The notes below the pieces were generated by a model. It did not search any database and was not told where the DNA came from. It saw only the letters and a list, made by a program, of their open reading frames with translations. This document shows positions 1 through 56,901 of a stretch of DNA of 56,901 nucleotides, one piece after another. Position numbers and translations under genes: made by a program. How positions within the stretch are numbered: position 1 is the first letter of the stretch; every line of letters starts with the position of its first letter. The stretch spans positions 1-56,901 of the forward strand of contig JAFCDN010000005.1 in NCBI GenBank assembly GCA_017609625.1. Direction: 5' to 3'. This DNA comes from Candidatus Iainarchaeum sp. Lineage in GTDB: Archaea > Iainarchaeota > Iainarchaeia > Iainarchaeales > 1-14-0-10-31-34.

Positions 1-3000
1 TTTGTCTCCTAATATTACTTGTTCAGTGCATTTGTTTATTACATATAATTTTTTGTCTATTGTTCCTATTTCAGAGTTTGTATGGCTGAATAATAAATCA
101 TCTCCCCATGCTTCAAGGCAGCTCCAGCCAGCGCTTACATTAATAAACACATTTACAGTTCGCAGTGTATACTGCCTTCCTTCTATTACTCCGCTTACTA
201 CAAGCCTTCCAATTATTTTCTGGTTTTCTTTTGTGTTTGTTGTTGCTTCAACTACTATTGGCGGAATTAAAGTCATTCCTCTCTTTAAGACTGTAATATC
301 TTTTTGAGGTGAATTTCCCCATAAAATTTTTACATCAGTGTTTCCCGGAGTATCAAACTGCATTGCAAAAGTTAAGTTTTCTATATCTGCCATTCCGGTG
401 TTTCTAATATATAATGGGTGCCTTGCAATTGCCTGTTGTTCCATTTTGCTTTGGGTTAACCACATTACTATTGAAGGACTAATGCTTAAAGAAAAAGTTT
501 CATGCCATAAAATAATTTTTGCAGGAATGCTTTTTTCCAGCTGAGAGGATTTGAAAAACAAATCATAATCTAATTCTGTCTGCTGGACAAAGTTTCTCTG
601 GATTTTATTTACTACTCCTACTTTAATATTTTTCACTTCATCTTTTTCTATTCTTACTCTTCCTGTACTGAATTCTATCTGGTCATCTGCCTGTCCTCTT
701 GGAACTGCCTGCATTTCAAATTCTAATGTAATTCCGCAGTTGTTTTTCAATCCTAAATCCATCTGCTTTGAGTTTCCGCTTGCGCCGATTAAATATTCTA
801 TCAGTTCTTTTCTGTCAAACTCCAGGCAATCTGGATCAAGTTTCTGGTTGTAGTTTACTTTAACTCTTGTTTTTGCTGTTACTGCAATTCCTTTTATTTC
901 TCCTGTTAGTTTTATTTCATTTTCTCCGTGCAAAAATATTTTTTCGTTTCCAGTGTATTCTACACTTAATTCTATTTCATTTTCTTCTCCTGCATTTAAT
1001 GCTGGAGGAGCATTAACAATTAATTCAAATTCTTTTGGAAAGTTTCCTGACGGAATTATTTCCGCAGCAAAATTTTCTATATTTTTTTCAGTTAAATTTT
1101 TTATTCTGATTTTTTCTGAAACAAAAATTTCTCCTTCTGAAAGGTTTATTATAATCTCTTCCTGCAGTTCCAGTCCTTTTCCAAATAATATAGTTATTGT
1201 TTTTTCTTTTTCTTTAAACCTTGGAGCAGAAACTTCTATTTGATATTTTCCTGCCTGTAAATTGTTTTCTATTCTGTATAACCCGTTTTTTCCATTCTTT
1301 TCTTCACTTTCATCAGAGAAAACTGTTGTTTCAATTTTTCCTTTTTCATTATAGAAAACTATTTTTGCGTTTTCGATTCCTTTTCCTTTTTCATCTTCCA
1401 CTGTTATTTCAAAGTCTTTTCCTTCTTTTACTGTTTCTGGCGCTTCAAAAAACAGTTCTTTTTCTGTATAAATTTTAAAGTAAAAGCTTTCCTGCATTGA
1501 ATCTTTTGGAGTGGTAATCCTTGAATTAATAAAACTGTCTCCTTCTGTTTTTGCCTTGAAATAAACTCTGATTTTTTTTCCTTTTCTTGGAACCGGAGTA
1601 GTGAATTCAATTGAAGTGTCGCTTGAATTGTTGTCAATAAACTGGCTGAAAGAATCAATTTCTTTTCCGGTAAACCCTATTCTTGGATTTTCTAGTGAAG
1701 TGTTTAATTTAAAATTTGCCTGAGTGCTTTTTCTTGCATGCAACTGCATTTCCAGTGCATAAACTTTTCCTTCCATTGCATAAAAGTCCTTTTTGTCATA
1801 CTTTTCTCCGTTTTCTCCAACTAAAGTGTATTCAATGCAAACTTCTTCCATGCATTCTGGTTCTGAATCAAAAACAGAAATTTCAAGTTCAGTTGTTTCT
1901 GCATATAATGACTGCCTGTCTGAACTTTCTTTGGCTTCTCCTAAAATATCATCTGCTGGATTCCTCAGGTATTTTGAGTCTGAAACACTCCATGCTCTGT
2001 ATTTCAATTTGACTGTTTCCTGTGAAATCAGTTCTCTTGCTTTAATTCTTATTTTGATTATTTTTGTTCCTTCTGGATCTGTATAATACATTTCCACAAA
2101 TTTATTCAGCTTTCCTCCTTCGCCTCTGTTGGAAAAATCTATTATTTTATTTCCTGGAGCAGGTGTAGGGCTGTAACTTCTTCCATAAAAGAATTTTGTT
2201 GTTCCCCCGTCAAATCCTGTTATTCCAATATCTTCTGAATCAGAATATTTTATTGAATCGCTTCCGGTCCTAAAGTGAAGCCCTCCTTTTTCCAGTCCTT
2301 CTGCCCATTCTGTTTTAAATTTCAGAATATATTCTTTTCCTTTTGTTATTCCTTCTGTTTCATTTCCTGCTAAATCAAATACCCCTAAAAATTCTATTTC
2401 AGGAACTTTTTCGCTTCTTTTTTCTGAATCAAACCTTACTTCTAAATTACTTTCTCCTTCCACATTTATTTCTTCTGTGTATTTTTTTCCGTCTGCTGTT
2501 GTTAATTCTATTTCAACTGAACTGTTTTCTCCTGCATCAAATAATATTTCTCCGCCCAGTTCTCCGTCATATAATATCTGCCCGCTTTTTGTTTTTATTA
2601 ATAAATTTCCGTCTGTAATCTGCTGGCCTGTTTCATCAAAAAATTTAATGCTTTTAACCGAATTTTTTCTTTCCAGTTTTACCAGTAAATTATTATTTTC
2701 GTGTTCTCCTATTACTATTGTTCCTCTTCCTTCAAGCAGTTCTTTTGTTGCTTTAACAAAAATTTCTGCTCCAATTGCCATGTTCATTCCAAATTTTCCG
2801 TCTGCTCCTGTGTATTTAACTCCTAATCCAGTTGGGATTTCCATTTCATCAATCATCTGGGTAAAATATAATGAAACATTTTCTGCCGGCTGTTCTTGTG
2901 CATCAATTACCTGAATTAAAAGCAGTCTGGAGTTTGTTTCACTTTGCTGTACAAGCTCTAAAGTGTCTTTTTCTTTTCCTGCTTGTTTTATTGCAGGCAG

Positions 3001-4185
3001 ATATCCTTCTTTTTCTGCTCCAATCCAGTAGTTTGCATCTTCTTCTAATCCTTTGAATAAAACTATTCCTTCATATAAAGTAAACTCTGAGGAAATGATT
3101 TCATTTTCTGAATTATATAATAAAACTTCTGCCCCTACAACAGGGTTTTGCGTGTCAGCATAAACTACTGTTACTTCTAGTTCTTTTCCTCCTTTTTCTA
3201 ATTCAACTGCACCTTGGTCTTCTTCTTCTCCTCTTAAAGTGATTTCTTTTGATTCAAATAATTTGTAGCCGTCTTTTTCTATTGTATATCTTACAACCAT
3301 TCCTTTTGGAAAACTCTGTGAATAAACTCCGTCTTCAACTATTTTTTCATCTATTAATTCATCTGTTTCTGCATTATAGACTTTTACTTTTACATTTTTG
3401 AGCAATTCTTCTGTTTCTTTATCAAACAAAGTAATAATCAGGTTGCTTTCCCCTGTAAATGCAAGTTCTTCTGGAGTCAGGTCAATTGATTTTGTTTCTT
3501 GTGATTCAAATCTTATTACATTAGTATATTCATAATATGAATCTGCTATTGCTGTAAGCAGAAGATCTTCTTCTGTTGGAACATCTAAAAATTCTATTTC
3601 TCCGTCTTGGTCTGTTAAACCGTCTTTTTCTATATGCTTCCATTCAATTGAAACATATACATCTTCAATGATTGTTCCTGTTTCTTTATCATAAAACCTA
3701 AATGTCGCTTTAATTGTATCAGCAAATTTTTTCAGGGAAAGATTTACTTCAGAGGCTGTATTTATTATTTTAATTGCTGCAGTTGCCGGCTCATATCCTT
3801 CTTTTTCTGCACTAAAAGTCAGTTCTGCTCCTGCACTTACTTTTAATTCAATTTCATCTCCGTGGTTTTTTATTCCCTTAAAAACTTCTTCTCCTGTTGC
3901 ATCTGTTACTGTTATATGAACTCCCTGTAGTGCTTCTCCATAAGTGTCTTTTAAATTCAAATAAACTTTTGAGTCAAAAGAAGTTCCTACAACCCCAAAT
4001 CCTATTATGCTTACAATCAGTATTGCTATCACTGCAATAGTTAAAGGAAAAAACGGAATTCCTTTTTCTTCTATTGGATCAATTACTTTATACACTGGAA
4101 GCCCTTTTTCTTCCAAAAAATCAAAGAAAGAATAAAACTTGTCTTCCAGTTTTGTATAAATATTTCCAAGTGTTTCTGAAATCAT
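1..4185 (-). CDS. Giant N-terminally anchored surface protein, 3' end outside the window
   Basis: The frame is open from an ATG at 4185 to the window edge, giving at least 1395 residues; the C-terminus is missing. Residues 1-45 look cytoplasmic, and residues about 46-68 form one membrane helix (PFFPLTIAVIAILIVSIIGF). The rest is a long outward-facing chain of beta-rich repeats of roughly 90 residues with phrases such as VSAGAELTFSAEKEGYEPA and LYNSENEIISSEF, typical of carboxypeptidase-regulatory-like and Ig-like folds. It is rich in Glu, Lys and Thr with few cysteines. It is probably a cell-surface stalk or adhesin. The family is inferred from repeat style only; no catalytic motif is visible. 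Codon use is like its neighbours. The adjacent archaeosortase raises the possibility of a processed C-terminus, which cannot be seen here. Confidence 0.85.
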   Translation of the reverse strand, partial: MISETLGNIYTKLEDKFYSFFDFLEEKGLPVYKVIDPIEEKGIPFFPLTIAVIAILIVSIIGFGVVGTSFDSKVYLNLKDTYGEALQGVHITVTDATGEEVFKGIKNHGDEIELKVSAGAELTFSAEKEGYEPATAAIKIINTASEVNLSLKKFADTIKATFRFYDKETGTIIEDVYVSIEWKHIEKDGLTDQDGEIEFLDVPTEEDLLLTAIADSYYEYTNVIRFESQETKSIDLTPEELAFTGESNLIITLFDKETEELLKNVKVKVYNAETDELIDEKIVEDGVYSQSFPKGMVVRYTIEKDGYKLFESKEITLRGEEEDQGAVELEKGGKELEVTVVYADTQNPVVGAEVLLYNSENEIISSEFTLYEGIVLFKGLEEDANYWIGAEKEGYLPAIKQAGKEKDTLELVQQSETNSRLLLIQVIDAQEQPAENVSLYFTQMIDEMEIPTGLGVKYTGADGKFGMNMAIGAEIFVKATKELLEGRGTIVIGEHENNNLLVKLERKNSVKSIKFFDETGQQITDGNLLIKTKSGQILYDGELGGEILFDAGENSSVEIELTTADGKKYTEEINVEGESNLEVRFDSEKRSEKVPEIEFLGVFDLAGNETEGITKGKEYILKFKTEWAEGLEKGGLHFRTGSDSIKYSDSEDIGITGFDGGTTKFFYGRSYSPTPAPGNKIIDFSNRGEGGKLNKFVEMYYTDPEGTKIIKIRIKARELISQETVKLKYRAWSVSDSKYLRNPADDILGEAKESSDRQSLYAETTELEISVFDSEPECMEEVCIEYTLVGENGEKYDKKDFYAMEGKVYALEMQLHARKSTQANFKLNTSLENPRIGFTGKEIDSFSQFIDNNSSDTSIEFTTPVPRKGKKIRVYFKAKTEGDSFINSRITTPKDSMQESFYFKIYTEKELFFEAPETVKEGKDFEITVEDEKGKGIENAKIVFYNEKGKIETTVFSDESEEKNGKNGLYRIENNLQAGKYQIEVSAPRFKEKEKTITILFGKGLELQEEIIINLSEGEIFVSEKIRIKNLTEKNIENFAAEIIPSGNFPKEFELIVNAPPALNAGEENEIELSVEYTGNEKIFLHGENEIKLTGEIKGIAVTAKTRVKVNYNQKLDPDCLEFDRKELIEYLIGASGNSKQMDLGLKNNCGITLEFEMQAVPRGQADDQIEFSTGRVRIEKDEVKNIKVGVVNKIQRNFVQQTELDYDLFFKSSQLEKSIPAKIILWHETFSLSISPSIVMWLTQSKMEQQAIARHPLYIRNTGMADIENLTFAMQFDTPGNTDVKILWGNSPQKDITVLKRGMTLIPPIVVEATTNTKENQKIIGRLVVSGVIEGRQYTLRTVNVFINVSAGWSCLEAWGDDLLFSHTNSEIGTIDKKLYVINKCTEQVILGDK

Positions 4186-4236
4186 TTTCTCACTACGCTA
4201 GATTCCCTCTACTCTAATGAATATTATAGCATTTAA

Positions 4237-4249
4237 TTATATATAAATT
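4237..4249 (-). promoter_or_regulatory. Archaeal TATA box for the giant surface protein
   Basis: Read on the minus strand, AATTTATATATAA lies about 50 nt before the ATG at 4185. A TAGTGAGA-like Shine-Dalgarno stretch sits just before that start, so a short leader is expected. Confidence 0.5.
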
Positions 4250-4319
4250 TACTGGAAAAGCCTTTAGAACAGGTTTTTTATGCAAAACTATTTTAACTTC
4301 TTATAACATTATATATTTT

Positions 4320-4841
4320 ATGATTACTCGGGGTAGTTCAAGAAGCGGCCCTAAAAAATTTCAGCCAAGAAGAGGGTCTAAAAGAAGGGGGTCTAAAAGA
4401 AGAGGACTGTCAAGATTAGTGCCTCGTGCAGGTGCAGGAAAAGGGACTCAAGGGAGACTTCGCAGAGGACCGCAAGGAAGCCGGTCACAAGAACAGCCAA
4501 GAGCCAAACCTAATTTTGATTCTCTAATAACCCATTATAGAAAGAGTAATCCTAAATTAGCCAGAGCTCTTGAAATGTTTAATAAGGTATGTGATAAAGC
4601 AAAAAAAAGCCCTCCTAAAACTCCTGCTGAACTAGAACTTGCAAGAAGTAATATTGCAACTCTTGCTGCGGAAGTAGAACGGCTTTTGAGAATTTATTCA
4701 GAACAAACTCTTTCTGAGGCAGAAGCAAGAACATCTCAAATAATTAAAGAAACTAATATGTTTCTTGCTAAAAACGCAGGGTGGCTTGATAGAAAAAGCA
4801 CGCGTGTGACTCCTCCAGAGAAAAAGGAAAGCAAAAGATAA
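4320..4841 (+). CDS. Small basic protein of unknown function
   Basis: This encodes 173 residues. The first about 65 residues are very rich in Arg, Gly, Ser and Lys (repeated RGSKRR units) and are probably disordered and nucleic-acid binding. Residues about 68-150 look helical, with heptad-like spacing (ARALEMFNKVCDKAKK, EVERLLRIYSEQTLSEAEA). The start codon follows an AT-rich TATA-like stretch (about 4300-4315) so closely that the mRNA may be leaderless. I do not recognise a family. It converges with the archaeosortase gene, leaving 3 nt between stop codons. Basic, low-complexity proteins of similar style also occur at 38413 and at the C-terminus of the protein at 40416. Confidence 0.6.
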   Translation: MITRGSSRSGPKKFQPRRGSKRRGSKRRGLSRLVPRAGAGKGTQGRLRRGPQGSRSQEQPRAKPNFDSLITHYRKSNPKLARALEMFNKVCDKAKKSPPKTPAELELARSNIATLAAEVERLLRIYSEQTLSEAEARTSQIIKETNMFLAKNAGWLDRKSTRVTPPEKKESKR

Positions 4842-4844
4842 AAA

Positions 4845-5342
4845 CTATTTTTTTACAGAAAAATAATACCACAAAAAATAATATCCTGCAACTAAAACAA
4901 ACAATGAAAGCCTGAACAAAACATCATGGGTTAATTCAATCTCTTCCATTGAACTTCCCTGAATCAAAGAAATCGTTATTGCTATTCTCATTATATTAAA
5001 TAAGAAAGTTGCAATCCCTGCCCCGATTATTCCAAAAACTTTTTTCTTTCTTTTAATTCCTTCTGTTGCAGTCACTGCAGACACTAGAAGAATAAATTCC
5101 ATCAATCCGGTGCAAAGATAGCTGATTTGAACTGAAAAATTTTCAAAATAAATTAATACAGGCTCCTGAAAAACAATTTCTCCCTGCATTCCGGTTAAAC
5201 CCAAAAAAAACAGCACGGCCTTTGCAAGCAGTAATTCAATCCATTCTAATGGAATCAATCCAATTACAAGAGAAAGGATTACATAAGAAACAATCAAAAC
5301 TAAAAGAAACTTCCCTCCTTTTACTGCTTCTGTTCTTTCCAT
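4845..5342 (-). CDS. Archaeosortase/exosortase family transpeptidase
   Basis: This polytopic membrane protein has 165 residues. It carries the archaeosortase/exosortase catalytic trio in the right order and context: Cys77 in SYLCTGLMEF, Arg119 in FNIMRIAI and His139 in LTHDVLFR. Family members cleave a C-terminal tripartite signal (short motif, membrane helix, basic tail) on secreted proteins and transfer the protein to a membrane lipid or other anchor. The N-terminal helices (residues 12-30 and 38-50) and later helices match the family's compact archaeal form. The start at 5342 is supported by a TATA box about 28 nt upstream, implying a leaderless message. A likely substrate in this window is the 1495-residue protein ending at 21392. 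The subfamily is not assigned. Confidence 0.85.
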   Translation of the reverse strand: MERTEAVKGGKFLLVLIVSYVILSLVIGLIPLEWIELLLAKAVLFFLGLTGMQGEIVFQEPVLIYFENFSVQISYLCTGLMEFILLVSAVTATEGIKRKKKVFGIIGAGIATFLFNIMRIAITISLIQGSSMEEIELTHDVLFRLSLFVLVAGYYFLWYYFSVKK

Positions 5343-5358
5343 TAATCAATTTATTATG

Positions 5359-5412
5359 AAAGAAGCTTTTAAACAGTTTTTTTTCCTGTCATTTAAAAAA
5401 GAAGCTTTTAAA
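5359..5412. promoter_or_regulatory. Back-to-back promoters built on a 15-bp direct repeat
   Basis: AAAGAAGCTTTTAAA occurs at 5359-5373 and identically at 5398-5412. Read leftward, the first copy centres about 28 nt before the archaeosortase ATG (5342). Read rightward, the second centres about 28 nt before the ATG at 5437. Both are therefore placed as archaeal TATA elements of leaderless genes, and the identical flank suggests shared regulation or a recent duplication. Confidence 0.55.
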
Positions 5413-5436
5413 TAATCTTTTTTCTATTTTTTTATT

Positions 5437-6369
5437 ATGACTTCTGTTAGCGAGGCATTTTCTGTTGTTCTGGCAAAAAGTTTTGACTGGAAGCTGTGGC
5501 TGTATTTAGCTGTAATTCTTTTAATTGGAATAATTGCAATTATGGTTCCTTTTTTTATTTTGTTTTTTATTGGTTTGTTTGTTTCAATTACATCAGGTTT
5601 TTCTCCAGCTGTCCTGTTCTTGTTTTTTATTTTTTTCATTTTATTCATGCTTATAGCTTTTTTTGTCGGAGCAGCAATGAATGGAACTGCCTTAAATTTA
5701 ATCAGAGAGAATTTGAGTAAAGGAACTTATGATTTATGGAAAGCCTGGGGAAAAACAAAACCAAGGATTTTCACTTCAGTGAAAGTTGAAATTATTGTTT
5801 CAATTTTCTTTTTCTTTTTGTTTTTAATCTGTTTTCTTCCATTTATTTTTTCTTTAATTAATTTTTTCAATTCTCTTTCTCTTCCAATGCTTTTGTTTTC
5901 CAGCCCGGAAACCTGGCTTAAACTTTTTTCTTCTCTTTTTGCTTCTCTTTTAGTTTCAGTTTTCATCTGGATTATTGTTTCTTTAATTTTGCTTCCTTTT
6001 ACTGTTCTTTACAGGCAGATTCCTTTTTTTGAATCAAAAGGAGCAGTTGATTCAATTTACAGAACAATCCATTTAGCCAGAAAAAACTACAGGAAAAACC
6101 TGTTTTTTGCTTTGCTTTTTTTCATTGTTTTTTTAGGCATTACTTTTCTTTATCTGATTCTTTCTTTTTCTTTTGCAGGAATTTCTTTGTTTCCAAGTTT
6201 AGGTGCAGTTATTTTTCTTTTAATGATTTTCCGTTTAATAATTGAAATCTTTTACACAATCTGGATTACTACTTTTTCTTATTTGTTTGACACACAAATT
6301 TATCTCTTGAACATTAAAGGCGAAACACCAAGGAAGTCTATTAAAAGAAGCAAGAAAAAGAAACGTTAA
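5437..6369 (+). CDS. Polytopic membrane protein, DUF4013/DUF7847-like architecture
   Basis: This encodes 310 residues, mostly hydrophobic and Phe-rich, with about six membrane helices (residues about 20-45, 50-75, 110-140, 160-185, 220-250, 255-285). A cytosolic amphipathic segment (RENLSKGTYDLWKAWGKTKPRIFTS) follows helix 2, and the C-terminus is strongly basic (KSIKRSKKKKR). The layout, a paired three-helix block with a repeated cytosolic loop, resembles uncharacterised archaeal integral membrane families of the DUF4013/DUF7847 kind. That is a judgement from pattern, not a certain match. It is diverged from the archaeosortase by 94 bases and lies upstream of the pilus ATPase, whose own promoter separates them. 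No enzymatic motif was seen. Confidence 0.6.
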   Translation: MTSVSEAFSVVLAKSFDWKLWLYLAVILLIGIIAIMVPFFILFFIGLFVSITSGFSPAVLFLFFIFFILFMLIAFFVGAAMNGTALNLIRENLSKGTYDLWKAWGKTKPRIFTSVKVEIIVSIFFFFLFLICFLPFIFSLINFFNSLSLPMLLFSSPETWLKLFSSLFASLLVSVFIWIIVSLILLPFTVLYRQIPFFESKGAVDSIYRTIHLARKNYRKNLFFALLFFIVFLGITFLYLILSFSFAGISLFPSLGAVIFLLMIFRLIIEIFYTIWITTFSYLFDTQIYLLNIKGETPRKSIKRSKKKKR

Positions 6370-6375
6370 AGTAAG

Positions 6376-6387
6376 TCTTTAATATAA
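6376..6387 (+). promoter_or_regulatory. TATA box of the pilus operon
   Basis: CTTTAATATAAG lies about 30 nt before the ATG at 6414, and AGGTTTGA just before that start may act as a weak ribosome binding site. Confidence 0.5.
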
Positions 6388-6413
6388 GTTTCACCTATTT
6401 TTTTTAGGTTTGA

Positions 6414-8696
6414 ATGAAGATTGGAAACTTTGAAGTAGGAGAGTATGCAGTAAAGGAATCAGGCGGAAAAAGGCACTTGATTTTTGACTGCAGAAACTGT
6501 GTTTATTCTTCTTCTTTAACTGACGACAAAGCCTGCAGATACCATGTAATAAATATTTTGTCGCAGGTTGAAGCAGATTTGGTTGTTTTAGCTGAAGTTT
6601 ATGAAAGAGTATTCAATAAACGCCAAACAAAATTGTTAAAAGAAATTTCAGAGCTGATTCCAAAGTTTGAGTTAGAAAACATCTGGGGGGTAAAAAATCT
6701 TGGAACAGAAGGTTCAGAGTGTGAAAAATTTTTTGGCTTGCGCCATGACTTGTTAGTGAAAGTCTCTCATGAATTAATCGGTTATGATCCAATCCTTGCA
6801 TATATTTCTTTGCTTTCAGAAATTAAAACAGAAAAAGAAAAAATGCAGAATGAAGCTTATGCTGCCTGCTCTAAAGAATACATGAACATTTTATTGTATC
6901 TGCAAACTGCATTTGAAGAAACTACTTTGATTACAGAAGCGAAAAAAATTCTGGTTAAATTAGAGCAGATGCCTGACACAAAACAATTATATTATTCTTT
7001 TTTTGAAGCGCAGGTTAAACCTTCTTTTATTGGCTCCAGATTAATGTTTGAAAAAGAAGAATCCCTGGAATTATTGGATGAGTATGCAGTAAAAAAATCC
7101 AGTGTTCAGATATTTAAGCATCCAAACAAATTAGAAAAACTTTATTTTTTAAATCCTCCTGAATACACTCTGCCTCCTGAAAAATATTTTGTTTTAAGCA
7201 AAACAAAAGAAATTGTTGCAACTTACAGGCCTGGAAGAACTTCTTTGTCTGCTATTGCAAAAAGCAGGAAATATTTTGAAAGAGTTTATGAAAGCACCAT
7301 AGTGGATATTTCAAAACAAAACAGCATTGATTTAAGCAAAGAAGAAGTAAAAGAATTAAGTGAAATAGTTGCAAGATATACAGTCGGCTACGGCATTCTT
7401 GAAATTTTATTGGGTGACAGAAACTTAACAGACATTTATTTAGATTCTCCTATAGGGCAGAGGCCTTTGTATGTAGTACATTCAGATTACGGCCAGTGCC
7501 AGACAAATATTCTTTACACTGAAGATGAAGCAGAATCAATGGTTTCAAAATTAAGGGCAATGAGCGGAAGACCTTTTGATGAAGCTCATCCTGTTTTGGA
7601 TTTTGATTTGCAGGATTTAGAAACAAGAACTGCTGTAATTGGAAAGCCTTTGGCGCCGGATGGAACTGCTTTTGCTTTTAGACTGCATAAAATGACTCCC
7701 TGGACTTTAGCCCAGTTTATTGACAACAAATTTATCACTCCTTTAGGGGCAGGACTGCTTTCGTTTTTTATTGACACTCAATCTACTATGCTGGTTACAG
7801 GCTCTAGGGGTTCTGGAAAAACTTCTTTGCTTGGGGCATTAGTGTTGGAAATTTTGCAGAATACCAGAATTATTTGTCAGGAAGACACTTTAGAAATTCC
7901 TGTTTCTTATATGAAAGAAATTGGCTTTAATATCCAGAGATTAAAAACTCGTGCGCCAATTGGAACTGCAAAAAATGAAACAGAAGTTTCTCCTCAGGAT
8001 GCATTAAGAACTGCTTTAAGACTAGGAGACTCTGCTTTGGTTTTAGGTGAAGTCAGAAGTGTTGAAGCAAGAGTATTATATGAAGCAATGCGTGTTGGTG
8101 CTGCAGGAAATATTGTGTTAGGAACAATTCACGGAGACTCTGCTTATAGTGTATGGGACAGGGTAGTAAATGATTTGGATGTTCCAAGCACTTCATTTAA
8201 GGCAACTGATGTTGTTGTGGTTGCAAGGCCGATCCGTTTTGGCGGCTCTTTGGAAAGGCACAGGCGACTTGTGCAGATTACTGAAATAAAAAAAGAATGG
8301 ATTACTGATCCCTTGCATGAAGGCGGTTTACTGGATTTAATGCTGTTTGATGCATCCAAAGACAAGTTAGAGTTAATGGAAGACAATTTAAAAGAATCCA
8401 GTTTGTTTGATAAAATCAATAAAACTTCAGGTCTGTCTATGACTGCAATGTGGGATTCAATCAGAATGAATTCTAATTCAAAATCTTTTATGGTTGAATT
8501 AAAAAACAAGTTAGAGTTTCCTGAACTCTTAGAAGCAGAAAACACTGTTCCTGCAACAAACAAATTAATGCTTTTAAAGCAGGAGCAGTTGGAAGAAAAC
8601 GGTTCAGTTGATTATTCAGATGTATTAGGTAAATGGAAATTCTGGTATAAAAACGAATTTGTGAAAAGGCTTCTTGCAAGAAGGAAGAAAAAATGA
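6414..8696 (+). CDS. Type II/IV secretion (archaeal pilus) assembly ATPase, long form
   Basis: This 760-residue ATPase would power pilin assembly at the inner face of the membrane. Walker A is GSRGSGKTS at about 463-471. The Asp-box-like QEDTLEIP follows, then Walker B/His-box elements LVLGEVRSVEA and GTIHGDSAYSV, all as in ArlI/TadA/GspE proteins. The N-terminal about 250 residues are additional to the core and contain a Cys triad (Cys26, Cys29, Cys41 in DCRNC...ACRYH) that could bind metal. The C-terminus ends in a basic stretch (RRKKK). It overlaps the next gene by 4 nt (ATGA), so ATPase and platform protein are translationally coupled. Whether it drives adhesion pili, secretion or DNA uptake is not shown. 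Confidence 0.9.
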   Translation: MKIGNFEVGEYAVKESGGKRHLIFDCRNCVYSSSLTDDKACRYHVINILSQVEADLVVLAEVYERVFNKRQTKLLKEISELIPKFELENIWGVKNLGTEGSECEKFFGLRHDLLVKVSHELIGYDPILAYISLLSEIKTEKEKMQNEAYAACSKEYMNILLYLQTAFEETTLITEAKKILVKLEQMPDTKQLYYSFFEAQVKPSFIGSRLMFEKEESLELLDEYAVKKSSVQIFKHPNKLEKLYFLNPPEYTLPPEKYFVLSKTKEIVATYRPGRTSLSAIAKSRKYFERVYESTIVDISKQNSIDLSKEEVKELSEIVARYTVGYGILEILLGDRNLTDIYLDSPIGQRPLYVVHSDYGQCQTNILYTEDEAESMVSKLRAMSGRPFDEAHPVLDFDLQDLETRTAVIGKPLAPDGTAFAFRLHKMTPWTLAQFIDNKFITPLGAGLLSFFIDTQSTMLVTGSRGSGKTSLLGALVLEILQNTRIICQEDTLEIPVSYMKEIGFNIQRLKTRAPIGTAKNETEVSPQDALRTALRLGDSALVLGEVRSVEARVLYEAMRVGAAGNIVLGTIHGDSAYSVWDRVVNDLDVPSTSFKATDVVVVARPIRFGGSLERHRRLVQITEIKKEWITDPLHEGGLLDLMLFDASKDKLELMEDNLKESSLFDKINKTSGLSMTAMWDSIRMNSNSKSFMVELKNKLEFPELLEAENTVPATNKLMLLKQEQLEENGSVDYSDVLGKWKFWYKNEFVKRLLARRKKK

Positions 8697-11047
8697 GGAA
8701 AAGGGAAAGGGAAGTAAAAAAAAAACCTGAAGTGCGTTCAGTCTCGCCCGGTGAATTATATAAAGGAATTTCTTTTGCCAGAAGGGATTTTGGGCAAGAA
8801 ACAAAATTAGTTAAAAGAAAAGACCATTGGTTTGTCGGATTCTGCAAAGGAATTCACAAAATGTCTCCTTCTCTTGGAAAAGGAGCAAAGTATTCAAAAA
8901 AATACAAAGAAGCAGTAGATTTTTTAAGCTGGAATTTAACTCCAGAAGAGTTTTCTGCTGCAATAAAATTTTCAATGATTATTTCAATTATTGTTTCTTT
9001 TGGATTATTTGCTTTAGTTTTTGTTTTAGGTTTTTTTGATGCAATAGTTGAATTCACCGGAAGCGCGTTAATGGGATATTTTTATCTTTTCGCGCCATTA
9101 ATTCTGCTTGTTTATTTTGTAGTAAATTTTGTTCAAAAATTTCCTTTAAACGAAGCAAAGTTAGAGCAGGTCAGAGCATTAACTTATGTCCCTGAAATAA
9201 TGGGCTATATGATTATGTCAATGAAGTTAGTGCCAAATTTAGAGAAAGCAGTTGAGTTTGCTGCATTCCATGGAAGAGGAAAAATTGCTGAAGACCTGAA
9301 AAAAGTAATCTGGAATGTTGAATTAGGAATAAACAAAACCTTAAGCGAAGGATTAGATGACATGGCTTATAGATGGGGAAAATTTTCCCAGGAATTCAAA
9401 TCTTCTTTGATGATGATCCGCGCTTCAGTTTTAGAAACCAGTGAAGCAAAAAGATACCAGGTTTTGGATAAAACAATGGAACAAACTCTGGAAAGCATTA
9501 AAGGAAAAATGGAGCAATATGCCAGAGACCTTTCACAGCCGACTGTTGTATTGTTCTACTTAGGAATTTTGCTTCCATTGATTTTGATTATTGTTCTTCC
9601 AGTTGGTTCTGCTTTTTCTGGTGAAGGCCTTGCAAAGCCGGAAATTTTAATTTTGATTTATAATATTTTAATTCCTGCCGCAACATTTATTTTTGCTTCA
9701 AATGTTTTACGCAACAGGCCTCCTACTTATGCGCCTCCAAAAATTCCTGACAATCATCCAGACCTTCCAAAAAAATTCAAAATGAATATAGGAAAAACTT
9801 TTGTTGATCTGCGTTTTGTAATGCTGGTTGTTTTAATTATTGGAAGTGCCGGAACATGGTTTTTGCATAACAATGGAATTGAAATTGAAATGGATGGAGA
9901 CAAAATAACTTTATTGCGTCCAGACGTAACGCAAGAATTTGTTTTGGAACGCGTGAATAGATATCCAAACTGGTTTGATGAAACATTAGAGGACGGTTCT
10001 CCTGGGCCTTATATTCAAAGTTTAATTGCAGGAGGGTGGGAGCCAGATGCTGCAGTGAAAGAAAACGCTTTTCGAAAAACAATGTTTTTTATGAAACCAG
10101 AAAACGATACTACTCCTTATAATTTAATGTTTGGTGCAATAATTACTTTTTCTTTATTGTTTTTCATTTATTTTAATTACACTAATATATATAAAAGAAA
10201 AGTCCAGAAAGAAACAATGGAAATGGAAACAGAATTCAAAGACTCTTTATATATTATTGCCTCTAGAATGGGAGAAAACAAACCAATAGAAGACTCTTTA
10301 AGGCATGCACAAAACTTTCTGCCGGATTATGTTATTTCAGAAAAACTGTTTGGAAGAACTGTAGACAATATTAATCTTTTAGGAATGCCTTTAGAAACTG
10401 CGGTTTTTGATCCAAATTATGGTTCACTAAAAGACAATCCTTCTTCTATTATCCGCACTTCAATGAAATTAATGGTTGATTCAGTTAAAATGGGAGTTGA
10501 TGTTTCTGCCCGAACTTTAATGTCTTTATCCATGCAGCTTCAAAACTCTGAAAAAGTAAATAAAATGCTTTCAATTTTAGTTAAAGAAATTACTTCTACA
10601 ATGAAAACTATGTCAATCTTTATTGCTCCGGTAGTTTTAGGAATCACTACTGCATTGCAAAAAATTGTAATGATTTCAATGGGTTCAATTGTTTCTCAGG
10701 GAAGTCTGGATTCAGCTCAGGCAACTGATTTAGGAAATGTTGATTTAGCCGGAACAGGTTTTGGTTCTGGTTTAACAGACCAGTTAGGAGCTTTTTCTTC
10801 TTCTATTTCAAGCTTTAATATGGATCCGGCAGTTTTTTCTTCTCTTGTTTCTCCTGCAGAATTCACTTTAATTATTGCATTATATGTTGTAGAGATTGTT
10901 TTGATTTTAACTTTTTTCACTTCAAAATTAGAAGAAGACAATTCTGTTCTCGCTCGCTTGAGAATAGCTAAAGCTCTTCCAATTGCTTTGACTGTTTTTG
11001 TGTTATCAATTATTGTAGCAAACACTGTGGTAGGTGGTTTTGTCTAA
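8693..11047 (+). CDS. Pilus platform protein with two TadC/GspF-type modules
   Basis: This 784-residue integral membrane protein has two T2SSF-like cytosolic helical modules (about 155-280 and 500-640), each followed by paired membrane helices. About nine helices are visible (for example about 93-115, 126-147, 283-308, 320-341, 376-394, 478-500, 640-662, 725-745, 764-784). An extracytoplasmic insert of about 80 residues separates the two halves. ArlJ/TadC-type platform proteins bind the ATPase and transmit its motion to the pilin filament; here both units of the usual dimer appear fused in one chain. The N-terminus is highly basic. The ATGA overlap with the ATPase gene fixes the start. Confidence 0.85.
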   Translation: MRKREREVKKKPEVRSVSPGELYKGISFARRDFGQETKLVKRKDHWFVGFCKGIHKMSPSLGKGAKYSKKYKEAVDFLSWNLTPEEFSAAIKFSMIISIIVSFGLFALVFVLGFFDAIVEFTGSALMGYFYLFAPLILLVYFVVNFVQKFPLNEAKLEQVRALTYVPEIMGYMIMSMKLVPNLEKAVEFAAFHGRGKIAEDLKKVIWNVELGINKTLSEGLDDMAYRWGKFSQEFKSSLMMIRASVLETSEAKRYQVLDKTMEQTLESIKGKMEQYARDLSQPTVVLFYLGILLPLILIIVLPVGSAFSGEGLAKPEILILIYNILIPAATFIFASNVLRNRPPTYAPPKIPDNHPDLPKKFKMNIGKTFVDLRFVMLVVLIIGSAGTWFLHNNGIEIEMDGDKITLLRPDVTQEFVLERVNRYPNWFDETLEDGSPGPYIQSLIAGGWEPDAAVKENAFRKTMFFMKPENDTTPYNLMFGAIITFSLLFFIYFNYTNIYKRKVQKETMEMETEFKDSLYIIASRMGENKPIEDSLRHAQNFLPDYVISEKLFGRTVDNINLLGMPLETAVFDPNYGSLKDNPSSIIRTSMKLMVDSVKMGVDVSARTLMSLSMQLQNSEKVNKMLSILVKEITSTMKTMSIFIAPVVLGITTALQKIVMISMGSIVSQGSLDSAQATDLGNVDLAGTGFGSGLTDQLGAFSSSISSFNMDPAVFSSLVSPAEFTLIIALYVVEIVLILTFFTSKLEEDNSVLARLRIAKALPIALTVFVLSIIVANTVVGGFV

Positions 11048-11130
11048 CAAACGTTTCGCCGTTTGAGCACGATAACCGTTTCGCCGGTTAAACACGAGGC
11101 ACCATCTTCGCTTTGAGCTCGATGTTGCTG
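11048..11130. repeat. Intergenic hairpin element, two structured units plus a degenerate tail
   Basis: Two perfect 6-bp hairpins share the loop TTTCGC: CAAACG/CGTTTG at 11048-11065 and TAACCG/CGGTTA at 11073-11090. Each is followed by ARCACGA. The tail AACACGAGGCAC and GAGCTCGATGTTGCTGCAA (to about 11130) recurs in diverged form after the tRNA near 30080-30132. The first hairpin starts at the last base of the platform protein's stop codon, so the element sits in its 3' untranslated region, before the first pilin gene. It could act as a terminator, an mRNA-processing site or a REP-like sequence. Confidence 0.65.
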
Positions 11131-11151
11131 CAATAAATTTGAGGGAATAAA

Positions 11152-11670
11152 ATGAAAACAAATCAAAAAGGACAGGAATTTGAAGTATTTAATATTTTAA
11201 TCGGAGCAGTTTTAGCTTTAGCTATTCTTGTAATCATTGTTTCAATAATAAATTATTTTGAAGGAATTAAAGTTGATTCAAGCAGACAGGCAATAGAAAA
11301 AAAAGTAGAAAATGCTGCACAGTCTCCTGATGGAAGTGTTTTTGTTGTAAGAGATATTGTTGTCCCGCAAAATCAGAGTTTTAGTTCAAAATATTTTGCT
11401 GAAGAAGTTTTGAATTTAGATGAAAGATGCATTGAATTTGATTTTCCTTATGAACTGACTTCAATGCAGTATCCTGACGCTTATTCTACTTATAAAAACA
11501 GAATTGAATTCACTAAAAGAATCCAGACAGATTTTTATGTTGTCTGCCAGCCAAGAGAAGAAGGAAAACTTTTATTTCACGATTATTCTTTAATGCAGTG
11601 TCCTGCTTCTTGCGAAGAATTCTGTTGTCTGCTTTCTTTTGGAGTAAACCCTGTTCTTGCTAACAATTGA
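11152..11670 (+). CDS. Type IV pilin-like protein 1
   Basis: This encodes 172 residues. The N-terminus MKTNQKGQEFEVFNILIGA is a class III prepilin signal: a short basic leader, cleavage expected after the Gly of KGQ, then a hydrophobic helix to about residue 35. The globular part ends with a cysteine cluster C-x3-C-x3-CC (CPASCEEFCC) shared with the next two genes. The protein is probably processed by a PibD/EppA-type peptidase (not in this window) and built into the filament or its tip by the upstream ATPase and platform protein. GAGGGAATAAA before the ATG serves as ribosome binding site. Confidence 0.8.
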   Translation: MKTNQKGQEFEVFNILIGAVLALAILVIIVSIINYFEGIKVDSSRQAIEKKVENAAQSPDGSVFVVRDIVVPQNQSFSSKYFAEEVLNLDERCIEFDFPYELTSMQYPDAYSTYKNRIEFTKRIQTDFYVVCQPREEGKLLFHDYSLMQCPASCEEFCCLLSFGVNPVLANN

Positions 11671-11689
11671 TTCTCAAAACCTAAAACTA

Positions 11690-11726
11690 AAAGTTTATAT
11701 ACTGCTTTGCATTTCCTATTTAGGTG
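11690..11726 (+). promoter_or_regulatory. Promoter and Shine-Dalgarno of pilin 2
   Basis: AAAGTTTATATACTG (from about 11690) is a TATA element. GGTG at 11723-11726 lies 6 nt before the ATG at 11733. The TATTTAGGTGAT context is repeated before the paralogous gene at 12339. Confidence 0.6.
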
Positions 11727-11732
11727 ATTTTA

Positions 11733-12269
11733 ATGTTTAAGATGAATCAAAAAGGACAGGAATTCAGTGTCTTTAAATTATTGATTTCTGCGATTGTTGC
11801 GATTGCGATTTTAGGAATTCTTATTACTTTGCTTAATCCAGATTGGTTTAATCCTAAGGGTGAGCCATCTAAAATTGCAGAAAATGTTTTGAGAAATGCA
11901 GATAAGACAGTTTATCAAGAATTTGTGTCAGACGAAGTTGTTTTCGGAGAAGACCACACAATTAGTTCTCGCACTCTTGGAGAAGAATTGGATTTAGAAA
12001 GACAGCAGGTTTGCTTAACTCTTTTAGAAGATTTAGAATCAAAAGGTTTTGCAATCAATGGTGAAAAAAGCCTGATTAGCTATTCTAGAGATACCAGCAG
12101 CAGAGTAAAAATAGTAGGATTATGTGGGCCAAAAGATTCTTTTGTTTCAGATAATTTGGCTGGAGATTCGCCAAAGCTTACAGATGGAGGATTTGATTTT
12201 TCTTCTGAATGTGGAAGTGTTTGCCCTGACGGACAAAAATGCTGTGTGTTAGCTTTAATCAAGTCATAA
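11733..12269 (+). CDS. Type IV pilin-like protein 2
   Basis: From ATG 11733 this gives 178 residues. An in-frame GTG at 11724 is part of the Shine-Dalgarno and is an unlikely start. The signal is MFKMNQKGQEFSVFKLLISA, with cleavage expected after KG, followed by one hydrophobic helix. The C-terminus carries C-x3-C-x5-CC (CGSVCPDGQKCC). It is clearly paralogous to the gene at 12339 (same signal, same helix, same cysteine motif, similar promoter), so the pair arose by tandem duplication. Each has its own promoter, suggesting separately adjustable minor or major pilins. Confidence 0.8.
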   Translation: MFKMNQKGQEFSVFKLLISAIVAIAILGILITLLNPDWFNPKGEPSKIAENVLRNADKTVYQEFVSDEVVFGEDHTISSRTLGEELDLERQQVCLTLLEDLESKGFAINGEKSLISYSRDTSSRVKIVGLCGPKDSFVSDNLAGDSPKLTDGGFDFSSECGSVCPDGQKCCVLALIKS

Positions 12270-12292
12270 GTAAGCTTTTGTTTCCTAAAACT

Positions 12293-12330
12293 AAAGCTTT
12301 AAATATGCCTTTGTTTTTCTTATTTAGGTG
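12293..12330 (+). promoter_or_regulatory. Promoter and Shine-Dalgarno of pilin 3
   Basis: AAGCTTTAAATATGC near 12293-12308 is a strong BRE/TATA element. GGTG at 12327-12330 lies 8 nt before the ATG at 12339. The arrangement copies that of pilin 2. Confidence 0.6.
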
Positions 12331-12338
12331 ATATATTT

Positions 12339-12863
12339 ATGATGAATCAAAAAGGACAGGAATTTAGTGTATTTAAATTACTGATTTCTGCAATTGTTGC
12401 AATTGTAATTCTTACATTGCTTTTGCAGATTCTGAATGTAATTAACATCGGAGTTACAACCGAACCAGATAAAGCAGCAGAAGATTTATTGAAGTCAATG
12501 GATGCGTCTCCTTACCATGAAAAAGTTTCTGACAGAATTGATTTTAAAAAAGAGCACAGTATTAGTGCAGCTGCTTTGGCAGATAAAGTAGGTTTAGGCA
12601 ATAACCAAATCTGTTTAGGAGTTGAAGACGGTTTAGATGGGTTTGATAACAGCACTGAAACTTTAATTACTTACAGCAGAGATTCTTCTGTAAGAGTTAA
12701 CTTAGCTGGAATCTGCGGACCAAAAGAAGGTTTTGATGGTGGTTTAATTGAATCTTCCACTTCAAGGCTTTCAGGGGCAGGTTTTAGTTTTTCTCAATGC
12801 GGCGGAGTCTGTGATGAAGATCAGAGATGCTGTGTTTTGGTTGTAGTCAGATCCAACGAATAA
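12339..12863 (+). CDS. Type IV pilin-like protein 3 (tandem paralogue of pilin 2)
   Basis: This encodes 174 residues beginning MMNQKGQEFSVFKLLISAIV, a class III signal almost identical to pilin 2. The body diverges (DKAAEDLLKSMDASPYHEK against SKIAENVLRNADKTVYQEF), then converges again at ITYSRDSS-V-AGICGPKEG and at the C-terminal C-x3-C-x5-CC (CGGVCDEDQRCC). The conserved ends with a variable middle suggest that the filament core and a disulfide-stabilised C-terminal loop are under constraint. The stop codon begins a perfect 10-bp inverted repeat. Confidence 0.8.
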   Translation: MMNQKGQEFSVFKLLISAIVAIVILTLLLQILNVINIGVTTEPDKAAEDLLKSMDASPYHEKVSDRIDFKKEHSISAAALADKVGLGNNQICLGVEDGLDGFDNSTETLITYSRDSSVRVNLAGICGPKEGFDGGLIESSTSRLSGAGFSFSQCGGVCDEDQRCCVLVVVRSNE

Positions 12864-12907
12864 ACCCTTTCCAAAGGGTTTAACCAAATGTACGGGATAA
12901 ACCCGTA
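12861..12907. repeat. Two consecutive intergenic hairpins
   Basis: TAAACCCTTT-CC-AAAGGGTTTA (12861-12882) starts at the stop codon of pilin 3. TACGGG-ATAAA-CCCGTA (12891-12907) follows. The second has the same build as CGGG-ACAAG-CCCG at 30132-30144 (GC-rich stem, loop AYAAR). They are likely RNA 3'-end or processing structures, or relics of a mobile palindrome; no long T-tract follows directly. Confidence 0.6.
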
Positions 12908-12932
12908 CTGCTACTTTCTTTTTCTTTAAAAA

Positions 12933-12944
12933 CCTTTAAATATC
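12933..12944 (+). promoter_or_regulatory. TATA box before the small membrane protein gene
   Basis: CCTTTAAATATC lies about 25 nt before the ATG at 12965, suggesting a leaderless transcript that continues through the following pilin-like genes. Confidence 0.6.
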
Positions 12945-12964
12945 TGTTTAGCGTTATTTTTCTT

Positions 12965-13114
12965 ATGGGAATTTTATCTGAAGAAAAAGCGCAGAGTGAA
13001 TGGAATTCTGTTTACATGCTTATAGTTTTGATTATCGCAGCGTTGCTTTTGATTACTGTAATTAAACCAATGTTTCAGCAGAGCCAGCAGGTTCAGAAAA
13101 AAATCGGGGGCTGA
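12965..13114 (+). CDS. 49-residue single-helix membrane protein of the pilus cluster
   Basis: The ATG at 12965 opens a 49-codon frame ending in TGA at 13112-13114. A charged N-terminus (GILSEEKAQSEW) leads into one membrane helix (residues about 17-34) and a Gln/Lys-rich tail (QQSQQVQKKIGG). A canonical promoter stands before it, and the next pilin-like gene follows after 5 nt, its ribosome binding site (GGGGG, 13106-13110) lying inside this gene. It is probably a minor structural or assembly subunit. There is no recognised family; the small size alone would make it easy to overlook. Confidence 0.7.
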   Translation: MGILSEEKAQSEWNSVYMLIVLIIAALLLITVIKPMFQQSQQVQKKIGG

Positions 13115-13119
13115 ATTTC

Positions 13120-13662
13120 TTGTATACTAAAGGACAGGAAGAAGCTCCATTCCAATTGTTAGTAGCAGTTATTTTGATGACTTTTGTTATTATTGTCGGC
13201 TTAAGAGCAATAGAGCAGGCAGAAGAACAAAAATGTTTTTATGATACAGAAAAATCAATGGATGATTTAAGAACTGCAATTGAAAGAACAGTCCAAAACC
13301 ATACTCCGTCAATTATAAGATTTACTCCACCCGGATGTTCTGATGAAGAACAGTTTTTTGTTTTAAAAACAGACTATGAAAATTTATGCAAGAGAACCTG
13401 TATGAATGCTTCTTCTGTTTGTGTTTTACTGCGTTACAGTACTTCAGAAACTTCTGGAATACAAGATAAATGCATTAACATTCCTTATGACACCCAGTTC
13501 AGGCACGTAGGGGATGATACAGACAGCTGTCAAGAAATTGATGGATACAAAAAATTAGAAATGGAATCAAACCAAGGATTGATTTTAGGAAGTTATTATT
13601 TAGTGTATTACGATAATCCGGCAATAAATTATCCAATTGTTTGTTCTTATATTAAAGAGTAA
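13120..13662 (+). CDS. Type IV pilin-like protein 4 (TTG start)
   Basis: This encodes 180 residues starting at TTG: MYTKGQEEAPFQLLVAVIL, a very short class III signal with Glu at the usual position after the processed residue. One hydrophobic helix follows, then a globular domain with C-x3-C-x6-C (CKRTCMNASSVC), related in spacing to the cysteine motif of pilins 1-3, plus extra cysteines near both ends (EEQKCFYD, IVCSYIKE). The TTG is supported by GGGGG 9 nt upstream and by the immediate start of the signal motif. It is probably a minor pilin in the same operon as the 49-residue protein. Confidence 0.7.
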   Translation: MYTKGQEEAPFQLLVAVILMTFVIIVGLRAIEQAEEQKCFYDTEKSMDDLRTAIERTVQNHTPSIIRFTPPGCSDEEQFFVLKTDYENLCKRTCMNASSVCVLLRYSTSETSGIQDKCINIPYDTQFRHVGDDTDSCQEIDGYKKLEMESNQGLILGSYYLVYYDNPAINYPIVCSYIKE

Positions 13663-13671
13663 AGTGAGAAA

Positions 13672-14310
13672 ATGTTAGGTTTTACTTTAAGCAAAATAAA
13701 TTTGCTGATTTTTGTTGTGGCAGTTTTTTCTATTGTATTGTTTTTTATTTATGGTTTCAGCGGAATTTTAATTGAAAACATTGCAACAGACTACATTAGA
13801 ATCCATGCACAGGATGCTTTTACTTTAATTGGCTCTCCTTCTTTGTGCGCTGCGCAGGTTCACTATTTAAAGGATTCAATTGAATCTGGTTCTGGCAATA
13901 CAGGAAAAGGATTGTATTATGTAATGGAAATAAAAAAAGCAACAGGAAAAGAAGGATTAAATAAACTGATTTTTGCTATTGCCCCAAGAAAAACTCCAGA
14001 TCAGTATATTGCTGCAGCGTCTTTTGATACTGATGCAGAATTAAGGTTTTTTGATTTTGAAGAATTAACTTCCGGAGGTTCAATTTCAGTTAATGAAACA
14101 GGAACTATATTGGATCCCCAGGCAGCCCAGCCTTCAAATGCATATGTCATATTAAAAGAAGTTAATTTAGGTGAAACAACAGTTTATGTTATTCCCTGCA
14201 GCAACAGGCAGGGTTCTTCCTGTGAAGATTTAATGTCTATTGCAGGAGAAGAAGCAAAGGGAGAGGAGGGTTTTAATTGCACTTTTGTTTCAGCCACAGA
14301 AGAAGATTAA
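13672..14310 (+). CDS. Membrane-anchored pilus-cluster protein
   Basis: This encodes 212 residues with one N-terminal membrane helix (about 9-32, NLLIFVVAVFSIVLFFIYGF) but no KGQ cleavage motif, so it is probably anchored rather than processed. The rest is extracytoplasmic, with five cysteines (SPSLCAAQ, IPCSNRQGSSCEDL, FNCTF). It lies 9 nt after pilin 4 and overlaps the next frame by 34 nt, which implies coupled expression. Its function is unknown; an assembly or tip role is inferred only from its position. Confidence 0.65.
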   Translation: MLGFTLSKINLLIFVVAVFSIVLFFIYGFSGILIENIATDYIRIHAQDAFTLIGSPSLCAAQVHYLKDSIESGSGNTGKGLYYVMEIKKATGKEGLNKLIFAIAPRKTPDQYIAAASFDTDAELRFFDFEELTSGGSISVNETGTILDPQAAQPSNAYVILKEVNLGETTVYVIPCSNRQGSSCEDLMSIAGEEAKGEEGFNCTFVSATEED

Positions 14311-14822
14311 ACTCTAAAGGATATTTAGGCCCTATTGGAGATGACCTGCCTTCTTTGATTCCTTTGGTTTTTGCTTTAGTGATTTTTTTCTCTTCTTTTT
14401 ATTCTACTGTTGAAGCGTATAATACCAAAACAGTTGATTTTGAAAACGATATTGCAGTTGTGCAGGTTTCAGCTTCTTTGCGCGGGACAGGTTATGTTTC
14501 TTCTTTAAGTGATTTTGAAAAAACCTGTAATGCATTAAATGTAAGGCAGCCTTTATTTTCTTCTGGTTTGATTCCTTTAGAAGAAGAGATTGATATTTTT
14601 GATTTGGATTCCCAATACATTTTAGATGCAGAAACAAATAACCCGTTTAAGTGTTCTAATACAGATAAAGTTTTAACTGAAGGAAAAGCTTTGGGGGCAA
14701 ACATTAAGATTGTTTCCAGAACATATCCTCTGGTTTTAGAGAAAAATTTTACTGACGCAGATGGAAAAGAAAAAACAATTGTTATTCCTGTTAAGTTAGT
14801 GGTGGTTGCATGGAGAGAATAA
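14277..14822 (+). CDS. Pilin-like membrane protein (TTG start)
   Basis: This encodes 181 residues. The frame opens right after a TAA, and the only reasonable start is TTG at 14277, with GGAGG at 14265-14269 at 7-nt spacing. The N-terminus is basic (HRRRLNSKGYLGPIGDD), followed by one helix (LIPLVFALVIFFSSFY). SKG before the helix may be a divergent class III cleavage site. The rest is extracytoplasmic with two cysteines (KTCNAL, PFKCSN). It overlaps both neighbours, so it belongs to the same operon. Its exact role is unknown. Confidence 0.65.
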   Translation: MHFCFSHRRRLNSKGYLGPIGDDLPSLIPLVFALVIFFSSFYSTVEAYNTKTVDFENDIAVVQVSASLRGTGYVSSLSDFEKTCNALNVRQPLFSSGLIPLEEEIDIFDLDSQYILDAETNNPFKCSNTDKVLTEGKALGANIKIVSRTYPLVLEKNFTDADGKEKTIVIPVKLVVVAWRE

Positions 14823-15526
14823 AAAAGCAAAAAGGCCAGGCAGCAATAACTGATGCATTGTTTTTCCTTGTAATTGTAATGGCTTTGGTTTCTTTTCTTT
14901 TCTTTTTCACTTCTCAATACGGAAGAAGTGTAGGGGAATATGCTTCATCAAAATATGCTTCAGATTATGCTACAAGCGCACTAAAAACTGTTCTGTATTC
15001 TTCTTTTTCTCGAAACTCTGATCCGCTTGAATCTTCTGATGAAGTTGATTTTCTGGTTGCAGGATTAAAAGAAGATTACGCTTATGACAAAAAAATAGAT
15101 TACTTTAAGGAAGATTTAACTCTTTCAGTTAAAAATGTAATGAATCCAGTGCGAAACGCTTTTGATTATCTTTTTTTTATCAGGGTTTCTGACGGAAGTG
15201 ATGTATACAAGTTTCCTTATTTTTACATTTCACGAAAGCATTTTACAACAGAACAGGATGAATTTTTTGTTGGAAGTGTTGAATCAGAAGAAAGGGAATA
15301 TTACTGCGCTGTAGACAACCAGTCAGACATAGATAATTTCATTTCTTTTGTCGGAATTCAGGGCCAGGCAATTTCTTCAATTGGTTTTCCTTTAAGCAAA
15401 AAGTTGACTGAAGATGAAGGAGAATCTTTTCATGAAGGCACTGTACAGATAATTTTGTGGAACCCGAAACATTTTGAAGAAGACAACACTCTTTTTTCTG
15501 ACTTAAACTGCATTCAAATAACTTAA
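14810..15526 (+). CDS. Type IV pilin-like protein 5
   Basis: This encodes 238 residues starting MERIKKQKGQAAITDALFF, a classic class III signal with cleavage expected after KG, followed by a helix to about residue 32. The extracytoplasmic domain is larger than in the other pilins and contains two cysteines (YYCAVDN, LNCIQIT). The start overlaps the previous gene by 13 nt. It is the last gene of the pilin run; its stop codon lies in an 18-bp perfect palindrome shared with the convergent zinc-ribbon gene. Confidence 0.75.
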   Translation: MERIKKQKGQAAITDALFFLVIVMALVSFLFFFTSQYGRSVGEYASSKYASDYATSALKTVLYSSFSRNSDPLESSDEVDFLVAGLKEDYAYDKKIDYFKEDLTLSVKNVMNPVRNAFDYLFFIRVSDGSDVYKFPYFYISRKHFTTEQDEFFVGSVESEEREYYCAVDNQSDIDNFISFVGIQGQAISSIGFPLSKKLTEDEGESFHEGTVQIILWNPKHFEEDNTLFSDLNCIQIT

Positions 15527-15533
15527 GTTATTT
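15516..15533. terminator. Bidirectional palindrome between convergent genes
   Basis: AAATAACTTAAGTTATTT is a perfect 18-bp palindrome containing both stop codons (plus strand at 15524-15526, minus strand at 15528-15530), with a T-run on the plus strand. Its position suits a two-way transcript end. Archaeal termination depends mainly on T-tracts, so the palindrome may instead aid 3'-end stability. Confidence 0.5.
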
Positions 15534-16307
15534 TTTCACTATATTCCCGCAGTGCGGGCAGGTATATTTTGTTTTTGCGCCCTCTGTTCTTTTTGCTTTA
15601 GCGCATTTATCGCAGAATGCGTTTCCGCATTTAGGGCAGAAAATCAATACAGTAAATTTTTTTCCGCAGTTAACACAGGCTCCTTCTTTTTTTTCTCCTG
15701 CAGATTTAATTCCTTTTAGCTCTCCTGAATCCAAACCTGAATCATCTTCTAAATTCAAATCCAGTTTCATTTCTTTTTCTGCAAGTTCTGGTTTTTCTTT
15801 TATATCCCCAAACAATCCTGAAATTTTTGTTCCTTTTAGTTCTTCGGCTTTTTGGTCAAGCTTTTTCTCTGAAAAAGGTTGTTTTTTTGTCTCTTCTTTT
15901 TTGCCTCTTCCTCTGCCTCTTTTTCCTTTTTTCTTTTCCTTTTTTTCTTCTTTTACTTCTGTTTTAGTTTCAGCTGGTTGTTTCCCAAGCCTTTCTATTC
16001 TCTTCTGTTTCCATAAAGGAATTTCTTCTTCAGAAGATGTTTTTGTTACACCTTTTTTTGAAAAAGGTGTTTTTTTTTCTTCTTTTTTCTTTTGGATTTT
16101 GGCAACCTGCCTTTTTCTAAAAGGCGGTTTTACTTTAATCTGTTCAAATAAAGCTGATGCAACTTCGTCTGGTTTTGCTTTTTCTATTTTTAATTTTTCA
16201 GTAAAATCTTTTTGTTTTTTTGCCGGAACTCCTTTCAGCTTTTCGACTACTTTTTTTTCCTGTTTCTTTCTCTGAAACCTTTTCATTCTTCTTGGCATTT
16301 CTTCCAT
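15528..16307 (-). CDS. Lys-rich protein with C-terminal zinc ribbons
   Basis: This encodes 259 residues. About 200 residues are Lys/Glu-rich and probably disordered (MKRFQRKKQEKKVVEK, GKRGRGRGKKEETKK). The C-terminal about 50 residues hold four CxxC-like knuckles: CVNCGKK, CPKCGNAFCDKCAK and CPHCGN, fit for two zinc sites. Such ends occur in archaeal proteins binding nucleic acid or acting as adaptors. No partner can be named. It converges on the pilin operon with one base between the stop codons. Confidence 0.65.
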   Translation of the reverse strand: MEEMPRRMKRFQRKKQEKKVVEKLKGVPAKKQKDFTEKLKIEKAKPDEVASALFEQIKVKPPFRKRQVAKIQKKKEEKKTPFSKKGVTKTSSEEEIPLWKQKRIERLGKQPAETKTEVKEEKKEKKKGKRGRGRGKKEETKKQPFSEKKLDQKAEELKGTKISGLFGDIKEKPELAEKEMKLDLNLEDDSGLDSGELKGIKSAGEKKEGACVNCGKKFTVLIFCPKCGNAFCDKCAKAKRTEGAKTKYTCPHCGNIVKK

Positions 16308-16359
16308 GCTATAATAAAAGCATTAGTTATTTATATTAGTTTTCTCCTTATCTTTCTCT

Positions 16360-16893
16360 ATGGTTGTAGATTTGCTTGTAAACGTGCTAGCTTCTGCTTT
16401 TGATTTTCTTAGGGGAAGCTTTTTGCTTTCAATCCCAATATTTTTTTTGTTTCTTATTGGATACTTTTTTTCAAAAAAAATTCTGGAAAGATTTAAGTTA
16501 AGCTGGATTAAAAAAACTTTTATCAGCATTTTTTTTGTTTTTGTTTTACTGATTTTAATTTTCTATGTTTTTCCGGTTATTGATGCTGCGCTTGCAGTTG
16601 ATTTAGGAGTTATTCCTGAAGCTTACATAATGACTTTGCCTGAGTTTCTTTCAGTTTCTCTTTACCTTTTTGGAAAAATGCTGATTTCAGCTTTTGTTTT
16701 TTCTATTTTTGTGCTTCCATTGGCTTTTGTCGGGGCATTTGCTTTTGAGTATTTGGATAAAAAATTTAAATGGAATCAATACATTAAATTTTTCCTTTCA
16801 TGTTTTTCTTCCACTGCAGTTGGTTTATTTATTGTGTTGTTTTTGATTCCTTGGGTAATTCCTGGAGCAATATATTTTTTGTATTTTGGTTAA
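16360..16893 (+). CDS. Four-helix membrane protein of unknown function
   Basis: This encodes 177 residues with about four membrane helices (residues about 20-38, 52-70, 105-128, 145-172) and short basic loops (KKILERFKLSWIKK, YLDKKFKWNQY). It ends 11 nt before the start of the 1495-residue secreted protein on the same strand, so the two are likely co-transcribed and may work together in export or anchoring. I do not recognise a family. Confidence 0.6.
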   Translation: MVVDLLVNVLASAFDFLRGSFLLSIPIFFLFLIGYFFSKKILERFKLSWIKKTFISIFFVFVLLILIFYVFPVIDAALAVDLGVIPEAYIMTLPEFLSVSLYLFGKMLISAFVFSIFVLPLAFVGAFAFEYLDKKFKWNQYIKFFLSCFSSTAVGLFIVLFLIPWVIPGAIYFLYFG

Positions 16894-16904
16894 AAGGTGA
16901 ATGA

Positions 16905-19900
16905 ATGAAAAAAGAGTTTTTACTGGCTTTCACTGTTTGTCTCTTATTTAACTCCAGCTTTGCTTTTGCTTTGAAGAACAATCTTTCTCTTATAGAAGCA
17001 GGCACTGGAAACGGAGAAGAAGAAACTACAATAATAAACAATTTTTCCTGTTCTAATTCTTCTTTAACTCCAAAAGAAGTTCAGGCTTTCCAGGAAAAAA
17101 TCCTTCAGACGGGCTTTACCGGAGAAGAATTCGGCTCTGGTGAAGCTCCAATAAAAGACAGAGCAACTTTAGAGAACAACACTGCATTGCTTGTTTCTCC
17201 TGATTCAAATGAAGCCCAAAAAATTGAACTGCCAAACCAGGAAATTCTACCAAAAGAAGTTTCTTATTTGTTGAATAACAGATATAACGGCTCTTATTCT
17301 TTTGGTTTGCTTTTGGATGACACTTTAAGGGTTGGCCAGTGCAGGGATGAAACAGAAGACTGTCCTTTAATGGGAAACAATTTAACTCTTAGAACTGACG
17401 GTGAAGGATTTAAAGAAGATTTTGTTTCTGTCTGGAAGGATTTGAAAGGATTGGGAGAAAAATGGTTTGGTTCTGATTCAGATGATAAACCAGGAAGCCA
17501 GTTGCCTGAAGAAACCAAGCAGGCGTTAGAGGATTATTATTCAAGCCAAGATGAAGATGAACTCCAGGGAAGCATTGTAAGAAAAGTTCCTGGAGAATAC
17601 ATGTTTAACAGTATTTTAACAGACGAGTTTTCTGCTTCAATGGCAACAAACTGCAGGAACTCTGAATGCACTATATCTTTGTATTCTTTTTTTGACAAGC
17701 ATTTTAACCAGTGGTTTTCTGCTAATATGGTTGTCCAGACTGGAGCGCCAACTTTATTAGGGGGTGCAAAAAAACTTGTTGGATTGGCTCAAAGAAGAGG
17801 ATTGCTTGGAGCAAATTTTTTGGATATTGAAAATTCAAAGCTGGTGCAGAATATGCGACAGAAAATCTGGGGTCCGGATAATTTTTTCGGAAAAAAGCTT
17901 GGACCAAGAATTATGGCCCAAAAAATAAAATATGACGGGTTTGGAAACTTTTTTGAAGAATTTGTTGAAGCAACAATTTTCCAGAAAGGAATGACTGACA
18001 GCGGGGATGCAGCAATCTTAATCTCTAAATACATGGATCCAAGAACCAGTCCTTTGTATGTTAACGGAAAAATTTCAATTGAAAAAAAGAAAGCTTTTGT
18101 TAAAATGATTAAGGATTTGAAGAGATATACCAACACTGCAGATGATTATGCTCAGACAGCTAAAAAAGAAATGCTTGAGTTGACTGAATTATATGGAAAA
18201 GATAGTGTGATGGGGCAGGCAGCAAGAACAGATTATGGAGCAAAAATGGCGCGTTTATTAAACAAGTTTGATGATGATTTGGATGCAGACTTTCCTAATA
18301 TGCTTGCTTCAGCAAAAAGATGCGGGTTATGGGATAAAGGATTGCATAATATTCCTTCAAATAATATTCAGACAATCCAAAGCCATACAGACCAGTGGAA
18401 CAACATAATGAAAGCTTTTGGAGGACACCCAAAATATCATTTTGCAAAAAAAACAGCAGCAGATTATCGTCCAGGAACTTTTGCTAATTGGGATGAATAT
18501 GAAACTGTAGGTGATGGCTTACAATTCTATAAATTAGGTCATGTTCGGGCAGGAGAAAAACTTGATCCAGAAGGCCTAAAACATTTAGCCCAACAAGGCC
18601 ATGCAGAAGAATTGTTTGCAAAAATTCCTGGAGGAACCCATGTAGAAGTCAGACCAGAAAACGTTGAATTCATTCTGAAAAACAGTGAGCCAGGAGACAT
18701 TCAATTATACACTGGAGAATGGGTTAAAGGTAAAGTTTTCCAGCCTCATGATATGGGTGATTTGCTTTCAAACTGGCCTGCAAACAGGGTTCAGAAAGCA
18801 GAGTCTCAAACTGCTTTATTGTGGAATTCTTTAAGGGAAAGAAATTGGGCTGAAAGAAAATACTTTAATGCAATGGACAGAATCTTTGCTAATGAAGAAA
18901 GGCTTGCTCATGCTTATTTCAGAACAGTTGGCGGAGCAGCAAAATATTCTGTTGCACCTTATGTTTACTGGCAAGCAAAAAGAGGTTTTGGAGTAGAAAA
19001 AATGAGTGCTTATATGCTGCCAGAAACCTGGACTTCAATCAGTTATTCAACTGAAGCAGATCCAATCTATGATGATGCTTATATTGATTTTTTTGCCCAG
19101 GCAGGCTCTGATCAGGGAGATTTATTTGTCAGAGTAATAAACAATCTTCCTTGGAAGTATGTTTTGAATGCAGCTTCAGAAGCATTTAATCCAATGAAAG
19201 AACAATATGATAAATTCACCAAACCTGACGGGGGATTAAGAACTAAAACAGGGAATATTGCAGTTTATTCCAATACTTCAGAGAACTGCATTAAATGCGG
19301 AATCACTTTAGCTTCAACAAAAAATGATTTTTCTGCGTTTTTTAAGTCTTCAAGCAAAACTTCTTCAATTATTTTGGAAGACACTCCAATTAAAGAAAAA
19401 AAGAACGGCTCAACTTTAATTAATTATTCACATCACATGAACTTGAATGGAGTTGATCCAGATGGCTTGCCGCAGGAAATTAATTTAGCTAAAGCAATTA
19501 AAGACGAAAAAATTCTTTCCTGCCAGGAAGCAATAGAACAAGCAGGCTTTGGAGTTGGCTTTGCAAATGAACTTGGAATTAACCCAGGAAATTATCTTGC
19601 TTTAACTGAAGCAGCAGGATATTTTGTTTTTGGAATGGGTGGTGCAATTATTTCTGGAGTACAGCAGTTTGTTGTTGCATCAAAACTTCAGGATTGTGTT
19701 GATACAACTGAAGGATATTACACTCATTATTTTGCTCCTGCTTTGCAGGAAAAAGAACAGCCTAAAGCGGATACAGTTGAATATTCTACCCAAAGAGTTG
19801 CAGATTTTATTGATGGTGCATCAGAACAAATGGAATCAATGCTTAAAGGAACCGGAACAATAACCGAAGACGCAGTTGGAAACATCCAAGACCAGTTAGA

Positions 19901-21392
19901 CTCTCTTTCTTCTGGCGCAAAAGCTTCTGATATAGTTCAGGCAACATTTGATTCTTATGGTTTTTCCAGAGGAATGATCAGCGGAATAAGATTGTTTTAT
20001 TTTTGGGCTGCAGGAGGAACAACAATTGACCCGGCAGAATACAAAACAACAGGAAAAACAGTTTTAACAGGAACTAACGGCCAGACAGCGGTTTTAGATT
20101 ATGAAACAGGCCAGCTAATTGTAGACGGAGAACCTGTAATAACTTCAGAAGACCATTTAAGAATGGCTTCAACTGATTTGGCAATTCCTGCTGAAGCAAT
20201 TCCACAAACAATAACAAAAGTAGTGCTTTCTGGAGACGCAAACGAATTAGTATTTGAGTTGAAAATTTCTTCTGACAGAGAAACAGCTGATTTAATTGTA
20301 AAAGAAGAAAAATTATTGGACTGCATTAAGCAGGGAGTTGAAGAACAAACCGGTCTGCCTTTAGAGTCAGATAATTTAAGCGAAGCTTTTGGAAAATTCC
20401 AGGAAATGAAAACTTCAACTCATTCAAGCGTTTTTTTGGAGAAAGGAAAAATTATTGCAGAAGGAGTTCCAAGAAAAGTTTCTTCAAACAATCCTGGATT
20501 AGAAGTTTATGGAGACAGAAGCGTTAGATTATTGAATTCAAATGATGATGATTCAGATTTAGGTGACTTAAAAGCAATCTATTTTGATAATGGTTTTGTT
20601 TTATACAACCCTTTAACAAATGAATTTATTTTCTGGCTGAAACACCATGAAAAAGGAAAGTTAGAGCAAAGCGATGTTTTTGGAATAAAAGTTGATTCAA
20701 AAAAAGAAACCAATCCGGTTACTGGCTGTGAAGAATATGTGTTTGATTTAAGTTTGCTTGGGGATCCGGATTCTCCGGCAAAACAAGAAAAAGTTAAGTT
20801 TTTCAATAAATCTTTGGAGAACATGGGGCCGTTTAATATATTTAAAACGGACAATAAAACTTATGTGTTTTATGCAGATGAAGTAGACTGTGAAATTAAA
20901 TTAAAAATAATTGACAATGAAACAGGAGAAGTTGAATATGATGAGGCAATTGATTCTATTACTCAAACCCATGATGGTTTTATAGTTAACACTGCTGACG
21001 GCCAGACACATGACTTTGGTTTTTCAACTGAAGACGGCCGTCCGTTTTTGGATTACAATGGATTAAAAGAATTATTAAAAAGTGTTTCTGGAATGAATGG
21101 AAGCTTATGGTATGACCCTGAAAGCGGAATGTGGTATGCAGAAAATGCACAGCTTTTGCCTTTATTGGATTTGTTTAGGCAGCAGGGAATTAAAACTTCT
21201 GTTGATGAGGAAGGAAATGTCAATGGAGTTCCAGGCCAAAATCTTATGAACATTAATATCAATGACAAAACTGCAAACAATCCATTCAACTTGCCTTCTC
21301 TGCCGGAAAACCTTGCATTGCTTTCATTGTTTTTCTCAGCTTTAATTGCCTGTATGCTTTTTACTCAATTTTATTTCAGAAAAAAAAGTTAG
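16905..21392 (+). CDS. 1495-residue secreted protein with archaeosortase-like C-terminal signal
   Basis: A Sec signal peptide (MKKEFLLAFTVCLLFNSSFA) starts the protein, preceded by AAAAGGTGA as ribosome binding site. The body is mixed: an alpha-rich central part (about 250-900) with many Trp and Tyr residues and scattered CxxC or paired cysteines (NCIKCG), then beta-rich segments with DYETGQLIVDGEP-type turns. The C-terminus ends LPSLPENLALLSLFF, then a membrane helix and a basic RKKS end. This short Pro-rich motif plus helix plus basic tail matches the layout of archaeosortase substrates (PEF- or VPxxxP-CTERM types). It sits between the two pilus operons. No enzymatic domain was recognised; a tip adhesin or large surface machine is possible. 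Confidence 0.75.
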   Translation: MKKEFLLAFTVCLLFNSSFAFALKNNLSLIEAGTGNGEEETTIINNFSCSNSSLTPKEVQAFQEKILQTGFTGEEFGSGEAPIKDRATLENNTALLVSPDSNEAQKIELPNQEILPKEVSYLLNNRYNGSYSFGLLLDDTLRVGQCRDETEDCPLMGNNLTLRTDGEGFKEDFVSVWKDLKGLGEKWFGSDSDDKPGSQLPEETKQALEDYYSSQDEDELQGSIVRKVPGEYMFNSILTDEFSASMATNCRNSECTISLYSFFDKHFNQWFSANMVVQTGAPTLLGGAKKLVGLAQRRGLLGANFLDIENSKLVQNMRQKIWGPDNFFGKKLGPRIMAQKIKYDGFGNFFEEFVEATIFQKGMTDSGDAAILISKYMDPRTSPLYVNGKISIEKKKAFVKMIKDLKRYTNTADDYAQTAKKEMLELTELYGKDSVMGQAARTDYGAKMARLLNKFDDDLDADFPNMLASAKRCGLWDKGLHNIPSNNIQTIQSHTDQWNNIMKAFGGHPKYHFAKKTAADYRPGTFANWDEYETVGDGLQFYKLGHVRAGEKLDPEGLKHLAQQGHAEELFAKIPGGTHVEVRPENVEFILKNSEPGDIQLYTGEWVKGKVFQPHDMGDLLSNWPANRVQKAESQTALLWNSLRERNWAERKYFNAMDRIFANEERLAHAYFRTVGGAAKYSVAPYVYWQAKRGFGVEKMSAYMLPETWTSISYSTEADPIYDDAYIDFFAQAGSDQGDLFVRVINNLPWKYVLNAASEAFNPMKEQYDKFTKPDGGLRTKTGNIAVYSNTSENCIKCGITLASTKNDFSAFFKSSSKTSSIILEDTPIKEKKNGSTLINYSHHMNLNGVDPDGLPQEINLAKAIKDEKILSCQEAIEQAGFGVGFANELGINPGNYLALTEAAGYFVFGMGGAIISGVQQFVVASKLQDCVDTTEGYYTHYFAPALQEKEQPKADTVEYSTQRVADFIDGASEQMESMLKGTGTITEDAVGNIQDQLDSLSSGAKASDIVQATFDSYGFSRGMISGIRLFYFWAAGGTTIDPAEYKTTGKTVLTGTNGQTAVLDYETGQLIVDGEPVITSEDHLRMASTDLAIPAEAIPQTITKVVLSGDANELVFELKISSDRETADLIVKEEKLLDCIKQGVEEQTGLPLESDNLSEAFGKFQEMKTSTHSSVFLEKGKIIAEGVPRKVSSNNPGLEVYGDRSVRLLNSNDDDSDLGDLKAIYFDNGFVLYNPLTNEFIFWLKHHEKGKLEQSDVFGIKVDSKKETNPVTGCEEYVFDLSLLGDPDSPAKQEKVKFFNKSLENMGPFNIFKTDNKTYVFYADEVDCEIKLKIIDNETGEVEYDEAIDSITQTHDGFIVNTADGQTHDFGFSTEDGRPFLDYNGLKELLKSVSGMNGSLWYDPESGMWYAENAQLLPLLDLFRQQGIKTSVDEEGNVNGVPGQNLMNININDKTANNPFNLPSLPENLALLSLFFSALIACMLFTQFYFRKKS

Positions 21393-22273
21393 GCGGCTTT
21401 TTTTCCTTTCATTCTCTCTTGTTCTTCTGTAAAATATGCTGCTTCTCTTTCAAGTTCAGCTAACCTTCCTTTGAATCTTTTCATAATCATATGGCTGTTT
21501 GCTTTTGGTATATAATCTCTTTTTGCTATATCTTCTTGGTATTCTCTAAGAGGGCTTTTTACTATTTCTGCTGGATTAATTTTTAATCCAAGAAATCTTT
21601 CAAGTCCTATTACATTGCAAAATTTTTCAACTTCTCCACCCATTTTTCTTAGTATTGAAGGATTATTCAGTTTATCTCGCATTCCAGGGTATTCTTTTTC
21701 TATTCTTTTGAGTTCTCCTGCAAACTTTTGTGAAATAATTCCTTTTCTGAAATCAATGTCTAATCTGTCTGCTGCCATTTTGATTTTAGTTCTTTCTGCC
21801 GGACTTAAATTAGAAACCCATTTTAGTCCTTGAAATGGATCCATATAATGTTTTTTTTTCGGGAGCTTATATTCTTTTCTAAAAGCATCTGAGTTATACC
21901 ATAAGTCAACGACTGCCCATCTTTCAACTGCTTGTTGTGTTGCCTTTATGTTTTGTTTTATTTCTTCTCTTTTTCGAATGTTTTCCTTGATTTGTTGTCT
22001 TATCATTCCCTGTTTTCTTGCTTCAGCCAAAGCTTCTTCTTCTGCAACCATTTTTGCATAAGTTTTTTTCCTGGTTTCTGTTTCTTTTTTTTCTTCTGCT
22101 TTCTTTTTTGCTTCTTTTAATTTTTTTTCTGCTTGTTTTGCTCTTTTTTCTGCTTCTATGGCTTTTTTCAGAGCGGCTTTTTTGGCTTGTTCTGCTTTTT
22201 TTAGTGCGGCTTTAAACATTCCTGCTTGTGGAGCTCTTCTTACACCTGGTCTTGTAGAAGATGGTCTTGGCAT
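21389..22273 (-). CDS. Ala/Lys-rich coiled-coil protein
   Basis: This encodes 294 residues. After a Pro/Arg-rich start (MPRPSSTRPGVRRAP), residues about 18-120 form a long charged helix with Ala/Lys/Glu heptads, certainly coiled coil. The remaining about 170 residues are a mixed globular domain (LWYNSDAFRKEYKLPKK, GLKWVSNLSPAERTKIK). It has no signal peptide and is cytoplasmic. It overlaps the secreted protein's end tail-to-tail by 4 nt (TTAG). Its function is unknown; a scaffold or nucleic-acid binding role is possible from the basic charge only. Confidence 0.6.
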   Translation of the reverse strand: MPRPSSTRPGVRRAPQAGMFKAALKKAEQAKKAALKKAIEAEKRAKQAEKKLKEAKKKAEEKKETETRKKTYAKMVAEEEALAEARKQGMIRQQIKENIRKREEIKQNIKATQQAVERWAVVDLWYNSDAFRKEYKLPKKKHYMDPFQGLKWVSNLSPAERTKIKMAADRLDIDFRKGIISQKFAGELKRIEKEYPGMRDKLNNPSILRKMGGEVEKFCNVIGLERFLGLKINPAEIVKSPLREYQEDIAKRDYIPKANSHMIMKRFKGRLAELEREAAYFTEEQERMKGKKAA

Positions 22274-22322
22274 TTTTATCCCTATTAAATAATTATTCCT
22301 TCTTTTTATTAATTCTTCTTTT

Positions 22323-23075
22323 TTAAGAGTACATTGGCGTATGGCCTGTTTCGAATTTATCGACTGTGTCCACTGTTTTTTTCATTTGCTGGAAATGCTT
22401 TAAGAGTTCTTTTTCTGTTTTTTTTGCTTCACTTAGCAATGGAGCTGTATCAAGCGTTATTCCTAAAACTTCTGCAACTTTTTTGAGTATTGTTGCAGCA
22501 GCTTTATAGTCTGCCTGCAAATTAACATTTCCTAAAACACTGATTGCTTCAAAATCTTCATTTTTTTTCAGCTCCAAAAGAATCAGTGAAGTTATTCCTG
22601 TTGTAATTCCTTCTTTTATTGGATCAATTTTAAACTGTTCTAAAATTGAAAGCGATTTTTTGTTTGCTCCAATTCCATAGATTTTGGTCTGGGTTTTTTC
22701 TCCTGCATTAATTCCTTCCAGTGAAATCAGCCTGGCAAAGTTGTTTTCTTCAATCCATTCAACTATTGCTTTTGCAAGTTTTTGGGTGTAATGTTTTGGA
22801 ACAATTTGTTCTGAAATAATTACTACAAGTTTTTTTTCCCTGTGAGCATAAATCCTTGAAGGATTTATTGGGGTTCCTTGATGAATCCTTATTATTGGAA
22901 TAAAAATACTTGCATTAATATATCCAACTTCTTCAAATTTAAGTTTTTCCACTAGATACTTCGCTCCAATTGTTCCAACCAAACCCATTCCAGGAAACCC
23001 TTCAATTAAAGTGTAACCTGAAAAGTTCATTGGAACTTTTTCCACAAACTCTATTTTTTCATCTTCTTTTGCCAT
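22323..23075 (-). CDS. PAC2 family protein (proteasome assembly chaperone-like)
   Basis: From the ATG at 23075, which has GGTGAAAGA as ribosome binding site, this is 251 residues; the frame extends 21 codons further upstream without such support. The N-terminal EGFPGMGLVGTIGAKYL is the hallmark of PAC2/DUF75 proteins. INPSRIYAHREKKLVVIISEQ and GINAGEKTQTKIYGIGAN follow, as usual for archaeal members, and the C-terminus is helical. Family members in eukaryotes chaperone proteasome assembly; archaeal homologues have unclear substrates. It is diverged from the membrane protein gene at 23184. Confidence 0.85.
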   Translation of the reverse strand: MAKEDEKIEFVEKVPMNFSGYTLIEGFPGMGLVGTIGAKYLVEKLKFEEVGYINASIFIPIIRIHQGTPINPSRIYAHREKKLVVIISEQIVPKHYTQKLAKAIVEWIEENNFARLISLEGINAGEKTQTKIYGIGANKKSLSILEQFKIDPIKEGITTGITSLILLELKKNEDFEAISVLGNVNLQADYKAAATILKKVAEVLGITLDTAPLLSEAKKTEKELLKHFQQMKKTVDTVDKFETGHTPMYS

Positions 23076-23183
23076 TCTTTCACCTGCAGAAATAAAGAGG
23101 ATCTTTCCCTTTATTAAATTATCTTTTTTTGTTTTCAAAAAGTTTTTTAAACTCTCAAACCCTTATTTAATTCACGTGTTTTT

Positions 23184-23612
23184 ATGTCAGAAGTTTTTTC
23201 TCTTGGATTGGAATACTTCCAGTGGTTTATTGAAATCCTGATATGGATTACGGTGCTTGTAACTTTTTTTACAAGCAAAGGTTCAAAGAGAATTCAGTTT
23301 ATTTTTGTTCTGGCAGGTTATCTTTTGATTAGATTTTATTTTGGTCAGTTTTATGAACAAAACTTTTTTTTGGGCACAACCTTTATGTGTATGTGGTTTA
23401 TTTTTGCCGGAGTGAAATTTTTTGTTTCAAAAAACATTTTGATTTTATTGTTTATTGCAATGCTTTTCTTAACTTATTCTAATCCTCTCTTTTACATTAT
23501 TGCTTTTGTTTTATACACTTTAACGCTTTCAAATTTCCTTTTATCTACCTTAAAGAATTTAAAGCAAGAATCTTCCGTGCCTCAGATGCCTGCAATGCCG
23601 CCTTTACGCTAG
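23184..23612 (+). CDS. Four-helix membrane protein A, paralogue of the gene at 26923
   Basis: This encodes 142 residues with about four to five membrane helices. It aligns over its length with the protein at 26923: WITVLVTFFTSKGSKRIQ against WTSVLIFFITTKGMFQKLK, then KNILILLFIAMLFL against KWTLILLLALLIFV, then ANFILD/SNFLLS near the end. The two copies flank the compact ATPase-TadB-TadC operon. The 3' end overlaps the TadC-like gene by 9 nt, tail to tail. The function is unknown; linkage suggests an accessory role in the pilus or secretion machine. Confidence 0.65.
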   Translation: MSEVFSLGLEYFQWFIEILIWITVLVTFFTSKGSKRIQFIFVLAGYLLIRFYFGQFYEQNFFLGTTFMCMWFIFAGVKFFVSKNILILLFIAMLFLTYSNPLFYIIAFVLYTLTLSNFLLSTLKNLKQESSVPQMPAMPPLR

Positions 23613-24584
23613 CAAAGCAATATTGTATGAAATAATCCCTAAAGGAATCAAAATTAAAGCATAAATAAAAGCTTTTTTTGTGTTGCCTTCCTGCTGTGAA
23701 ATAAAAAAAGAAGCAATCAAAGCATATTCTAAAATATAAATCTGGTTTGCAGTCAAGGCAGTTTCAATTATTTCCTTTCTTTCTTCTGCAGGCATTCCCA
23801 AACCTAATTCATTTATTCCTAAAAAGTTCATTTCATTTACAAACCCTGTTATCAATCCCAAAAGCATTGGAACAATTAATCCCCCTGCTAGAATCAAAGT
23901 GTATTTTTGGATAAAAACTGAAGCAATTCTTTCCTGTATTATTGACTGTGTTTCTAAAATGTCTTCTGCTGTTTCTTTGAACACTTTATTCATTTCCACT
24001 CCGCTTTTGTTTCCCTGAATCAGTAAATTCATTGCGCGGGAAATTATTTCGCTTTTGCACCTGAAACTGATTCCATTCAGTGCTTTTTCAACTGTTTTTC
24101 CTTTTTCTGTTTCATTAAAAGCTTTCTTGAACTCTAAAGACATTAAACCATAATCTGCTTCTGAAATGTATTTCATTATTTTTATTATTGAAGTTCCTTT
24201 TGGAAAAATGCTTGCCTGCAGTAAAATGTCGGGAACAATTTTTTCTTTTTCTCTTTTGTTTTTTTCAAACAAAAATAGATGGAAAAAATAATGCAGCAAA
24301 GCAGGAAAAACCATGCAAAAGAAAAATAAAAGCACTGAAAAAAGCAAATTTAATTCAAACAGGGAAGAAATTCCAATTGAAATCAGTGAGAAAGAAATTC
24401 CTGCAGCAAAATATATTTTAATCAATTCTTCTGCTGTTTTTTTTGAATTGTTTTCTTTCAGCAGATGATTGAATTCTTTTATTTTTTCCTGCCCAAAAAG
24501 TTCTGTTGTTTTGTTTTCTATTTCTGTGAATTGAATTTTTTTCTTCTTCTTTTTCTTTCTTTTTTTGTTTTTTATTCCAAGCAT
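23604..24584 (-). CDS. TadC/GspF-like platform protein, second pilus system
   Basis: This encodes 326 residues. A Lys-rich N-terminus (KNKKRKKKKKKKIQF) is followed by two membrane helices (about 58-105), a T2SSF-type cytosolic helical domain (about 115-225, with IQGNKSGVEMNKVFKETAED resembling the family's second conserved block), and C-terminal helices (about 230-250, 283-325). It starts one base after the stop of the TadB-like gene, so the two are co-translated partners. It would form the inner-membrane platform with that protein. Confidence 0.8.
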   Translation of the reverse strand: MLGIKNKKRKKKKKKKIQFTEIENKTTELFGQEKIKEFNHLLKENNSKKTAEELIKIYFAAGISFSLISIGISSLFELNLLFSVLLFFFCMVFPALLHYFFHLFLFEKNKREKEKIVPDILLQASIFPKGTSIIKIMKYISEADYGLMSLEFKKAFNETEKGKTVEKALNGISFRCKSEIISRAMNLLIQGNKSGVEMNKVFKETAEDILETQSIIQERIASVFIQKYTLILAGGLIVPMLLGLITGFVNEMNFLGINELGLGMPAEERKEIIETALTANQIYILEYALIASFFISQQEGNTKKAFIYALILIPLGIISYNIALLA

Positions 24585-24585
24585 T

Positions 24586-25374
24586 TTATCCCTTTAAAAA
24601 TTCCGGTGTTTTGCTTTTAATCAATAAAAGCACTCCTAAATTCAATGCTGGAAAAAAAACCGTTGTGATTATTAAAATTTGCGTTGCAGTGAAATCCAGT
24701 TCCATAAAAGTGCTTCCTATAGTAATAAATGCCTGAAACATTGCAGGAATGATTGCAGATAAAACAATAAACACTACAGAATACATTACCATTTTGTTTG
24801 TGAATTCTTTTGCTTTGGTTTTCTGCCTTGAAAGCAGTTCTTTTGCTAATTGCTTTATTGGTTCTCCTTTTTCTTTTGAACCATGCTCGTAAATGCTTAT
24901 AATCTGTGAAACACTTCTTTTTAGTATTTTTGAATCAGTTCTTTCGCTTAAATGAAATAAAGCCTGCTGAATACTTGCCCCGCTTTGAATTTCTTTTTCT
25001 GTTTTTTTTATTTCAGAAGAAAATTCCCCGTAATTTCCTTTAGAAAGATTTGAAAGAATCTTTTCAAAACTCAAATTAATATTCAATTCAACTGACATTG
25101 CCATCAAAGCAAAAGGCAGATGCTTTTCTATTTTTTCTGCCTTTCTTTTCTTTAAAATCGACGGGATTCTTATTGAGAAAAAAATTCCAATGCATAAAGC
25201 AACAACCCCTGAAAGTATTGCTGTAGAGATTTCAGAAAAAGCATAAACACATACAATTGAAACACAGCCAAAAATCAATGAATACTTAAATGATTTTTCT
25301 GTAAATTCTTTTTCGCTCAAAAAAATGCCTGCTTTTTTCAGTTCTTTTTCTTTTACTAAAATTATTTCCTTCAT
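24586..25374 (-). CDS. TadB/GspF-like platform protein, second pilus system
   Basis: From the ATG at 25374, which follows the ATPase stop codon by 4 nt and uses GAGTGA as ribosome binding site, this is 262 residues; an in-frame ATG 8 codons earlier would overlap the ATPase. There are membrane helices near 28-65 and at the C-terminus (two, about 195-255). The cytosolic domain includes LPFALMAMSVELNINLSFEKILSNL and IYEHGSKEKGEPIKQLAKEL, typical of TadB/T2SSF modules. Together with the adjacent TadC-like protein it provides the two platform halves that are fused in the protein at 8693. Confidence 0.8.
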   Translation of the reverse strand: MKEIILVKEKELKKAGIFLSEKEFTEKSFKYSLIFGCVSIVCVYAFSEISTAILSGVVALCIGIFFSIRIPSILKKRKAEKIEKHLPFALMAMSVELNINLSFEKILSNLSKGNYGEFSSEIKKTEKEIQSGASIQQALFHLSERTDSKILKRSVSQIISIYEHGSKEKGEPIKQLAKELLSRQKTKAKEFTNKMVMYSVVFIVLSAIIPAMFQAFITIGSTFMELDFTATQILIITTVFFPALNLGVLLLIKSKTPEFLKG

Positions 25375-25378
25375 TTTT

Positions 25379-26833
25379 TCACTCTGAAACTTTTTCAAAA
25401 AATTTCTCTAAAGAAAGGTTTCTTCCCTTCATTTTTTCAGCCAGTTTTTTTCTTTTTTTCATTGTGTTTTTGTATTCTTTTTCGCTGAAATTAAAGCACT
25501 GCTTTATTTTTTCTTTAACTTTTACGCTTTCGTTTTTTTTCTTTAGTTTTCTTTTTTTAAAATCAAATTCAAACAAAACATTCAGCTTTATTTTTCCTTG
25601 TGTTTCAATTATTTCGCTTGCTTCAATCAAATGCCTTTCTTCTCTTTTAATCCCTTTATTCAAGTCAATTGAGTTCCATCTCTTTTGTATCAGAATTAAA
25701 TCTATTGCAGTCAAATCCATTTCTTCTATCCCCAGATTTTTCATTCTTGTAAGAAATTCTTTCCCGCTTAAGGCATGAAAAGTGGCATAGCTTGCTTTTC
25801 CCTGCCCTGCAAGCAGAGTGTCAATAAACGCTTTTGCTTCTTTTTTTTCCCTTATTTCTCCTACAATAACTCTGTCTGGCCGCATCCTTAGAGTGTTTAT
25901 TATTAGTTCCTGCATTTCTATTCCCAAGTTTTCTGCTGTTGCAAGCTTTATTTTGTGTTCATGCGGCAAAAAAATTTCAGGAGTTTCTTCTGTTATTATT
26001 ATTCTTTCTTTTTTGTCTACAAAAGAAAATAATGCATTAAGTGAAGTTGTTTTTCCGCTTCCGGTGTTTCCTGCAATAACAATGCTTGTGTCAGTCTGCA
26101 ATGCAAGCCATAAAAAAGCTATAATCTCTGAAGAAAAAGTTTTGTTTTCAATTAATTCAATTGGAGTAAAAGGGTTTTCTTTGAACTTTCTTATAGTGAT
26201 TGTCGGCTGCAGGGCAACAGGTTCTATTATTGCGTTAATTCTTTCCCCTGAAGGGAGAACAGAATTAAGTTTAGGATTCTGCAGAGTAAGCCTTCTTCCA
26301 ATTGTTTTGGACATTTTGTTTGCTAAATTAATCACATTTTCTTCAAGCAGATAAAAAAGATTTGTTTTAACCCATCCAAAGTTTTTTTTGAATACAAAAA
26401 CATTGTTTTTTGTTCCAATCACAGAGATTTCTTCAATTGAATTATCTTTTAATAAGAAATCCATTGCTCCAAAGCCGAATACAATTGATTCAATTATTCT
26501 TGCAATATACTGGTTTTGTTTTTCTTCTAATTTAATCCATTCCCTTTCACAATAGTTTTTTACTTCTTTATAAATTTCTTCTCTTTTAACTTTGCTTTCT
26601 CTTTTTTGTATTTCTTCCACTATTTCTTTTGCTGTTTCTATTTCATCAGAAGAAAGTTCCGGAATTCCGGTAATTAAATAAAATAATTCTCCTTCAGAAT
26701 CCTGCACTAATTGTGTTGTATTTCTTTCCTCTAATATTTTTCTCTTTTTTTCCTCCTGAAAATTCCTTAAAGTAAAACCTAATTTTCTTTCAATCTCTTT
26801 CCTTTCTTCCAGTGTTTTTTTCTCTTGCTTCAT
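25379..26833 (-). CDS. TadA/CpaF-type secretion ATPase, second pilus system
   Basis: This encodes 484 residues. Walker A is GNTGSGKTT at about 254-262, followed by the acidic ITEETPEIFLP, Walker B region RPDRVIVGEIREKKEA and the His box SYATFHALSGKE. SVLPSGERINAIIEPVALQPTITIR is the TadA/CpaF substrate-domain signature. The N-terminal about 90 residues are charged and helical. It is shorter than the ATPase at 6414 and lacks that protein's Cys triad, so the two are not recent copies. It leads an operon with TadB- and TadC-like genes; no pilin gene is in this operon, so it may use pilins from the neighbouring cluster. Confidence 0.9.
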   Translation of the reverse strand: MKQEKKTLEERKEIERKLGFTLRNFQEEKKRKILEERNTTQLVQDSEGELFYLITGIPELSSDEIETAKEIVEEIQKRESKVKREEIYKEVKNYCEREWIKLEEKQNQYIARIIESIVFGFGAMDFLLKDNSIEEISVIGTKNNVFVFKKNFGWVKTNLFYLLEENVINLANKMSKTIGRRLTLQNPKLNSVLPSGERINAIIEPVALQPTITIRKFKENPFTPIELIENKTFSSEIIAFLWLALQTDTSIVIAGNTGSGKTTSLNALFSFVDKKERIIITEETPEIFLPHEHKIKLATAENLGIEMQELIINTLRMRPDRVIVGEIREKKEAKAFIDTLLAGQGKASYATFHALSGKEFLTRMKNLGIEEMDLTAIDLILIQKRWNSIDLNKGIKREERHLIEASEIIETQGKIKLNVLFEFDFKKRKLKKKNESVKVKEKIKQCFNFSEKEYKNTMKKRKKLAEKMKGRNLSLEKFFEKVSE

Positions 26834-26855
26834 TCAGAAATCAAAAAAAAGCCCT

Positions 26856-26903
26856 TTAAAAAGCATTTCCTTCGTTGATTCGCGAAAAACCCTTTAAATA
26901 TAT
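26856..26903. promoter_or_regulatory. Divergent promoters of ATPase and membrane protein B
   Basis: On the minus strand, GCTTTTTAAAGGGC (about 26856-26869) precedes the ATPase ATG by about 25-35 nt. On the plus strand, CCCTTTAAATATAT (26890-26903) precedes the ATG at 26923 by about 25 nt, suggesting a leaderless transcript. Confidence 0.6.
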
Positions 26904-26922
26904 TTATGTATAAGTCTTATTT

Positions 26923-27315
26923 ATGTTTCCAGAGTTTTTTTCAAATTCCTTAGGCTTTGTTGGATTGGTTTTAGATGTGCTTATTTGGACTTCTGTGCTT
27001 ATATTTTTCATTACAACTAAAGGAATGTTTCAAAAACTAAAGCTGATTGGCCTTGTAACAGGCTTTGTTTTAATTTCCCGTGAAATCCCTCATTTTCCGG
27101 TTGCTCCGATTCTTATTGCTGCATGGCTGATTATTGGGGATATTCCTTTTTATTATTCTAAGTGGACTCTGATTTTACTGCTTGCTTTGCTGATTTTTGT
27201 TGATTTATCCAGCCCTTTCTTTTTCATTTTAGGTTTTGCTGTTTTTATTCTGATTATGGCTAACTTTATTTTGGATGCTTTTGGCAAACTAGACCCTAAA
27301 CCTCTTGTCTCTTAA
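26923..27315 (+). CDS. Four-helix membrane protein B, paralogue of the gene at 23184
   Basis: This encodes 130 residues with about four membrane helices and almost no soluble part; the loop ITTKGMFQKLK is basic and cytosolic. It is homologous throughout to the protein at 23184, and is divergently transcribed from the ATPase gene. The pair brackets the operon, one at each end, in the same direction. The function is unknown. A strong intrinsic-terminator-like hairpin follows about 140 nt downstream. Confidence 0.65.
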   Translation: MFPEFFSNSLGFVGLVLDVLIWTSVLIFFITTKGMFQKLKLIGLVTGFVLISREIPHFPVAPILIAAWLIIGDIPFYYSKWTLILLLALLIFVDLSSPFFFILGFAVFILIMANFILDAFGKLDPKPLVS

Positions 27316-27454
27316 GCAGATTTTAAGGATTACGAAAATTTTTGCTTATTTTTGTTTGGATTGCAAACAACGAAAAGTTAATAAACCTAAAAGCGTTATT
27401 TATAGCTGGATATATCATCCCGGATTCTGCAAAGGAAGACAACAAAAGGCAAAG

Positions 27455-27491
27455 GAGGAAAGTTCTAAACTTTCCTCTTTCTTTTTTCTAG
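27455..27491 (+). terminator. Hairpin plus T-tract terminator
   Basis: GAGGAAAGTT-CTA-AACTTTCCTC (27455-27477) is a perfect 10-bp stem with a 3-nt loop, followed by TTTCTTTTTT. It lies in a 192-base gap after membrane protein B; nothing else in that gap looks coding (frames have poor composition and no ribosome binding site). Confidence 0.7.
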
Positions 27492-27507
27492 AGAAATTTT
27501 TGCTCAG

Positions 27508-27852
27508 CTACCACTCTAATTCGTCATTCAAAGAAATTCCTTGAACAGTTCCAGCTAAAAATTCAATAAAATACTTTGAAGGCTTTTTTGGGGTGTAATT
27601 CAGTGCGCCAGGCCTTAAATTCAGTTTAATATCAACAACTTTTTTTTCTGAGTTCAGATAGATTACATCTATAGAAAAAAAAACAAAAAGCATGTGAATA
27701 CTTCCGCCAATCCTGCTTTCTTTTTCTAACTCAAATATCAGTGCATAATCTGGTTTTTTTGAAAACATCAATCCTTTAAGTCGTTTCAAGAAAGAATCCG
27801 CAACTCTGGTTTTTTCAATCAGCTTTTTTTTCTTTGTTTTATTGTACAACAT
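27508..27852 (-). CDS. DUF192 family protein
   Basis: From the ATG at 27852 this is 114 residues; a TTG two codons upstream abuts the previous stop. LKRLKGLMFSKKPDYALIFEL and IHMLFVFFSIDVIYLNSEKKVVD are the DUF192 signature blocks, and LAGTVQGISLNDEL is its usual end. DUF192 proteins form a small beta-barrel and are often extracellular, but this one has no signal peptide. The biochemical role of the family is not known. It sits immediately after the 74-residue protein gene and is probably in one transcript with it. Confidence 0.85.
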   Translation of the reverse strand: MLYNKTKKKKLIEKTRVADSFLKRLKGLMFSKKPDYALIFELEKESRIGGSIHMLFVFFSIDVIYLNSEKKVVDIKLNLRPGALNYTPKKPSKYFIEFLAGTVQGISLNDELEW

Positions 27853-27858
27853 TAACAA

Positions 27859-28083
27859 TCAGTCTTCTTCTTTTAGGGATTCCAGGGCAGGAACTTTCAT
27901 TTCTTCTATTCTGTGCTTTAGTTTTTCTGATGAACTGTAAATTTTTCCTTTGCCTGCAACTTTGTCTAATTTGGATGCTCTTTCCTTCATTTTGTACATT
28001 TCTTCTCTTGAAATAAGCGTATCCTCTAATTTTTGCAGGATTTCTTTAGTCTTTTTTTCGTTTATCTCTTCTAACTCTTTCAT
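27859..28083 (-). CDS. 74-residue helical protein
   Basis: This encodes 74 residues, highly charged and largely helical (KELEEINEKKTKEILQKLED, MYKMKERASKLDKVA), probably a short coiled coil. It is cytoplasmic, with no cysteine and no motif I recognise. It is transcribed with the DUF192 gene. The 128 bases upstream of it contain A/T-rich promoter-like sequence shared with the divergent cis-prenyltransferase gene. Confidence 0.55.
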   Translation of the reverse strand: MKELEEINEKKTKEILQKLEDTLISREEMYKMKERASKLDKVAGKGKIYSSSEKLKHRIEEMKVPALESLKEED

Positions 28084-28211
28084 TAAAGTATGATTTTGTT
28101 TTTGTTTAATATAAATAGATAGGTTTAAATTTGATTAAAACCAATAATATTCATTTAAAAGTATTTTTAACAGAAATAATTAATTAAAACGTTATTTTTT
28201 GAAGGGGTTTA

Positions 28212-28907
28212 ATGTTAAATTCGATTGCTTTTATTCCAGATGGAAACAGAAGATATGCATTAAAATATAGCATTCCTTTATTTCAGTCTTATCAATTAGG
28301 CACTCAAAAAGCCTGGGAAGTAATTGACTGGCTTAAAGACTATCCTAAAATAAAGGCTGGAACTTTTTATACTCTTTCTTTAGAAAACCTTTCAAGAAAC
28401 AAAGACGAACTAAAAATTCTGTTTTCAATCTTTGAAAAAGAACTGGATAAAGTTATTGCTTCAGAAGTTTTTTCCAGAGACGGAATCAAACTGAATTTTG
28501 CAGGAAGGTTTAATGAGTTTCCGGAAAAATTAAAGCAAAAGATTTTCAAGGCACAGGAAGCAACAGAAAACAACAAAACAAAAACAATTAATTTAGCAAT
28601 AGGCTATAACGGTCAGGCAGAAATAGTTGATGCAGCAAAAAAAATTGCTTTAGAACACAAAGAAAACAATCTTGACTTGGGTTCTTTAAATGAAAGCTCT
28701 TTCAAAAAGTTTTTGTATTCAGATTTTTCTAATCCAGATTTGATTGTAAGAACTTCCGGAACTCAACGCCTTTCAGGCTTTTTAACTTATCAGAGCTCTT
28801 ATTCTGAATTATATTTTTGTGAAAAATTCTGGCCTGAATTCTCTAAAGAAGAACTGGCAAAAGCAGTTGAAGAATACGATGCAAGGCAGCGTAGATTCGG
28901 TAAATAA
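28212..28907 (+). CDS. uppS: Cis-prenyltransferase (undecaprenyl/polyprenyl diphosphate synthase family)
   Basis: This encodes 231 residues. All family landmarks are present: FIPDGNRRYA (Asp10 binds the diphosphate via Mg), SLENLSR, GYNGQAEIVDAA, and PDLIVRTSGTQRLSGFLTYQSSYSELYF near the C-terminus with WPEFSKEEL. It condenses isopentenyl diphosphate in cis onto an allylic primer to make the long polyprenyl carrier used in glycan assembly. The product length cannot be read from sequence. AAGGGG before the ATG is the ribosome binding site. It fits with the downstream lipid gene at 30912, the DUF368 transporter and the glycan locus in this window. Confidence 0.92.
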   Translation: MLNSIAFIPDGNRRYALKYSIPLFQSYQLGTQKAWEVIDWLKDYPKIKAGTFYTLSLENLSRNKDELKILFSIFEKELDKVIASEVFSRDGIKLNFAGRFNEFPEKLKQKIFKAQEATENNKTKTINLAIGYNGQAEIVDAAKKIALEHKENNLDLGSLNESSFKKFLYSDFSNPDLIVRTSGTQRLSGFLTYQSSYSELYFCEKFWPEFSKEELAKAVEEYDARQRRFGK

Positions 28908-29105
28908 TCCTTTTTCACAGACACTCTGCTCTCAAAACCGCTTTAAAAGATAAAAATCAATTTCTATAATGAATAACAGCAATCTAACATTAGTTTATTT
29001 GATGTTAAAAGTGGCTGGTTAGCTGACAAGGTTTGCATTTGGAATATTAAGGAACAGGTTAACAAAGCAGTCTGGAAACTTGGCGGTCCGGCAAAAGCTT
29101 CAAAA

Positions 29106-29918
29106 TTGATGGATGTAAAAAGATCTCGTTTAAAGGAATGGCATTTGGGGAGAAAGCCAATTCCTTTATCAAAATTAAATGAATTACTTTTTTTGATTGA
29201 CAATAATTTAAGACAAGATGTCATAAAGGAAATTAACTCAAAGCAAATTTATCTAAAATGCCAGTATTCAAGCCATACAATAAAATTCCCAGATAACTTA
29301 ACACCAGAATTATCTTATTTGATTGGACTGCTTTTAGGGGATGGTTCTTTAGCAGGAAACAGCTTGAATAAAACAGGTAATTGGGGAGTTTCTGTTTATT
29401 TTGATAAAATGAATCACCTTAAGATTTACAAAAAAATTCTTGAAGATATTTTTGAAGTAAAAGTTAAAACTTATGTTCAGAAGGAAACTTGTTATTGTGC
29501 TTATTTTGCTTCTAAAGCAGCTCACTGGTTTTTGAAGGGCTTTTTTGATTTGCATAATGGATACAAAGCTGATAAAATTGAAATTCCTAAAATCATAATA
29601 GAAACTAAGAACGCAGATTTAATTGCTTTTTGTATTAGAGGCTTGTTTGATTCCGATGGAACTGTTATAGTGAAGAAAAAAGTAGTTAGTTTTTCAAGCA
29701 CAAGCGAAAAGGTTGTGGATCAAGTAATTTTTTGGTTAAAAAAGTTTGATATTGATGCAAAAAAATACAAATGGCTTAAAAGCAAAAAATACAAGATGCT
29801 TTTCACTGCTAGCATAAGGCGCAAAAGTAATATTGTAAGATTTTCGCAGACAATTGGTTTTTGTCATCCTGAAAAAAAGAAAAAACTTTATAAGATATGC
29901 GAACAATTATCTATATAG
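29106..29918 (+). CDS. LAGLIDADG homing endonuclease, 5' end uncertain
   Basis: Two LAGLIDADG-type motifs are visible: LIGLLLGDGSLAG and CIRGLFDSDGTVI, the acidic residue of each being the expected metal ligand, about 100 residues apart as in single-chain enzymes. The TTG at 29106 or ATG at 29109 gives 269-270 residues. The frame is open back to 28977 and reads like protein (GWLADKV, EQVNKAVWKLGG, AKASKLMDVKRSRLKEWHLGR), probably an N-terminal helix-turn-helix, but has no usable start there. An ATG at 28969 after a TATA-like CTTTAAAAGAT is in another frame, so a 1-nt deletion may have damaged the gene. It ends 10 nt before the intron-bearing tRNA-Gln. Confidence 0.8.
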   Translation: MMDVKRSRLKEWHLGRKPIPLSKLNELLFLIDNNLRQDVIKEINSKQIYLKCQYSSHTIKFPDNLTPELSYLIGLLLGDGSLAGNSLNKTGNWGVSVYFDKMNHLKIYKKILEDIFEVKVKTYVQKETCYCAYFASKAAHWFLKGFFDLHNGYKADKIEIPKIIIETKNADLIAFCIRGLFDSDGTVIVKKKVVSFSSTSEKVVDQVIFWLKKFDIDAKKYKWLKSKKYKMLFTASIRRKSNIVRFSQTIGFCHPEKKKKLYKICEQLSI

Positions 29919-29928
29919 CCTTGGGTAT

Positions 29929-30037
29929 AGCCCCGTAGTCTAGCGGCCAAAAAAAGTAGATTTTTTTGATTTATTTTTTGCCGAAAGGATGCGAGGTTCT
30001 GGACCTTGTGACAGGAGTTCGAATCTCCTCGGGGCTA
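29929..30037 (+). tRNA. tRNA-Gln(CUG) with a 36-nt intron in the D-loop
   Basis: The acceptor AGCCCCG/CGGGGCT pairs at all 7 positions with discriminator A at 30037. The anticodon stem is CGAGG/CCTTG with loop TTCTGGA (anticodon CTG). The T arm is AGGAG-TTCGAAT-CTCCT. The D stem is GTCT/GGAT. The D-loop is interrupted. Exon CGGC (29944-29947) pairs with intron GCCG (29980-29983), a 4-bp central helix. Bulges CAA (29948-29950) and AAA (29984-29986) flank it, and an A5/T5 inner helix follows: a bulge-helix-bulge. Cutting after the second bulge base removes 29950-29985 (36 nt) and gives a normal D-loop AGCGGCCAA and a 73-nt tRNA. TATA-like ATCTATATAG lies at about 29909-29918. Confidence 0.9.
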
Positions 30038-30043
30038 TTCGCG

Positions 30044-30144
30044 CAACTGCCACTGTCAGTTGACACCAGTGCACGACCTTCACTGCGTGCTCGGTCCTGC
30101 TGTAAATGTTTTGCCATTTAAGCACGAGGCACGGGACAAGCCCG
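30044..30144. repeat. Intergenic hairpin element after the tRNA
   Basis: This region contains CAACTG-CCACTGT-CAGTTG (30044-30062), GCACG...CGTGC (about 30071-30090), TAAATG-TTTTGC-CATTTA (30103-30120) followed by AGCACGAGGCAC, then CGGG-ACAAG-CCCG (30132-30144). The third hairpin has the same loop and same downstream ARCACGA as both hairpins at 11048-11090; GCTCGGTCCTGCTGTAAA matches GCTCGATGTTGCTGCAATAAA there. The remaining bases to 30274 show no gene. Confidence 0.65.
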
Positions 30145-30274
30145 AGATGTCTGCGATATAGCATTAATATTTTCTTGAAAGCTATTTTTTATTTTTCAGC
30201 TGAGCAACCAAAATCAGTCTTTTGTTTTTTTGATGTTTTGAGTAAGGAGAGTCTAAAATTCTTTTTTCAATTTA

Positions 30275-30649
30275 TCATTTCACAAATTCAACGTTTTTAA
30301 TTTTTTTAAATTCTTTGTCTCCAGTAAGAAATTTAATGTTATTTTCAAGAGATAATTGGTATCCGATAGCATCGACATAAGAAATGTTTAATTTTTTGTT
30401 TTTGAATTCTAATCTTAATTTCATTGCTTCTTTTATGCTTTCATCCTTAATCTCTACAGCTATTGGAGAAAGCGAATCAAAAGCAATTTCTGCTTTTTCT
30501 TTTCCAATATCTTTTAGCATTGCATAATATAGTTCCATTAAGTTAAGTCTGGTTGTAATCCCTTTGTTTTCCTGAAAAAATTTCCTGTATTTAGGGTTTT
30601 CATCAATGTATTCAATTAATGCATATGTATCGTAAAAATATGAAATCAT
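30275..30649 (-). CDS. vapC: VapC-type PIN-domain toxin
   Basis: This encodes 124 residues. PIN-domain acidic residues are in place: Asp7 (FYDTYAL), Glu39 (NLMELYYA), Asp93 (SYVDAIGY) and Asp111 (LTGDKEF). VapC toxins are Mg-dependent ribonucleases, many cutting tRNA. The start overlaps the antitoxin gene's end by 4 nt, typical of vapBC. It lies 237 nt beyond the tRNA-Gln on the opposite strand; whether that tRNA is its target is unknown. Confidence 0.88.
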   Translation of the reverse strand: MISYFYDTYALIEYIDENPKYRKFFQENKGITTRLNLMELYYAMLKDIGKEKAEIAFDSLSPIAVEIKDESIKEAMKLRLEFKNKKLNISYVDAIGYQLSLENNIKFLTGDKEFKKIKNVEFVK

Positions 30650-30861
30650 TCATCCCATCCTTTTCTTAATTCATCTTTGATTTTTTGGGCGGATTTCTTG
30701 AATTTTGCCAGTCCAAATAATTCTTTTATCGGAACAACCTTTTTTACCTTTAATACAACTTTATCGTTTGGCTTTATTTTTTCTTCTTCAACAGTTTCAC
30801 TAGGCAAAGTAACGCCAATACTGTTTCCCCATTTTCTTGCGGTAACTATAACTTCACTCAT
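30646..30861 (-). CDS. vapB: VapB-type AbrB/SpoVT antitoxin
   Basis: This encodes 71 residues. TARKWGNSIGVTLPSETVEE is the swapped-hairpin AbrB DNA-binding fold; the C-terminal tail (KFKKSAQKIKDELRKGWDE) would wrap the toxin. It precedes and overlaps vapC. Autorepression is likely through the tandem palindromes just upstream. Confidence 0.88.
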   Translation of the reverse strand: MSEVIVTARKWGNSIGVTLPSETVEEEKIKPNDKVVLKVKKVVPIKELFGLAKFKKSAQKIKDELRKGWDE

Positions 30862-30874
30862 ATTATACTCCCAA

Positions 30875-30896
30875 TATAATTATACTTATAATTATA
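30875..30896 (-). promoter_or_regulatory. Probable VapB operator, tandem 10-bp palindromes
   Basis: The palindrome TATAATTATA occurs at 30875-30884 and again at 30887-30896, a 12-bp repeat spacing, 14 nt before the vapB start and next to the AT-rich promoter. The repeated dyad suits a dimeric AbrB-fold repressor. Confidence 0.6.
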
Positions 30897-30911
30897 TTTA
30901 AAGGTTTCTCT

Positions 30912-32051
30912 TTAAGAAAACATCAGCCTTAAGCCCATTGGAAGCAAACCCCATTTGCTTGGAGACAGCATCATTTTGTTTACGAATTTTGACGGGAAAT
31001 CCATGTCTCCGTGTTTTTCCAAGAATTCTTCCATTCCTGATTTAATCATTTTTTTTACAAGAGAATTGTATTTTTTTTCATTCAAAGAATTCAGATATTT
31101 TCTTACTTTCCAGTGCAGTTCTAATTCTTTATTCAATGGAGCAAGGTTTTTCCAGTAGTCAGTTAAAGGTTTTTTGTGTTTTAAATGATTTGAAATTGTT
31201 TTTACTGCAATGTCTGCTGCAACACTTCCGGTTATTATTCCTCCGCCGGTTGTAGCTTTAGTCTGGTAGGCTGCATCTCCTACAAGCAGGATGTTTTCTT
31301 TTTGTATTTCTTTCACTGGTTTTGTTATTGGAATAACAAAAGCTGATTCATTTAACACTTCTATTTCCATGTCTTTGACAAATTTATTAAAGCTGTCTCT
31401 TGCATTATATTGCCCGCTTACCCCTAAACCTATTCTTGCTTTTGTTTTGTTTTCTGGTATAACCCAGGCAAAAAATCCTTTGCAGAAATCCCCAAAATAA
31501 ATTTCAACCAAGTCTTTGTCAAAAGAGCCTTTTGCTGTGACTTGCAGTGTTCTTACAAAAGCTTTTGGGTCAATTTTTTCCATTACCAGCCTTCTTGTTT
31601 TTGATGCTGCTCCGTCTGCTCCGACTACAAATCTTGTTTTCAGCATTTCCCCTCTTTTTTCGTGCTGCACAAAAATAGTGTCTTTTCTTGAATCAATCAT
31701 TCTGGTGTTTTTTCTTATTTCCACTCCTTTTTTTTCTGCTTTTTTTTCAAGGCTTTTATCCAGCTCTGCTCTGTCAATTACAACTGCAACAGGTTTTTTT
31801 CTTCTGATGGCCATTGCAGTTTTATCCGGAGAAAAAATTTTTGCTCCATATATTTCATTTACTGTTGAATCAGAAAAATCTATTTTATTCCTTTCCAGCC
31901 CAGAAACGCTTAACAATCCAGAGCAGTTTGCAGGAACTCCGATTTCTTCATGTTCTTCTAATAATGTCACTTCCCAGCCTTCTTCTTTTAAGCCAGTTGC
32001 AGTTCTTAACCCAATCGGCCCTGCTCCCACTACTGTAATCATTTTTTCCAT
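30912..32051 (-). CDS. Geranylgeranyl reductase family FAD-dependent oxidoreductase
   Basis: This encodes 379 residues. The N-terminal Rossmann motif is VVGAGPIGLRTATGLKEEG; VVGADGAASKTRR is the second FAD contact; ENILLVGDAAYQTKATTGGGI is the third. IPANCSGLL-type PANCSGLLS and the C-terminal helical part match archaeal geranylgeranyl reductases, which saturate the isoprenoid chains of ether lipids. Other family members reduce polyprenyl carriers or quinone side chains, so the substrate is open. AAGTGAGAAA before the ATG is the ribosome binding site. Confidence 0.85.
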   Translation of the reverse strand: MEKMITVVGAGPIGLRTATGLKEEGWEVTLLEEHEEIGVPANCSGLLSVSGLERNKIDFSDSTVNEIYGAKIFSPDKTAMAIRRKKPVAVVIDRAELDKSLEKKAEKKGVEIRKNTRMIDSRKDTIFVQHEKRGEMLKTRFVVGADGAASKTRRLVMEKIDPKAFVRTLQVTAKGSFDKDLVEIYFGDFCKGFFAWVIPENKTKARIGLGVSGQYNARDSFNKFVKDMEIEVLNESAFVIPITKPVKEIQKENILLVGDAAYQTKATTGGGIITGSVAADIAVKTISNHLKHKKPLTDYWKNLAPLNKELELHWKVRKYLNSLNEKKYNSLVKKMIKSGMEEFLEKHGDMDFPSKFVNKMMLSPSKWGLLPMGLRLMFS

Positions 32052-32120
32052 TTTCTCACTTAAATATATTATTTCTTTCCTTTTTTTTAATAGTATTGGT
32101 TATTTCCTCTTTTTTCTAAA

Positions 32121-32135
32121 AACGTTTAAAAACAG
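32121..32135 (+). promoter_or_regulatory. TATA box of the DUF1616 gene
   Basis: AACGTTTAAAAACAG lies about 25-35 nt before the ATG at 32158, consistent with a leaderless or near-leaderless start. It also shows that longer versions of this frame reaching back to 31516 are not the real gene. Confidence 0.55.
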
Positions 32136-32157
32136 TTTCTCTTTTTTTATTTGTTAT

Positions 32158-32535
32158 ATGGCCCCAATGGAATTGATTCTTGGACTGATTGCCTTGTTTT
32201 TAACTATTACTCTGCCTGGATATTTTTTAACGCTGGGATTTTTCCCAAACAAAAACGAGATTGATTCAATTGAAAGACTGACTTTTTCTCTGGTTTTTTC
32301 TATTTCTTTTCTTCCTGCGCTGGTTTTGATTGAAAACCAGCTGCTTGGAATTCCGATTGATTTTGCTTCAAGCATTGCAACTTTGCTTTTGATTATTATT
32401 ATTGGTTTGTTTACTTGGATGGTTAGAACTCAAAAAATTTCAGTTCCAAATATATTGTATTATATTATGCCAAAAATAGAAAAAAAAGACGCAGTTGATT
32501 TGTTTTTCTTTTCTGTTTTTAAGAACAAAAAGTAA
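32158..32535 (+). CDS. Short DUF1616-like membrane protein
   Basis: From the ATG at 32158 this is 125 residues. It has about three membrane helices; PGYFLTLGFFPNKNEIDSIER and TFSLVFSISFLPALVLIEN match the N-terminal membrane half of DUF1616 proteins, which usually continue with an extracytoplasmic domain that is absent here. It ends with a soluble tail (KIEKKDAVDLFFFSVFKNKK). The same frame is open back to 31516, but that part runs antisense to the reductase gene and has no start signals. The function is unknown. Confidence 0.7.
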   Translation: MAPMELILGLIALFLTITLPGYFLTLGFFPNKNEIDSIERLTFSLVFSISFLPALVLIENQLLGIPIDFASSIATLLLIIIIGLFTWMVRTQKISVPNILYYIMPKIEKKDAVDLFFFSVFKNKK

Positions 32536-32543
32536 ATGAGATT

Positions 32544-35500
32544 TTAATTTCCTTTGTAAGAAAACCTTCCGCCTTCTCCTTGTTTTGCAGGAGCAATTTT
32601 GTTTCTTTTTGGTTCTTCTTCTCTTAAAGTTCTTTTTTCTGAAAATCTTTGGGAATAAATGCTTCCAAGGCCTTCTGAAACTGCTGTTTCTTCTTCTTTT
32701 TTTGAGGAACTGAATTCAAATCCCCTGCTTCTCAAGAAAAGGAATGCTCCGATTACTGCAATTATTATTACTATTCCAGCGCCTATTGGAAGAATGTTTT
32801 CAAACAAAAAGAATCCTGTTGTTGCAGCTGTAAAACTGTCTTTATCTACTTTTGTTTTTGTTCCCAAAAGAATCGGGGTTCCTTCAAACAATAAAATTTC
32901 GTTTTCTGAAATGCTTTTGTTTGCTTCTTCTTTTGTTATTTTTTCTTCCAGAGAATAAACTATTTCTTTTTCTTCTCCTGCTTCCAGTTCTATGTTAAAT
33001 GAAATTATCGGATCTGATTCTATTACTGTAAAATCATAACGTGAACTGATGTTTTCTGCTGTTTCAATCAGTTCTTTTGGTATTACTTCAATTATTTGAA
33101 AGGTCTGTGTTTTGTCTGAAGTGTTTTTTACTGTTATTAAAAAGTTTTCCTGATAAAATGTTTCTCCATTGCTTGTTACTTCTATTAACTGCATTTCTCT
33201 TGACACTTCAACATCTTTTTTCAGTTTTTCGTTTTCGTTTGAAAGCTTTTGGCTTAAGCTTATTTCCTCATCTTTTGATTTTATTTCTTCTTCGTTATAC
33301 ACTTTTACTGAAGTGTTTGAAGCAAATTCTTCAAACAATGCGCTTGCTTTATCTGCTTCTTCAGTGCATTTTGTGTAATCTTTTTCATCAAGTGCTTTTG
33401 TTGCTTCTTCTAGTAACCTGTTTGCTTGCACTATTTTTTCATCTGTAAAGAAAAGCACGTTAAATTCTCCTCTCCAGTAGTTGATTAAATCTGTTGCTTC
33501 TGTTCTTGCATCTTTTGCTTTCTGCAAAGCTGTTTCTGCTGTCAGCTGTTCTGTACTTTTATTTTCATCTGAAGTGTTTTCATCTTTGATTATATCATAT
33601 TCTTCCCTGTCCAGCGTAACATTTATTATTTTTGTGTTAACATTTCCTGGTTGATCTCTTCCCAAAACTTTTAATTGATACCTGCCATTTTCTAATCCTG
33701 TTGTGTCCCATTCTGTTTTGTGGTATCCATTGTATAAGTTTTGGCTAAAGCTTTCAATTGAATGATATGTGCTTTCAGAATTTTTCTTAAAAGTAAAGCT
33801 TACAAAAGCAAGTTCTGAAATTGAATCTGAAATAGAGGCTCTTAAGCTTACTTTTATTTCAGTTATTTTTTCGTTGTTTTTTGGTTCTCTCCATGTAATT
33901 GATGGTGCAGTTGTGTCTCCTGAATCAGTTGGAACTGTAACTGATCTTTCACTGCTGTAATCTGAGTAATGGTCTAAATTGTCAAAAGCCCTTATTTTAT
34001 AGTAGTATGTTGTTCCTCTGCTTCTTCCGCTGTCAGTGAAAGAAGTTGTGTCGCCATTGTTTATTGTTGTTATTCTTTCATAGCTTACTGAAGAAGTTTT
34101 TCTCCAGATTTCATATCCTTTTACTCCTGAATTGGCTCCTGAAGGCCTGTCATCTGGTTTGCTCCAGCTTAAGATTACTTCTGCGTTAGAGTTTGCTCCA
34201 GGAGAACTTAATGAAGGAACATTTGGCGCAGAATTGTCTATTTTTATTGTTGCAGTAACATGGCTTCCATTATTATCATAAATGTCTGAAGCCCAGAATT
34301 CAAGTGAGTTTTCTCCTTCAACAACCCCTGCTGTTCCAACAGTGAAATTAATAGCAGGGTTTATTGCTGTTGTTGCATTTAATGTTCCTCCGTTTATTTT
34401 GTAATATAAAGTGTAATCTGATTCGCTTATGGTAACTGTAATTGTTACTGTTCCTGTATGCCAGTCTGAATCTGCATTGCTTGAAACACTTGGTCCTGTA
34501 TTATCAACTGCTGTTGCGTCTGCGTCATTTGATGCATTTGAATTATTGTCTGCATAATCTGATGCAATTACATAATAAGTGTAAGTTGTATTGTGTTCTG
34601 TATCTGAATCAGAATAAGAGTTTGATGCTGAAACATCCAGCGGGGTTCCATCCCTGTAAACAGTATATTCTTTTATTCCTGACCCGTTTGTGTCAGTTGA
34701 TGCAGTCCAATTTAAATTGATTGTTAATCCATCTGCTGTTGCAGTTAAATCATTTATGTCTGTTGGTGCAATTGAATCAATTTTAATTACAGCAGTTCTA
34801 TGAGTTTCTTCGTTTAATTCATTGTCTGTTGAATAATATTCTAATAGATATGTTCCATCTTCTGTAATGTCAAAACTTCCAGAGTATTCTGAAAAGTTTC
34901 CGTCATCTAATTTATAGTATGTTGTCTGCCATCCGCTTCCATTTCCATCGTCACAAGCTAATTCAACTGTAACTGAACTATTAACCCATGTTCCATCAGT
35001 GAATCCTGTTGCAGTTGTAACCGGAGGAGTTTCATCTAAGGGGGTTGAATTAACTTCGTTTGAGTCAGCTGAAAGGTTGTCTGAATTATCAACTGTTTTT
35101 ACAATATAATAATATGTGGTTCCAAAAACAACGTTTGTATCAGAATAGGTTGTTTCTGCAACATTTCCAATCAAATTTCCGCTTTCGGGAGTAAATCCAG
35201 AGCTTGTGCTTCTGTAAATATTGTATTCTTTTACATCATCGCTTGTTGAAGCTGTCCAGCTTAAATCTATTTTATTGTCTCCTGCTGTTGGGGTTAAATC
35301 GGCTGGAGCTTGTGGCAGAGTTTTGTCAACTAAAAACCCTTCTGAATAATCGTTTCCTGTCTGGTTTCCATCTGTTGCTTCAATGTAAATGTAATATGTT
35401 CCGTCTGTTATTGTTGTTGTATTCCAAGAAAAAGTGTTTATTCCATTTGCTGTTGCAGTGTCTGTTGAAAGTGTTTCTGTTGTTCCGTTTCCAAAATCTG

Positions 35501-35696
35501 TGTCTGAATCCAAATAAATATCAGCAGTTAATGCTTGGTTACCATCATAAGAAATATTAGAAGTTATGTCAAAAGAAGTTGTTTCAAAATTGATTATTGT
35601 AGTAGAAGTTGGTGTTGTAACTTCAGCTGTTAATGCAGCTGAAACTGTTGAAATTAAAAAAACTAATAGCAAAGGCAAAACTAAATTTTTATTCAA
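32544..35696 (-). CDS. Fibronectin type III surface protein with C-terminal membrane anchor
   Basis: This encodes 1050 residues with a TTG start preceded by GGGGGG. Signal peptide MNKNLVLPLLLVFLISTVSA. At least three FN3 domains (about 131-222, 311-400, 492-597; WTAS...YNIYR...TTYYYIVKTVD patterns) alternate with Ig-like domains. Residues about 730-850 are helical and charged, and a further beta domain follows (about 850-940). One membrane helix lies at about 966-987, with a 63-residue cytosolic tail rich in Glu, Lys and Arg. Many Asn-x-Ser/Thr sites are present. It is probably a large surface-layer-type or adhesion protein. The long tail argues against archaeosortase processing. Confidence 0.85.
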   Translation of the reverse strand: MNKNLVLPLLLVFLISTVSAALTAEVTTPTSTTIINFETTSFDITSNISYDGNQALTADIYLDSDTDFGNGTTETLSTDTATANGINTFSWNTTTITDGTYYIYIEATDGNQTGNDYSEGFLVDKTLPQAPADLTPTAGDNKIDLSWTASTSDDVKEYNIYRSTSSGFTPESGNLIGNVAETTYSDTNVVFGTTYYYIVKTVDNSDNLSADSNEVNSTPLDETPPVTTATGFTDGTWVNSSVTVELACDDGNGSGWQTTYYKLDDGNFSEYSGSFDITEDGTYLLEYYSTDNELNEETHRTAVIKIDSIAPTDINDLTATADGLTINLNWTASTDTNGSGIKEYTVYRDGTPLDVSASNSYSDSDTEHNTTYTYYVIASDYADNNSNASNDADATAVDNTGPSVSSNADSDWHTGTVTITVTISESDYTLYYKINGGTLNATTAINPAINFTVGTAGVVEGENSLEFWASDIYDNNGSHVTATIKIDNSAPNVPSLSSPGANSNAEVILSWSKPDDRPSGANSGVKGYEIWRKTSSVSYERITTINNGDTTSFTDSGRSRGTTYYYKIRAFDNLDHYSDYSSERSVTVPTDSGDTTAPSITWREPKNNEKITEIKVSLRASISDSISELAFVSFTFKKNSESTYHSIESFSQNLYNGYHKTEWDTTGLENGRYQLKVLGRDQPGNVNTKIINVTLDREEYDIIKDENTSDENKSTEQLTAETALQKAKDARTEATDLINYWRGEFNVLFFTDEKIVQANRLLEEATKALDEKDYTKCTEEADKASALFEEFASNTSVKVYNEEEIKSKDEEISLSQKLSNENEKLKKDVEVSREMQLIEVTSNGETFYQENFLITVKNTSDKTQTFQIIEVIPKELIETAENISSRYDFTVIESDPIISFNIELEAGEEKEIVYSLEEKITKEEANKSISENEILLFEGTPILLGTKTKVDKDSFTAATTGFFLFENILPIGAGIVIIIAVIGAFLFLRSRGFEFSSSKKEEETAVSEGLGSIYSQRFSEKRTLREEEPKRNKIAPAKQGEGGRFSYKGN

Positions 35697-35791
35697 ATAT
35701 ATTCCCCCCGGACAGAATTTTTACTGTAGAATTAGTAAAATATCCTGAGAGAAAATGTTTTTTAATGCTTTTATTTTATTAAATCTAAAGT

Positions 35792-36688
35792 TTAACACAA
35801 TGCTGAAGTTTTTTTCTGCAGTTTGCTTACAATTACTGCTGCAGTTATCCCTAAAATGAAAAATAAAACAAGCAGAAAACAGTTTTCTATGCTCCATTGT
35901 GTTGTTTCTTCATAAATTCTTCTTAAAGGAATAATCAAGCTTCCTATTACCAGTCCAAGCAAAACATAAAGCGTTTTGCATTTGTCTTTTTTGAACAAAA
36001 AAGATATTACTCTTGAAATAAAGAAAGCTCCTAATGCTGCTCCTAAAACTGAAACAAGGAAAAAATCCAAGTGCCCTGGAATGTCTTTCAGAATTTCCAA
36101 TAAAAATTCATATAATCCCATTATTAACAGAATAAATGCTCCTGAAATCCCGGGCAGAAACATTGCACTGACAGAAAAAAATCCTCCTAAAAAATAATAT
36201 GCATGATTTGGTTCAACCTGAACCGGAATTAATAATGCAAGCATTCCTCCTAATATGATTCCGATTAAAGCAAACAAAGTGTTTTTTGGAGTTCTGTTTT
36301 CAATATTGTTAAAAATTATTTTTGATGAAGCAATAATCAGCCCGGAAAAAAAAGCTATGGTATAAGTGAAATAATTATCCAGTAAAAAACTAATAAATCT
36401 TGAACCCAGCAGCATTGCTGTGGCAATCCCTGCTCCTAAGTTTATCAGAAAAAACAAGTCAGCTTCTTTTAATCCTTTTTTGAATTTTTCTCTGTCTCTG
36501 AAAAAATCCACTGCGAGTTGTGGAGAAATGCTTTTCACAGAATTAATTAGCTTTGAATAAATCCCTGTAATAAATGCGATTGTGCCTCCAGAAATGCCTG
36601 GAATCAAATCGCAGATTCCCATTAATAGTCCTTTAAGATATAACACAATTAGTTTTTTCATTTCTTTCATTGCATATATTTTATGCAT
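35792..36688 (-). CDS. DUF368 membrane protein (PopT-like polyprenyl-phosphate translocase)
   Basis: This encodes 298 residues, about eight membrane helices. MGICDLIPGISGGTIAFITGIY and a second AMFLPGISGAFILLIMGLYE are the paired DUF368 repeats. Bacterial DUF368 proteins (PopT) return undecaprenyl phosphate across the membrane; an analogous job for the polyprenyl carrier is the natural inference here, next to a cis-prenyltransferase and a glycan locus. The gene starts 6 nt after the OPT transporter gene, so the two are co-transcribed. In-frame ATGs at 36670 and nearby are alternative starts. Confidence 0.85.
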   Translation of the reverse strand: MHKIYAMKEMKKLIVLYLKGLLMGICDLIPGISGGTIAFITGIYSKLINSVKSISPQLAVDFFRDREKFKKGLKEADLFFLINLGAGIATAMLLGSRFISFLLDNYFTYTIAFFSGLIIASSKIIFNNIENRTPKNTLFALIGIILGGMLALLIPVQVEPNHAYYFLGGFFSVSAMFLPGISGAFILLIMGLYEFLLEILKDIPGHLDFFLVSVLGAALGAFFISRVISFLFKKDKCKTLYVLLGLVIGSLIIPLRRIYEETTQWSIENCFLLVLFFILGITAAVIVSKLQKKTSALC

Positions 36689-36694
36689 ATTCTA

Positions 36695-38284
36695 TTATAA
36701 CAGTTTTCCCAGCCCAAGCAAAGACAATAATACTCCTGTAAATCCTTCTCCTGCAATAAGCCCTGCTGCAATTAATCTTCCTTTTTCTGTCCACTTTTTT
36801 CTGTCAGCATAAAACCTAATCAGTCCACCCACAAATAAAGGAAAACTCAGTTCGATTGGAACATACATTCCGATTCCTAATGCAACTATTATTATTGCTG
36901 AAGCAAAAAAAGAAAGAACTAAAGCAAGAACTGCTCCAATGACAATTCCAAGCAGCAGATTTCCTGAAAGAGAATCTGCTTTAATTATTTCGCTTAAAGC
37001 TACTGCCTGCGGTGCAGGCAGTTCTGTATTTCCAAAACCATAAGCCTGCTGCAATGCAACCAATATAACTCCAATTACCAGTGCGCCAACCAGCACTCCA
37101 ATCAATTGTGCAACAAATTGGTTTTTTGGTTTTGTTCCTAATAAAAACCCTGTTTTTAAATCCTGTAAAGTGTCTCCTGCAACTCCTGCAGAAATGCACA
37201 CTACAGCAGCAATTATTACCAGAAGAATTGCGTTAAATCCAAAGAAAATTTTTGCCCCAATTAATACAATCATTGCAAACAATTCCATTGGGTCTACATT
37301 CATTTCTCCTGTAACTCTTCCGCCAATATATGCCATTACAAATGCGCCGGCAATTGCAATAATTGAAAGAACCAGATTCATTTCTGTAATAATAGTTAAA
37401 ACTGCAACTAAAACAATTAAAATTACTCCAATCATTCTTTTATTTTCTTTAAATGATTCTTTCCAGTCGCTGAAAATGTTTTTCATTGCAGGCAGTCCTT
37501 TCAGCAAAAAATACATTATTGCTGCTCCGATTACTACTCCGATTCCTAAAGGTTTTGTTAATTCAATTCCAGCAGAAAATTTGTCTTCAAACATTCCGTT
37601 CATCACAGCAAACGGAATCAAAATAAAATATGAAATCACTGCCCCCAAAAACCATACTCCGGTAAATTTCGGGCCAATCAAATATCCTCCGGAAAAAGGA
37701 ATTAAAGAAATGCTTGAACCAAAAGAAAATAGTTTTGACAACTGCACTTTCAGTAAATCAATATTCCAGAAAGACGGAATAAATTTTATTCCATCGCGCA
37801 GAAAAGAAAAAATTATTCCAATTCCAAACATTGCTGAAAGTGTTTTGATTTTTGTTCCTTTTTCGTATCCTGCTAAAATTATTGCTGCAGCTGCTTTTCC
37901 ATCTGCATACTCTAATTTTTCTTTTTCAATCATTTGCCTTCTAAGCGGAACAGAAAAAATCACGCCGGTTATTCCTCCAACCAATGAAATCAAAGTGATT
38001 TCTGTTATTGAAATTTGAAATCCAATCAAAAACAATGCCGGAACTGTGAATATAATCCCTGCTGCTAACAGCCCTCCTGCAGAGGCAATTGTTTGGGTTA
38101 CATTTATTTCATTTTTGTTTGTGCTTCCAAGAATTGTTAAAATCCCTAGTGCCATTATTGATGCAGTTGTAATCGGCCAGTATACTCCGCCAATTTTTAG
38201 CCCAGCAAACGCTGAATACATTGTAACTATTACTGCTAAAACCGCTCCAATTACTACTGCTCGAAAAGTTAATTCTTTTTCCAT
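36695..38284 (-). CDS. OPT family oligopeptide transporter
   Basis: This encodes 529 residues with about 14 membrane helices. It opens ELTFRAVVIGAVLAVIVTMYSAFAGLKIGGVYWPI, cut here for length, as OPT proteins do, and ends with AGLIAGEGFTGVLLSLLGL. SAGVAGDTLQDLKTGFLLGTKPKNQ is the strongly conserved central OPT loop. Family substrates are small peptides or metal-chelate complexes, taken up with protons; the substrate here is unknown. It leads a two-gene operon with the DUF368 gene. Confidence 0.9.
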   Translation of the reverse strand: MEKELTFRAVVIGAVLAVIVTMYSAFAGLKIGGVYWPITTASIMALGILTILGSTNKNEINVTQTIASAGGLLAAGIIFTVPALFLIGFQISITEITLISLVGGITGVIFSVPLRRQMIEKEKLEYADGKAAAAIILAGYEKGTKIKTLSAMFGIGIIFSFLRDGIKFIPSFWNIDLLKVQLSKLFSFGSSISLIPFSGGYLIGPKFTGVWFLGAVISYFILIPFAVMNGMFEDKFSAGIELTKPLGIGVVIGAAIMYFLLKGLPAMKNIFSDWKESFKENKRMIGVILIVLVAVLTIITEMNLVLSIIAIAGAFVMAYIGGRVTGEMNVDPMELFAMIVLIGAKIFFGFNAILLVIIAAVVCISAGVAGDTLQDLKTGFLLGTKPKNQFVAQLIGVLVGALVIGVILVALQQAYGFGNTELPAPQAVALSEIIKADSLSGNLLLGIVIGAVLALVLSFFASAIIIVALGIGMYVPIELSFPLFVGGLIRFYADRKKWTEKGRLIAAGLIAGEGFTGVLLSLLGLGKLL

Positions 38285-38381
38285 TAATTTAATTCACTTT
38301 AGAAAACTTTTTATTTGAATGTTTTTGTTTTTTTAGTTTATTGTCAGAACCAGTTTTTATCACAGTTGCAATGTGAGATTC

Positions 38382-38394
38382 TTTTAAATGTTGC
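38382..38394 (+). promoter_or_regulatory. TATA box before the basic protein gene
   Basis: TTCTTTTAAATGT lies about 25 nt before the ATG at 38413, consistent with leaderless initiation. The rest of this 128-base gap shows no gene. Confidence 0.5.
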
Positions 38395-38412
38395 TGTTCA
38401 TCAAATTACATT

Positions 38413-38829
38413 ATGGTTGCATCTCTCAAATCACGGCTAAACAGAAGAAAAAAGCAAACGGCTCCATTTAGGATGATTAAGATAGGCGGCACAGGCAAAG
38501 GAGGAAAGGGTAGCAAAGCAGTTTTTTTGCATCAAAGAAGCACAGGTCAAATAATAAGCAATACACGAGTGGGGGAAAGAAGACAAAATCCTGACACAGG
38601 AAAAACAAGAGAGCAAAGAAAAGGAACAGACAGAAGAAGTATTGATTCCCCAACTGAAGTAACAGATGGGTCCAAAACTTTTTTCAGGCGCCCTGCTGAG
38701 TTAGGAAAAAAAGATTTCGCTGGATCAAAACCTGCCCCAAGAGATGGCCTTTTAAGCACTGATCTTTTTAGGAACAGAAGAAAACCAAACCGAAGACAAT
38801 CAAAGAGAAGTAGTTCAGCAGATAAATGA
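38413..38829 (+). CDS. Basic, low-complexity protein of unknown function
   Basis: This encodes 138 residues, Arg/Lys/Gly/Ser-rich throughout (SRLNRRKKQTAPFRM, GGTGKGGKGSKAV, NRRKPNRRQSKRSSS), with no membrane helix and no cysteine. It is probably disordered and nucleic-acid binding. No family was recognised. It is supported by a TATA element at leaderless distance and by being the only long frame in this stretch; the reverse frame is shorter and without signals. Confidence 0.5.
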   Translation: MVASLKSRLNRRKKQTAPFRMIKIGGTGKGGKGSKAVFLHQRSTGQIISNTRVGERRQNPDTGKTREQRKGTDRRSIDSPTEVTDGSKTFFRRPAELGKKDFAGSKPAPRDGLLSTDLFRNRRKPNRRQSKRSSSADK

Positions 38830-38891
38830 ACTTTTTAAACCATTACTTTTTTATTCTATTTCTTTCCAATCTTTAGAAGGAGGTTCTTTTT

Positions 38892-39443
38892 ATGCTTGAA
38901 TGGATTATAGGAATAATTCTGGTTATAATAATCGGATTTTTTATTCTGGTTTACAATGGATTAATAGTTAAAAGAAACAGGGCAAATAATGCCTGGAGTC
39001 AGATTGATGTTCAGCTGAAAAAAAGAGCTAATTTAGTTCCGAATTTAGTTGAAACAGTTAAAGGCTATGCAAAACACGAAAAATCTGTTTTTGAAAATGT
39101 AACTAAAGCAAGAGCTGCAGCAATTAATGCTGGAGGAGATTTAAAACAAAAAGCCCAGGCAGAAAACATGTTAACCGGCGCATTAAAATCTTTGTTTGCT
39201 GTAGCAGAAGCTTATCCTGATTTAAAAGCAAATGAAAACTTTAAACTCTTGCAGGAACAGCTTGACGGAATTGAATCAAAAATCGCTTATGCAAGACAAT
39301 TCTATAACGATTCAGTTTTAGCTTTCAACAACTCAATGCAGACTTTTCCAAACAATATGCTTGCAGGAATGTTTGGTTTTACAGCAAAAGATTTCTTTGA
39401 AGTAGAAGAAACAGACAAAAAAGTTCCAAAAGTCAGTTTCTGA
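38892..39443 (+). CDS. lemA: LemA family protein
   Basis: This encodes 183 residues. N-terminal membrane helix (about 3-24), then [27 protein letters not shown] and [21 protein letters not shown], the LemA signature, in an all-helical extracytoplasmic or peripheral domain; [19 protein letters not shown] is the usual late motif. An excellent ribosome binding site, GGAGGT, occurs at 38879-38884. LemA proteins are commonly paired with HtpX-type proteases, as here. A hairpin at the 3' end may limit read-through. Confidence 0.92.
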
Positions 39444-39453
39444 CTTTTTTTTC
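39428..39453 (+). terminator. Hairpin plus T-tract at the end of lemA
   Basis: AAAAGTCAG-TTT-CTGACTTTT (39428-39448) is a 9-bp stem with a 3-nt loop that includes the TGA stop codon, followed by more T residues. It may reduce transcription into the HtpX gene, which begins only about 30 nt downstream. Confidence 0.6.
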
Positions 39454-39476
39454 TTTTATTTTATTAAAGTGATTAA

Positions 39477-40373
39477 ATGATTTATGACAGAATTGCAGCA
39501 AACAAAAGGAATTCGATTATCCTATTCATTGGATTTTTTTTGTTTAATATTTTTTTAGGATGGGTTTTTGGGGAACTTTTAGGTTTAGGTTATTTTGGAA
39601 TTTTCTTTGCTTTTTTTATTGCGTTGATAATGATTGTTTCTGCTTATTATAAAAGTGATTCAATTGTTCTGTCTATTTCTAAAGCAAAGCCTGTTTTAGA
39701 GAAAGAGTTTCCTCATTTGTATCATTCAGTTGAAGGACTTGCAATTGCAGCCGGAATTCCAAAACCAAAATTGTATATGATTAATGACAATGCAATAAAT
39801 GCTTTTGCAACCGGAAGAGATCCAGAGCATGCAATAATAGTTGTAACTAAAGGAGCAGTGCAGAGATTAAACAGATTAGAATTAGAAGGAGTTATTGCTC
39901 ATGAAATGTCTCATATAAAAAATTATGATATCAGGTTTATGATGTTAGTAACTGTTTTAGTTGGAACCGCTGCTTTGCTTAGCAATATTATTTTGTATAG
40001 CTTTTTGTGGGGCGGAGTCAGAGGCGGCAACAGAAGAGGAGGGGGAGGCATTACAATTGCTTTTATTGTTTTAGGGCTGATTTTAGCAATAATGACTCCA
40101 TTTATTGCCCAGATAATCCGTTTTTCTATTTCAAGAAAAAGAGAATTTTTAGCAGATGCAGATGGAGCATTAATTACAAGATATCCTAAAGGTTTGGCTG
40201 ATGCTTTAAGAAAAATTTCTGCAGACCAGGAACCATTAGAAGTTGCAAACGAGGCAACAGAAAATCTTTATATTTCAAATCCATTCAAGAAAAAACACAA
40301 AAGCTGGTTTAAGGGAATGTTTAATACCCACCCTCCGGTGGAGGAAAGGATTAAAGCATTGGATGCAATGTAG
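39477..40373 (+). CDS. htpX: HtpX-like M48 membrane metalloprotease
   Basis: This encodes 298 residues. Two N-terminal membrane helices (about 14-55) are followed by IPKPKLYMINDNAINAFATG and the zinc site HEMSH at 142-146, with Glu223 (REFLADADG) as third ligand. Helices lie at about 158-180 and 193-215. FNTHPPVEERIKAL ends the protein, as in HtpX. It degrades damaged membrane proteins on the cytosolic side. It is paired with lemA upstream, a very common arrangement. Confidence 0.93.
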   Translation: MIYDRIAANKRNSIILFIGFFLFNIFLGWVFGELLGLGYFGIFFAFFIALIMIVSAYYKSDSIVLSISKAKPVLEKEFPHLYHSVEGLAIAAGIPKPKLYMINDNAINAFATGRDPEHAIIVVTKGAVQRLNRLELEGVIAHEMSHIKNYDIRFMMLVTVLVGTAALLSNIILYSFLWGGVRGGNRRGGGGITIAFIVLGLILAIMTPFIAQIIRFSISRKREFLADADGALITRYPKGLADALRKISADQEPLEVANEATENLYISNPFKKKHKSWFKGMFNTHPPVEERIKALDAM

Positions 40374-40384
40374 AGTAGAGTAAA

Positions 40385-40395
40385 CTTAAATAAGC
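40385..40395 (+). promoter_or_regulatory. TATA box of the gene at 40416
   Basis: CTTAAATAAGC lies about 25 nt before the ATG at 40416 and fits a leaderless start. Confidence 0.5.
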
Positions 40396-40415
40396 TCTTT
40401 AATCCTAATTATTTT

Positions 40416-41057
40416 ATGGCTAAAACTGTTTTAGTAGGTCTAAGTGTTGATCCGGCTTTTCTTAAAGATGCTTTTAAACTATTAGGAAAGAGATTAAAGC
40501 CGGGGATGAGAATTGGCATTGAATATACTTCATATCATTTAAGGGCAAAAGCAAGTTTTCCGCAGGATGTGTTTTGGAAGGAAATGATTAAGTTTGTTAG
40601 ATCTAAAGGTTGTGAAGTAGTTTTTTTGGATTCAAAAACTTTAAGGAATAAGATTTATAAAAGATATTATGGAAAAAAAAGTTTAACTTTGGCTGACGCA
40701 AAAATAATGATTCCTGATAGAGAGGCTGTTTTTATGAAAAGAATTCCTTCTTGTGAATTAAGCATTTTAGGCGCAGCACATGCAATAAATCTTAAAGAAA
40801 AGGCAAATGCTAATTTAATTCTTGAACCTGTTTCTTCAGCTTTGCATTCTATTGGACTTGTTCCTTTAACACCAGAGAATATTGTTAATAAAAAAGAGAA
40901 ATTAATGAGAAGAAAAATTATTGAAGAATTAAAAAAACCAGGATCAAATATAAGTTTGGCTGAATTGGTAAAAAAATCTAAAACAGTTAAATCTAAAAAA
41001 TCAAGGAAAAACAAACAAAGAAAAAAAAAGCATTCTGCGCCAAGAAAGAGAATTTAA
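40416..41057 (+). CDS. Unknown protein, faintly TraB-like, with basic tail
   Basis: This encodes 213 residues. Residues 1-150 are mixed alpha/beta: MRIGIEYTSYHLRA, GCEVVFLDSK, then DREAVFMKRIPSCELSILGAAHAINL, which weakly recalls TraB/GumN proteins (Arg...Met...GxGHA). The match is too loose to name the family. The C-terminal about 40 residues are almost all Lys, Arg and Ser (KSKKSRKNKQRKKKHSAPRKR), probably for nucleic-acid or ribosome contact. It overlaps the convergent MTA phosphorylase gene by 4 nt at the stop codons. Confidence 0.55.
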   Translation: MAKTVLVGLSVDPAFLKDAFKLLGKRLKPGMRIGIEYTSYHLRAKASFPQDVFWKEMIKFVRSKGCEVVFLDSKTLRNKIYKRYYGKKSLTLADAKIMIPDREAVFMKRIPSCELSILGAAHAINLKEKANANLILEPVSSALHSIGLVPLTPENIVNKKEKLMRRKIIEELKKPGSNISLAELVKKSKTVKSKKSRKNKQRKKKHSAPRKRI

Positions 41058-41827
41058 ACAAACGCGTGTTTTAATGCATGGTTGCATGCACATTCTTTTT
41101 CTTCTATTTTTGGAACAACTTTTTCAATTAGTTTTTTTAAGTTCTCTGCGTTTTCTTTCATTCTTTTCAAAATAGTATCAACATCAACTGGCTTTTCTTT
41201 CCATACATCATAGTCTGTTATCATTGCAATGCTTGCATAACAGATTTCTCCTTCTCTTGCTAAAACTGCTTCTGGCACTAAAGTCATTCCAATCACTTCT
41301 GCATTCCAGCTTCTGAAAAGCTGGCTTTCTGCTTTAGTTGAAAACTTAGGGCCTTCAATTACAACACAGGTTCCTTTTTCATGAAAACCCAGATTCAGTT
41401 CTTTTGCTGAATCAATTAAATTTTTCCTTAAATCAGCACAAAAAGGTTCTGCAACTGAAATATGGCAGACTTTTTTTTTGTCATAAAACGTCTGTTGTCT
41501 TTTTGTTGTTCTGTCAATAAACTGGTTTACAAAAACAAATTCTCCTGGTTTGAATTCTTCTTTTAGTGAACCTACTGCAGAAGAAGCCAGAATTTTTTTT
41601 GCCCCGGCTTTTTTTAACGCTTGAATATTCGCGCGGTAGTTTACATTTGTAGGGTTAAAAGAATGTTTTTTTCCATGCCTTGAAACAAACGCAATTTTTT
41701 TGCCTGCAATTTCTCCGATTTTTATTTTGCTTGAAGGCTTTCCAAATTCTGTTTTAATTTCTTTTTCTTCTTTTAAAGTAAAAAGTTTAGGGTCTTCTAA
41801 TCCTGTTCCGCCGATTAATCCAATCAT
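41054..41827 (-). CDS. mtnP: S-methyl-5'-thioadenosine phosphorylase
   Basis: From the ATG at 41827 this is 257 residues. IGLIGGTGLEDPKLF, FVSRHGKKHSFNPTNVNYRAN, VVIEGPKFSTKAESQLFRSW and LVPEAVLAREGEICYASIAM with TDYDVW are the MTAP/PNP family-2 signatures. The enzyme splits methylthioadenosine with phosphate to adenine and 5-methylthioribose-1-phosphate. It begins one base after the apt stop codon, with AAGTGA as ribosome binding site, so the two enzymes form a salvage pair. Exact nucleoside preference (MTA, or other purine nucleosides) is not settled by sequence. Confidence 0.88.
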   Translation of the reverse strand: MIGLIGGTGLEDPKLFTLKEEKEIKTEFGKPSSKIKIGEIAGKKIAFVSRHGKKHSFNPTNVNYRANIQALKKAGAKKILASSAVGSLKEEFKPGEFVFVNQFIDRTTKRQQTFYDKKKVCHISVAEPFCADLRKNLIDSAKELNLGFHEKGTCVVIEGPKFSTKAESQLFRSWNAEVIGMTLVPEAVLAREGEICYASIAMITDYDVWKEKPVDVDTILKRMKENAENLKKLIEKVVPKIEEKECACNHALKHAFV

Positions 41828-41828
41828 T

Positions 41829-42353
41829 TTATTCACTTGTATAATCAATCAAAGAAAAAACTTTATATGGTTTTAATTTTTCTTTTCCTTCCAAAAAACT
41901 CAACTCAATTAAAAAACAAAATCCAACTATTTCTCCACCTAATTTTTCCACTAATTCTTTTACTGCTTGTCCGGTACCTCCGGTTGCAAGGAGGTCGTCT
42001 ACCACCAGAATTTTGTCTCCTTTTTTGATTGCATCTCTGTGTATTTCTAATTCGTCTGAACCATATTCTTTTTCAAAAGAGGCTTTTTCTGTTGTAAAAG
42101 GAAGCTTTCCTGGTTTTCTTACAGGAACAAAAGAAACCCCTAATTCATATGCTATTATTCCTCCGAAAATAAATCCTCTTGATTCTGTTCCTACTACTGC
42201 ATCAATTTTTTCGCTTTCAAATGGTTCAAGCATTCCTTTAATTGCTTTTTTTGTTGCTTTTGGGTCTTGAAGCAATGTAGTTATATCGCGGAACATTATT
42301 CCTTTTTTTGGAAAATCAGGAATGTTTCTGATTTTTTCTTTTAGCTCTTCCAT
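41829..42353 (-). CDS. apt: Adenine phosphoribosyltransferase
   Basis: This encodes 174 residues. IPDFPKKGIMFRDITTLLQDP is the Apt N-terminal signature, and ILVVDDLLATGGTG is the PRPP-binding loop. It turns adenine and PRPP into AMP. With the MTA phosphorylase immediately downstream, adenine released from methylthioadenosine is returned to the nucleotide pool. It lies 15 nt after the sugar dehydratase gene on the same strand, so the sugar and salvage genes may share a transcript. Confidence 0.92.
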   Translation of the reverse strand: MEELKEKIRNIPDFPKKGIMFRDITTLLQDPKATKKAIKGMLEPFESEKIDAVVGTESRGFIFGGIIAYELGVSFVPVRKPGKLPFTTEKASFEKEYGSDELEIHRDAIKKGDKILVVDDLLATGGTGQAVKELVEKLGGEIVGFCFLIELSFLEGKEKLKPYKVFSLIDYTSE

Positions 42354-42368
42354 TTAGGTTCACAGAAT

Positions 42369-43334
42369 TTATTTTTTGATTTTTTTTCTCCAGTAATCCA
42401 GCAAGTCTTCCATTGTTTTTTCAAATGCAATTTCTGGTTTCCAGCCTGTTTGTTTCCTGAATTTACTGGAATCTCCTAATAAAATCTGCACGTCTGAAGG
42501 CCTTAATCTTTTTGGATCCTGTTTTACCTCAAAATCTTTTTTTGTGAGTTCTTTCAGAATGTCAACTATTTTTTGTATTTCATATGCTTTTCCTGAACAA
42601 ATATTATATGCTTCTCCTGGAGTGCATTTTTCTGCTGCAAGCCAGTATGCCCTGACAGTGTCTCTTACATCAGTGTAATCTCTTTTTGCTTTTAAATTTC
42701 CAACCATTAATACTGGTTTTTGTTCTCCTGCTTCTATTAGTGCAACTTGTTTTGCAAAATTGCTTGTGACATATGATTCTCCCCTTCTTGGGCCTTCATG
42801 ATTAAATGCTCTTGTCCTGATTATTTTAAGTCCATAGCTTTTGTTGTATTGGTATCCCAGCAAGTCCATTGCTACTTTGCTTACTCCATAAGGGCTTAAA
42901 GGCCTTAGCGGATTGTCCTCTGTTATTGGCACTTCATCTTCTTTTACCATGCCGTATTCTTCGCTTGAACCTGCAATTTGTATTGTAATGCTCTTGTTGT
43001 TTTTCTTTATTGCTTCAAATAAATTAAGTGAACCAACAATGTTTGTGTTTAATGTTTCCACTGGAGACTTCCATGAGCTTGGAACAAAAGCCTGTGCTGC
43101 CAGATGAAAGATATAATCCGGCTTTACTTCTTCTATTGTTTTGTCAACTGAATAAGAATCTGTTATATCACATTCAACTAATTCAATTTTTTTCATGATC
43201 CCTTTTATATTTGAAAAATCCTCGTTTTTTGTTCTGTATGCTCCGTAAACTTCTCCTAATTTGTTGTTTAGGATGTATTCGCTTAAGTGGCTTCCAACAA
43301 AACCATTTGCTCCTGTTATTAATACTTTTTTCAT
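42369..43334 (-). CDS. GDP-mannose 4,6-dehydratase / GDP-6-deoxyhexose reductase-type SDR
   Basis: From the ATG at 43334, with GGTGATAAA as ribosome binding site, this is 321 residues. Rossmann motif TGANGFVGSHL; catalytic SSEEYG and SPYGVSKVAMD (Tyr-x3-Lys); RTRAFNHEGPRRGESYVTSN and RDYTDVRDTVRAYWLAAE are typical of the GMD/RMD branch acting on GDP-mannose or its 4-keto product. Which of the two reactions it does cannot be told from sequence. It follows the mannose-1-phosphate guanylyltransferase-like fusion gene after 8 nt, so product and substrate are probably linked. Confidence 0.8.
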   Translation of the reverse strand: MKKVLITGANGFVGSHLSEYILNNKLGEVYGAYRTKNEDFSNIKGIMKKIELVECDITDSYSVDKTIEEVKPDYIFHLAAQAFVPSSWKSPVETLNTNIVGSLNLFEAIKKNNKSITIQIAGSSEEYGMVKEDEVPITEDNPLRPLSPYGVSKVAMDLLGYQYNKSYGLKIIRTRAFNHEGPRRGESYVTSNFAKQVALIEAGEQKPVLMVGNLKAKRDYTDVRDTVRAYWLAAEKCTPGEAYNICSGKAYEIQKIVDILKELTKKDFEVKQDPKRLRPSDVQILLGDSSKFRKQTGWKPEIAFEKTMEDLLDYWRKKIKK

Positions 43335-43342
43335 TTTATCAC

Positions 43343-44188
43343 CTAAATTATTCCTTTCCATTCTTTTTTTGCATGTTCATATCTTTGAATTGTGTCAGTG
43401 GGAAACCACTGGCCGTTGTAAACATACCCAAATAATTTTCCTTTTTTGCTTAGATGTGGAAAAACATCTTTTTCTATCAGAGAAAATCCTTTTGGAATCA
43501 TATCAATTACTTCTGGCTTTAGAATATAAGTGCCTGAATTAATTAAATTTGATTTTGGTTGTGCAGGCTTTTCCACAAAACGTTTTATTTCGTTTCCTTC
43601 TACTTCAACTACTCCAAAATTCTTTGGGTCTTTTACAGGAGACAAGGCAATTGTTGCATAAGCTTTGTTTTTTTTGTGAAAAGAATACATGTCGTTTAGG
43701 TTGATGTTTGTCAGGTTGTCTCCGTTAAACATCAAAAATTCTTCTACTAATAAATTCCTTGCAAGTCTTAAAGGGCCTCCAGTACCTAAAGGCTTTTTTT
43801 CAATTACATATTCAATGTTGATTCCGTATTTTTCTCCGTCTCCAAAGTATTCCTGTATTTTTTCTGCGCGGTATCCTAAAGATAAAATCAAATTTTTTAT
43901 GTTGTATTTTGAAAGCAGCTCAATTACATATTCCAGAATTGGTTTTCCTTTTACTTCAATCATTGGTTTTGGCGTGTTGTCTGTTAAAGGTTTTAATCTT
44001 GTTCCTTTTCCTCCTGCAAGAACAAATGCAGTGGAAAGCTCGTTTGTTTGCATTGCTTTTCTTGCCAGATGTTCTATTGCATGGCTTCTGTTCCTTATAT
44101 TTTGCCCGTCTATTTTGTTGTCTATTGTTTTTAGAATGTCTGAGCCGATGTTTATTGTGACTCTTTCTTTTTCGCTTCTTTTGTTCAT
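43343..44188 (-). CDS. Ribbon-helix-helix domain fused to a sugar-phosphate nucleotidyltransferase
   Basis: This encodes 281 residues. Residues about 8-48 are a ribbon-helix-helix DNA-binding domain: strand RVTINIGSDIL, helix KTIDNKIDG, turn NIRNRS, helix HAIEHLARKAM. From about 52 a complete nucleotidyltransferase follows: VLAGGKGTRLKPLTDNTPKPM, EKKPLGTGGPLRLA, FNGDNL, FVEKPAQPKS; the closest type is mannose-1-phosphate guanylyltransferase. The fold and the active site both look intact, so one chain may bind DNA and activate a sugar. A three-half-site operator overlaps its start codon. It is transcribed with the GMD-type gene downstream. Confidence 0.85.
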   Translation of the reverse strand: MNKRSEKERVTINIGSDILKTIDNKIDGQNIRNRSHAIEHLARKAMQTNELSTAFVLAGGKGTRLKPLTDNTPKPMIEVKGKPILEYVIELLSKYNIKNLILSLGYRAEKIQEYFGDGEKYGINIEYVIEKKPLGTGGPLRLARNLLVEEFLMFNGDNLTNINLNDMYSFHKKNKAYATIALSPVKDPKNFGVVEVEGNEIKRFVEKPAQPKSNLINSGTYILKPEVIDMIPKGFSLIEKDVFPHLSKKGKLFGYVYNGQWFPTDTIQRYEHAKKEWKGII

Positions 44189-44209
44189 AATTTTTCATAT
44201 TATTTATGA
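44185..44209. promoter_or_regulatory. Operator A: three phased half-sites at the RHH fusion start
   Basis: TCATA at 44185-44189, TCATA at 44195-44199, and TATGA at 44205-44209 are spaced exactly 10 bp apart; the last two form the dyad TTCATA-N5-TATGAA. The first contains the fusion gene's start codon (CAT, minus strand). A TATA-like TTTATAAATT at about 44219-44229 serves the divergent gene at 44249. The same arrangement occurs at 46502-46526. Confidence 0.7.
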
Positions 44210-44248
44210 ATATATTCCTTTATAAATTAACCTTCCTTTATTTTTTTT

Positions 44249-45064
44249 ATGATTGGAATCAGTTCAAGTTATTTTGCTTCCAGAAATTTTTCTGTTTATG
44301 ATTCAGTCAAAAAAGCATATTCTCTGGGTTTCAGAACAATTGAGTTGGGTGCAGCGCATTCTTTTGAGGAAAACCTTCCTGGAACACTAAAAAAAATAAA
44401 AAAAGATTTTCCTGGAGTTTTTTTCACTTTGCATGGTTTGTTTCCTCCGTTAAAGGAAAAAATATGGTTTAACCCTTCGCTTGGTTTAACTGATTTGAAC
44501 AGGAAAATTATTGATTCTTTTTTTACAGCAGCAGAAACAGTTGATGCAAAAGTAATAGGGTTTCACCCTGGTTTTATGTTTGAGGTTTCTTATGAGGAAT
44601 TAAACGGTTTTGGTGAAACAAAAAATATAAGGTGGCTGGATGAAAAAATTTCCTGGAAAAATTTGTTTGATGTTTTGGATTATGCTGTTAAAAAAAACTC
44701 TGAAAACAAATTTGATTTAGTTATTGAAAATATTGCTGCTTTAAAAGATCGTGCTTTGGTTTCTGGAAAAAATTTTCAGAGAGTTTTTGATGAATTTCCT
44801 TCTGTTGGACTGCTTTTTGATTTAGGTCATTCTCTTTCAGATAAAACTTATCAGGAATTAATGTTTTTTAAGGACAAGATAAGAGAAGTCCATTTGCACA
44901 TGCCTTTGGGAAAAAAAATTCACCAGCCTGTTGATGAAAAAACTCTTGATTTCCTGAAGCCGATAAAACAGATTAAAGAGATTCCTGTTGTAATTGAACA
45001 CTTTAATGGAATCTCTGAAGAACAGGTTCTGGAAGAAAAAGAATTGTTTGAATCTTTTTTCTGA
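44249..45064 (+). CDS. TIM-barrel sugar isomerase/AP-endonuclease-2 family protein
   Basis: This encodes 271 residues. GFRTIELGAAHSF, FFTLHGLFPPL, VIGFHPGF, LVIENIA, VGLLFDLGHSL, REVHLHMPLG and PVVIEHF lie in order, the strand ends of the xylose isomerase-like TIM barrel with His/Glu/Asp metal ligands. Members are sugar-phosphate isomerases/epimerases or endonuclease IV relatives; sugar metabolism is favoured by the neighbours. It is divergent from the RHH-nucleotidyltransferase, sharing the operator region. Confidence 0.75.
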   Translation: MIGISSSYFASRNFSVYDSVKKAYSLGFRTIELGAAHSFEENLPGTLKKIKKDFPGVFFTLHGLFPPLKEKIWFNPSLGLTDLNRKIIDSFFTAAETVDAKVIGFHPGFMFEVSYEELNGFGETKNIRWLDEKISWKNLFDVLDYAVKKNSENKFDLVIENIAALKDRALVSGKNFQRVFDEFPSVGLLFDLGHSLSDKTYQELMFFKDKIREVHLHMPLGKKIHQPVDEKTLDFLKPIKQIKEIPVVIEHFNGISEEQVLEEKELFESFF

Positions 45065-45098
45065 TTTTTTGTTTAAGTTATCTTATTAGTTCATTAAA

Positions 45099-45641
45099 TT
45101 ATTTATTCTTTTTATTTTGAACCTTACTTGATGCAAAACCTCCAATACAAGAAAGGATAAACCCAAATAACCCATAAATTACCATATTTGACACAGCAGT
45201 AACAATTGAATACATCAAAAATATAATTCCCATAAGCCCTACCCATGGCTGCCCAGAACCTGAGCTAAGTTGAATATTGATCCCAAACAGGTTAAGCACA
45301 GTATCAGTTAATCCAAACGGCAAAACAAAAGCCATGATTATTAGAAATATTCCTAGCAGTAAGCTGCTCAATATTCCTACTCCTGCACCTAATTTTCCAG
45401 CATCAATTAATTTGTAATTAGATTTTTTTACTGCTCTCCAACCCAAAAAAATAAAGTAAGCAGGGATTAAAATAAAAATTATTATCAATAATGCAGATTG
45501 TGCTAGTTCTTTAAAAGTAAAATCAATATTTGAAAATATGTTTAGGGTTATTCCAAGAAACAAAATAACATTAATAAGTTGAATAATAAAAAGCAGAAGT
45601 ATTGAAAATTTATGTTTTAATATTGAACTAATAATTTTCAT
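45099..45641 (-). CDS. Four-helix membrane protein of unknown function
   Basis: This encodes 180 residues with four membrane helices (about 12-35, 48-68, 84-112, 138-170) and a Lys/Ser-rich cytosolic end (ASSKVQNKKNK). There is a small extracytoplasmic loop with Gln/Gly/Ser (NIQLSSGSGQPW). I do not recognise a family. It sits between the two RHH fusion genes and is read in the same direction as they are; a link to their regulation is not shown. Confidence 0.55.
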   Translation of the reverse strand: MKIISSILKHKFSILLLFIIQLINVILFLGITLNIFSNIDFTFKELAQSALLIIIFILIPAYFIFLGWRAVKKSNYKLIDAGKLGAGVGILSSLLLGIFLIIMAFVLPFGLTDTVLNLFGINIQLSSGSGQPWVGLMGIIFLMYSIVTAVSNMVIYGLFGFILSCIGGFASSKVQNKKNK

Positions 45642-45710
45642 TATGTAATTAGTATTTTGCGGTTTAAATAGTTTTCCTTAATTCAATTATGTAGAATAAA
45701 TTAGTTTTTT

Positions 45711-46505
45711 CTATAAAATCCTTTTTGCTCTTTCGTAATCTTTTTTTGAGTTAATATTGAAATACATTCCCTGAAACGGATACCCTAAAAGAAGTCCTTT
45801 TTCTGCAAGCTTTGGAAACAAGTCTTTTTCGATGCTTTTCATTTTCCTTGAAACATGTTTGAATACTTCTGGCTCAAAAATATAATATCCTGCGTTTATC
45901 AGGTAGCTTCCTGTTTCTCTTTTTGGTTTTTCTTTGAATTCGCTTATTTTTTTTCCCTGCAGCATTGCCACTCCGTAATCCATCGGATTGTTCACTGTTG
46001 TTAATGCAATGGTTGCAATTGATTTGTTTGCCTGATGAAAGGAAAGCATTTCATTTAAATTCAAACTGCATAAACTGTCTCCGTTTACTACTGCAAAAGT
46101 GTCGCTGAAACTGTTTTTCATTCTCATTACAGGCTCTATTGTTCCGGAAGGTTTTTCTAATTCTAAAAAATCTGCTGAACTTTTTTTTTCTTTGAGTTTT
46201 CTGATTATTTTTTCTTTGTTTAAGTCAACACTTACTGTGACCTTTCCGGGATTAAATTCTTGCAGGTAGTCAATTACTTTTTCTATAAGGTATTTTTTGT
46301 TTATTTCCAGAAGAAATCTGCTTTCTTTAAAAGAGTCTTTTCCCCCTGCCAATACTAATGCATTTTTTATCCTGTAATCTGAAAGCGTTTTTGACAAAAG
46401 GTATTCTATTGCCTGGCTTCTGCTTCTGATGCTTAATCCGTCAACTATTCTGTCAACCTGGTTCAGAATATCATTTTTTATTGTGATGGTAACCCTTTTT
46501 CTCAT
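45711..46505 (-). CDS. Ribbon-helix-helix domain fused to a degenerate nucleotidyltransferase
   Basis: This encodes 264 residues. The RHH domain (about 3-42: RVTITIKNDIL, NQVDRIVDG, SIRSRSQAIEYLLSKTL) is very close to that of the protein at 43343. The nucleotidyltransferase part keeps the fold (NALVLAGGK, VVNGDSLCSLNL, EFKEKPKRETGSYLINAGY), but the phosphate-binding signature after GGK is lost: DSFKESRFLLEIN replaces GTRLKPLTDNTPKPM. It may thus bind a sugar nucleotide without catalysis and act as a regulator. An operator identical in layout to that of the first fusion overlaps its start codon. Confidence 0.8.
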   Translation of the reverse strand: MRKRVTITIKNDILNQVDRIVDGLSIRSRSQAIEYLLSKTLSDYRIKNALVLAGGKDSFKESRFLLEINKKYLIEKVIDYLQEFNPGKVTVSVDLNKEKIIRKLKEKKSSADFLELEKPSGTIEPVMRMKNSFSDTFAVVNGDSLCSLNLNEMLSFHQANKSIATIALTTVNNPMDYGVAMLQGKKISEFKEKPKRETGSYLINAGYYIFEPEVFKHVSRKMKSIEKDLFPKLAEKGLLLGYPFQGMYFNINSKKDYERAKRIL

Positions 46506-46526
46506 ATACTATCATACACTATATGA
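46502..46526. promoter_or_regulatory. Operator B: three phased half-sites at the second RHH fusion start
   Basis: TCATA at 46502-46506, TCATA at 46512-46516 and TATGA at 46522-46526, again exactly 10 bp apart with the start codon in the first copy. The spacers (TATCT-like, not conserved) differ from operator A, so only the half-sites are conserved. A TATTTTAAAATC promoter element (about 46535-46546) lies between it and the divergent ugd gene at 46591. Confidence 0.7.
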
Positions 46527-46590
46527 TTCATTCTTATTTTAAAATCTTATTACATTTCTTTATTTACTGATTATCTTTTGGGAGGATATT

Positions 46591-47856
46591 ATGAAGATTT
46601 CTGTTGTTGGAACAGGCTATGTTGGATTGATTACCGGAGCAGGTTTGGCTTTGAAAGGCCATGAAGTGATTTGCGTTGATACTAGTAAAGAAAAGGTTGA
46701 AATGATTAATGAAAAAAAGCCTCCGATTTATGAGAAAGGGCTGAAGGAGGCACTTGAAAAGATCGTTCCTTTTTCTTTGACTGCTTTAACTGACCTAAAA
46801 AAAGCTGTTTTGGATTCTGATGTTTCTTTTGTTTGTGTTGGAACTCCTTGTGATGAAGAAGGCAAATGCGATTTAACTGCTGTAAGGAAAGTTTCTGAAG
46901 AGATTGCTTCTGTGCTGAAAGAAAAGGATTCTTTTCATGTTGTTGTGGTTAAAAGCACTGTTGTTCCTTCCACTACAAAAAAGCTTATTCTTCCTTTGTT
47001 TGAAAAAAATTCCGGAAAAAAGCTTGGAGAGTTTGGCTTGTGCATGAACCCTGAAACTTTAAGGGAAGGTTTTGCTTTGGAAGACTTTTTGAACCCTGAC
47101 AGAATAATTTTAGGGGTTGAAGATGAAAAAACAAAGAATGCAGTAGAAAAAGTTTATGAAAATTTTTCTTCGCAAAAATTTTTTTGCGGTTTTTCTGAAG
47201 CTGAAATGATAAAATATGCTTCAAATTCTTTGCTTGCAACAAAGATTTCTTTTATTAATGAAATCGGGAACATCTGCAAAAAGCTTGGTATTGACACTTA
47301 TAAAGTTTCTGAAGGAGTCGGACTGGATAAACGCATTTCACCGCATTTTTTGAATGCAGGTTTGGGTTTTGGCGGAAGCTGTTTTCCAAAAGATGTTTCT
47401 GCTTTGATTGCAAAAGGAAATGAACTGAAGGTTGAAACTTTTCTTTTGGATTCTGTTATGAAAGTAAATGAACTGCAGCCAAAGCTTTTTTTGGATTCAG
47501 TTAAATCTGAAACAAAATTGAAAGGAAAAAAGATTGCAGTTTTAGGTTTAGCGTTTAAGCCTGGAACTGATGATATAAGGGAAAGCCGTTCAATTCCTGT
47601 GATTCAGGAATTGCTGAAAGAAAAAGCTGAAATTGTTGCGCATGACCCTGAAGCAGAAGAAAACATGAAAAAATTTTTTCCTGAAATTTCTTATGCTGAT
47701 TCTGCACAAAAAGCAGTTGATTCCAGCGGGATGGTTTTTATTTTAACTGAATGGCATGAATTTTCTTCACTGAATTTTGGCAACAAACCTGTTTTTGATG
47801 CAAGGCATATTTTTAAAGAAAGTAGGCCTGTAAATTATAGAGGGTTTTTATGGTGA
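46591..47856 (+). CDS. ugd: UDP-glucose 6-dehydrogenase
   Basis: This encodes 421 residues. N-terminal NAD site VVGTGYVGLITGAGLALKGHE; FVCVGTPCDEEGKCD; VKSTVVPSTT; the catalytic Cys264 in GFGGSCFPKDVSAL; C-terminal LAFKPGTDDIRESRS. It oxidises UDP-glucose to UDP-glucuronate. A strong ribosome binding site, GGGAGGAT, precedes the ATG. It leads an operon continuing with galU (7-nt overlap) and the UDP-xylose synthase gene. It is divergent from the second RHH fusion gene and probably under operator B. Confidence 0.94.
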   Translation: MKISVVGTGYVGLITGAGLALKGHEVICVDTSKEKVEMINEKKPPIYEKGLKEALEKIVPFSLTALTDLKKAVLDSDVSFVCVGTPCDEEGKCDLTAVRKVSEEIASVLKEKDSFHVVVVKSTVVPSTTKKLILPLFEKNSGKKLGEFGLCMNPETLREGFALEDFLNPDRIILGVEDEKTKNAVEKVYENFSSQKFFCGFSEAEMIKYASNSLLATKISFINEIGNICKKLGIDTYKVSEGVGLDKRISPHFLNAGLGFGGSCFPKDVSALIAKGNELKVETFLLDSVMKVNELQPKLFLDSVKSETKLKGKKIAVLGLAFKPGTDDIRESRSIPVIQELLKEKAEIVAHDPEAEENMKKFFPEISYADSAQKAVDSSGMVFILTEWHEFSSLNFGNKPVFDARHIFKESRPVNYRGFLW

Positions 47857-48737
47857 AAAAAACTTTTGAAGGAGCAAAAAGGGTAAGGAAAGTTGTAATT
47901 CCTGCAGCGGGTTTTGGAACAAGATTTTTGCCTGCATCTAAGGTTGTTCCAAAAGAAATGTTTCCTGTAGTAGACAAGCCTGCAATTCAGTATCTTGTAG
48001 AAGAAGTTGTTGCTTCTGGTATTGAAGACATTTTGATTATTACTTCAAAGGATAAAACTTCAATTGAAGATCATTTTGACAGAAATTTTGAGTTGTATGA
48101 AAAGCTTGAAAAAAAAGGACAGAAAAGCGAGGTAGCTAAACTCAAAAAGATTGATGATTTGGCTGACATTCATTATATTCGACAAAAAGAAGCTTTGGGT
48201 TTAGGCCATGCGGTTTTGTGTGCAAAAAAGCATATTGGAAATGAGCCTTTTGGGGTGATGTTAGGAGACGATTTAATTCTTTCAGAAAAGCCTGCTTTGA
48301 GAAAATTAATTGACATTTATGAAAAGTATAATTCTTCTGTTTTATGCGTGCAGGAAATTCCAAAAAAAGATATTTCCAGGTTTGGGGTAATTAAATTTAA
48401 AAGAGAAAAAGGAGAGATTGTGGTAGAGGATATGGTTGAAAAGCCTCCTATAGGCAAAGCTCCGTCAAATTTAGCTATTGTTGGCAGGTATTTATTGAAG
48501 CCGGAAATTTTTGGAATACTTGAAGAGATTCCTTTTGGCAAAGGAAATGAACTCCAGTTAACTGATGGCCTTCATGTGTTGAATGAAATAGATAAAATGA
48601 TGGCTTATGAAATTAAAGACGGAGAATGGCTTACAATTGGAGATAAGATGAGTTATTTTAAGGCAATGGTTAGATATGTTTTGCAAAGGCCTGATATGAG
48701 AAATGAAGCTGCTGCTTATCTTAAAAATTTGATTTAA
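47850..48737 (+). CDS. galU: UTP-glucose-1-phosphate uridylyltransferase
   Basis: This encodes 295 residues. VVIPAAGFGTRFLPASKVVPKEM is the GalU N-terminal signature; IRQKEALGLGHAVLCAKK, GDDLIL, MVEKPPIGKAPSNLAIVGRYLL and GKGNELQLTDGL follow. It makes UDP-glucose, the substrate for the Ugd encoded just upstream. The ATG lies inside the end of ugd (ATGGTGA), so the two are translationally coupled. Confidence 0.93.
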   Translation: MVKKTFEGAKRVRKVVIPAAGFGTRFLPASKVVPKEMFPVVDKPAIQYLVEEVVASGIEDILIITSKDKTSIEDHFDRNFELYEKLEKKGQKSEVAKLKKIDDLADIHYIRQKEALGLGHAVLCAKKHIGNEPFGVMLGDDLILSEKPALRKLIDIYEKYNSSVLCVQEIPKKDISRFGVIKFKREKGEIVVEDMVEKPPIGKAPSNLAIVGRYLLKPEIFGILEEIPFGKGNELQLTDGLHVLNEIDKMMAYEIKDGEWLTIGDKMSYFKAMVRYVLQRPDMRNEAAAYLKNLI

Positions 48738-48746
48738 GGATTGTTT

Positions 48747-49679
48747 ATGAAAAAAGCCCTTGTTTCTGGTGGTGCAGGTTTTATTGGAAGCCATTTATGC
48801 CAGGCTTTGCTGGAAAAAAAAGAAGTTTTTTGTGTTGACAACCTGATTTCAGGAAAAAAAGAAAACATTGAACACTTGCTGGAAAAAGACAATTTTGTTT
48901 TTCTTCAGGAAGATGTTAATTCTTTTTCTTTTGAAGAAAAAGTTGATGAAGTTTTTCATTTAGCTTCTCTTGCGTCTCCTGTAGATTATTATTCCAATCC
49001 AGTTGAAACAATGCTTGTAGGTTCTGTTGGAACAAAAAACCTTTTGGATTTGGCAGTAAAAAATAAAGCAAAGTTTTTGTTTACTTCCACTTCAGAAATT
49101 TACGGTGATCCTTTAGAGCACCCGCAGAAAGAATCTTATTGGGGGAATGTAAATCCAATTGGAGAGCGTTCCTGCTATGATGAATCAAAAAGGTTTTCTG
49201 AAGCTTTGATTAAAGCTTATGAAAAAAAATTTTCTTTTAAGGGAAAGATTGTAAGGATTTTCAATACTTATGGCCCTAAAATGAAAGCTGATGACGGAAG
49301 AGTTGTTCCAAACTTTATTATTCAGGCTTTAAAGAACAAGCCTTTGACTGTTTATGGTTCAGGAAAGCAGACAAGAAGTTTTTGTTTTATTTCTGATATG
49401 GTTTTTGGTTTGCAGAAAACAATGGATTCTTCTTTTTTTGGGCCAATAAATTTAGGCAGCCCACAAGAATATACTATCCTTGAATTTGCAGAAAAAGTAA
49501 AAGAATTAACCGGAAAGAATATTTCTTTTGATTTCAAACCTGCTTTAAAAGACGATCCAAAACAGAGAAAGCCTGATATTTCTCTTGCAAAAAAGCAATT
49601 AAGCTGGAAACCGCGGGTTTTCTTGGAAGAAGGCCTTAATTTGACAATCGATTACTTTAAAAAAACTCAAAAACTTTAA
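48747..49679 (+). CDS. UDP-glucuronate decarboxylase (UDP-xylose synthase)
   Basis: From the ATG at 48747, AAGGA at 6-nt spacing, this is 310 residues. SGGAGFIGSHLCQALL; HLASLASPVDYYSNP; TSEIYGDPLEHPQKESYWGNV; NPIGERSCYDESKR (Tyr-x3-Lys); RIFNTYGPKMKADDGRVVPNF are the UXS hallmarks. It decarboxylates UDP-glucuronate to UDP-xylose. Together with galU and ugd directly before it, the operon would lead from glucose-1-phosphate to UDP-xylose. Confidence 0.87.
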   Translation: MKKALVSGGAGFIGSHLCQALLEKKEVFCVDNLISGKKENIEHLLEKDNFVFLQEDVNSFSFEEKVDEVFHLASLASPVDYYSNPVETMLVGSVGTKNLLDLAVKNKAKFLFTSTSEIYGDPLEHPQKESYWGNVNPIGERSCYDESKRFSEALIKAYEKKFSFKGKIVRIFNTYGPKMKADDGRVVPNFIIQALKNKPLTVYGSGKQTRSFCFISDMVFGLQKTMDSSFFGPINLGSPQEYTILEFAEKVKELTGKNISFDFKPALKDDPKQRKPDISLAKKQLSWKPRVFLEEGLNLTIDYFKKTQKL

Positions 49680-49712
49680 TTCTTTTGTTTTATTAATTTT
49701 TGTGGTGAAAAA

Positions 49713-50171
49713 GTGATTAAAGGGATTAAAATAAAAAAACTGAAAAGGATTAATGATGAAAGAGGCTTTTTAATGGAAATCTTAAGAAACGATGATGAAA
49801 TTTTTGAAGAATTTGGTCAAGCGTATGTTACTTGTGTTAAGCCAGGTTATGTTAAAGGCTGGCATATGCATGAAAATCAGACAGACCATTTTGTCTGTGT
49901 TAAAGGAAACGCTAAAGTTGTTTTGTGCGACAAAAGAAAAGACTCTGAAACTTTTAATGAAGTAAATGAATTTTTTCTGGGAGAAAAAAACAAAATCCTT
50001 CTTAAGATTCCAAAAAAAGTAATGCATGGTTTTGAGTCAGAAGACGACAAAGAGGCTTTAATTTTAAATTTTCCGACAAAAACTTATGATTATGAAAAGC
50101 CGGATGAGATTAGACTTCCTTTTGATTCAAAAGAAATTACTTACTCTTGGAAGGCAAAGAAAGGCGGTTAA
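49713..50171 (+). CDS. rmlC: RmlC-like cupin, dTDP-4-dehydrorhamnose 3,5-epimerase type (short form)
   Basis: This encodes 152 residues with a GTG start supported by GGTGA a few bases upstream. INDERGFLMEILRNDDEIFEEF, PGYVKGWHMHENQTDHFVCVKG, VVLCDKRKDSETFNEVNEFFL and IPKKVMHGFESEDDKEALILN are typical cupin blocks of short RmlC/WxcM relatives. It probably epimerises the 4-keto sugar at C3 and C5; 3,4-ketoisomerases are close relatives. It is first in the rml run, one base before rmlB. Confidence 0.8.
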   Translation: MIKGIKIKKLKRINDERGFLMEILRNDDEIFEEFGQAYVTCVKPGYVKGWHMHENQTDHFVCVKGNAKVVLCDKRKDSETFNEVNEFFLGEKNKILLKIPKKVMHGFESEDDKEALILNFPTKTYDYEKPDEIRLPFDSKEITYSWKAKKGG

Positions 50172-51128
50172 ATGAATTTACTTGTAACTGGAGGGGCTGG
50201 CTTTATTGGAAGCAATTTCATAAAGCATTTTTTTTCTCTTTATCCTGAAGCAAAAATAATCAATTTAGATAAGCTGACTTATGCCGGAAGGCTGGAAAAC
50301 CTAAAAGAAATTGAAAAAAACAAAAACTACAAGTTTATTAAAGGTGATATCTGCGATAAAAAAGCAGTTGAAAAAGCCTCAAAGAATGTTGATGTAATAA
50401 TTAATTTTGCTGCTGAATCTCATGTAGACCGTTCTATTACCGGGCCTGAACAATTTATTAAAACAGACATTTTTGGAACTTTTGTTTTATTGGAGGAAGC
50501 AAGAAAAAAAGATTTAGAGTTCATTCAGATTTCTACTGATGAAGTTTATGGAAGTATTGAAAAAGGATTGTTTTCTGAAGAAAGCCCTTTAATGCCTTCT
50601 TCTCCTTATTCTGCCTCTAAAGCCGGAGCAGACAGACTTGTTTTTTCTTATTTCAAAACTTATGGTTTGGATGTAAAAATCACCAGAAGTTCCAATAACT
50701 TTGGTCCAAATCAGTTTCCTGAAAAATTGATTCCTTTGTTTATTACAAACCTTTTGGAAGGAAAAAAGGTTCCAGTGTATGGTGACGGAAAAAATGTAAG
50801 AGACTGGATTTTTGTTGAAGACAACTGCGCTGCTGTTGTTAAGGTAATGGAAAAAGGAAAGAAAGGAGAAACATACAATGTCGGAGGAGGAACTGAAAAA
50901 ACAAATTTGGAGATCACAGAATTTATTTTAAAAGAACTGAATAAAGAAAAAGAAATGATTGAGTTTGTTGAAGACAGAAAAGGGCATGATAAAAGATATG
51001 CATTGGAATGTGATAAAATAAAAGCTCTTGGATTTAAATCAGAGCATTCTTTTGAACAGGCATTAAAAGAAACTGTTTCTTGGTACAAGGAAAATTCCTG
51101 GTGGTGGAAGCCATTAAAGAAAAACTGA
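50172..51128 (+). CDS. rmlB: dTDP-glucose 4,6-dehydratase
   Basis: This encodes 318 residues. LLVTGGAGFIGSNFIKHF; LDKLTYAGRLENL; NFAAESHVDRSITGP; ISTDEVYGSIEKG (catalytic Asp-Glu); SPYSASKAGADRL (Tyr-x3-Lys); TRSSNNFGPNQFPEKLIPLF are canonical RmlB. It converts dTDP-glucose to dTDP-4-keto-6-deoxyglucose. Its start directly follows the stop of the cupin gene, and its end overlaps the rmlD start region. Confidence 0.94.
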   Translation: MNLLVTGGAGFIGSNFIKHFFSLYPEAKIINLDKLTYAGRLENLKEIEKNKNYKFIKGDICDKKAVEKASKNVDVIINFAAESHVDRSITGPEQFIKTDIFGTFVLLEEARKKDLEFIQISTDEVYGSIEKGLFSEESPLMPSSPYSASKAGADRLVFSYFKTYGLDVKITRSSNNFGPNQFPEKLIPLFITNLLEGKKVPVYGDGKNVRDWIFVEDNCAAVVKVMEKGKKGETYNVGGGTEKTNLEITEFILKELNKEKEMIEFVEDRKGHDKRYALECDKIKALGFKSEHSFEQALKETVSWYKENSWWWKPLKKN

Positions 51129-51979
51129 TTTTTTTGATTGGAAAAGGTTTTTTGGGAACAAAAATCGTTTCTGTCTTTAAAGAAAAGGGAATCAAAGTAG
51201 TTACTGCAGGTTTAGAGGATGAAGTGAAATATTTTTTGGACATTACAGACGAAAAATCAATGATTTTTTTGTTTAAAGATTTAAACCCTGATGTTGTTTT
51301 GCTTCCAGCAGGAATCACTAATGTTGATTTATGTGAAACAAACAGAAAAAAAGCAAATCAGGTTAATGTTGATGGCACAAGAAATGTAGTGGATGCATGC
51401 AGGGCATTTAATTCAAAGCTCTTATTTTTTTCTACTGACTATGTTTTTGACGGAAAAAAAGGAAATTACACTGAAAAAGAAAAAGTTCATCCAATAAATT
51501 TTTATGGTGAAACAAAAGCTCAGGGAGAAAAAATGGTTCAGGATTTGCCTGATTATTTGATTGCAAGGGTTTCAGCTTTATATGGATTTAATTCAAAACA
51601 AGACAAAAGCACTTTTGTAAGGTATGCAATAGAAGAATTGCAAAACAGTAAGCAGGTTTTGGTTTCAAACAACATTAACTGTCCAACTTTGATTGATGAC
51701 ATTGCAGAAGCATTGTATTTAATGCTGAAAAAAAATTTTTCTGGTTTGTTTAATGTTTCGGGAAGTGAAGCTTGTTCTAAAAAAGAATTATTGTTAAAAA
51801 CATGCAAGGTTTTTGATTTAGATCCTTCTTTAATAAAACAGGCTGAAAGCATTTCCGGATGGAAAGCAAAAAGGCCATTCAACACTTCTCTGGACATAAC
51901 AAAAATTCAGTTGCAGGGAATTAAGATGAGTTCGGTTGAAGAAGGTTTAATTAAGATGAAAAAGGATTTGAGAATATGA
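51101..51979 (+). CDS. rmlD: dTDP-4-dehydrorhamnose reductase
   Basis: GTG at 51101, with AAGGA 9 nt before it, is the chosen start (292 residues); a TTG at 51080 and a GTG at 51104 are alternatives, and the gene overlaps rmlB by about 28 nt. The nucleotide-binding loop is shortened (LIFLIGKGFLGTKIV). ITNVDLCETNRKKANQVNVDG, FFSTDYVFDGKKGNYTEKEKV and NFYGETKAQGE (Tyr-x3-Lys) are RmlD signatures. It reduces the 4-keto group to yield dTDP-L-rhamnose or a related 6-deoxyhexose. Confidence 0.87.
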   Translation: MVEAIKEKLIFLIGKGFLGTKIVSVFKEKGIKVVTAGLEDEVKYFLDITDEKSMIFLFKDLNPDVVLLPAGITNVDLCETNRKKANQVNVDGTRNVVDACRAFNSKLLFFSTDYVFDGKKGNYTEKEKVHPINFYGETKAQGEKMVQDLPDYLIARVSALYGFNSKQDKSTFVRYAIEELQNSKQVLVSNNINCPTLIDDIAEALYLMLKKNFSGLFNVSGSEACSKKELLLKTCKVFDLDPSLIKQAESISGWKAKRPFNTSLDITKIQLQGIKMSSVEEGLIKMKKDLRI

Positions 51980-52686
51980 AAGGAGTTGTTTTAGCTGGAG
52001 GAACCGGTTCTCGTTTGTTTCCTTTAACTAAAGTTACAAACAAGCACCTTTTGCCTGTATACAATAAGCCAATGATTTATTATCCAATTGAAACACTGCT
52101 TAACGCAGGAATAAAAGATATTTTGATTGTTTCAGGAAAAGAGCATGCAGGAGGCTTTCTGAAACTGCTTGGCTCAGGAAAAGAATTTAATGCAAAATTC
52201 ACTTATGAAATGCAGGAAGAAGCAGGAGGAATAGCTCAAGCATTATCTTTGGCAGAAGATTTTGCTGACGGAGAAAAAGTTGTAGTTGTTTTAGGAGATA
52301 ATGTTATTGAAGATTCAATTAAAGATTCAGTTGAAGAATTCCATAAAACTGATTCAGCGTTTATTTTTTTGAAGGAAGTTCCTGATGCAGAAAGATTTGG
52401 TGTAGTGGAATTGAATGGAAGCAAAGTAGTTTCAATTGAAGAAAAACCAAAAAAACCCAAATCAGATTTTGCTGTAACAGGAATTTATATGTATCCTTTT
52501 GAAGTGTTTGAAATAATAAAAACATTAAAGCCTTCTGATAGAGGGGAGCTTGAAATAACTGATGTAAACAATTATTTTGTTAAAAAAGGAAAAATGAAAG
52601 CAAATTTTCTGAAAGGTTTTTGGACTGATGCAGGAACTTTTGAATCTTTATTCAGGGCAACAGAACTTGTAAGAAAAAGGCAATAA
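51976..52686 (+). CDS. rmlA: Glucose-1-phosphate thymidylyltransferase (short form)
   Basis: This encodes 236 residues. MKGVVLAGGTGSRLFPLTKV, NKHLLPVYNKPMIYYPIETL, VVLGDNVIED and SIEEKPKKPKSDFAVTGIYM are the RmlA signatures; the final oligomerisation region of long bacterial RmlA is missing, as usual for the roughly 240-residue archaeal form. It makes dTDP-glucose, entry point of the pathway. The ATGA overlap with rmlD completes a four-gene rmlCBDA operon. Confidence 0.92.
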   Translation: MKGVVLAGGTGSRLFPLTKVTNKHLLPVYNKPMIYYPIETLLNAGIKDILIVSGKEHAGGFLKLLGSGKEFNAKFTYEMQEEAGGIAQALSLAEDFADGEKVVVVLGDNVIEDSIKDSVEEFHKTDSAFIFLKEVPDAERFGVVELNGSKVVSIEEKPKKPKSDFAVTGIYMYPFEVFEIIKTLKPSDRGELEITDVNNYFVKKGKMKANFLKGFWTDAGTFESLFRATELVRKRQ

Positions 52687-52690
52687 TTTT

Positions 52691-53956
52691 CTAAGAATTT
52701 TTTTCTATTATTTTGAATTCTGGCAGAGGGACAATGAATTTCCCTCCTTGTTCCAGGAAATCTTTTTCTCTTTCTTTGAATTCTTTTAGAAAATGCCATG
52801 GCAGAATTAAAAAGTAATCTGGTTTTTCTTTTCTTGCCTGTTCTTCTGAAATAATTGGAATTAGTGTTCCTACGGTTTTTTTTCCGAATTTGTCTGGATT
52901 TCTTTCTGCTGCTGCCTGAATCAATTTGTTGTCTAATTCAAAAAACTGCAGTAAAGTGTTTCCTTTTGTTGATGCGCCGTAAACAAAAACTTTTTTTCCT
53001 TTTGAATTTTCTTTTTTAACAAACTCAACTAATTCTTTTTTTATTTTTTCAACTCTTTTTGCAAACTCTTCATAAGGTTTTTTTGTTTCCAGTTGAAGTT
53101 TTTTTTCTTCTTCTCTTAGCTCAAAAACTTTTTTCTCTTCTTTTTCATCAGTTTTTACTTTGCTTCCTTTGTGTTTTATGTAAATTCTGTAGCTTCCCCC
53201 GTTTACGTTGTTTAATTCAACTCCAATTACTTCCATTTCGTGTCTTTTTAGCAGACTTTCAAGTGAAGTTAAAGAATAATATTCTAAGTGTTCGTGACAA
53301 ACATTATCAAACGCATTTTGTTTCAGCATTAATGGAAGATAGCTCATTTGAATTATCCATAATCCGTTTTCATCTAAAACTTTTTTTATGTCTGCAACAA
53401 ATTCATTTGGTTCATCTAAGTCATAAAACATTGCAATGCTTGTAATTACTTTTGCTTTTTCTTTTCCAAATTCTTTTTTGAATCCTTCTGCGTTAAAAAA
53501 ATCGTTTATTATTTTTGTTGTCCCTTCTCTTGAATACTTTAACAGGTTTTTTGCCGGATCAAATCCGATTAATTTCAGTCCTTTTGTTTTGTAGCTTCTA
53601 AGAAGGGTTCCGTCATTGCATCCAATGTCTAAAACAAGGTCGTTTTCTTTTAATGGAATTATTTTTTCTGCTTTTTCTGTTATGTCTTTTAATGCTATTG
53701 GCATTGATTTGTTGATTCCTGACCTGTACCAGTAATTATGGTACATTAAATTTGTCGGAGCGCTGTGTTTTAACTGAAGTAATCCGCAGCCGCCTGAAGT
53801 TTCATCACATAAAACCAGTTCTAATGGAACTTTTATTTCTTGTTGTTCTGGCGAATCAACAAAATTTGATATATACTGATTTCCTAATGAAAGTATTTCC
53901 CCTAAATTTTCTTTTCCGCATACTCTGCATTTTTCTATTTCTTTTGCTTCAACCAT
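52691..53956 (-). CDS. Sugar C-methyltransferase, zinc-binding SAM-dependent type
   Basis: This encodes 421 residues in three parts: an N-terminal zinc motif (CRVCGKENLGEILSLG with Cys10 and Cys13, plus CDETSGGCGLLQL), a class I SAM-binding domain (LVLDIGCNDGTLLRSY), and a C-terminal domain with KKVFVYGASTKGNTLLQFF. This is the layout of NovU/TylCIII-type C-methyltransferases acting on dTDP-4-keto-6-deoxysugars. Placed next to the rml operon on the opposite strand, it probably branches a methyl group onto an intermediate made by RmlB. Confidence 0.85.
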   Translation of the reverse strand: MVEAKEIEKCRVCGKENLGEILSLGNQYISNFVDSPEQQEIKVPLELVLCDETSGGCGLLQLKHSAPTNLMYHNYWYRSGINKSMPIALKDITEKAEKIIPLKENDLVLDIGCNDGTLLRSYKTKGLKLIGFDPAKNLLKYSREGTTKIINDFFNAEGFKKEFGKEKAKVITSIAMFYDLDEPNEFVADIKKVLDENGLWIIQMSYLPLMLKQNAFDNVCHEHLEYYSLTSLESLLKRHEMEVIGVELNNVNGGSYRIYIKHKGSKVKTDEKEEKKVFELREEEKKLQLETKKPYEEFAKRVEKIKKELVEFVKKENSKGKKVFVYGASTKGNTLLQFFELDNKLIQAAAERNPDKFGKKTVGTLIPIISEEQARKEKPDYFLILPWHFLKEFKEREKDFLEQGGKFIVPLPEFKIIEKNS

Positions 53957-54169
53957 TTAATCACTTAAATCATGTAATTGCTTTAAATATAAGCCATTAT
54001 ATTTTATTTTGCTAACATTTTAAATAGCTTAATTTTTAATTTATTTTTTGTTCCTAGATTTGTTTCAGTAATCATTTTTGTACCAATTATTTAATAAATA
54101 ATCTAGCGCTTAATTAGTTAGTCTGGTTTTATATTTATTAATAGTTTAATTTAATTATTGGTTTTTTTT
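53957..54169. other. AT-rich intergenic region between methyltransferase and flippase
   Basis: 213 bases without a gene. A TATA-like TTTTATATTTATT at about 54127-54139 fits the flippase gene. On the minus strand, CTTATATTTAAAG (about 53972-53985) fits the methyltransferase gene, which starts at 53956. No hairpin or repeat stands out. Confidence 0.5.
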
Positions 54170-55639
54170 ATGAGTACAGTAAAAAGAATTGGAAAAAACT
54201 TTTCTTTTTTAACTATTGGAAATGTTATTCAAAAAATTCTTTCTCTTTTAATGGTTATTTATATTGCAAGAGAATTAGGTGTTGAAGATTTTGGTTTATA
54301 CTCTTTTATTTTCTCTTTTGTTATGTTTTTTACTGTTTTTGGGGATTTGGGAATATCTGCTTTGGTTCCTCGGGAAATTGCAAAAGACAGAAGCAGAGCA
54401 GGAGAACTTATTGGGCGTGCTTTTGTCATTAAAATATTTTTATTTGTAATTGTGATTATTGGTATTTTTGTTTCAGGCAATTTGCTTAATTTTTTTGACG
54501 GAGCAAAATATCCTCCTTATGTAGTTTTTTTAATTTTAGTTGCTGGTTTTTCTTTATTGTTTGATTCAATGGCTTCTTTGTTTAGATCAGTTTTTTTTGC
54601 TTTTCAGGAGATGCAGTATGAATTATTTGTAAATTCTTTTTACAAAGTGGTTCTTGTAGGTTGTACAATTGGAGTTCTTTTTTTGGGTTATGGTTTGAAA
54701 GAAGTTTTTTTTGTGGCCGTATTTTCAAGTTTTTTTAATTTTGTTTTAAGTTCTTTTATAGTAACAAAAAAATTTATTAAAATTAAATTTTCTTTTGATC
54801 TTAAGAAATATAAGCAACTGCTTATTTGGGGTCTGCCTTTTTCTTTTATGTTTATTTTTATGACACTATATGGAATGGCTGATTCAGTCATGCTTTCAAT
54901 TTTAAAGGGAAATATCAGTGTTGGATATTATTCTGCAGCATTAAGGTTAATTAATACCCTTAGTTTTGTGCCTATAACTTTTATGTCTGTAGTTTTTCCT
55001 GTAATGGCCTATTTTTATGCCTCTTCAAATAAATCTGTTTCTGTTATTGTTGAAAAGTCCCTGAAATATTTGCTTATTATTATTCTCCCAATTGCTTTTT
55101 CAACAACATTGCTTTCAGGAAGAATTATTGGATTGATTTATCCTACTTCAGGGATAAATGATTTTGCCCCTGCTTCTACTGCTTTAACTATTTTAATTTG
55201 GTTTTCAGTGTTTAATTTTTTAAATTTGGTTTTTTTAAATGCGTTGCAGTCAACTGCTTTTGAAAAAAAGGCTTTTTTTATTGTTGGCATCACTTTAATT
55301 ATAAACATTTTTTTAAACTTGATTTTGATACCAAGATATGATTTTGCCGGAGCTGCTTTTGCAAGTGTTTTATCTGAAATGGTTCTTCTTATTCTTGGCG
55401 CTTATTTTGTTTCAAAGCATTTTTTTAATATATTTTCTTTGTCAAAAGCAGTAATAAAAAGTTTGTTTGCTAGTTTAATTCTTTTTGCTTTTATTTATTT
55501 CTTTTTCTTTTTGAATATTTTTGTTTTATTTATTTCTTCTATTTTTCTGTATGTTATTATTTTGTTTTTAATTAAAATTTTTGACAAAGAGGATATCTCT
55601 TTTTTTAAGAGAATGATTCAGAGAGGAGATAACAGATAA
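54170..55639 (+). CDS. Wzx-type polysaccharide flippase
   Basis: From the ATG at 54170 this is 489 residues; an in-frame TTG four codons earlier has no ribosome site. About 12-14 membrane helices. RIGKNFSFLTIGNVIQKILSL and YIARELGVEDFGLYSFIFSF are the start of MVF/Wzx-type oligosaccharide flippases, and GISALVPREIAKDRSRAGEL follows. It would turn lipid-linked glycan across the membrane. It fits the sugar-nucleotide genes before it and the polyprenyl carrier genes in this window. Confidence 0.9.
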   Translation: MSTVKRIGKNFSFLTIGNVIQKILSLLMVIYIARELGVEDFGLYSFIFSFVMFFTVFGDLGISALVPREIAKDRSRAGELIGRAFVIKIFLFVIVIIGIFVSGNLLNFFDGAKYPPYVVFLILVAGFSLLFDSMASLFRSVFFAFQEMQYELFVNSFYKVVLVGCTIGVLFLGYGLKEVFFVAVFSSFFNFVLSSFIVTKKFIKIKFSFDLKKYKQLLIWGLPFSFMFIFMTLYGMADSVMLSILKGNISVGYYSAALRLINTLSFVPITFMSVVFPVMAYFYASSNKSVSVIVEKSLKYLLIIILPIAFSTTLLSGRIIGLIYPTSGINDFAPASTALTILIWFSVFNFLNLVFLNALQSTAFEKKAFFIVGITLIINIFLNLILIPRYDFAGAAFASVLSEMVLLILGAYFVSKHFFNIFSLSKAVIKSLFASLILFAFIYFFFFLNIFVLFISSIFLYVIILFLIKIFDKEDISFFKRMIQRGDNR

Positions 55640-55699
55640 ACCTATTTATTTAATAAATTTTAATAGTGATTTAATTATATAACAAGGCAGTGTGGTAAA

Positions 55700-56901
55700 A
55701 TGAAAGTTGTTCTTATTAATCCTTGGCTTAGAAAAAAATTATTTTCTGAAGAAGAAAGAAAATTATCAGAAAATTCAGTTTTGCTTATAAATGAGACTGA
55801 TTTTTTTCCCAGAGAATTTTATTATATTGTTCCAAAATTGAAAGAAAAATGTGAAACAATAGTATTAGATGCCAATGCAAAGAAAATGGATTCAGAAGAA
55901 TTAATGAAAATAATTTCTAAAGAGATGCCTGATTTTGTCGGGATTCCTACAATGTCTTACTGGGATGCAAGATGCCCAACCCCTTTTTTTCCTCATGTAT
56001 CTGAAGTAACTAGAGCAATAAAGCAGAAGTTTCCTAAAATAAAGATTATTGTTTTTGGGCCCCATGGAACAATTTTTTCTGAGAAAGTATTGAAAGAAAC
56101 AAAAGCAGACTTTTTACTTAAAGGCGAACCAGAATTGAAGTTTCCTGAAATGGTTTTTTCTAGAAACATAAAAAGTCTTAAAGGAGTGGCGTATTTAGAT
56201 AAAGGAGCTCTTGTTGACAATGGAATTTCAGATCCTGTTGAAATGAATAAATTACAGAAAGCAGATTTTTCTTGGATTGATTTTAACTATTATTTGAAAA
56301 AAGATTTTGCTTTTGTTTTGATGACTTCAAGAGGGTGTCCTTTTAATTGTACATATTGTGCTAATTCTCTTTTTTCACGTTATAGGGAAAGAGACGTTAA
56401 GTATCTGATTCCTGAAATAAAAGAACTAGTGAAAAAAGGAGTAAAAATAATGGCTTTTGCAGATGATATTTTTACTTTAAATAAAAAAAGAACTATTGAA
56501 TTATGTGAGGAACTTTCAAAAATAGAAAATGTTCCTAGATGGCATTGTCAGACAAGGGCTGACTGTCTTGATAAAGAAATTTTTTTGGCAATGAAAAAAG
56601 CAAACTGCAAACTTGTTATGATTGGTGTTGAATCAGCATCTCAAACAGTATTAGATAAAGCAAATAAAAGGATTGATAAAAATCAATATCAAAATGCAAT
56701 AAACTTATCAAAAGAAACAAAATTGCCTATTCATCTTTTTCTTATAAGTTTTCTTCCAGGTGAAACAAGAGAAACTTTAAATGAGACAGTTAATTTTCTT
56801 AGGGCAAATCAGCCTGTTAAATTTAGTTTTGCTGTTGCAACTCCTTTGCCAGGATCCAAATTATGGAGAGATATGCTTGAAAACAATGAGTTGAAAGAAG
56901 G
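55700..56901 (+). CDS. B12-binding-domain radical SAM protein, 3' end outside the window
   Basis: ATG at 55700, frame open to the window edge, at least 400 residues. N-terminal alpha/beta domain (about 1-180) of the cobalamin-binding kind (MKVVLINPW, DFVGIPTMSY, KIIVFGPHGT), with no clear Asp-x-His-x-x-Gly. The radical SAM core starts with Cys213, Cys217 and Cys220 (GCPFNCTYC), then FADDIFTL, VMIGVESASQTVLDKANKR and SFLPGETRETL. Such enzymes often methylate or rearrange unactivated carbons. Context suggests modification of a sugar or lipid in the glycan pathway; the substrate is unknown. Confidence 0.85.
   Translation, partial: MKVVLINPWLRKKLFSEEERKLSENSVLLINETDFFPREFYYIVPKLKEKCETIVLDANAKKMDSEELMKIISKEMPDFVGIPTMSYWDARCPTPFFPHVSEVTRAIKQKFPKIKIIVFGPHGTIFSEKVLKETKADFLLKGEPELKFPEMVFSRNIKSLKGVAYLDKGALVDNGISDPVEMNKLQKADFSWIDFNYYLKKDFAFVLMTSRGCPFNCTYCANSLFSRYRERDVKYLIPEIKELVKKGVKIMAFADDIFTLNKKRTIELCEELSKIENVPRWHCQTRADCLDKEIFLAMKKANCKLVMIGVESASQTVLDKANKRIDKNQYQNAINLSKETKLPIHLFLISFLPGETRETLNETVNFLRANQPVKFSFAVATPLPGSKLWRDMLENNELKE

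Follow-up and report, generated by a model that had tools for sequence, protein, structure and literature searches.

An archaeal ribbon-helix-helix/sugar nucleotidyltransferase fusion: a probable autogenous repressor-enzyme beside a predicted pseudoenzyme regulator

INTRODUCTION

Could an enzyme that makes sugar nucleotides also be the repressor of its own gene? The question is raised by a gene of Candidatus Iainarchaeum sp. whose product, P0001, carries a ribbon-helix-helix (RHH) domain in front of a sugar nucleotidyltransferase. The gene lies in a stretch of 56,901 nucleotides of contig JAFCDN010000005.1, and this whole stretch is referred to here as the window. The host group consists of tiny, uncultured archaea, and to our knowledge almost nothing has been established experimentally about regulation in DPANN archaea. 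Domain architecture, patterns of catalytic residues, conservation and exclusivity of operators, and gene order were determined by computation, with all data drawn from one phylum of metagenome-assembled genomes.

RESULTS AND DISCUSSION

An RHH domain precedes an intact active site in P0001

The original prediction, a DNA-binding RHH domain fused to a catalytically complete nucleotidyltransferase, was confirmed by Pfam, by the RHH_1 domain match and by the presence of R64, K74, D157 and D265 (Table 1). The translated open reading frame begins with ATG, and residues 54-274 match NTP_transferase (PF00483) with an E-value of 5.7e-46. RHH_1 scores 17.2 bits against the whole protein (residues 9-44), slightly under the Pfam cut-off of 20.5, and 22.1 bits, over that cut-off, when the domain is searched by itself; the corresponding segments of relatives all match RHH_1 (18 of 18).

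Table 1. Genes, domains and predicted regulatory elements in and around the two fusion genes (positions in the window)
Feature	Position	Strand	Evidence
P0001 gene, RHH + catalytically complete sugar nucleotidyltransferase, 281 aa	43343..44188	-	ORF, translation, Pfam
RHH domain of P0001, aa 9-46, RVTINI strand, NRS turn	44051..44164	-	RHH_1, NikR profile match
Nucleotidyltransferase domain of P0001, aa 54-274	43367..44029	-	PF00483, Foldseek
Predicted P0001 operator TCATAaataaTATGAaaaatTATGA; last half-site overlaps ATG start codon	44185..44209	-	Exact pattern match, orthologue conservation
TATA-box-like TTTATAAA above P0001 operator	44219..44226	-	Sequence; position conserved across promoters
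GDP-mannose 4,6-dehydratase-like SDR, overlaps P0001 gene end	42369..43361	-	PF16363 E 1.7e-87
Xylose-isomerase-like TIM barrel gene, divergent from P0001	44249..45064	+	PF01261 E 3.5e-13
P0002 gene, RHH + degenerate nucleotidyltransferase (predicted inactive), 264 aa	45711..46505	-	ORF, paralogy, residue loss
RHH domain of P0002, aa 4-41, RVTITI strand	46383..46496	-	RHH_1, NikR profile match
Pseudo-nucleotidyltransferase domain of P0002 (predicted), aa 48-262	45720..46364	-	PF00483 E 4e-22
Predicted P0002 operator TCATAtagtgTATGAtagtaTATGA; last half-site overlaps ATG start codon	46502..46526	-	Exact pattern match
Palindromic TATA-like ATTTTAAAAT between P0002 and divergent Ugd	46536..46545	.	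Sequence
UDP-glucose/NDP-sugar 6-dehydrogenase (Ugd), divergent from P0002	46591..47856	+	NDP-sugDHase 442 bits, cut-off 189.8
GalU (UTP-glucose-1-phosphate uridylyltransferase), after Ugd	47850..48737	+	TIGR01099 over cut-off
Epimerase + RmlC, RmlB, RmlD, RmlA, rest of sugar-nucleotide cluster	48741..52686	+	Pfam, NCBIfam

The active site of P0001 is intact at the G-x-G-T-R (R64), PKP (K74) and GDN (D157) motifs and at the C-terminal D265, and in the alignment all five P0001-type proteins retain the catalytic residues, with one R replaced by K. The phosphate-binding and catalytic residues of the GDP-mannose pyrophosphorylase VTC1 are Arg13, Lys23, Asp111, Glu195-Lys196 and Asp219 (PMC9168903), for which mapping by motif gives R64, K74, D157, E239-K240 and D265 as the P0001 equivalents. 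The predicted structure matches VTC1 with a Foldseek E-value of 5e-23, and GDP-mannose pyrophosphorylases are its nearest relatives and best PDB matches. P0001 reaches no NCBIfam functional cut-off, the mannose-1-phosphate guanylyltransferase model NF052502 giving 197.9 bits vs the 440 needed. GTP and mannose-1-phosphate, named in the original prediction, are candidate substrates of P0001. Its C-terminal domain would probably make an NDP-sugar, as part of the repressor-enzyme reading set out below.

AlphaFold monomers, predicted from a 6-sequence alignment and with no dimer, have visible RHH helices and no strand, with a pLDDT of about 55; the poor resolution of this domain is apparently due to the small alignments. 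The full-length fusion recurs in three related genomes (81, 78 and 65% identity), and within the genus purifying selection acts on the RHH of P0001 (dN/dS near 0.1, with dN of 0.12-0.19 and dS of 1.0-1.6). Since relatives carry the fusion, making four genomes in all, and the dN/dS of the RHH is low, an assembly artefact or a mis-called start was ruled out.

A paralogous fusion has a degraded active site

A second fusion, P0002, was overlooked in the original prediction and lies 1.5 kb from P0001, to which it is 37% identical over 270 aa, along the whole length and with the RHH included. Eighteen genomes of the phylum's order have orthologues of P0002 (E about 1e-130 or better). The protein keeps its PF00483 match without intact catalytic residues: in all 17 aligned P0002-type proteins the GxGTR loop has been shortened and its motif lost, and Asn replaces the C-terminal metal Asp (D265 equivalent), while P0001-type proteins (5 of 5) and stand-alone enzymes (12 of 12) retain the Asp. 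The GD aspartate and the lysine of the EKP motif are invariant in the same 17 proteins, and the PKP lysine is Lys or Arg. This pattern of residues is that of a pseudoenzyme that may have retained ligand binding, and P0002 could act as a sensor because catalysis appears lost and much of the sugar-side pocket is kept.

The RHH of P0001 is 53% identical to that of P0002 in the same genome and on average 51% identical to the P0002-type RHHs of other genomes, so recent copying from P0002 within this genome is unsupported. We also dropped a toxin-antitoxin or defence role for P0001 and P0002, neither of which was matched by any PADLOC model.

Exact operator sites are confined to the fusion genes

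Upstream of the fusion genes lies a common pattern, TCATA-N5-TATGA-N5-TATGA, which the original prediction had not noted. Exact copies number two in the 1.35-Mb genome, at the start codons of P0001 and P0002, and no copy with one mismatch was found there; at up to three mismatches the same genome has 59 matches, vs 41 for a reversed-pattern control. Operator conservation, which the original prediction had named as a source of support, was found across 87 genomes of the phylum: the exact pattern occurs 14 times, every time at an RHH-nucleotidyltransferase gene, and the reversed-pattern control has no exact match in the same genomes. When promoters were scored out of 15, all 17 of the P0002 type reached 13-15 (12 perfect) and those of the P0001 type gave 15, 15, 14, 14 and 12 (four of five at 14 or more); none of 28 promoter regions from RHH-less related enzymes, a set in which a few genes are counted twice, scored above 10. 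Conserved operator footprints of this kind argue for DNA binding by the fusions, and judged from them the fusion proteins very probably act as on-off switches of their own genes. A profile of the 18 RHH segments finds Escherichia coli NikR as its best PDB match (E 8.6e-6), followed by Pyrococcus NikR (1.4e-3); the P0002 strand RVTITI resembles RVTITL of NikR, and the half-site published for NikR is also that of the fusion genes.

P0002-type promoters share an archaeal TATA-like TTT-AA box 13-18 bp above the operator (-18 to -13), so the operator would cover the region where a leaderless transcript probably starts, and its placement below the TATA box suggests a repressing position. Because the operator overlaps the start codon, the ATG part of the last half-site is constrained anyway. 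The element between P0002 and Ugd, a perfect palindrome, might serve as the TATA box for either direction of transcription. Immediately before the middle TATGA, 82% of P0002-type sites have a G and none of the five P0001-type sites does, and the RHH strand reads RVTINI, RVTVNI or RVTVNL in the P0001 type vs RVTITI in P0002, which, in a comparison where the P0001-type genes are mostly of one family, hints that each fusion protein prefers its own site through a possible shift of specificity.

That only the two fusion genes and their divergent neighbours carry the exact operator points to local autogenous control. The earlier proposal that one protein controls sugar-nucleotide genes thus holds in part: regulation is probable and well supported by conserved operators, but a broad regulon was dropped, since the exact genome-wide search gave two sites only.

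Gene neighbourhoods of the two fusions

The dehydratase-like gene that overlaps the end of the P0001 gene scores 190 bits with TIGR01472, under the cut-off of that model, and the two genes probably form an operon. Several stand-alone orthologues of P0001 also adjoin a TIM-barrel gene, and owing to this common neighbour the stand-alone enzymes look like RHH-less positional orthologues of P0001. Ugd is divergent from the P0002-type gene in 17 of 17 loci and is probably a second target of P0002 control. Between the two fusion genes lies a 180-aa protein (45099-45641, minus strand) without a Pfam match, which looks hydrophobic and is probably a membrane protein.

A proposed autogenous circuit and its alternatives

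We consider it probable that P0001 is a bifunctional autogenous repressor-enzyme that works beside a pseudoenzyme regulator, P0002. The N-terminal RHH of P0001 would dimerise, with further dimers stacking one helical turn apart, and RHH dimers would occupy the three TATGA half-sites between the TATA box and the P0001 start codon, blocking transcription of P0001 and the following dehydratase-like gene. P0002 would be the regulatory paralogue, with the same RHH and operator and with its nucleotidyltransferase domain as sensor; it would repress itself and, acting within the intergenic region common to both genes, probably tune the divergent Ugd-GalU-Rml operon. An NDP-sugar, NTP or sugar phosphate in the nucleotidyltransferase pocket would change the affinity for DNA. 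We infer the DNA binding, the repression, the ligand gating and its sign, and the identity of the substrate.

In most relatives only the P0002-type protein has an RHH and the enzyme stands alone; this, together with the strand pattern common to both RHHs and the operator common to both genes, would also fit an arrangement in which P0001 is mainly an enzyme that uses its RHH to form hetero-oligomers with P0002, the latter being the only DNA-binding regulator and reading the state of the enzyme. However, the P0001 gene has an operator of its own, absent from the stand-alone orthologues, and P0001-type fusions occur without a detected P0002-type gene in genomes G002 and G016 (92 and 86% complete), and we regard this arrangement as unlikely. 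Somewhat less credible still is that both fusions are enzymes, P0002 being a working nucleotidyltransferase with a changed active site. Equivalents of D157 and K207 are indeed retained in 17 of 17 P0002-type proteins, K or R stands at the position of K74, and the sugar pocket keeps its G-T without exception, but active relatives retain both the loop and the C-terminal Asp that these proteins lack, and the lost positions correspond to Arg13 and Asp219 of VTC1, in the phosphate site and among the catalytically critical residues (PMC9168903).

The sites might instead be read by another protein, either NikR or a separate RHH protein, with the fused RHH as a dimerisation module only. Escherichia coli NikR binds GTATGA-N16-TCATAC (PMC7055735), and its half-site GTATGA is identical to the one at the fusion genes; the genome also encodes other small RHH proteins. 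Nevertheless, no NikR_C gene was found in the 13 genomes with exact operator sites, which excludes NikR as the reader and makes the fused RHH the natural one; the C-terminal domain of the fusions is PF00483, and this genome gave no NikR_C match. The sites occur only at fusion genes, RHH-less enzymes have none, and a separate reader is therefore very improbable. Least credible of all is that the motif belongs to the core promoter or the translation start of leaderless genes and is no operator, although it lies at the expected initiation region and overlaps ATG: a general element would be expected at many genes, and the exact motif is found only at fusion genes. In L048 the motif lies over 100 nt above the RHH, and L107 has a tandem array of four TCATAC copies, 10 bp apart, at 47-77 nt before its RHH codons.

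The autogenous circuit that we favour would be small and testable, comprising two proteins, two 25-bp sites built on one defined half-site, and two paralogues that divide catalysis from sensing. If the ligand gating is true, a transcription factor has been built from a sugar-nucleotide enzyme and could be used as a nucleotide-sugar biosensor, and the evolution from enzyme to regulator would be traceable among relatives that have both functions, one or none.

Comparison with known systems

The closest parallel in mode is PutA, trifunctional proline utilisation A, an autogenous repressor with an N-terminal RHH on a metabolic enzyme (PMC5293562). An RHH-fused enzyme acting in this way is what we propose for P0001, which matches a PutA-like expectation in its architecture, its active-site residues and the position of the predicted operator at its own gene, all read from sequence; PutA differs in being an unrelated bacterial flavoenzyme of proline catabolism. 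We know of no pseudoenzyme paralogue of PutA. NikR resembles the fusions in having the closest RHH by profile, the GTATGA half-site and an N-terminal RHH followed by a C-terminal sensor domain, but its C-terminal domain binds nickel where the fusions have a nucleotidyltransferase, and its half-sites are inverted and 16 bp apart, whereas the fusion operators have three half-sites 10 bp apart.

GMPPA and GMPPB, the best PDB matches of P0001, are described as a catalytically inactive, product-binding regulatory paralogue and an active enzyme (PMC11228364; PMC9168903), and this active/inactive pair resembles P0001 and P0002. In contrast to the fusions, GMPPA and GMPPB regulate by protein-protein contact without a DNA-binding domain; P0001 (281 aa) and P0002 (264 aa) stop at the end of the catalytic domain and are too short to hold the left-handed beta-helix. 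GalF, named 'GalU regulator GalF' in NCBIfam, is likewise a sugar nucleotidyltransferase paralogue named as a regulator, but is without a DNA-binding domain, and its catalytic capability is disputed (PMC4643126).

A DNA-binding domain is fused to a nucleotide enzyme in NadR and to an enzyme-derived Nudix sensor domain in NrtR. Both thereby resemble the fusions, and both differ in having HTH-type DNA-binding domains, other enzyme folds and a role in NAD metabolism; NrtR is also covered in PMC6800001. A literature search of incomplete coverage found no report of RHH paired with a sugar nucleotidyltransferase, and by analogy the mode of action would be one already known from PutA and NadR, the pair of folds being without found precedent.

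Distribution and history of the fusions

The P0002 type forms one clade in the nucleotidyltransferase tree (support 100/100), P0001 groups with the stand-alone enzymes (94/89), and the short degenerate fusions of G012, G036, G042 and G047 branch outside together with two fusions of G086. RHH fusions occupy most of the deep branches, which favours an old fusion whose RHH was later lost in the stand-alone enzymes, the tree support for a single such loss being weak (70/47). We give about an even chance to the wider reading that in this archaeal family the enzyme making a sugar nucleotide is the repressor of its own gene, duplication then producing a pseudoenzyme transcription factor (the P0002 type, sensing a nucleotide sugar) and RHH-less enzymes, with the lineage of the window keeping the bifunctional form beside the regulator. 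If this is true, the family would provide a direct protein-based sensor of sugar nucleotides for surface-polysaccharide genes in DPANN archaea.

A scan of named genomes returned close relatives, one bacterial stand-alone enzyme (49%) and a single weak match in a planctomycete, and nothing else; viral contigs gave no match, and the plasmid matches listed begin after the RHH.

The short, strongly degenerate fusions make up a third RHH-nucleotidyltransferase group (L106, L107, L108 and L109, from G012, G036, G042 and G047), and each is divergent from an epimerase. The repeat score of L107 was reached by none of 5000 shuffles; L108, L109 and L105 have weaker upstream repeats than L107, and no repeats or operator were found upstream of the distant fusions L104 and L106. 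The two fusions of G086, another family of the same class (L104:3944-4813, plus strand, and L105:2283-3188, minus strand), are nearer to an intact active site, and one of them has dehydratase, Ugd and GalU genes as its divergent neighbours; a TCATAN5TATGA pair is present far upstream of L105 but not of L104. The bacterial stand-alone enzyme (L038:2730-3464, Candidatus Magasanikbacteria), 49% identical to the catalytic domain of P0001, is nested among archaeal stand-alone enzymes in the tree, which suggests transfer between CPR bacteria and these archaea.
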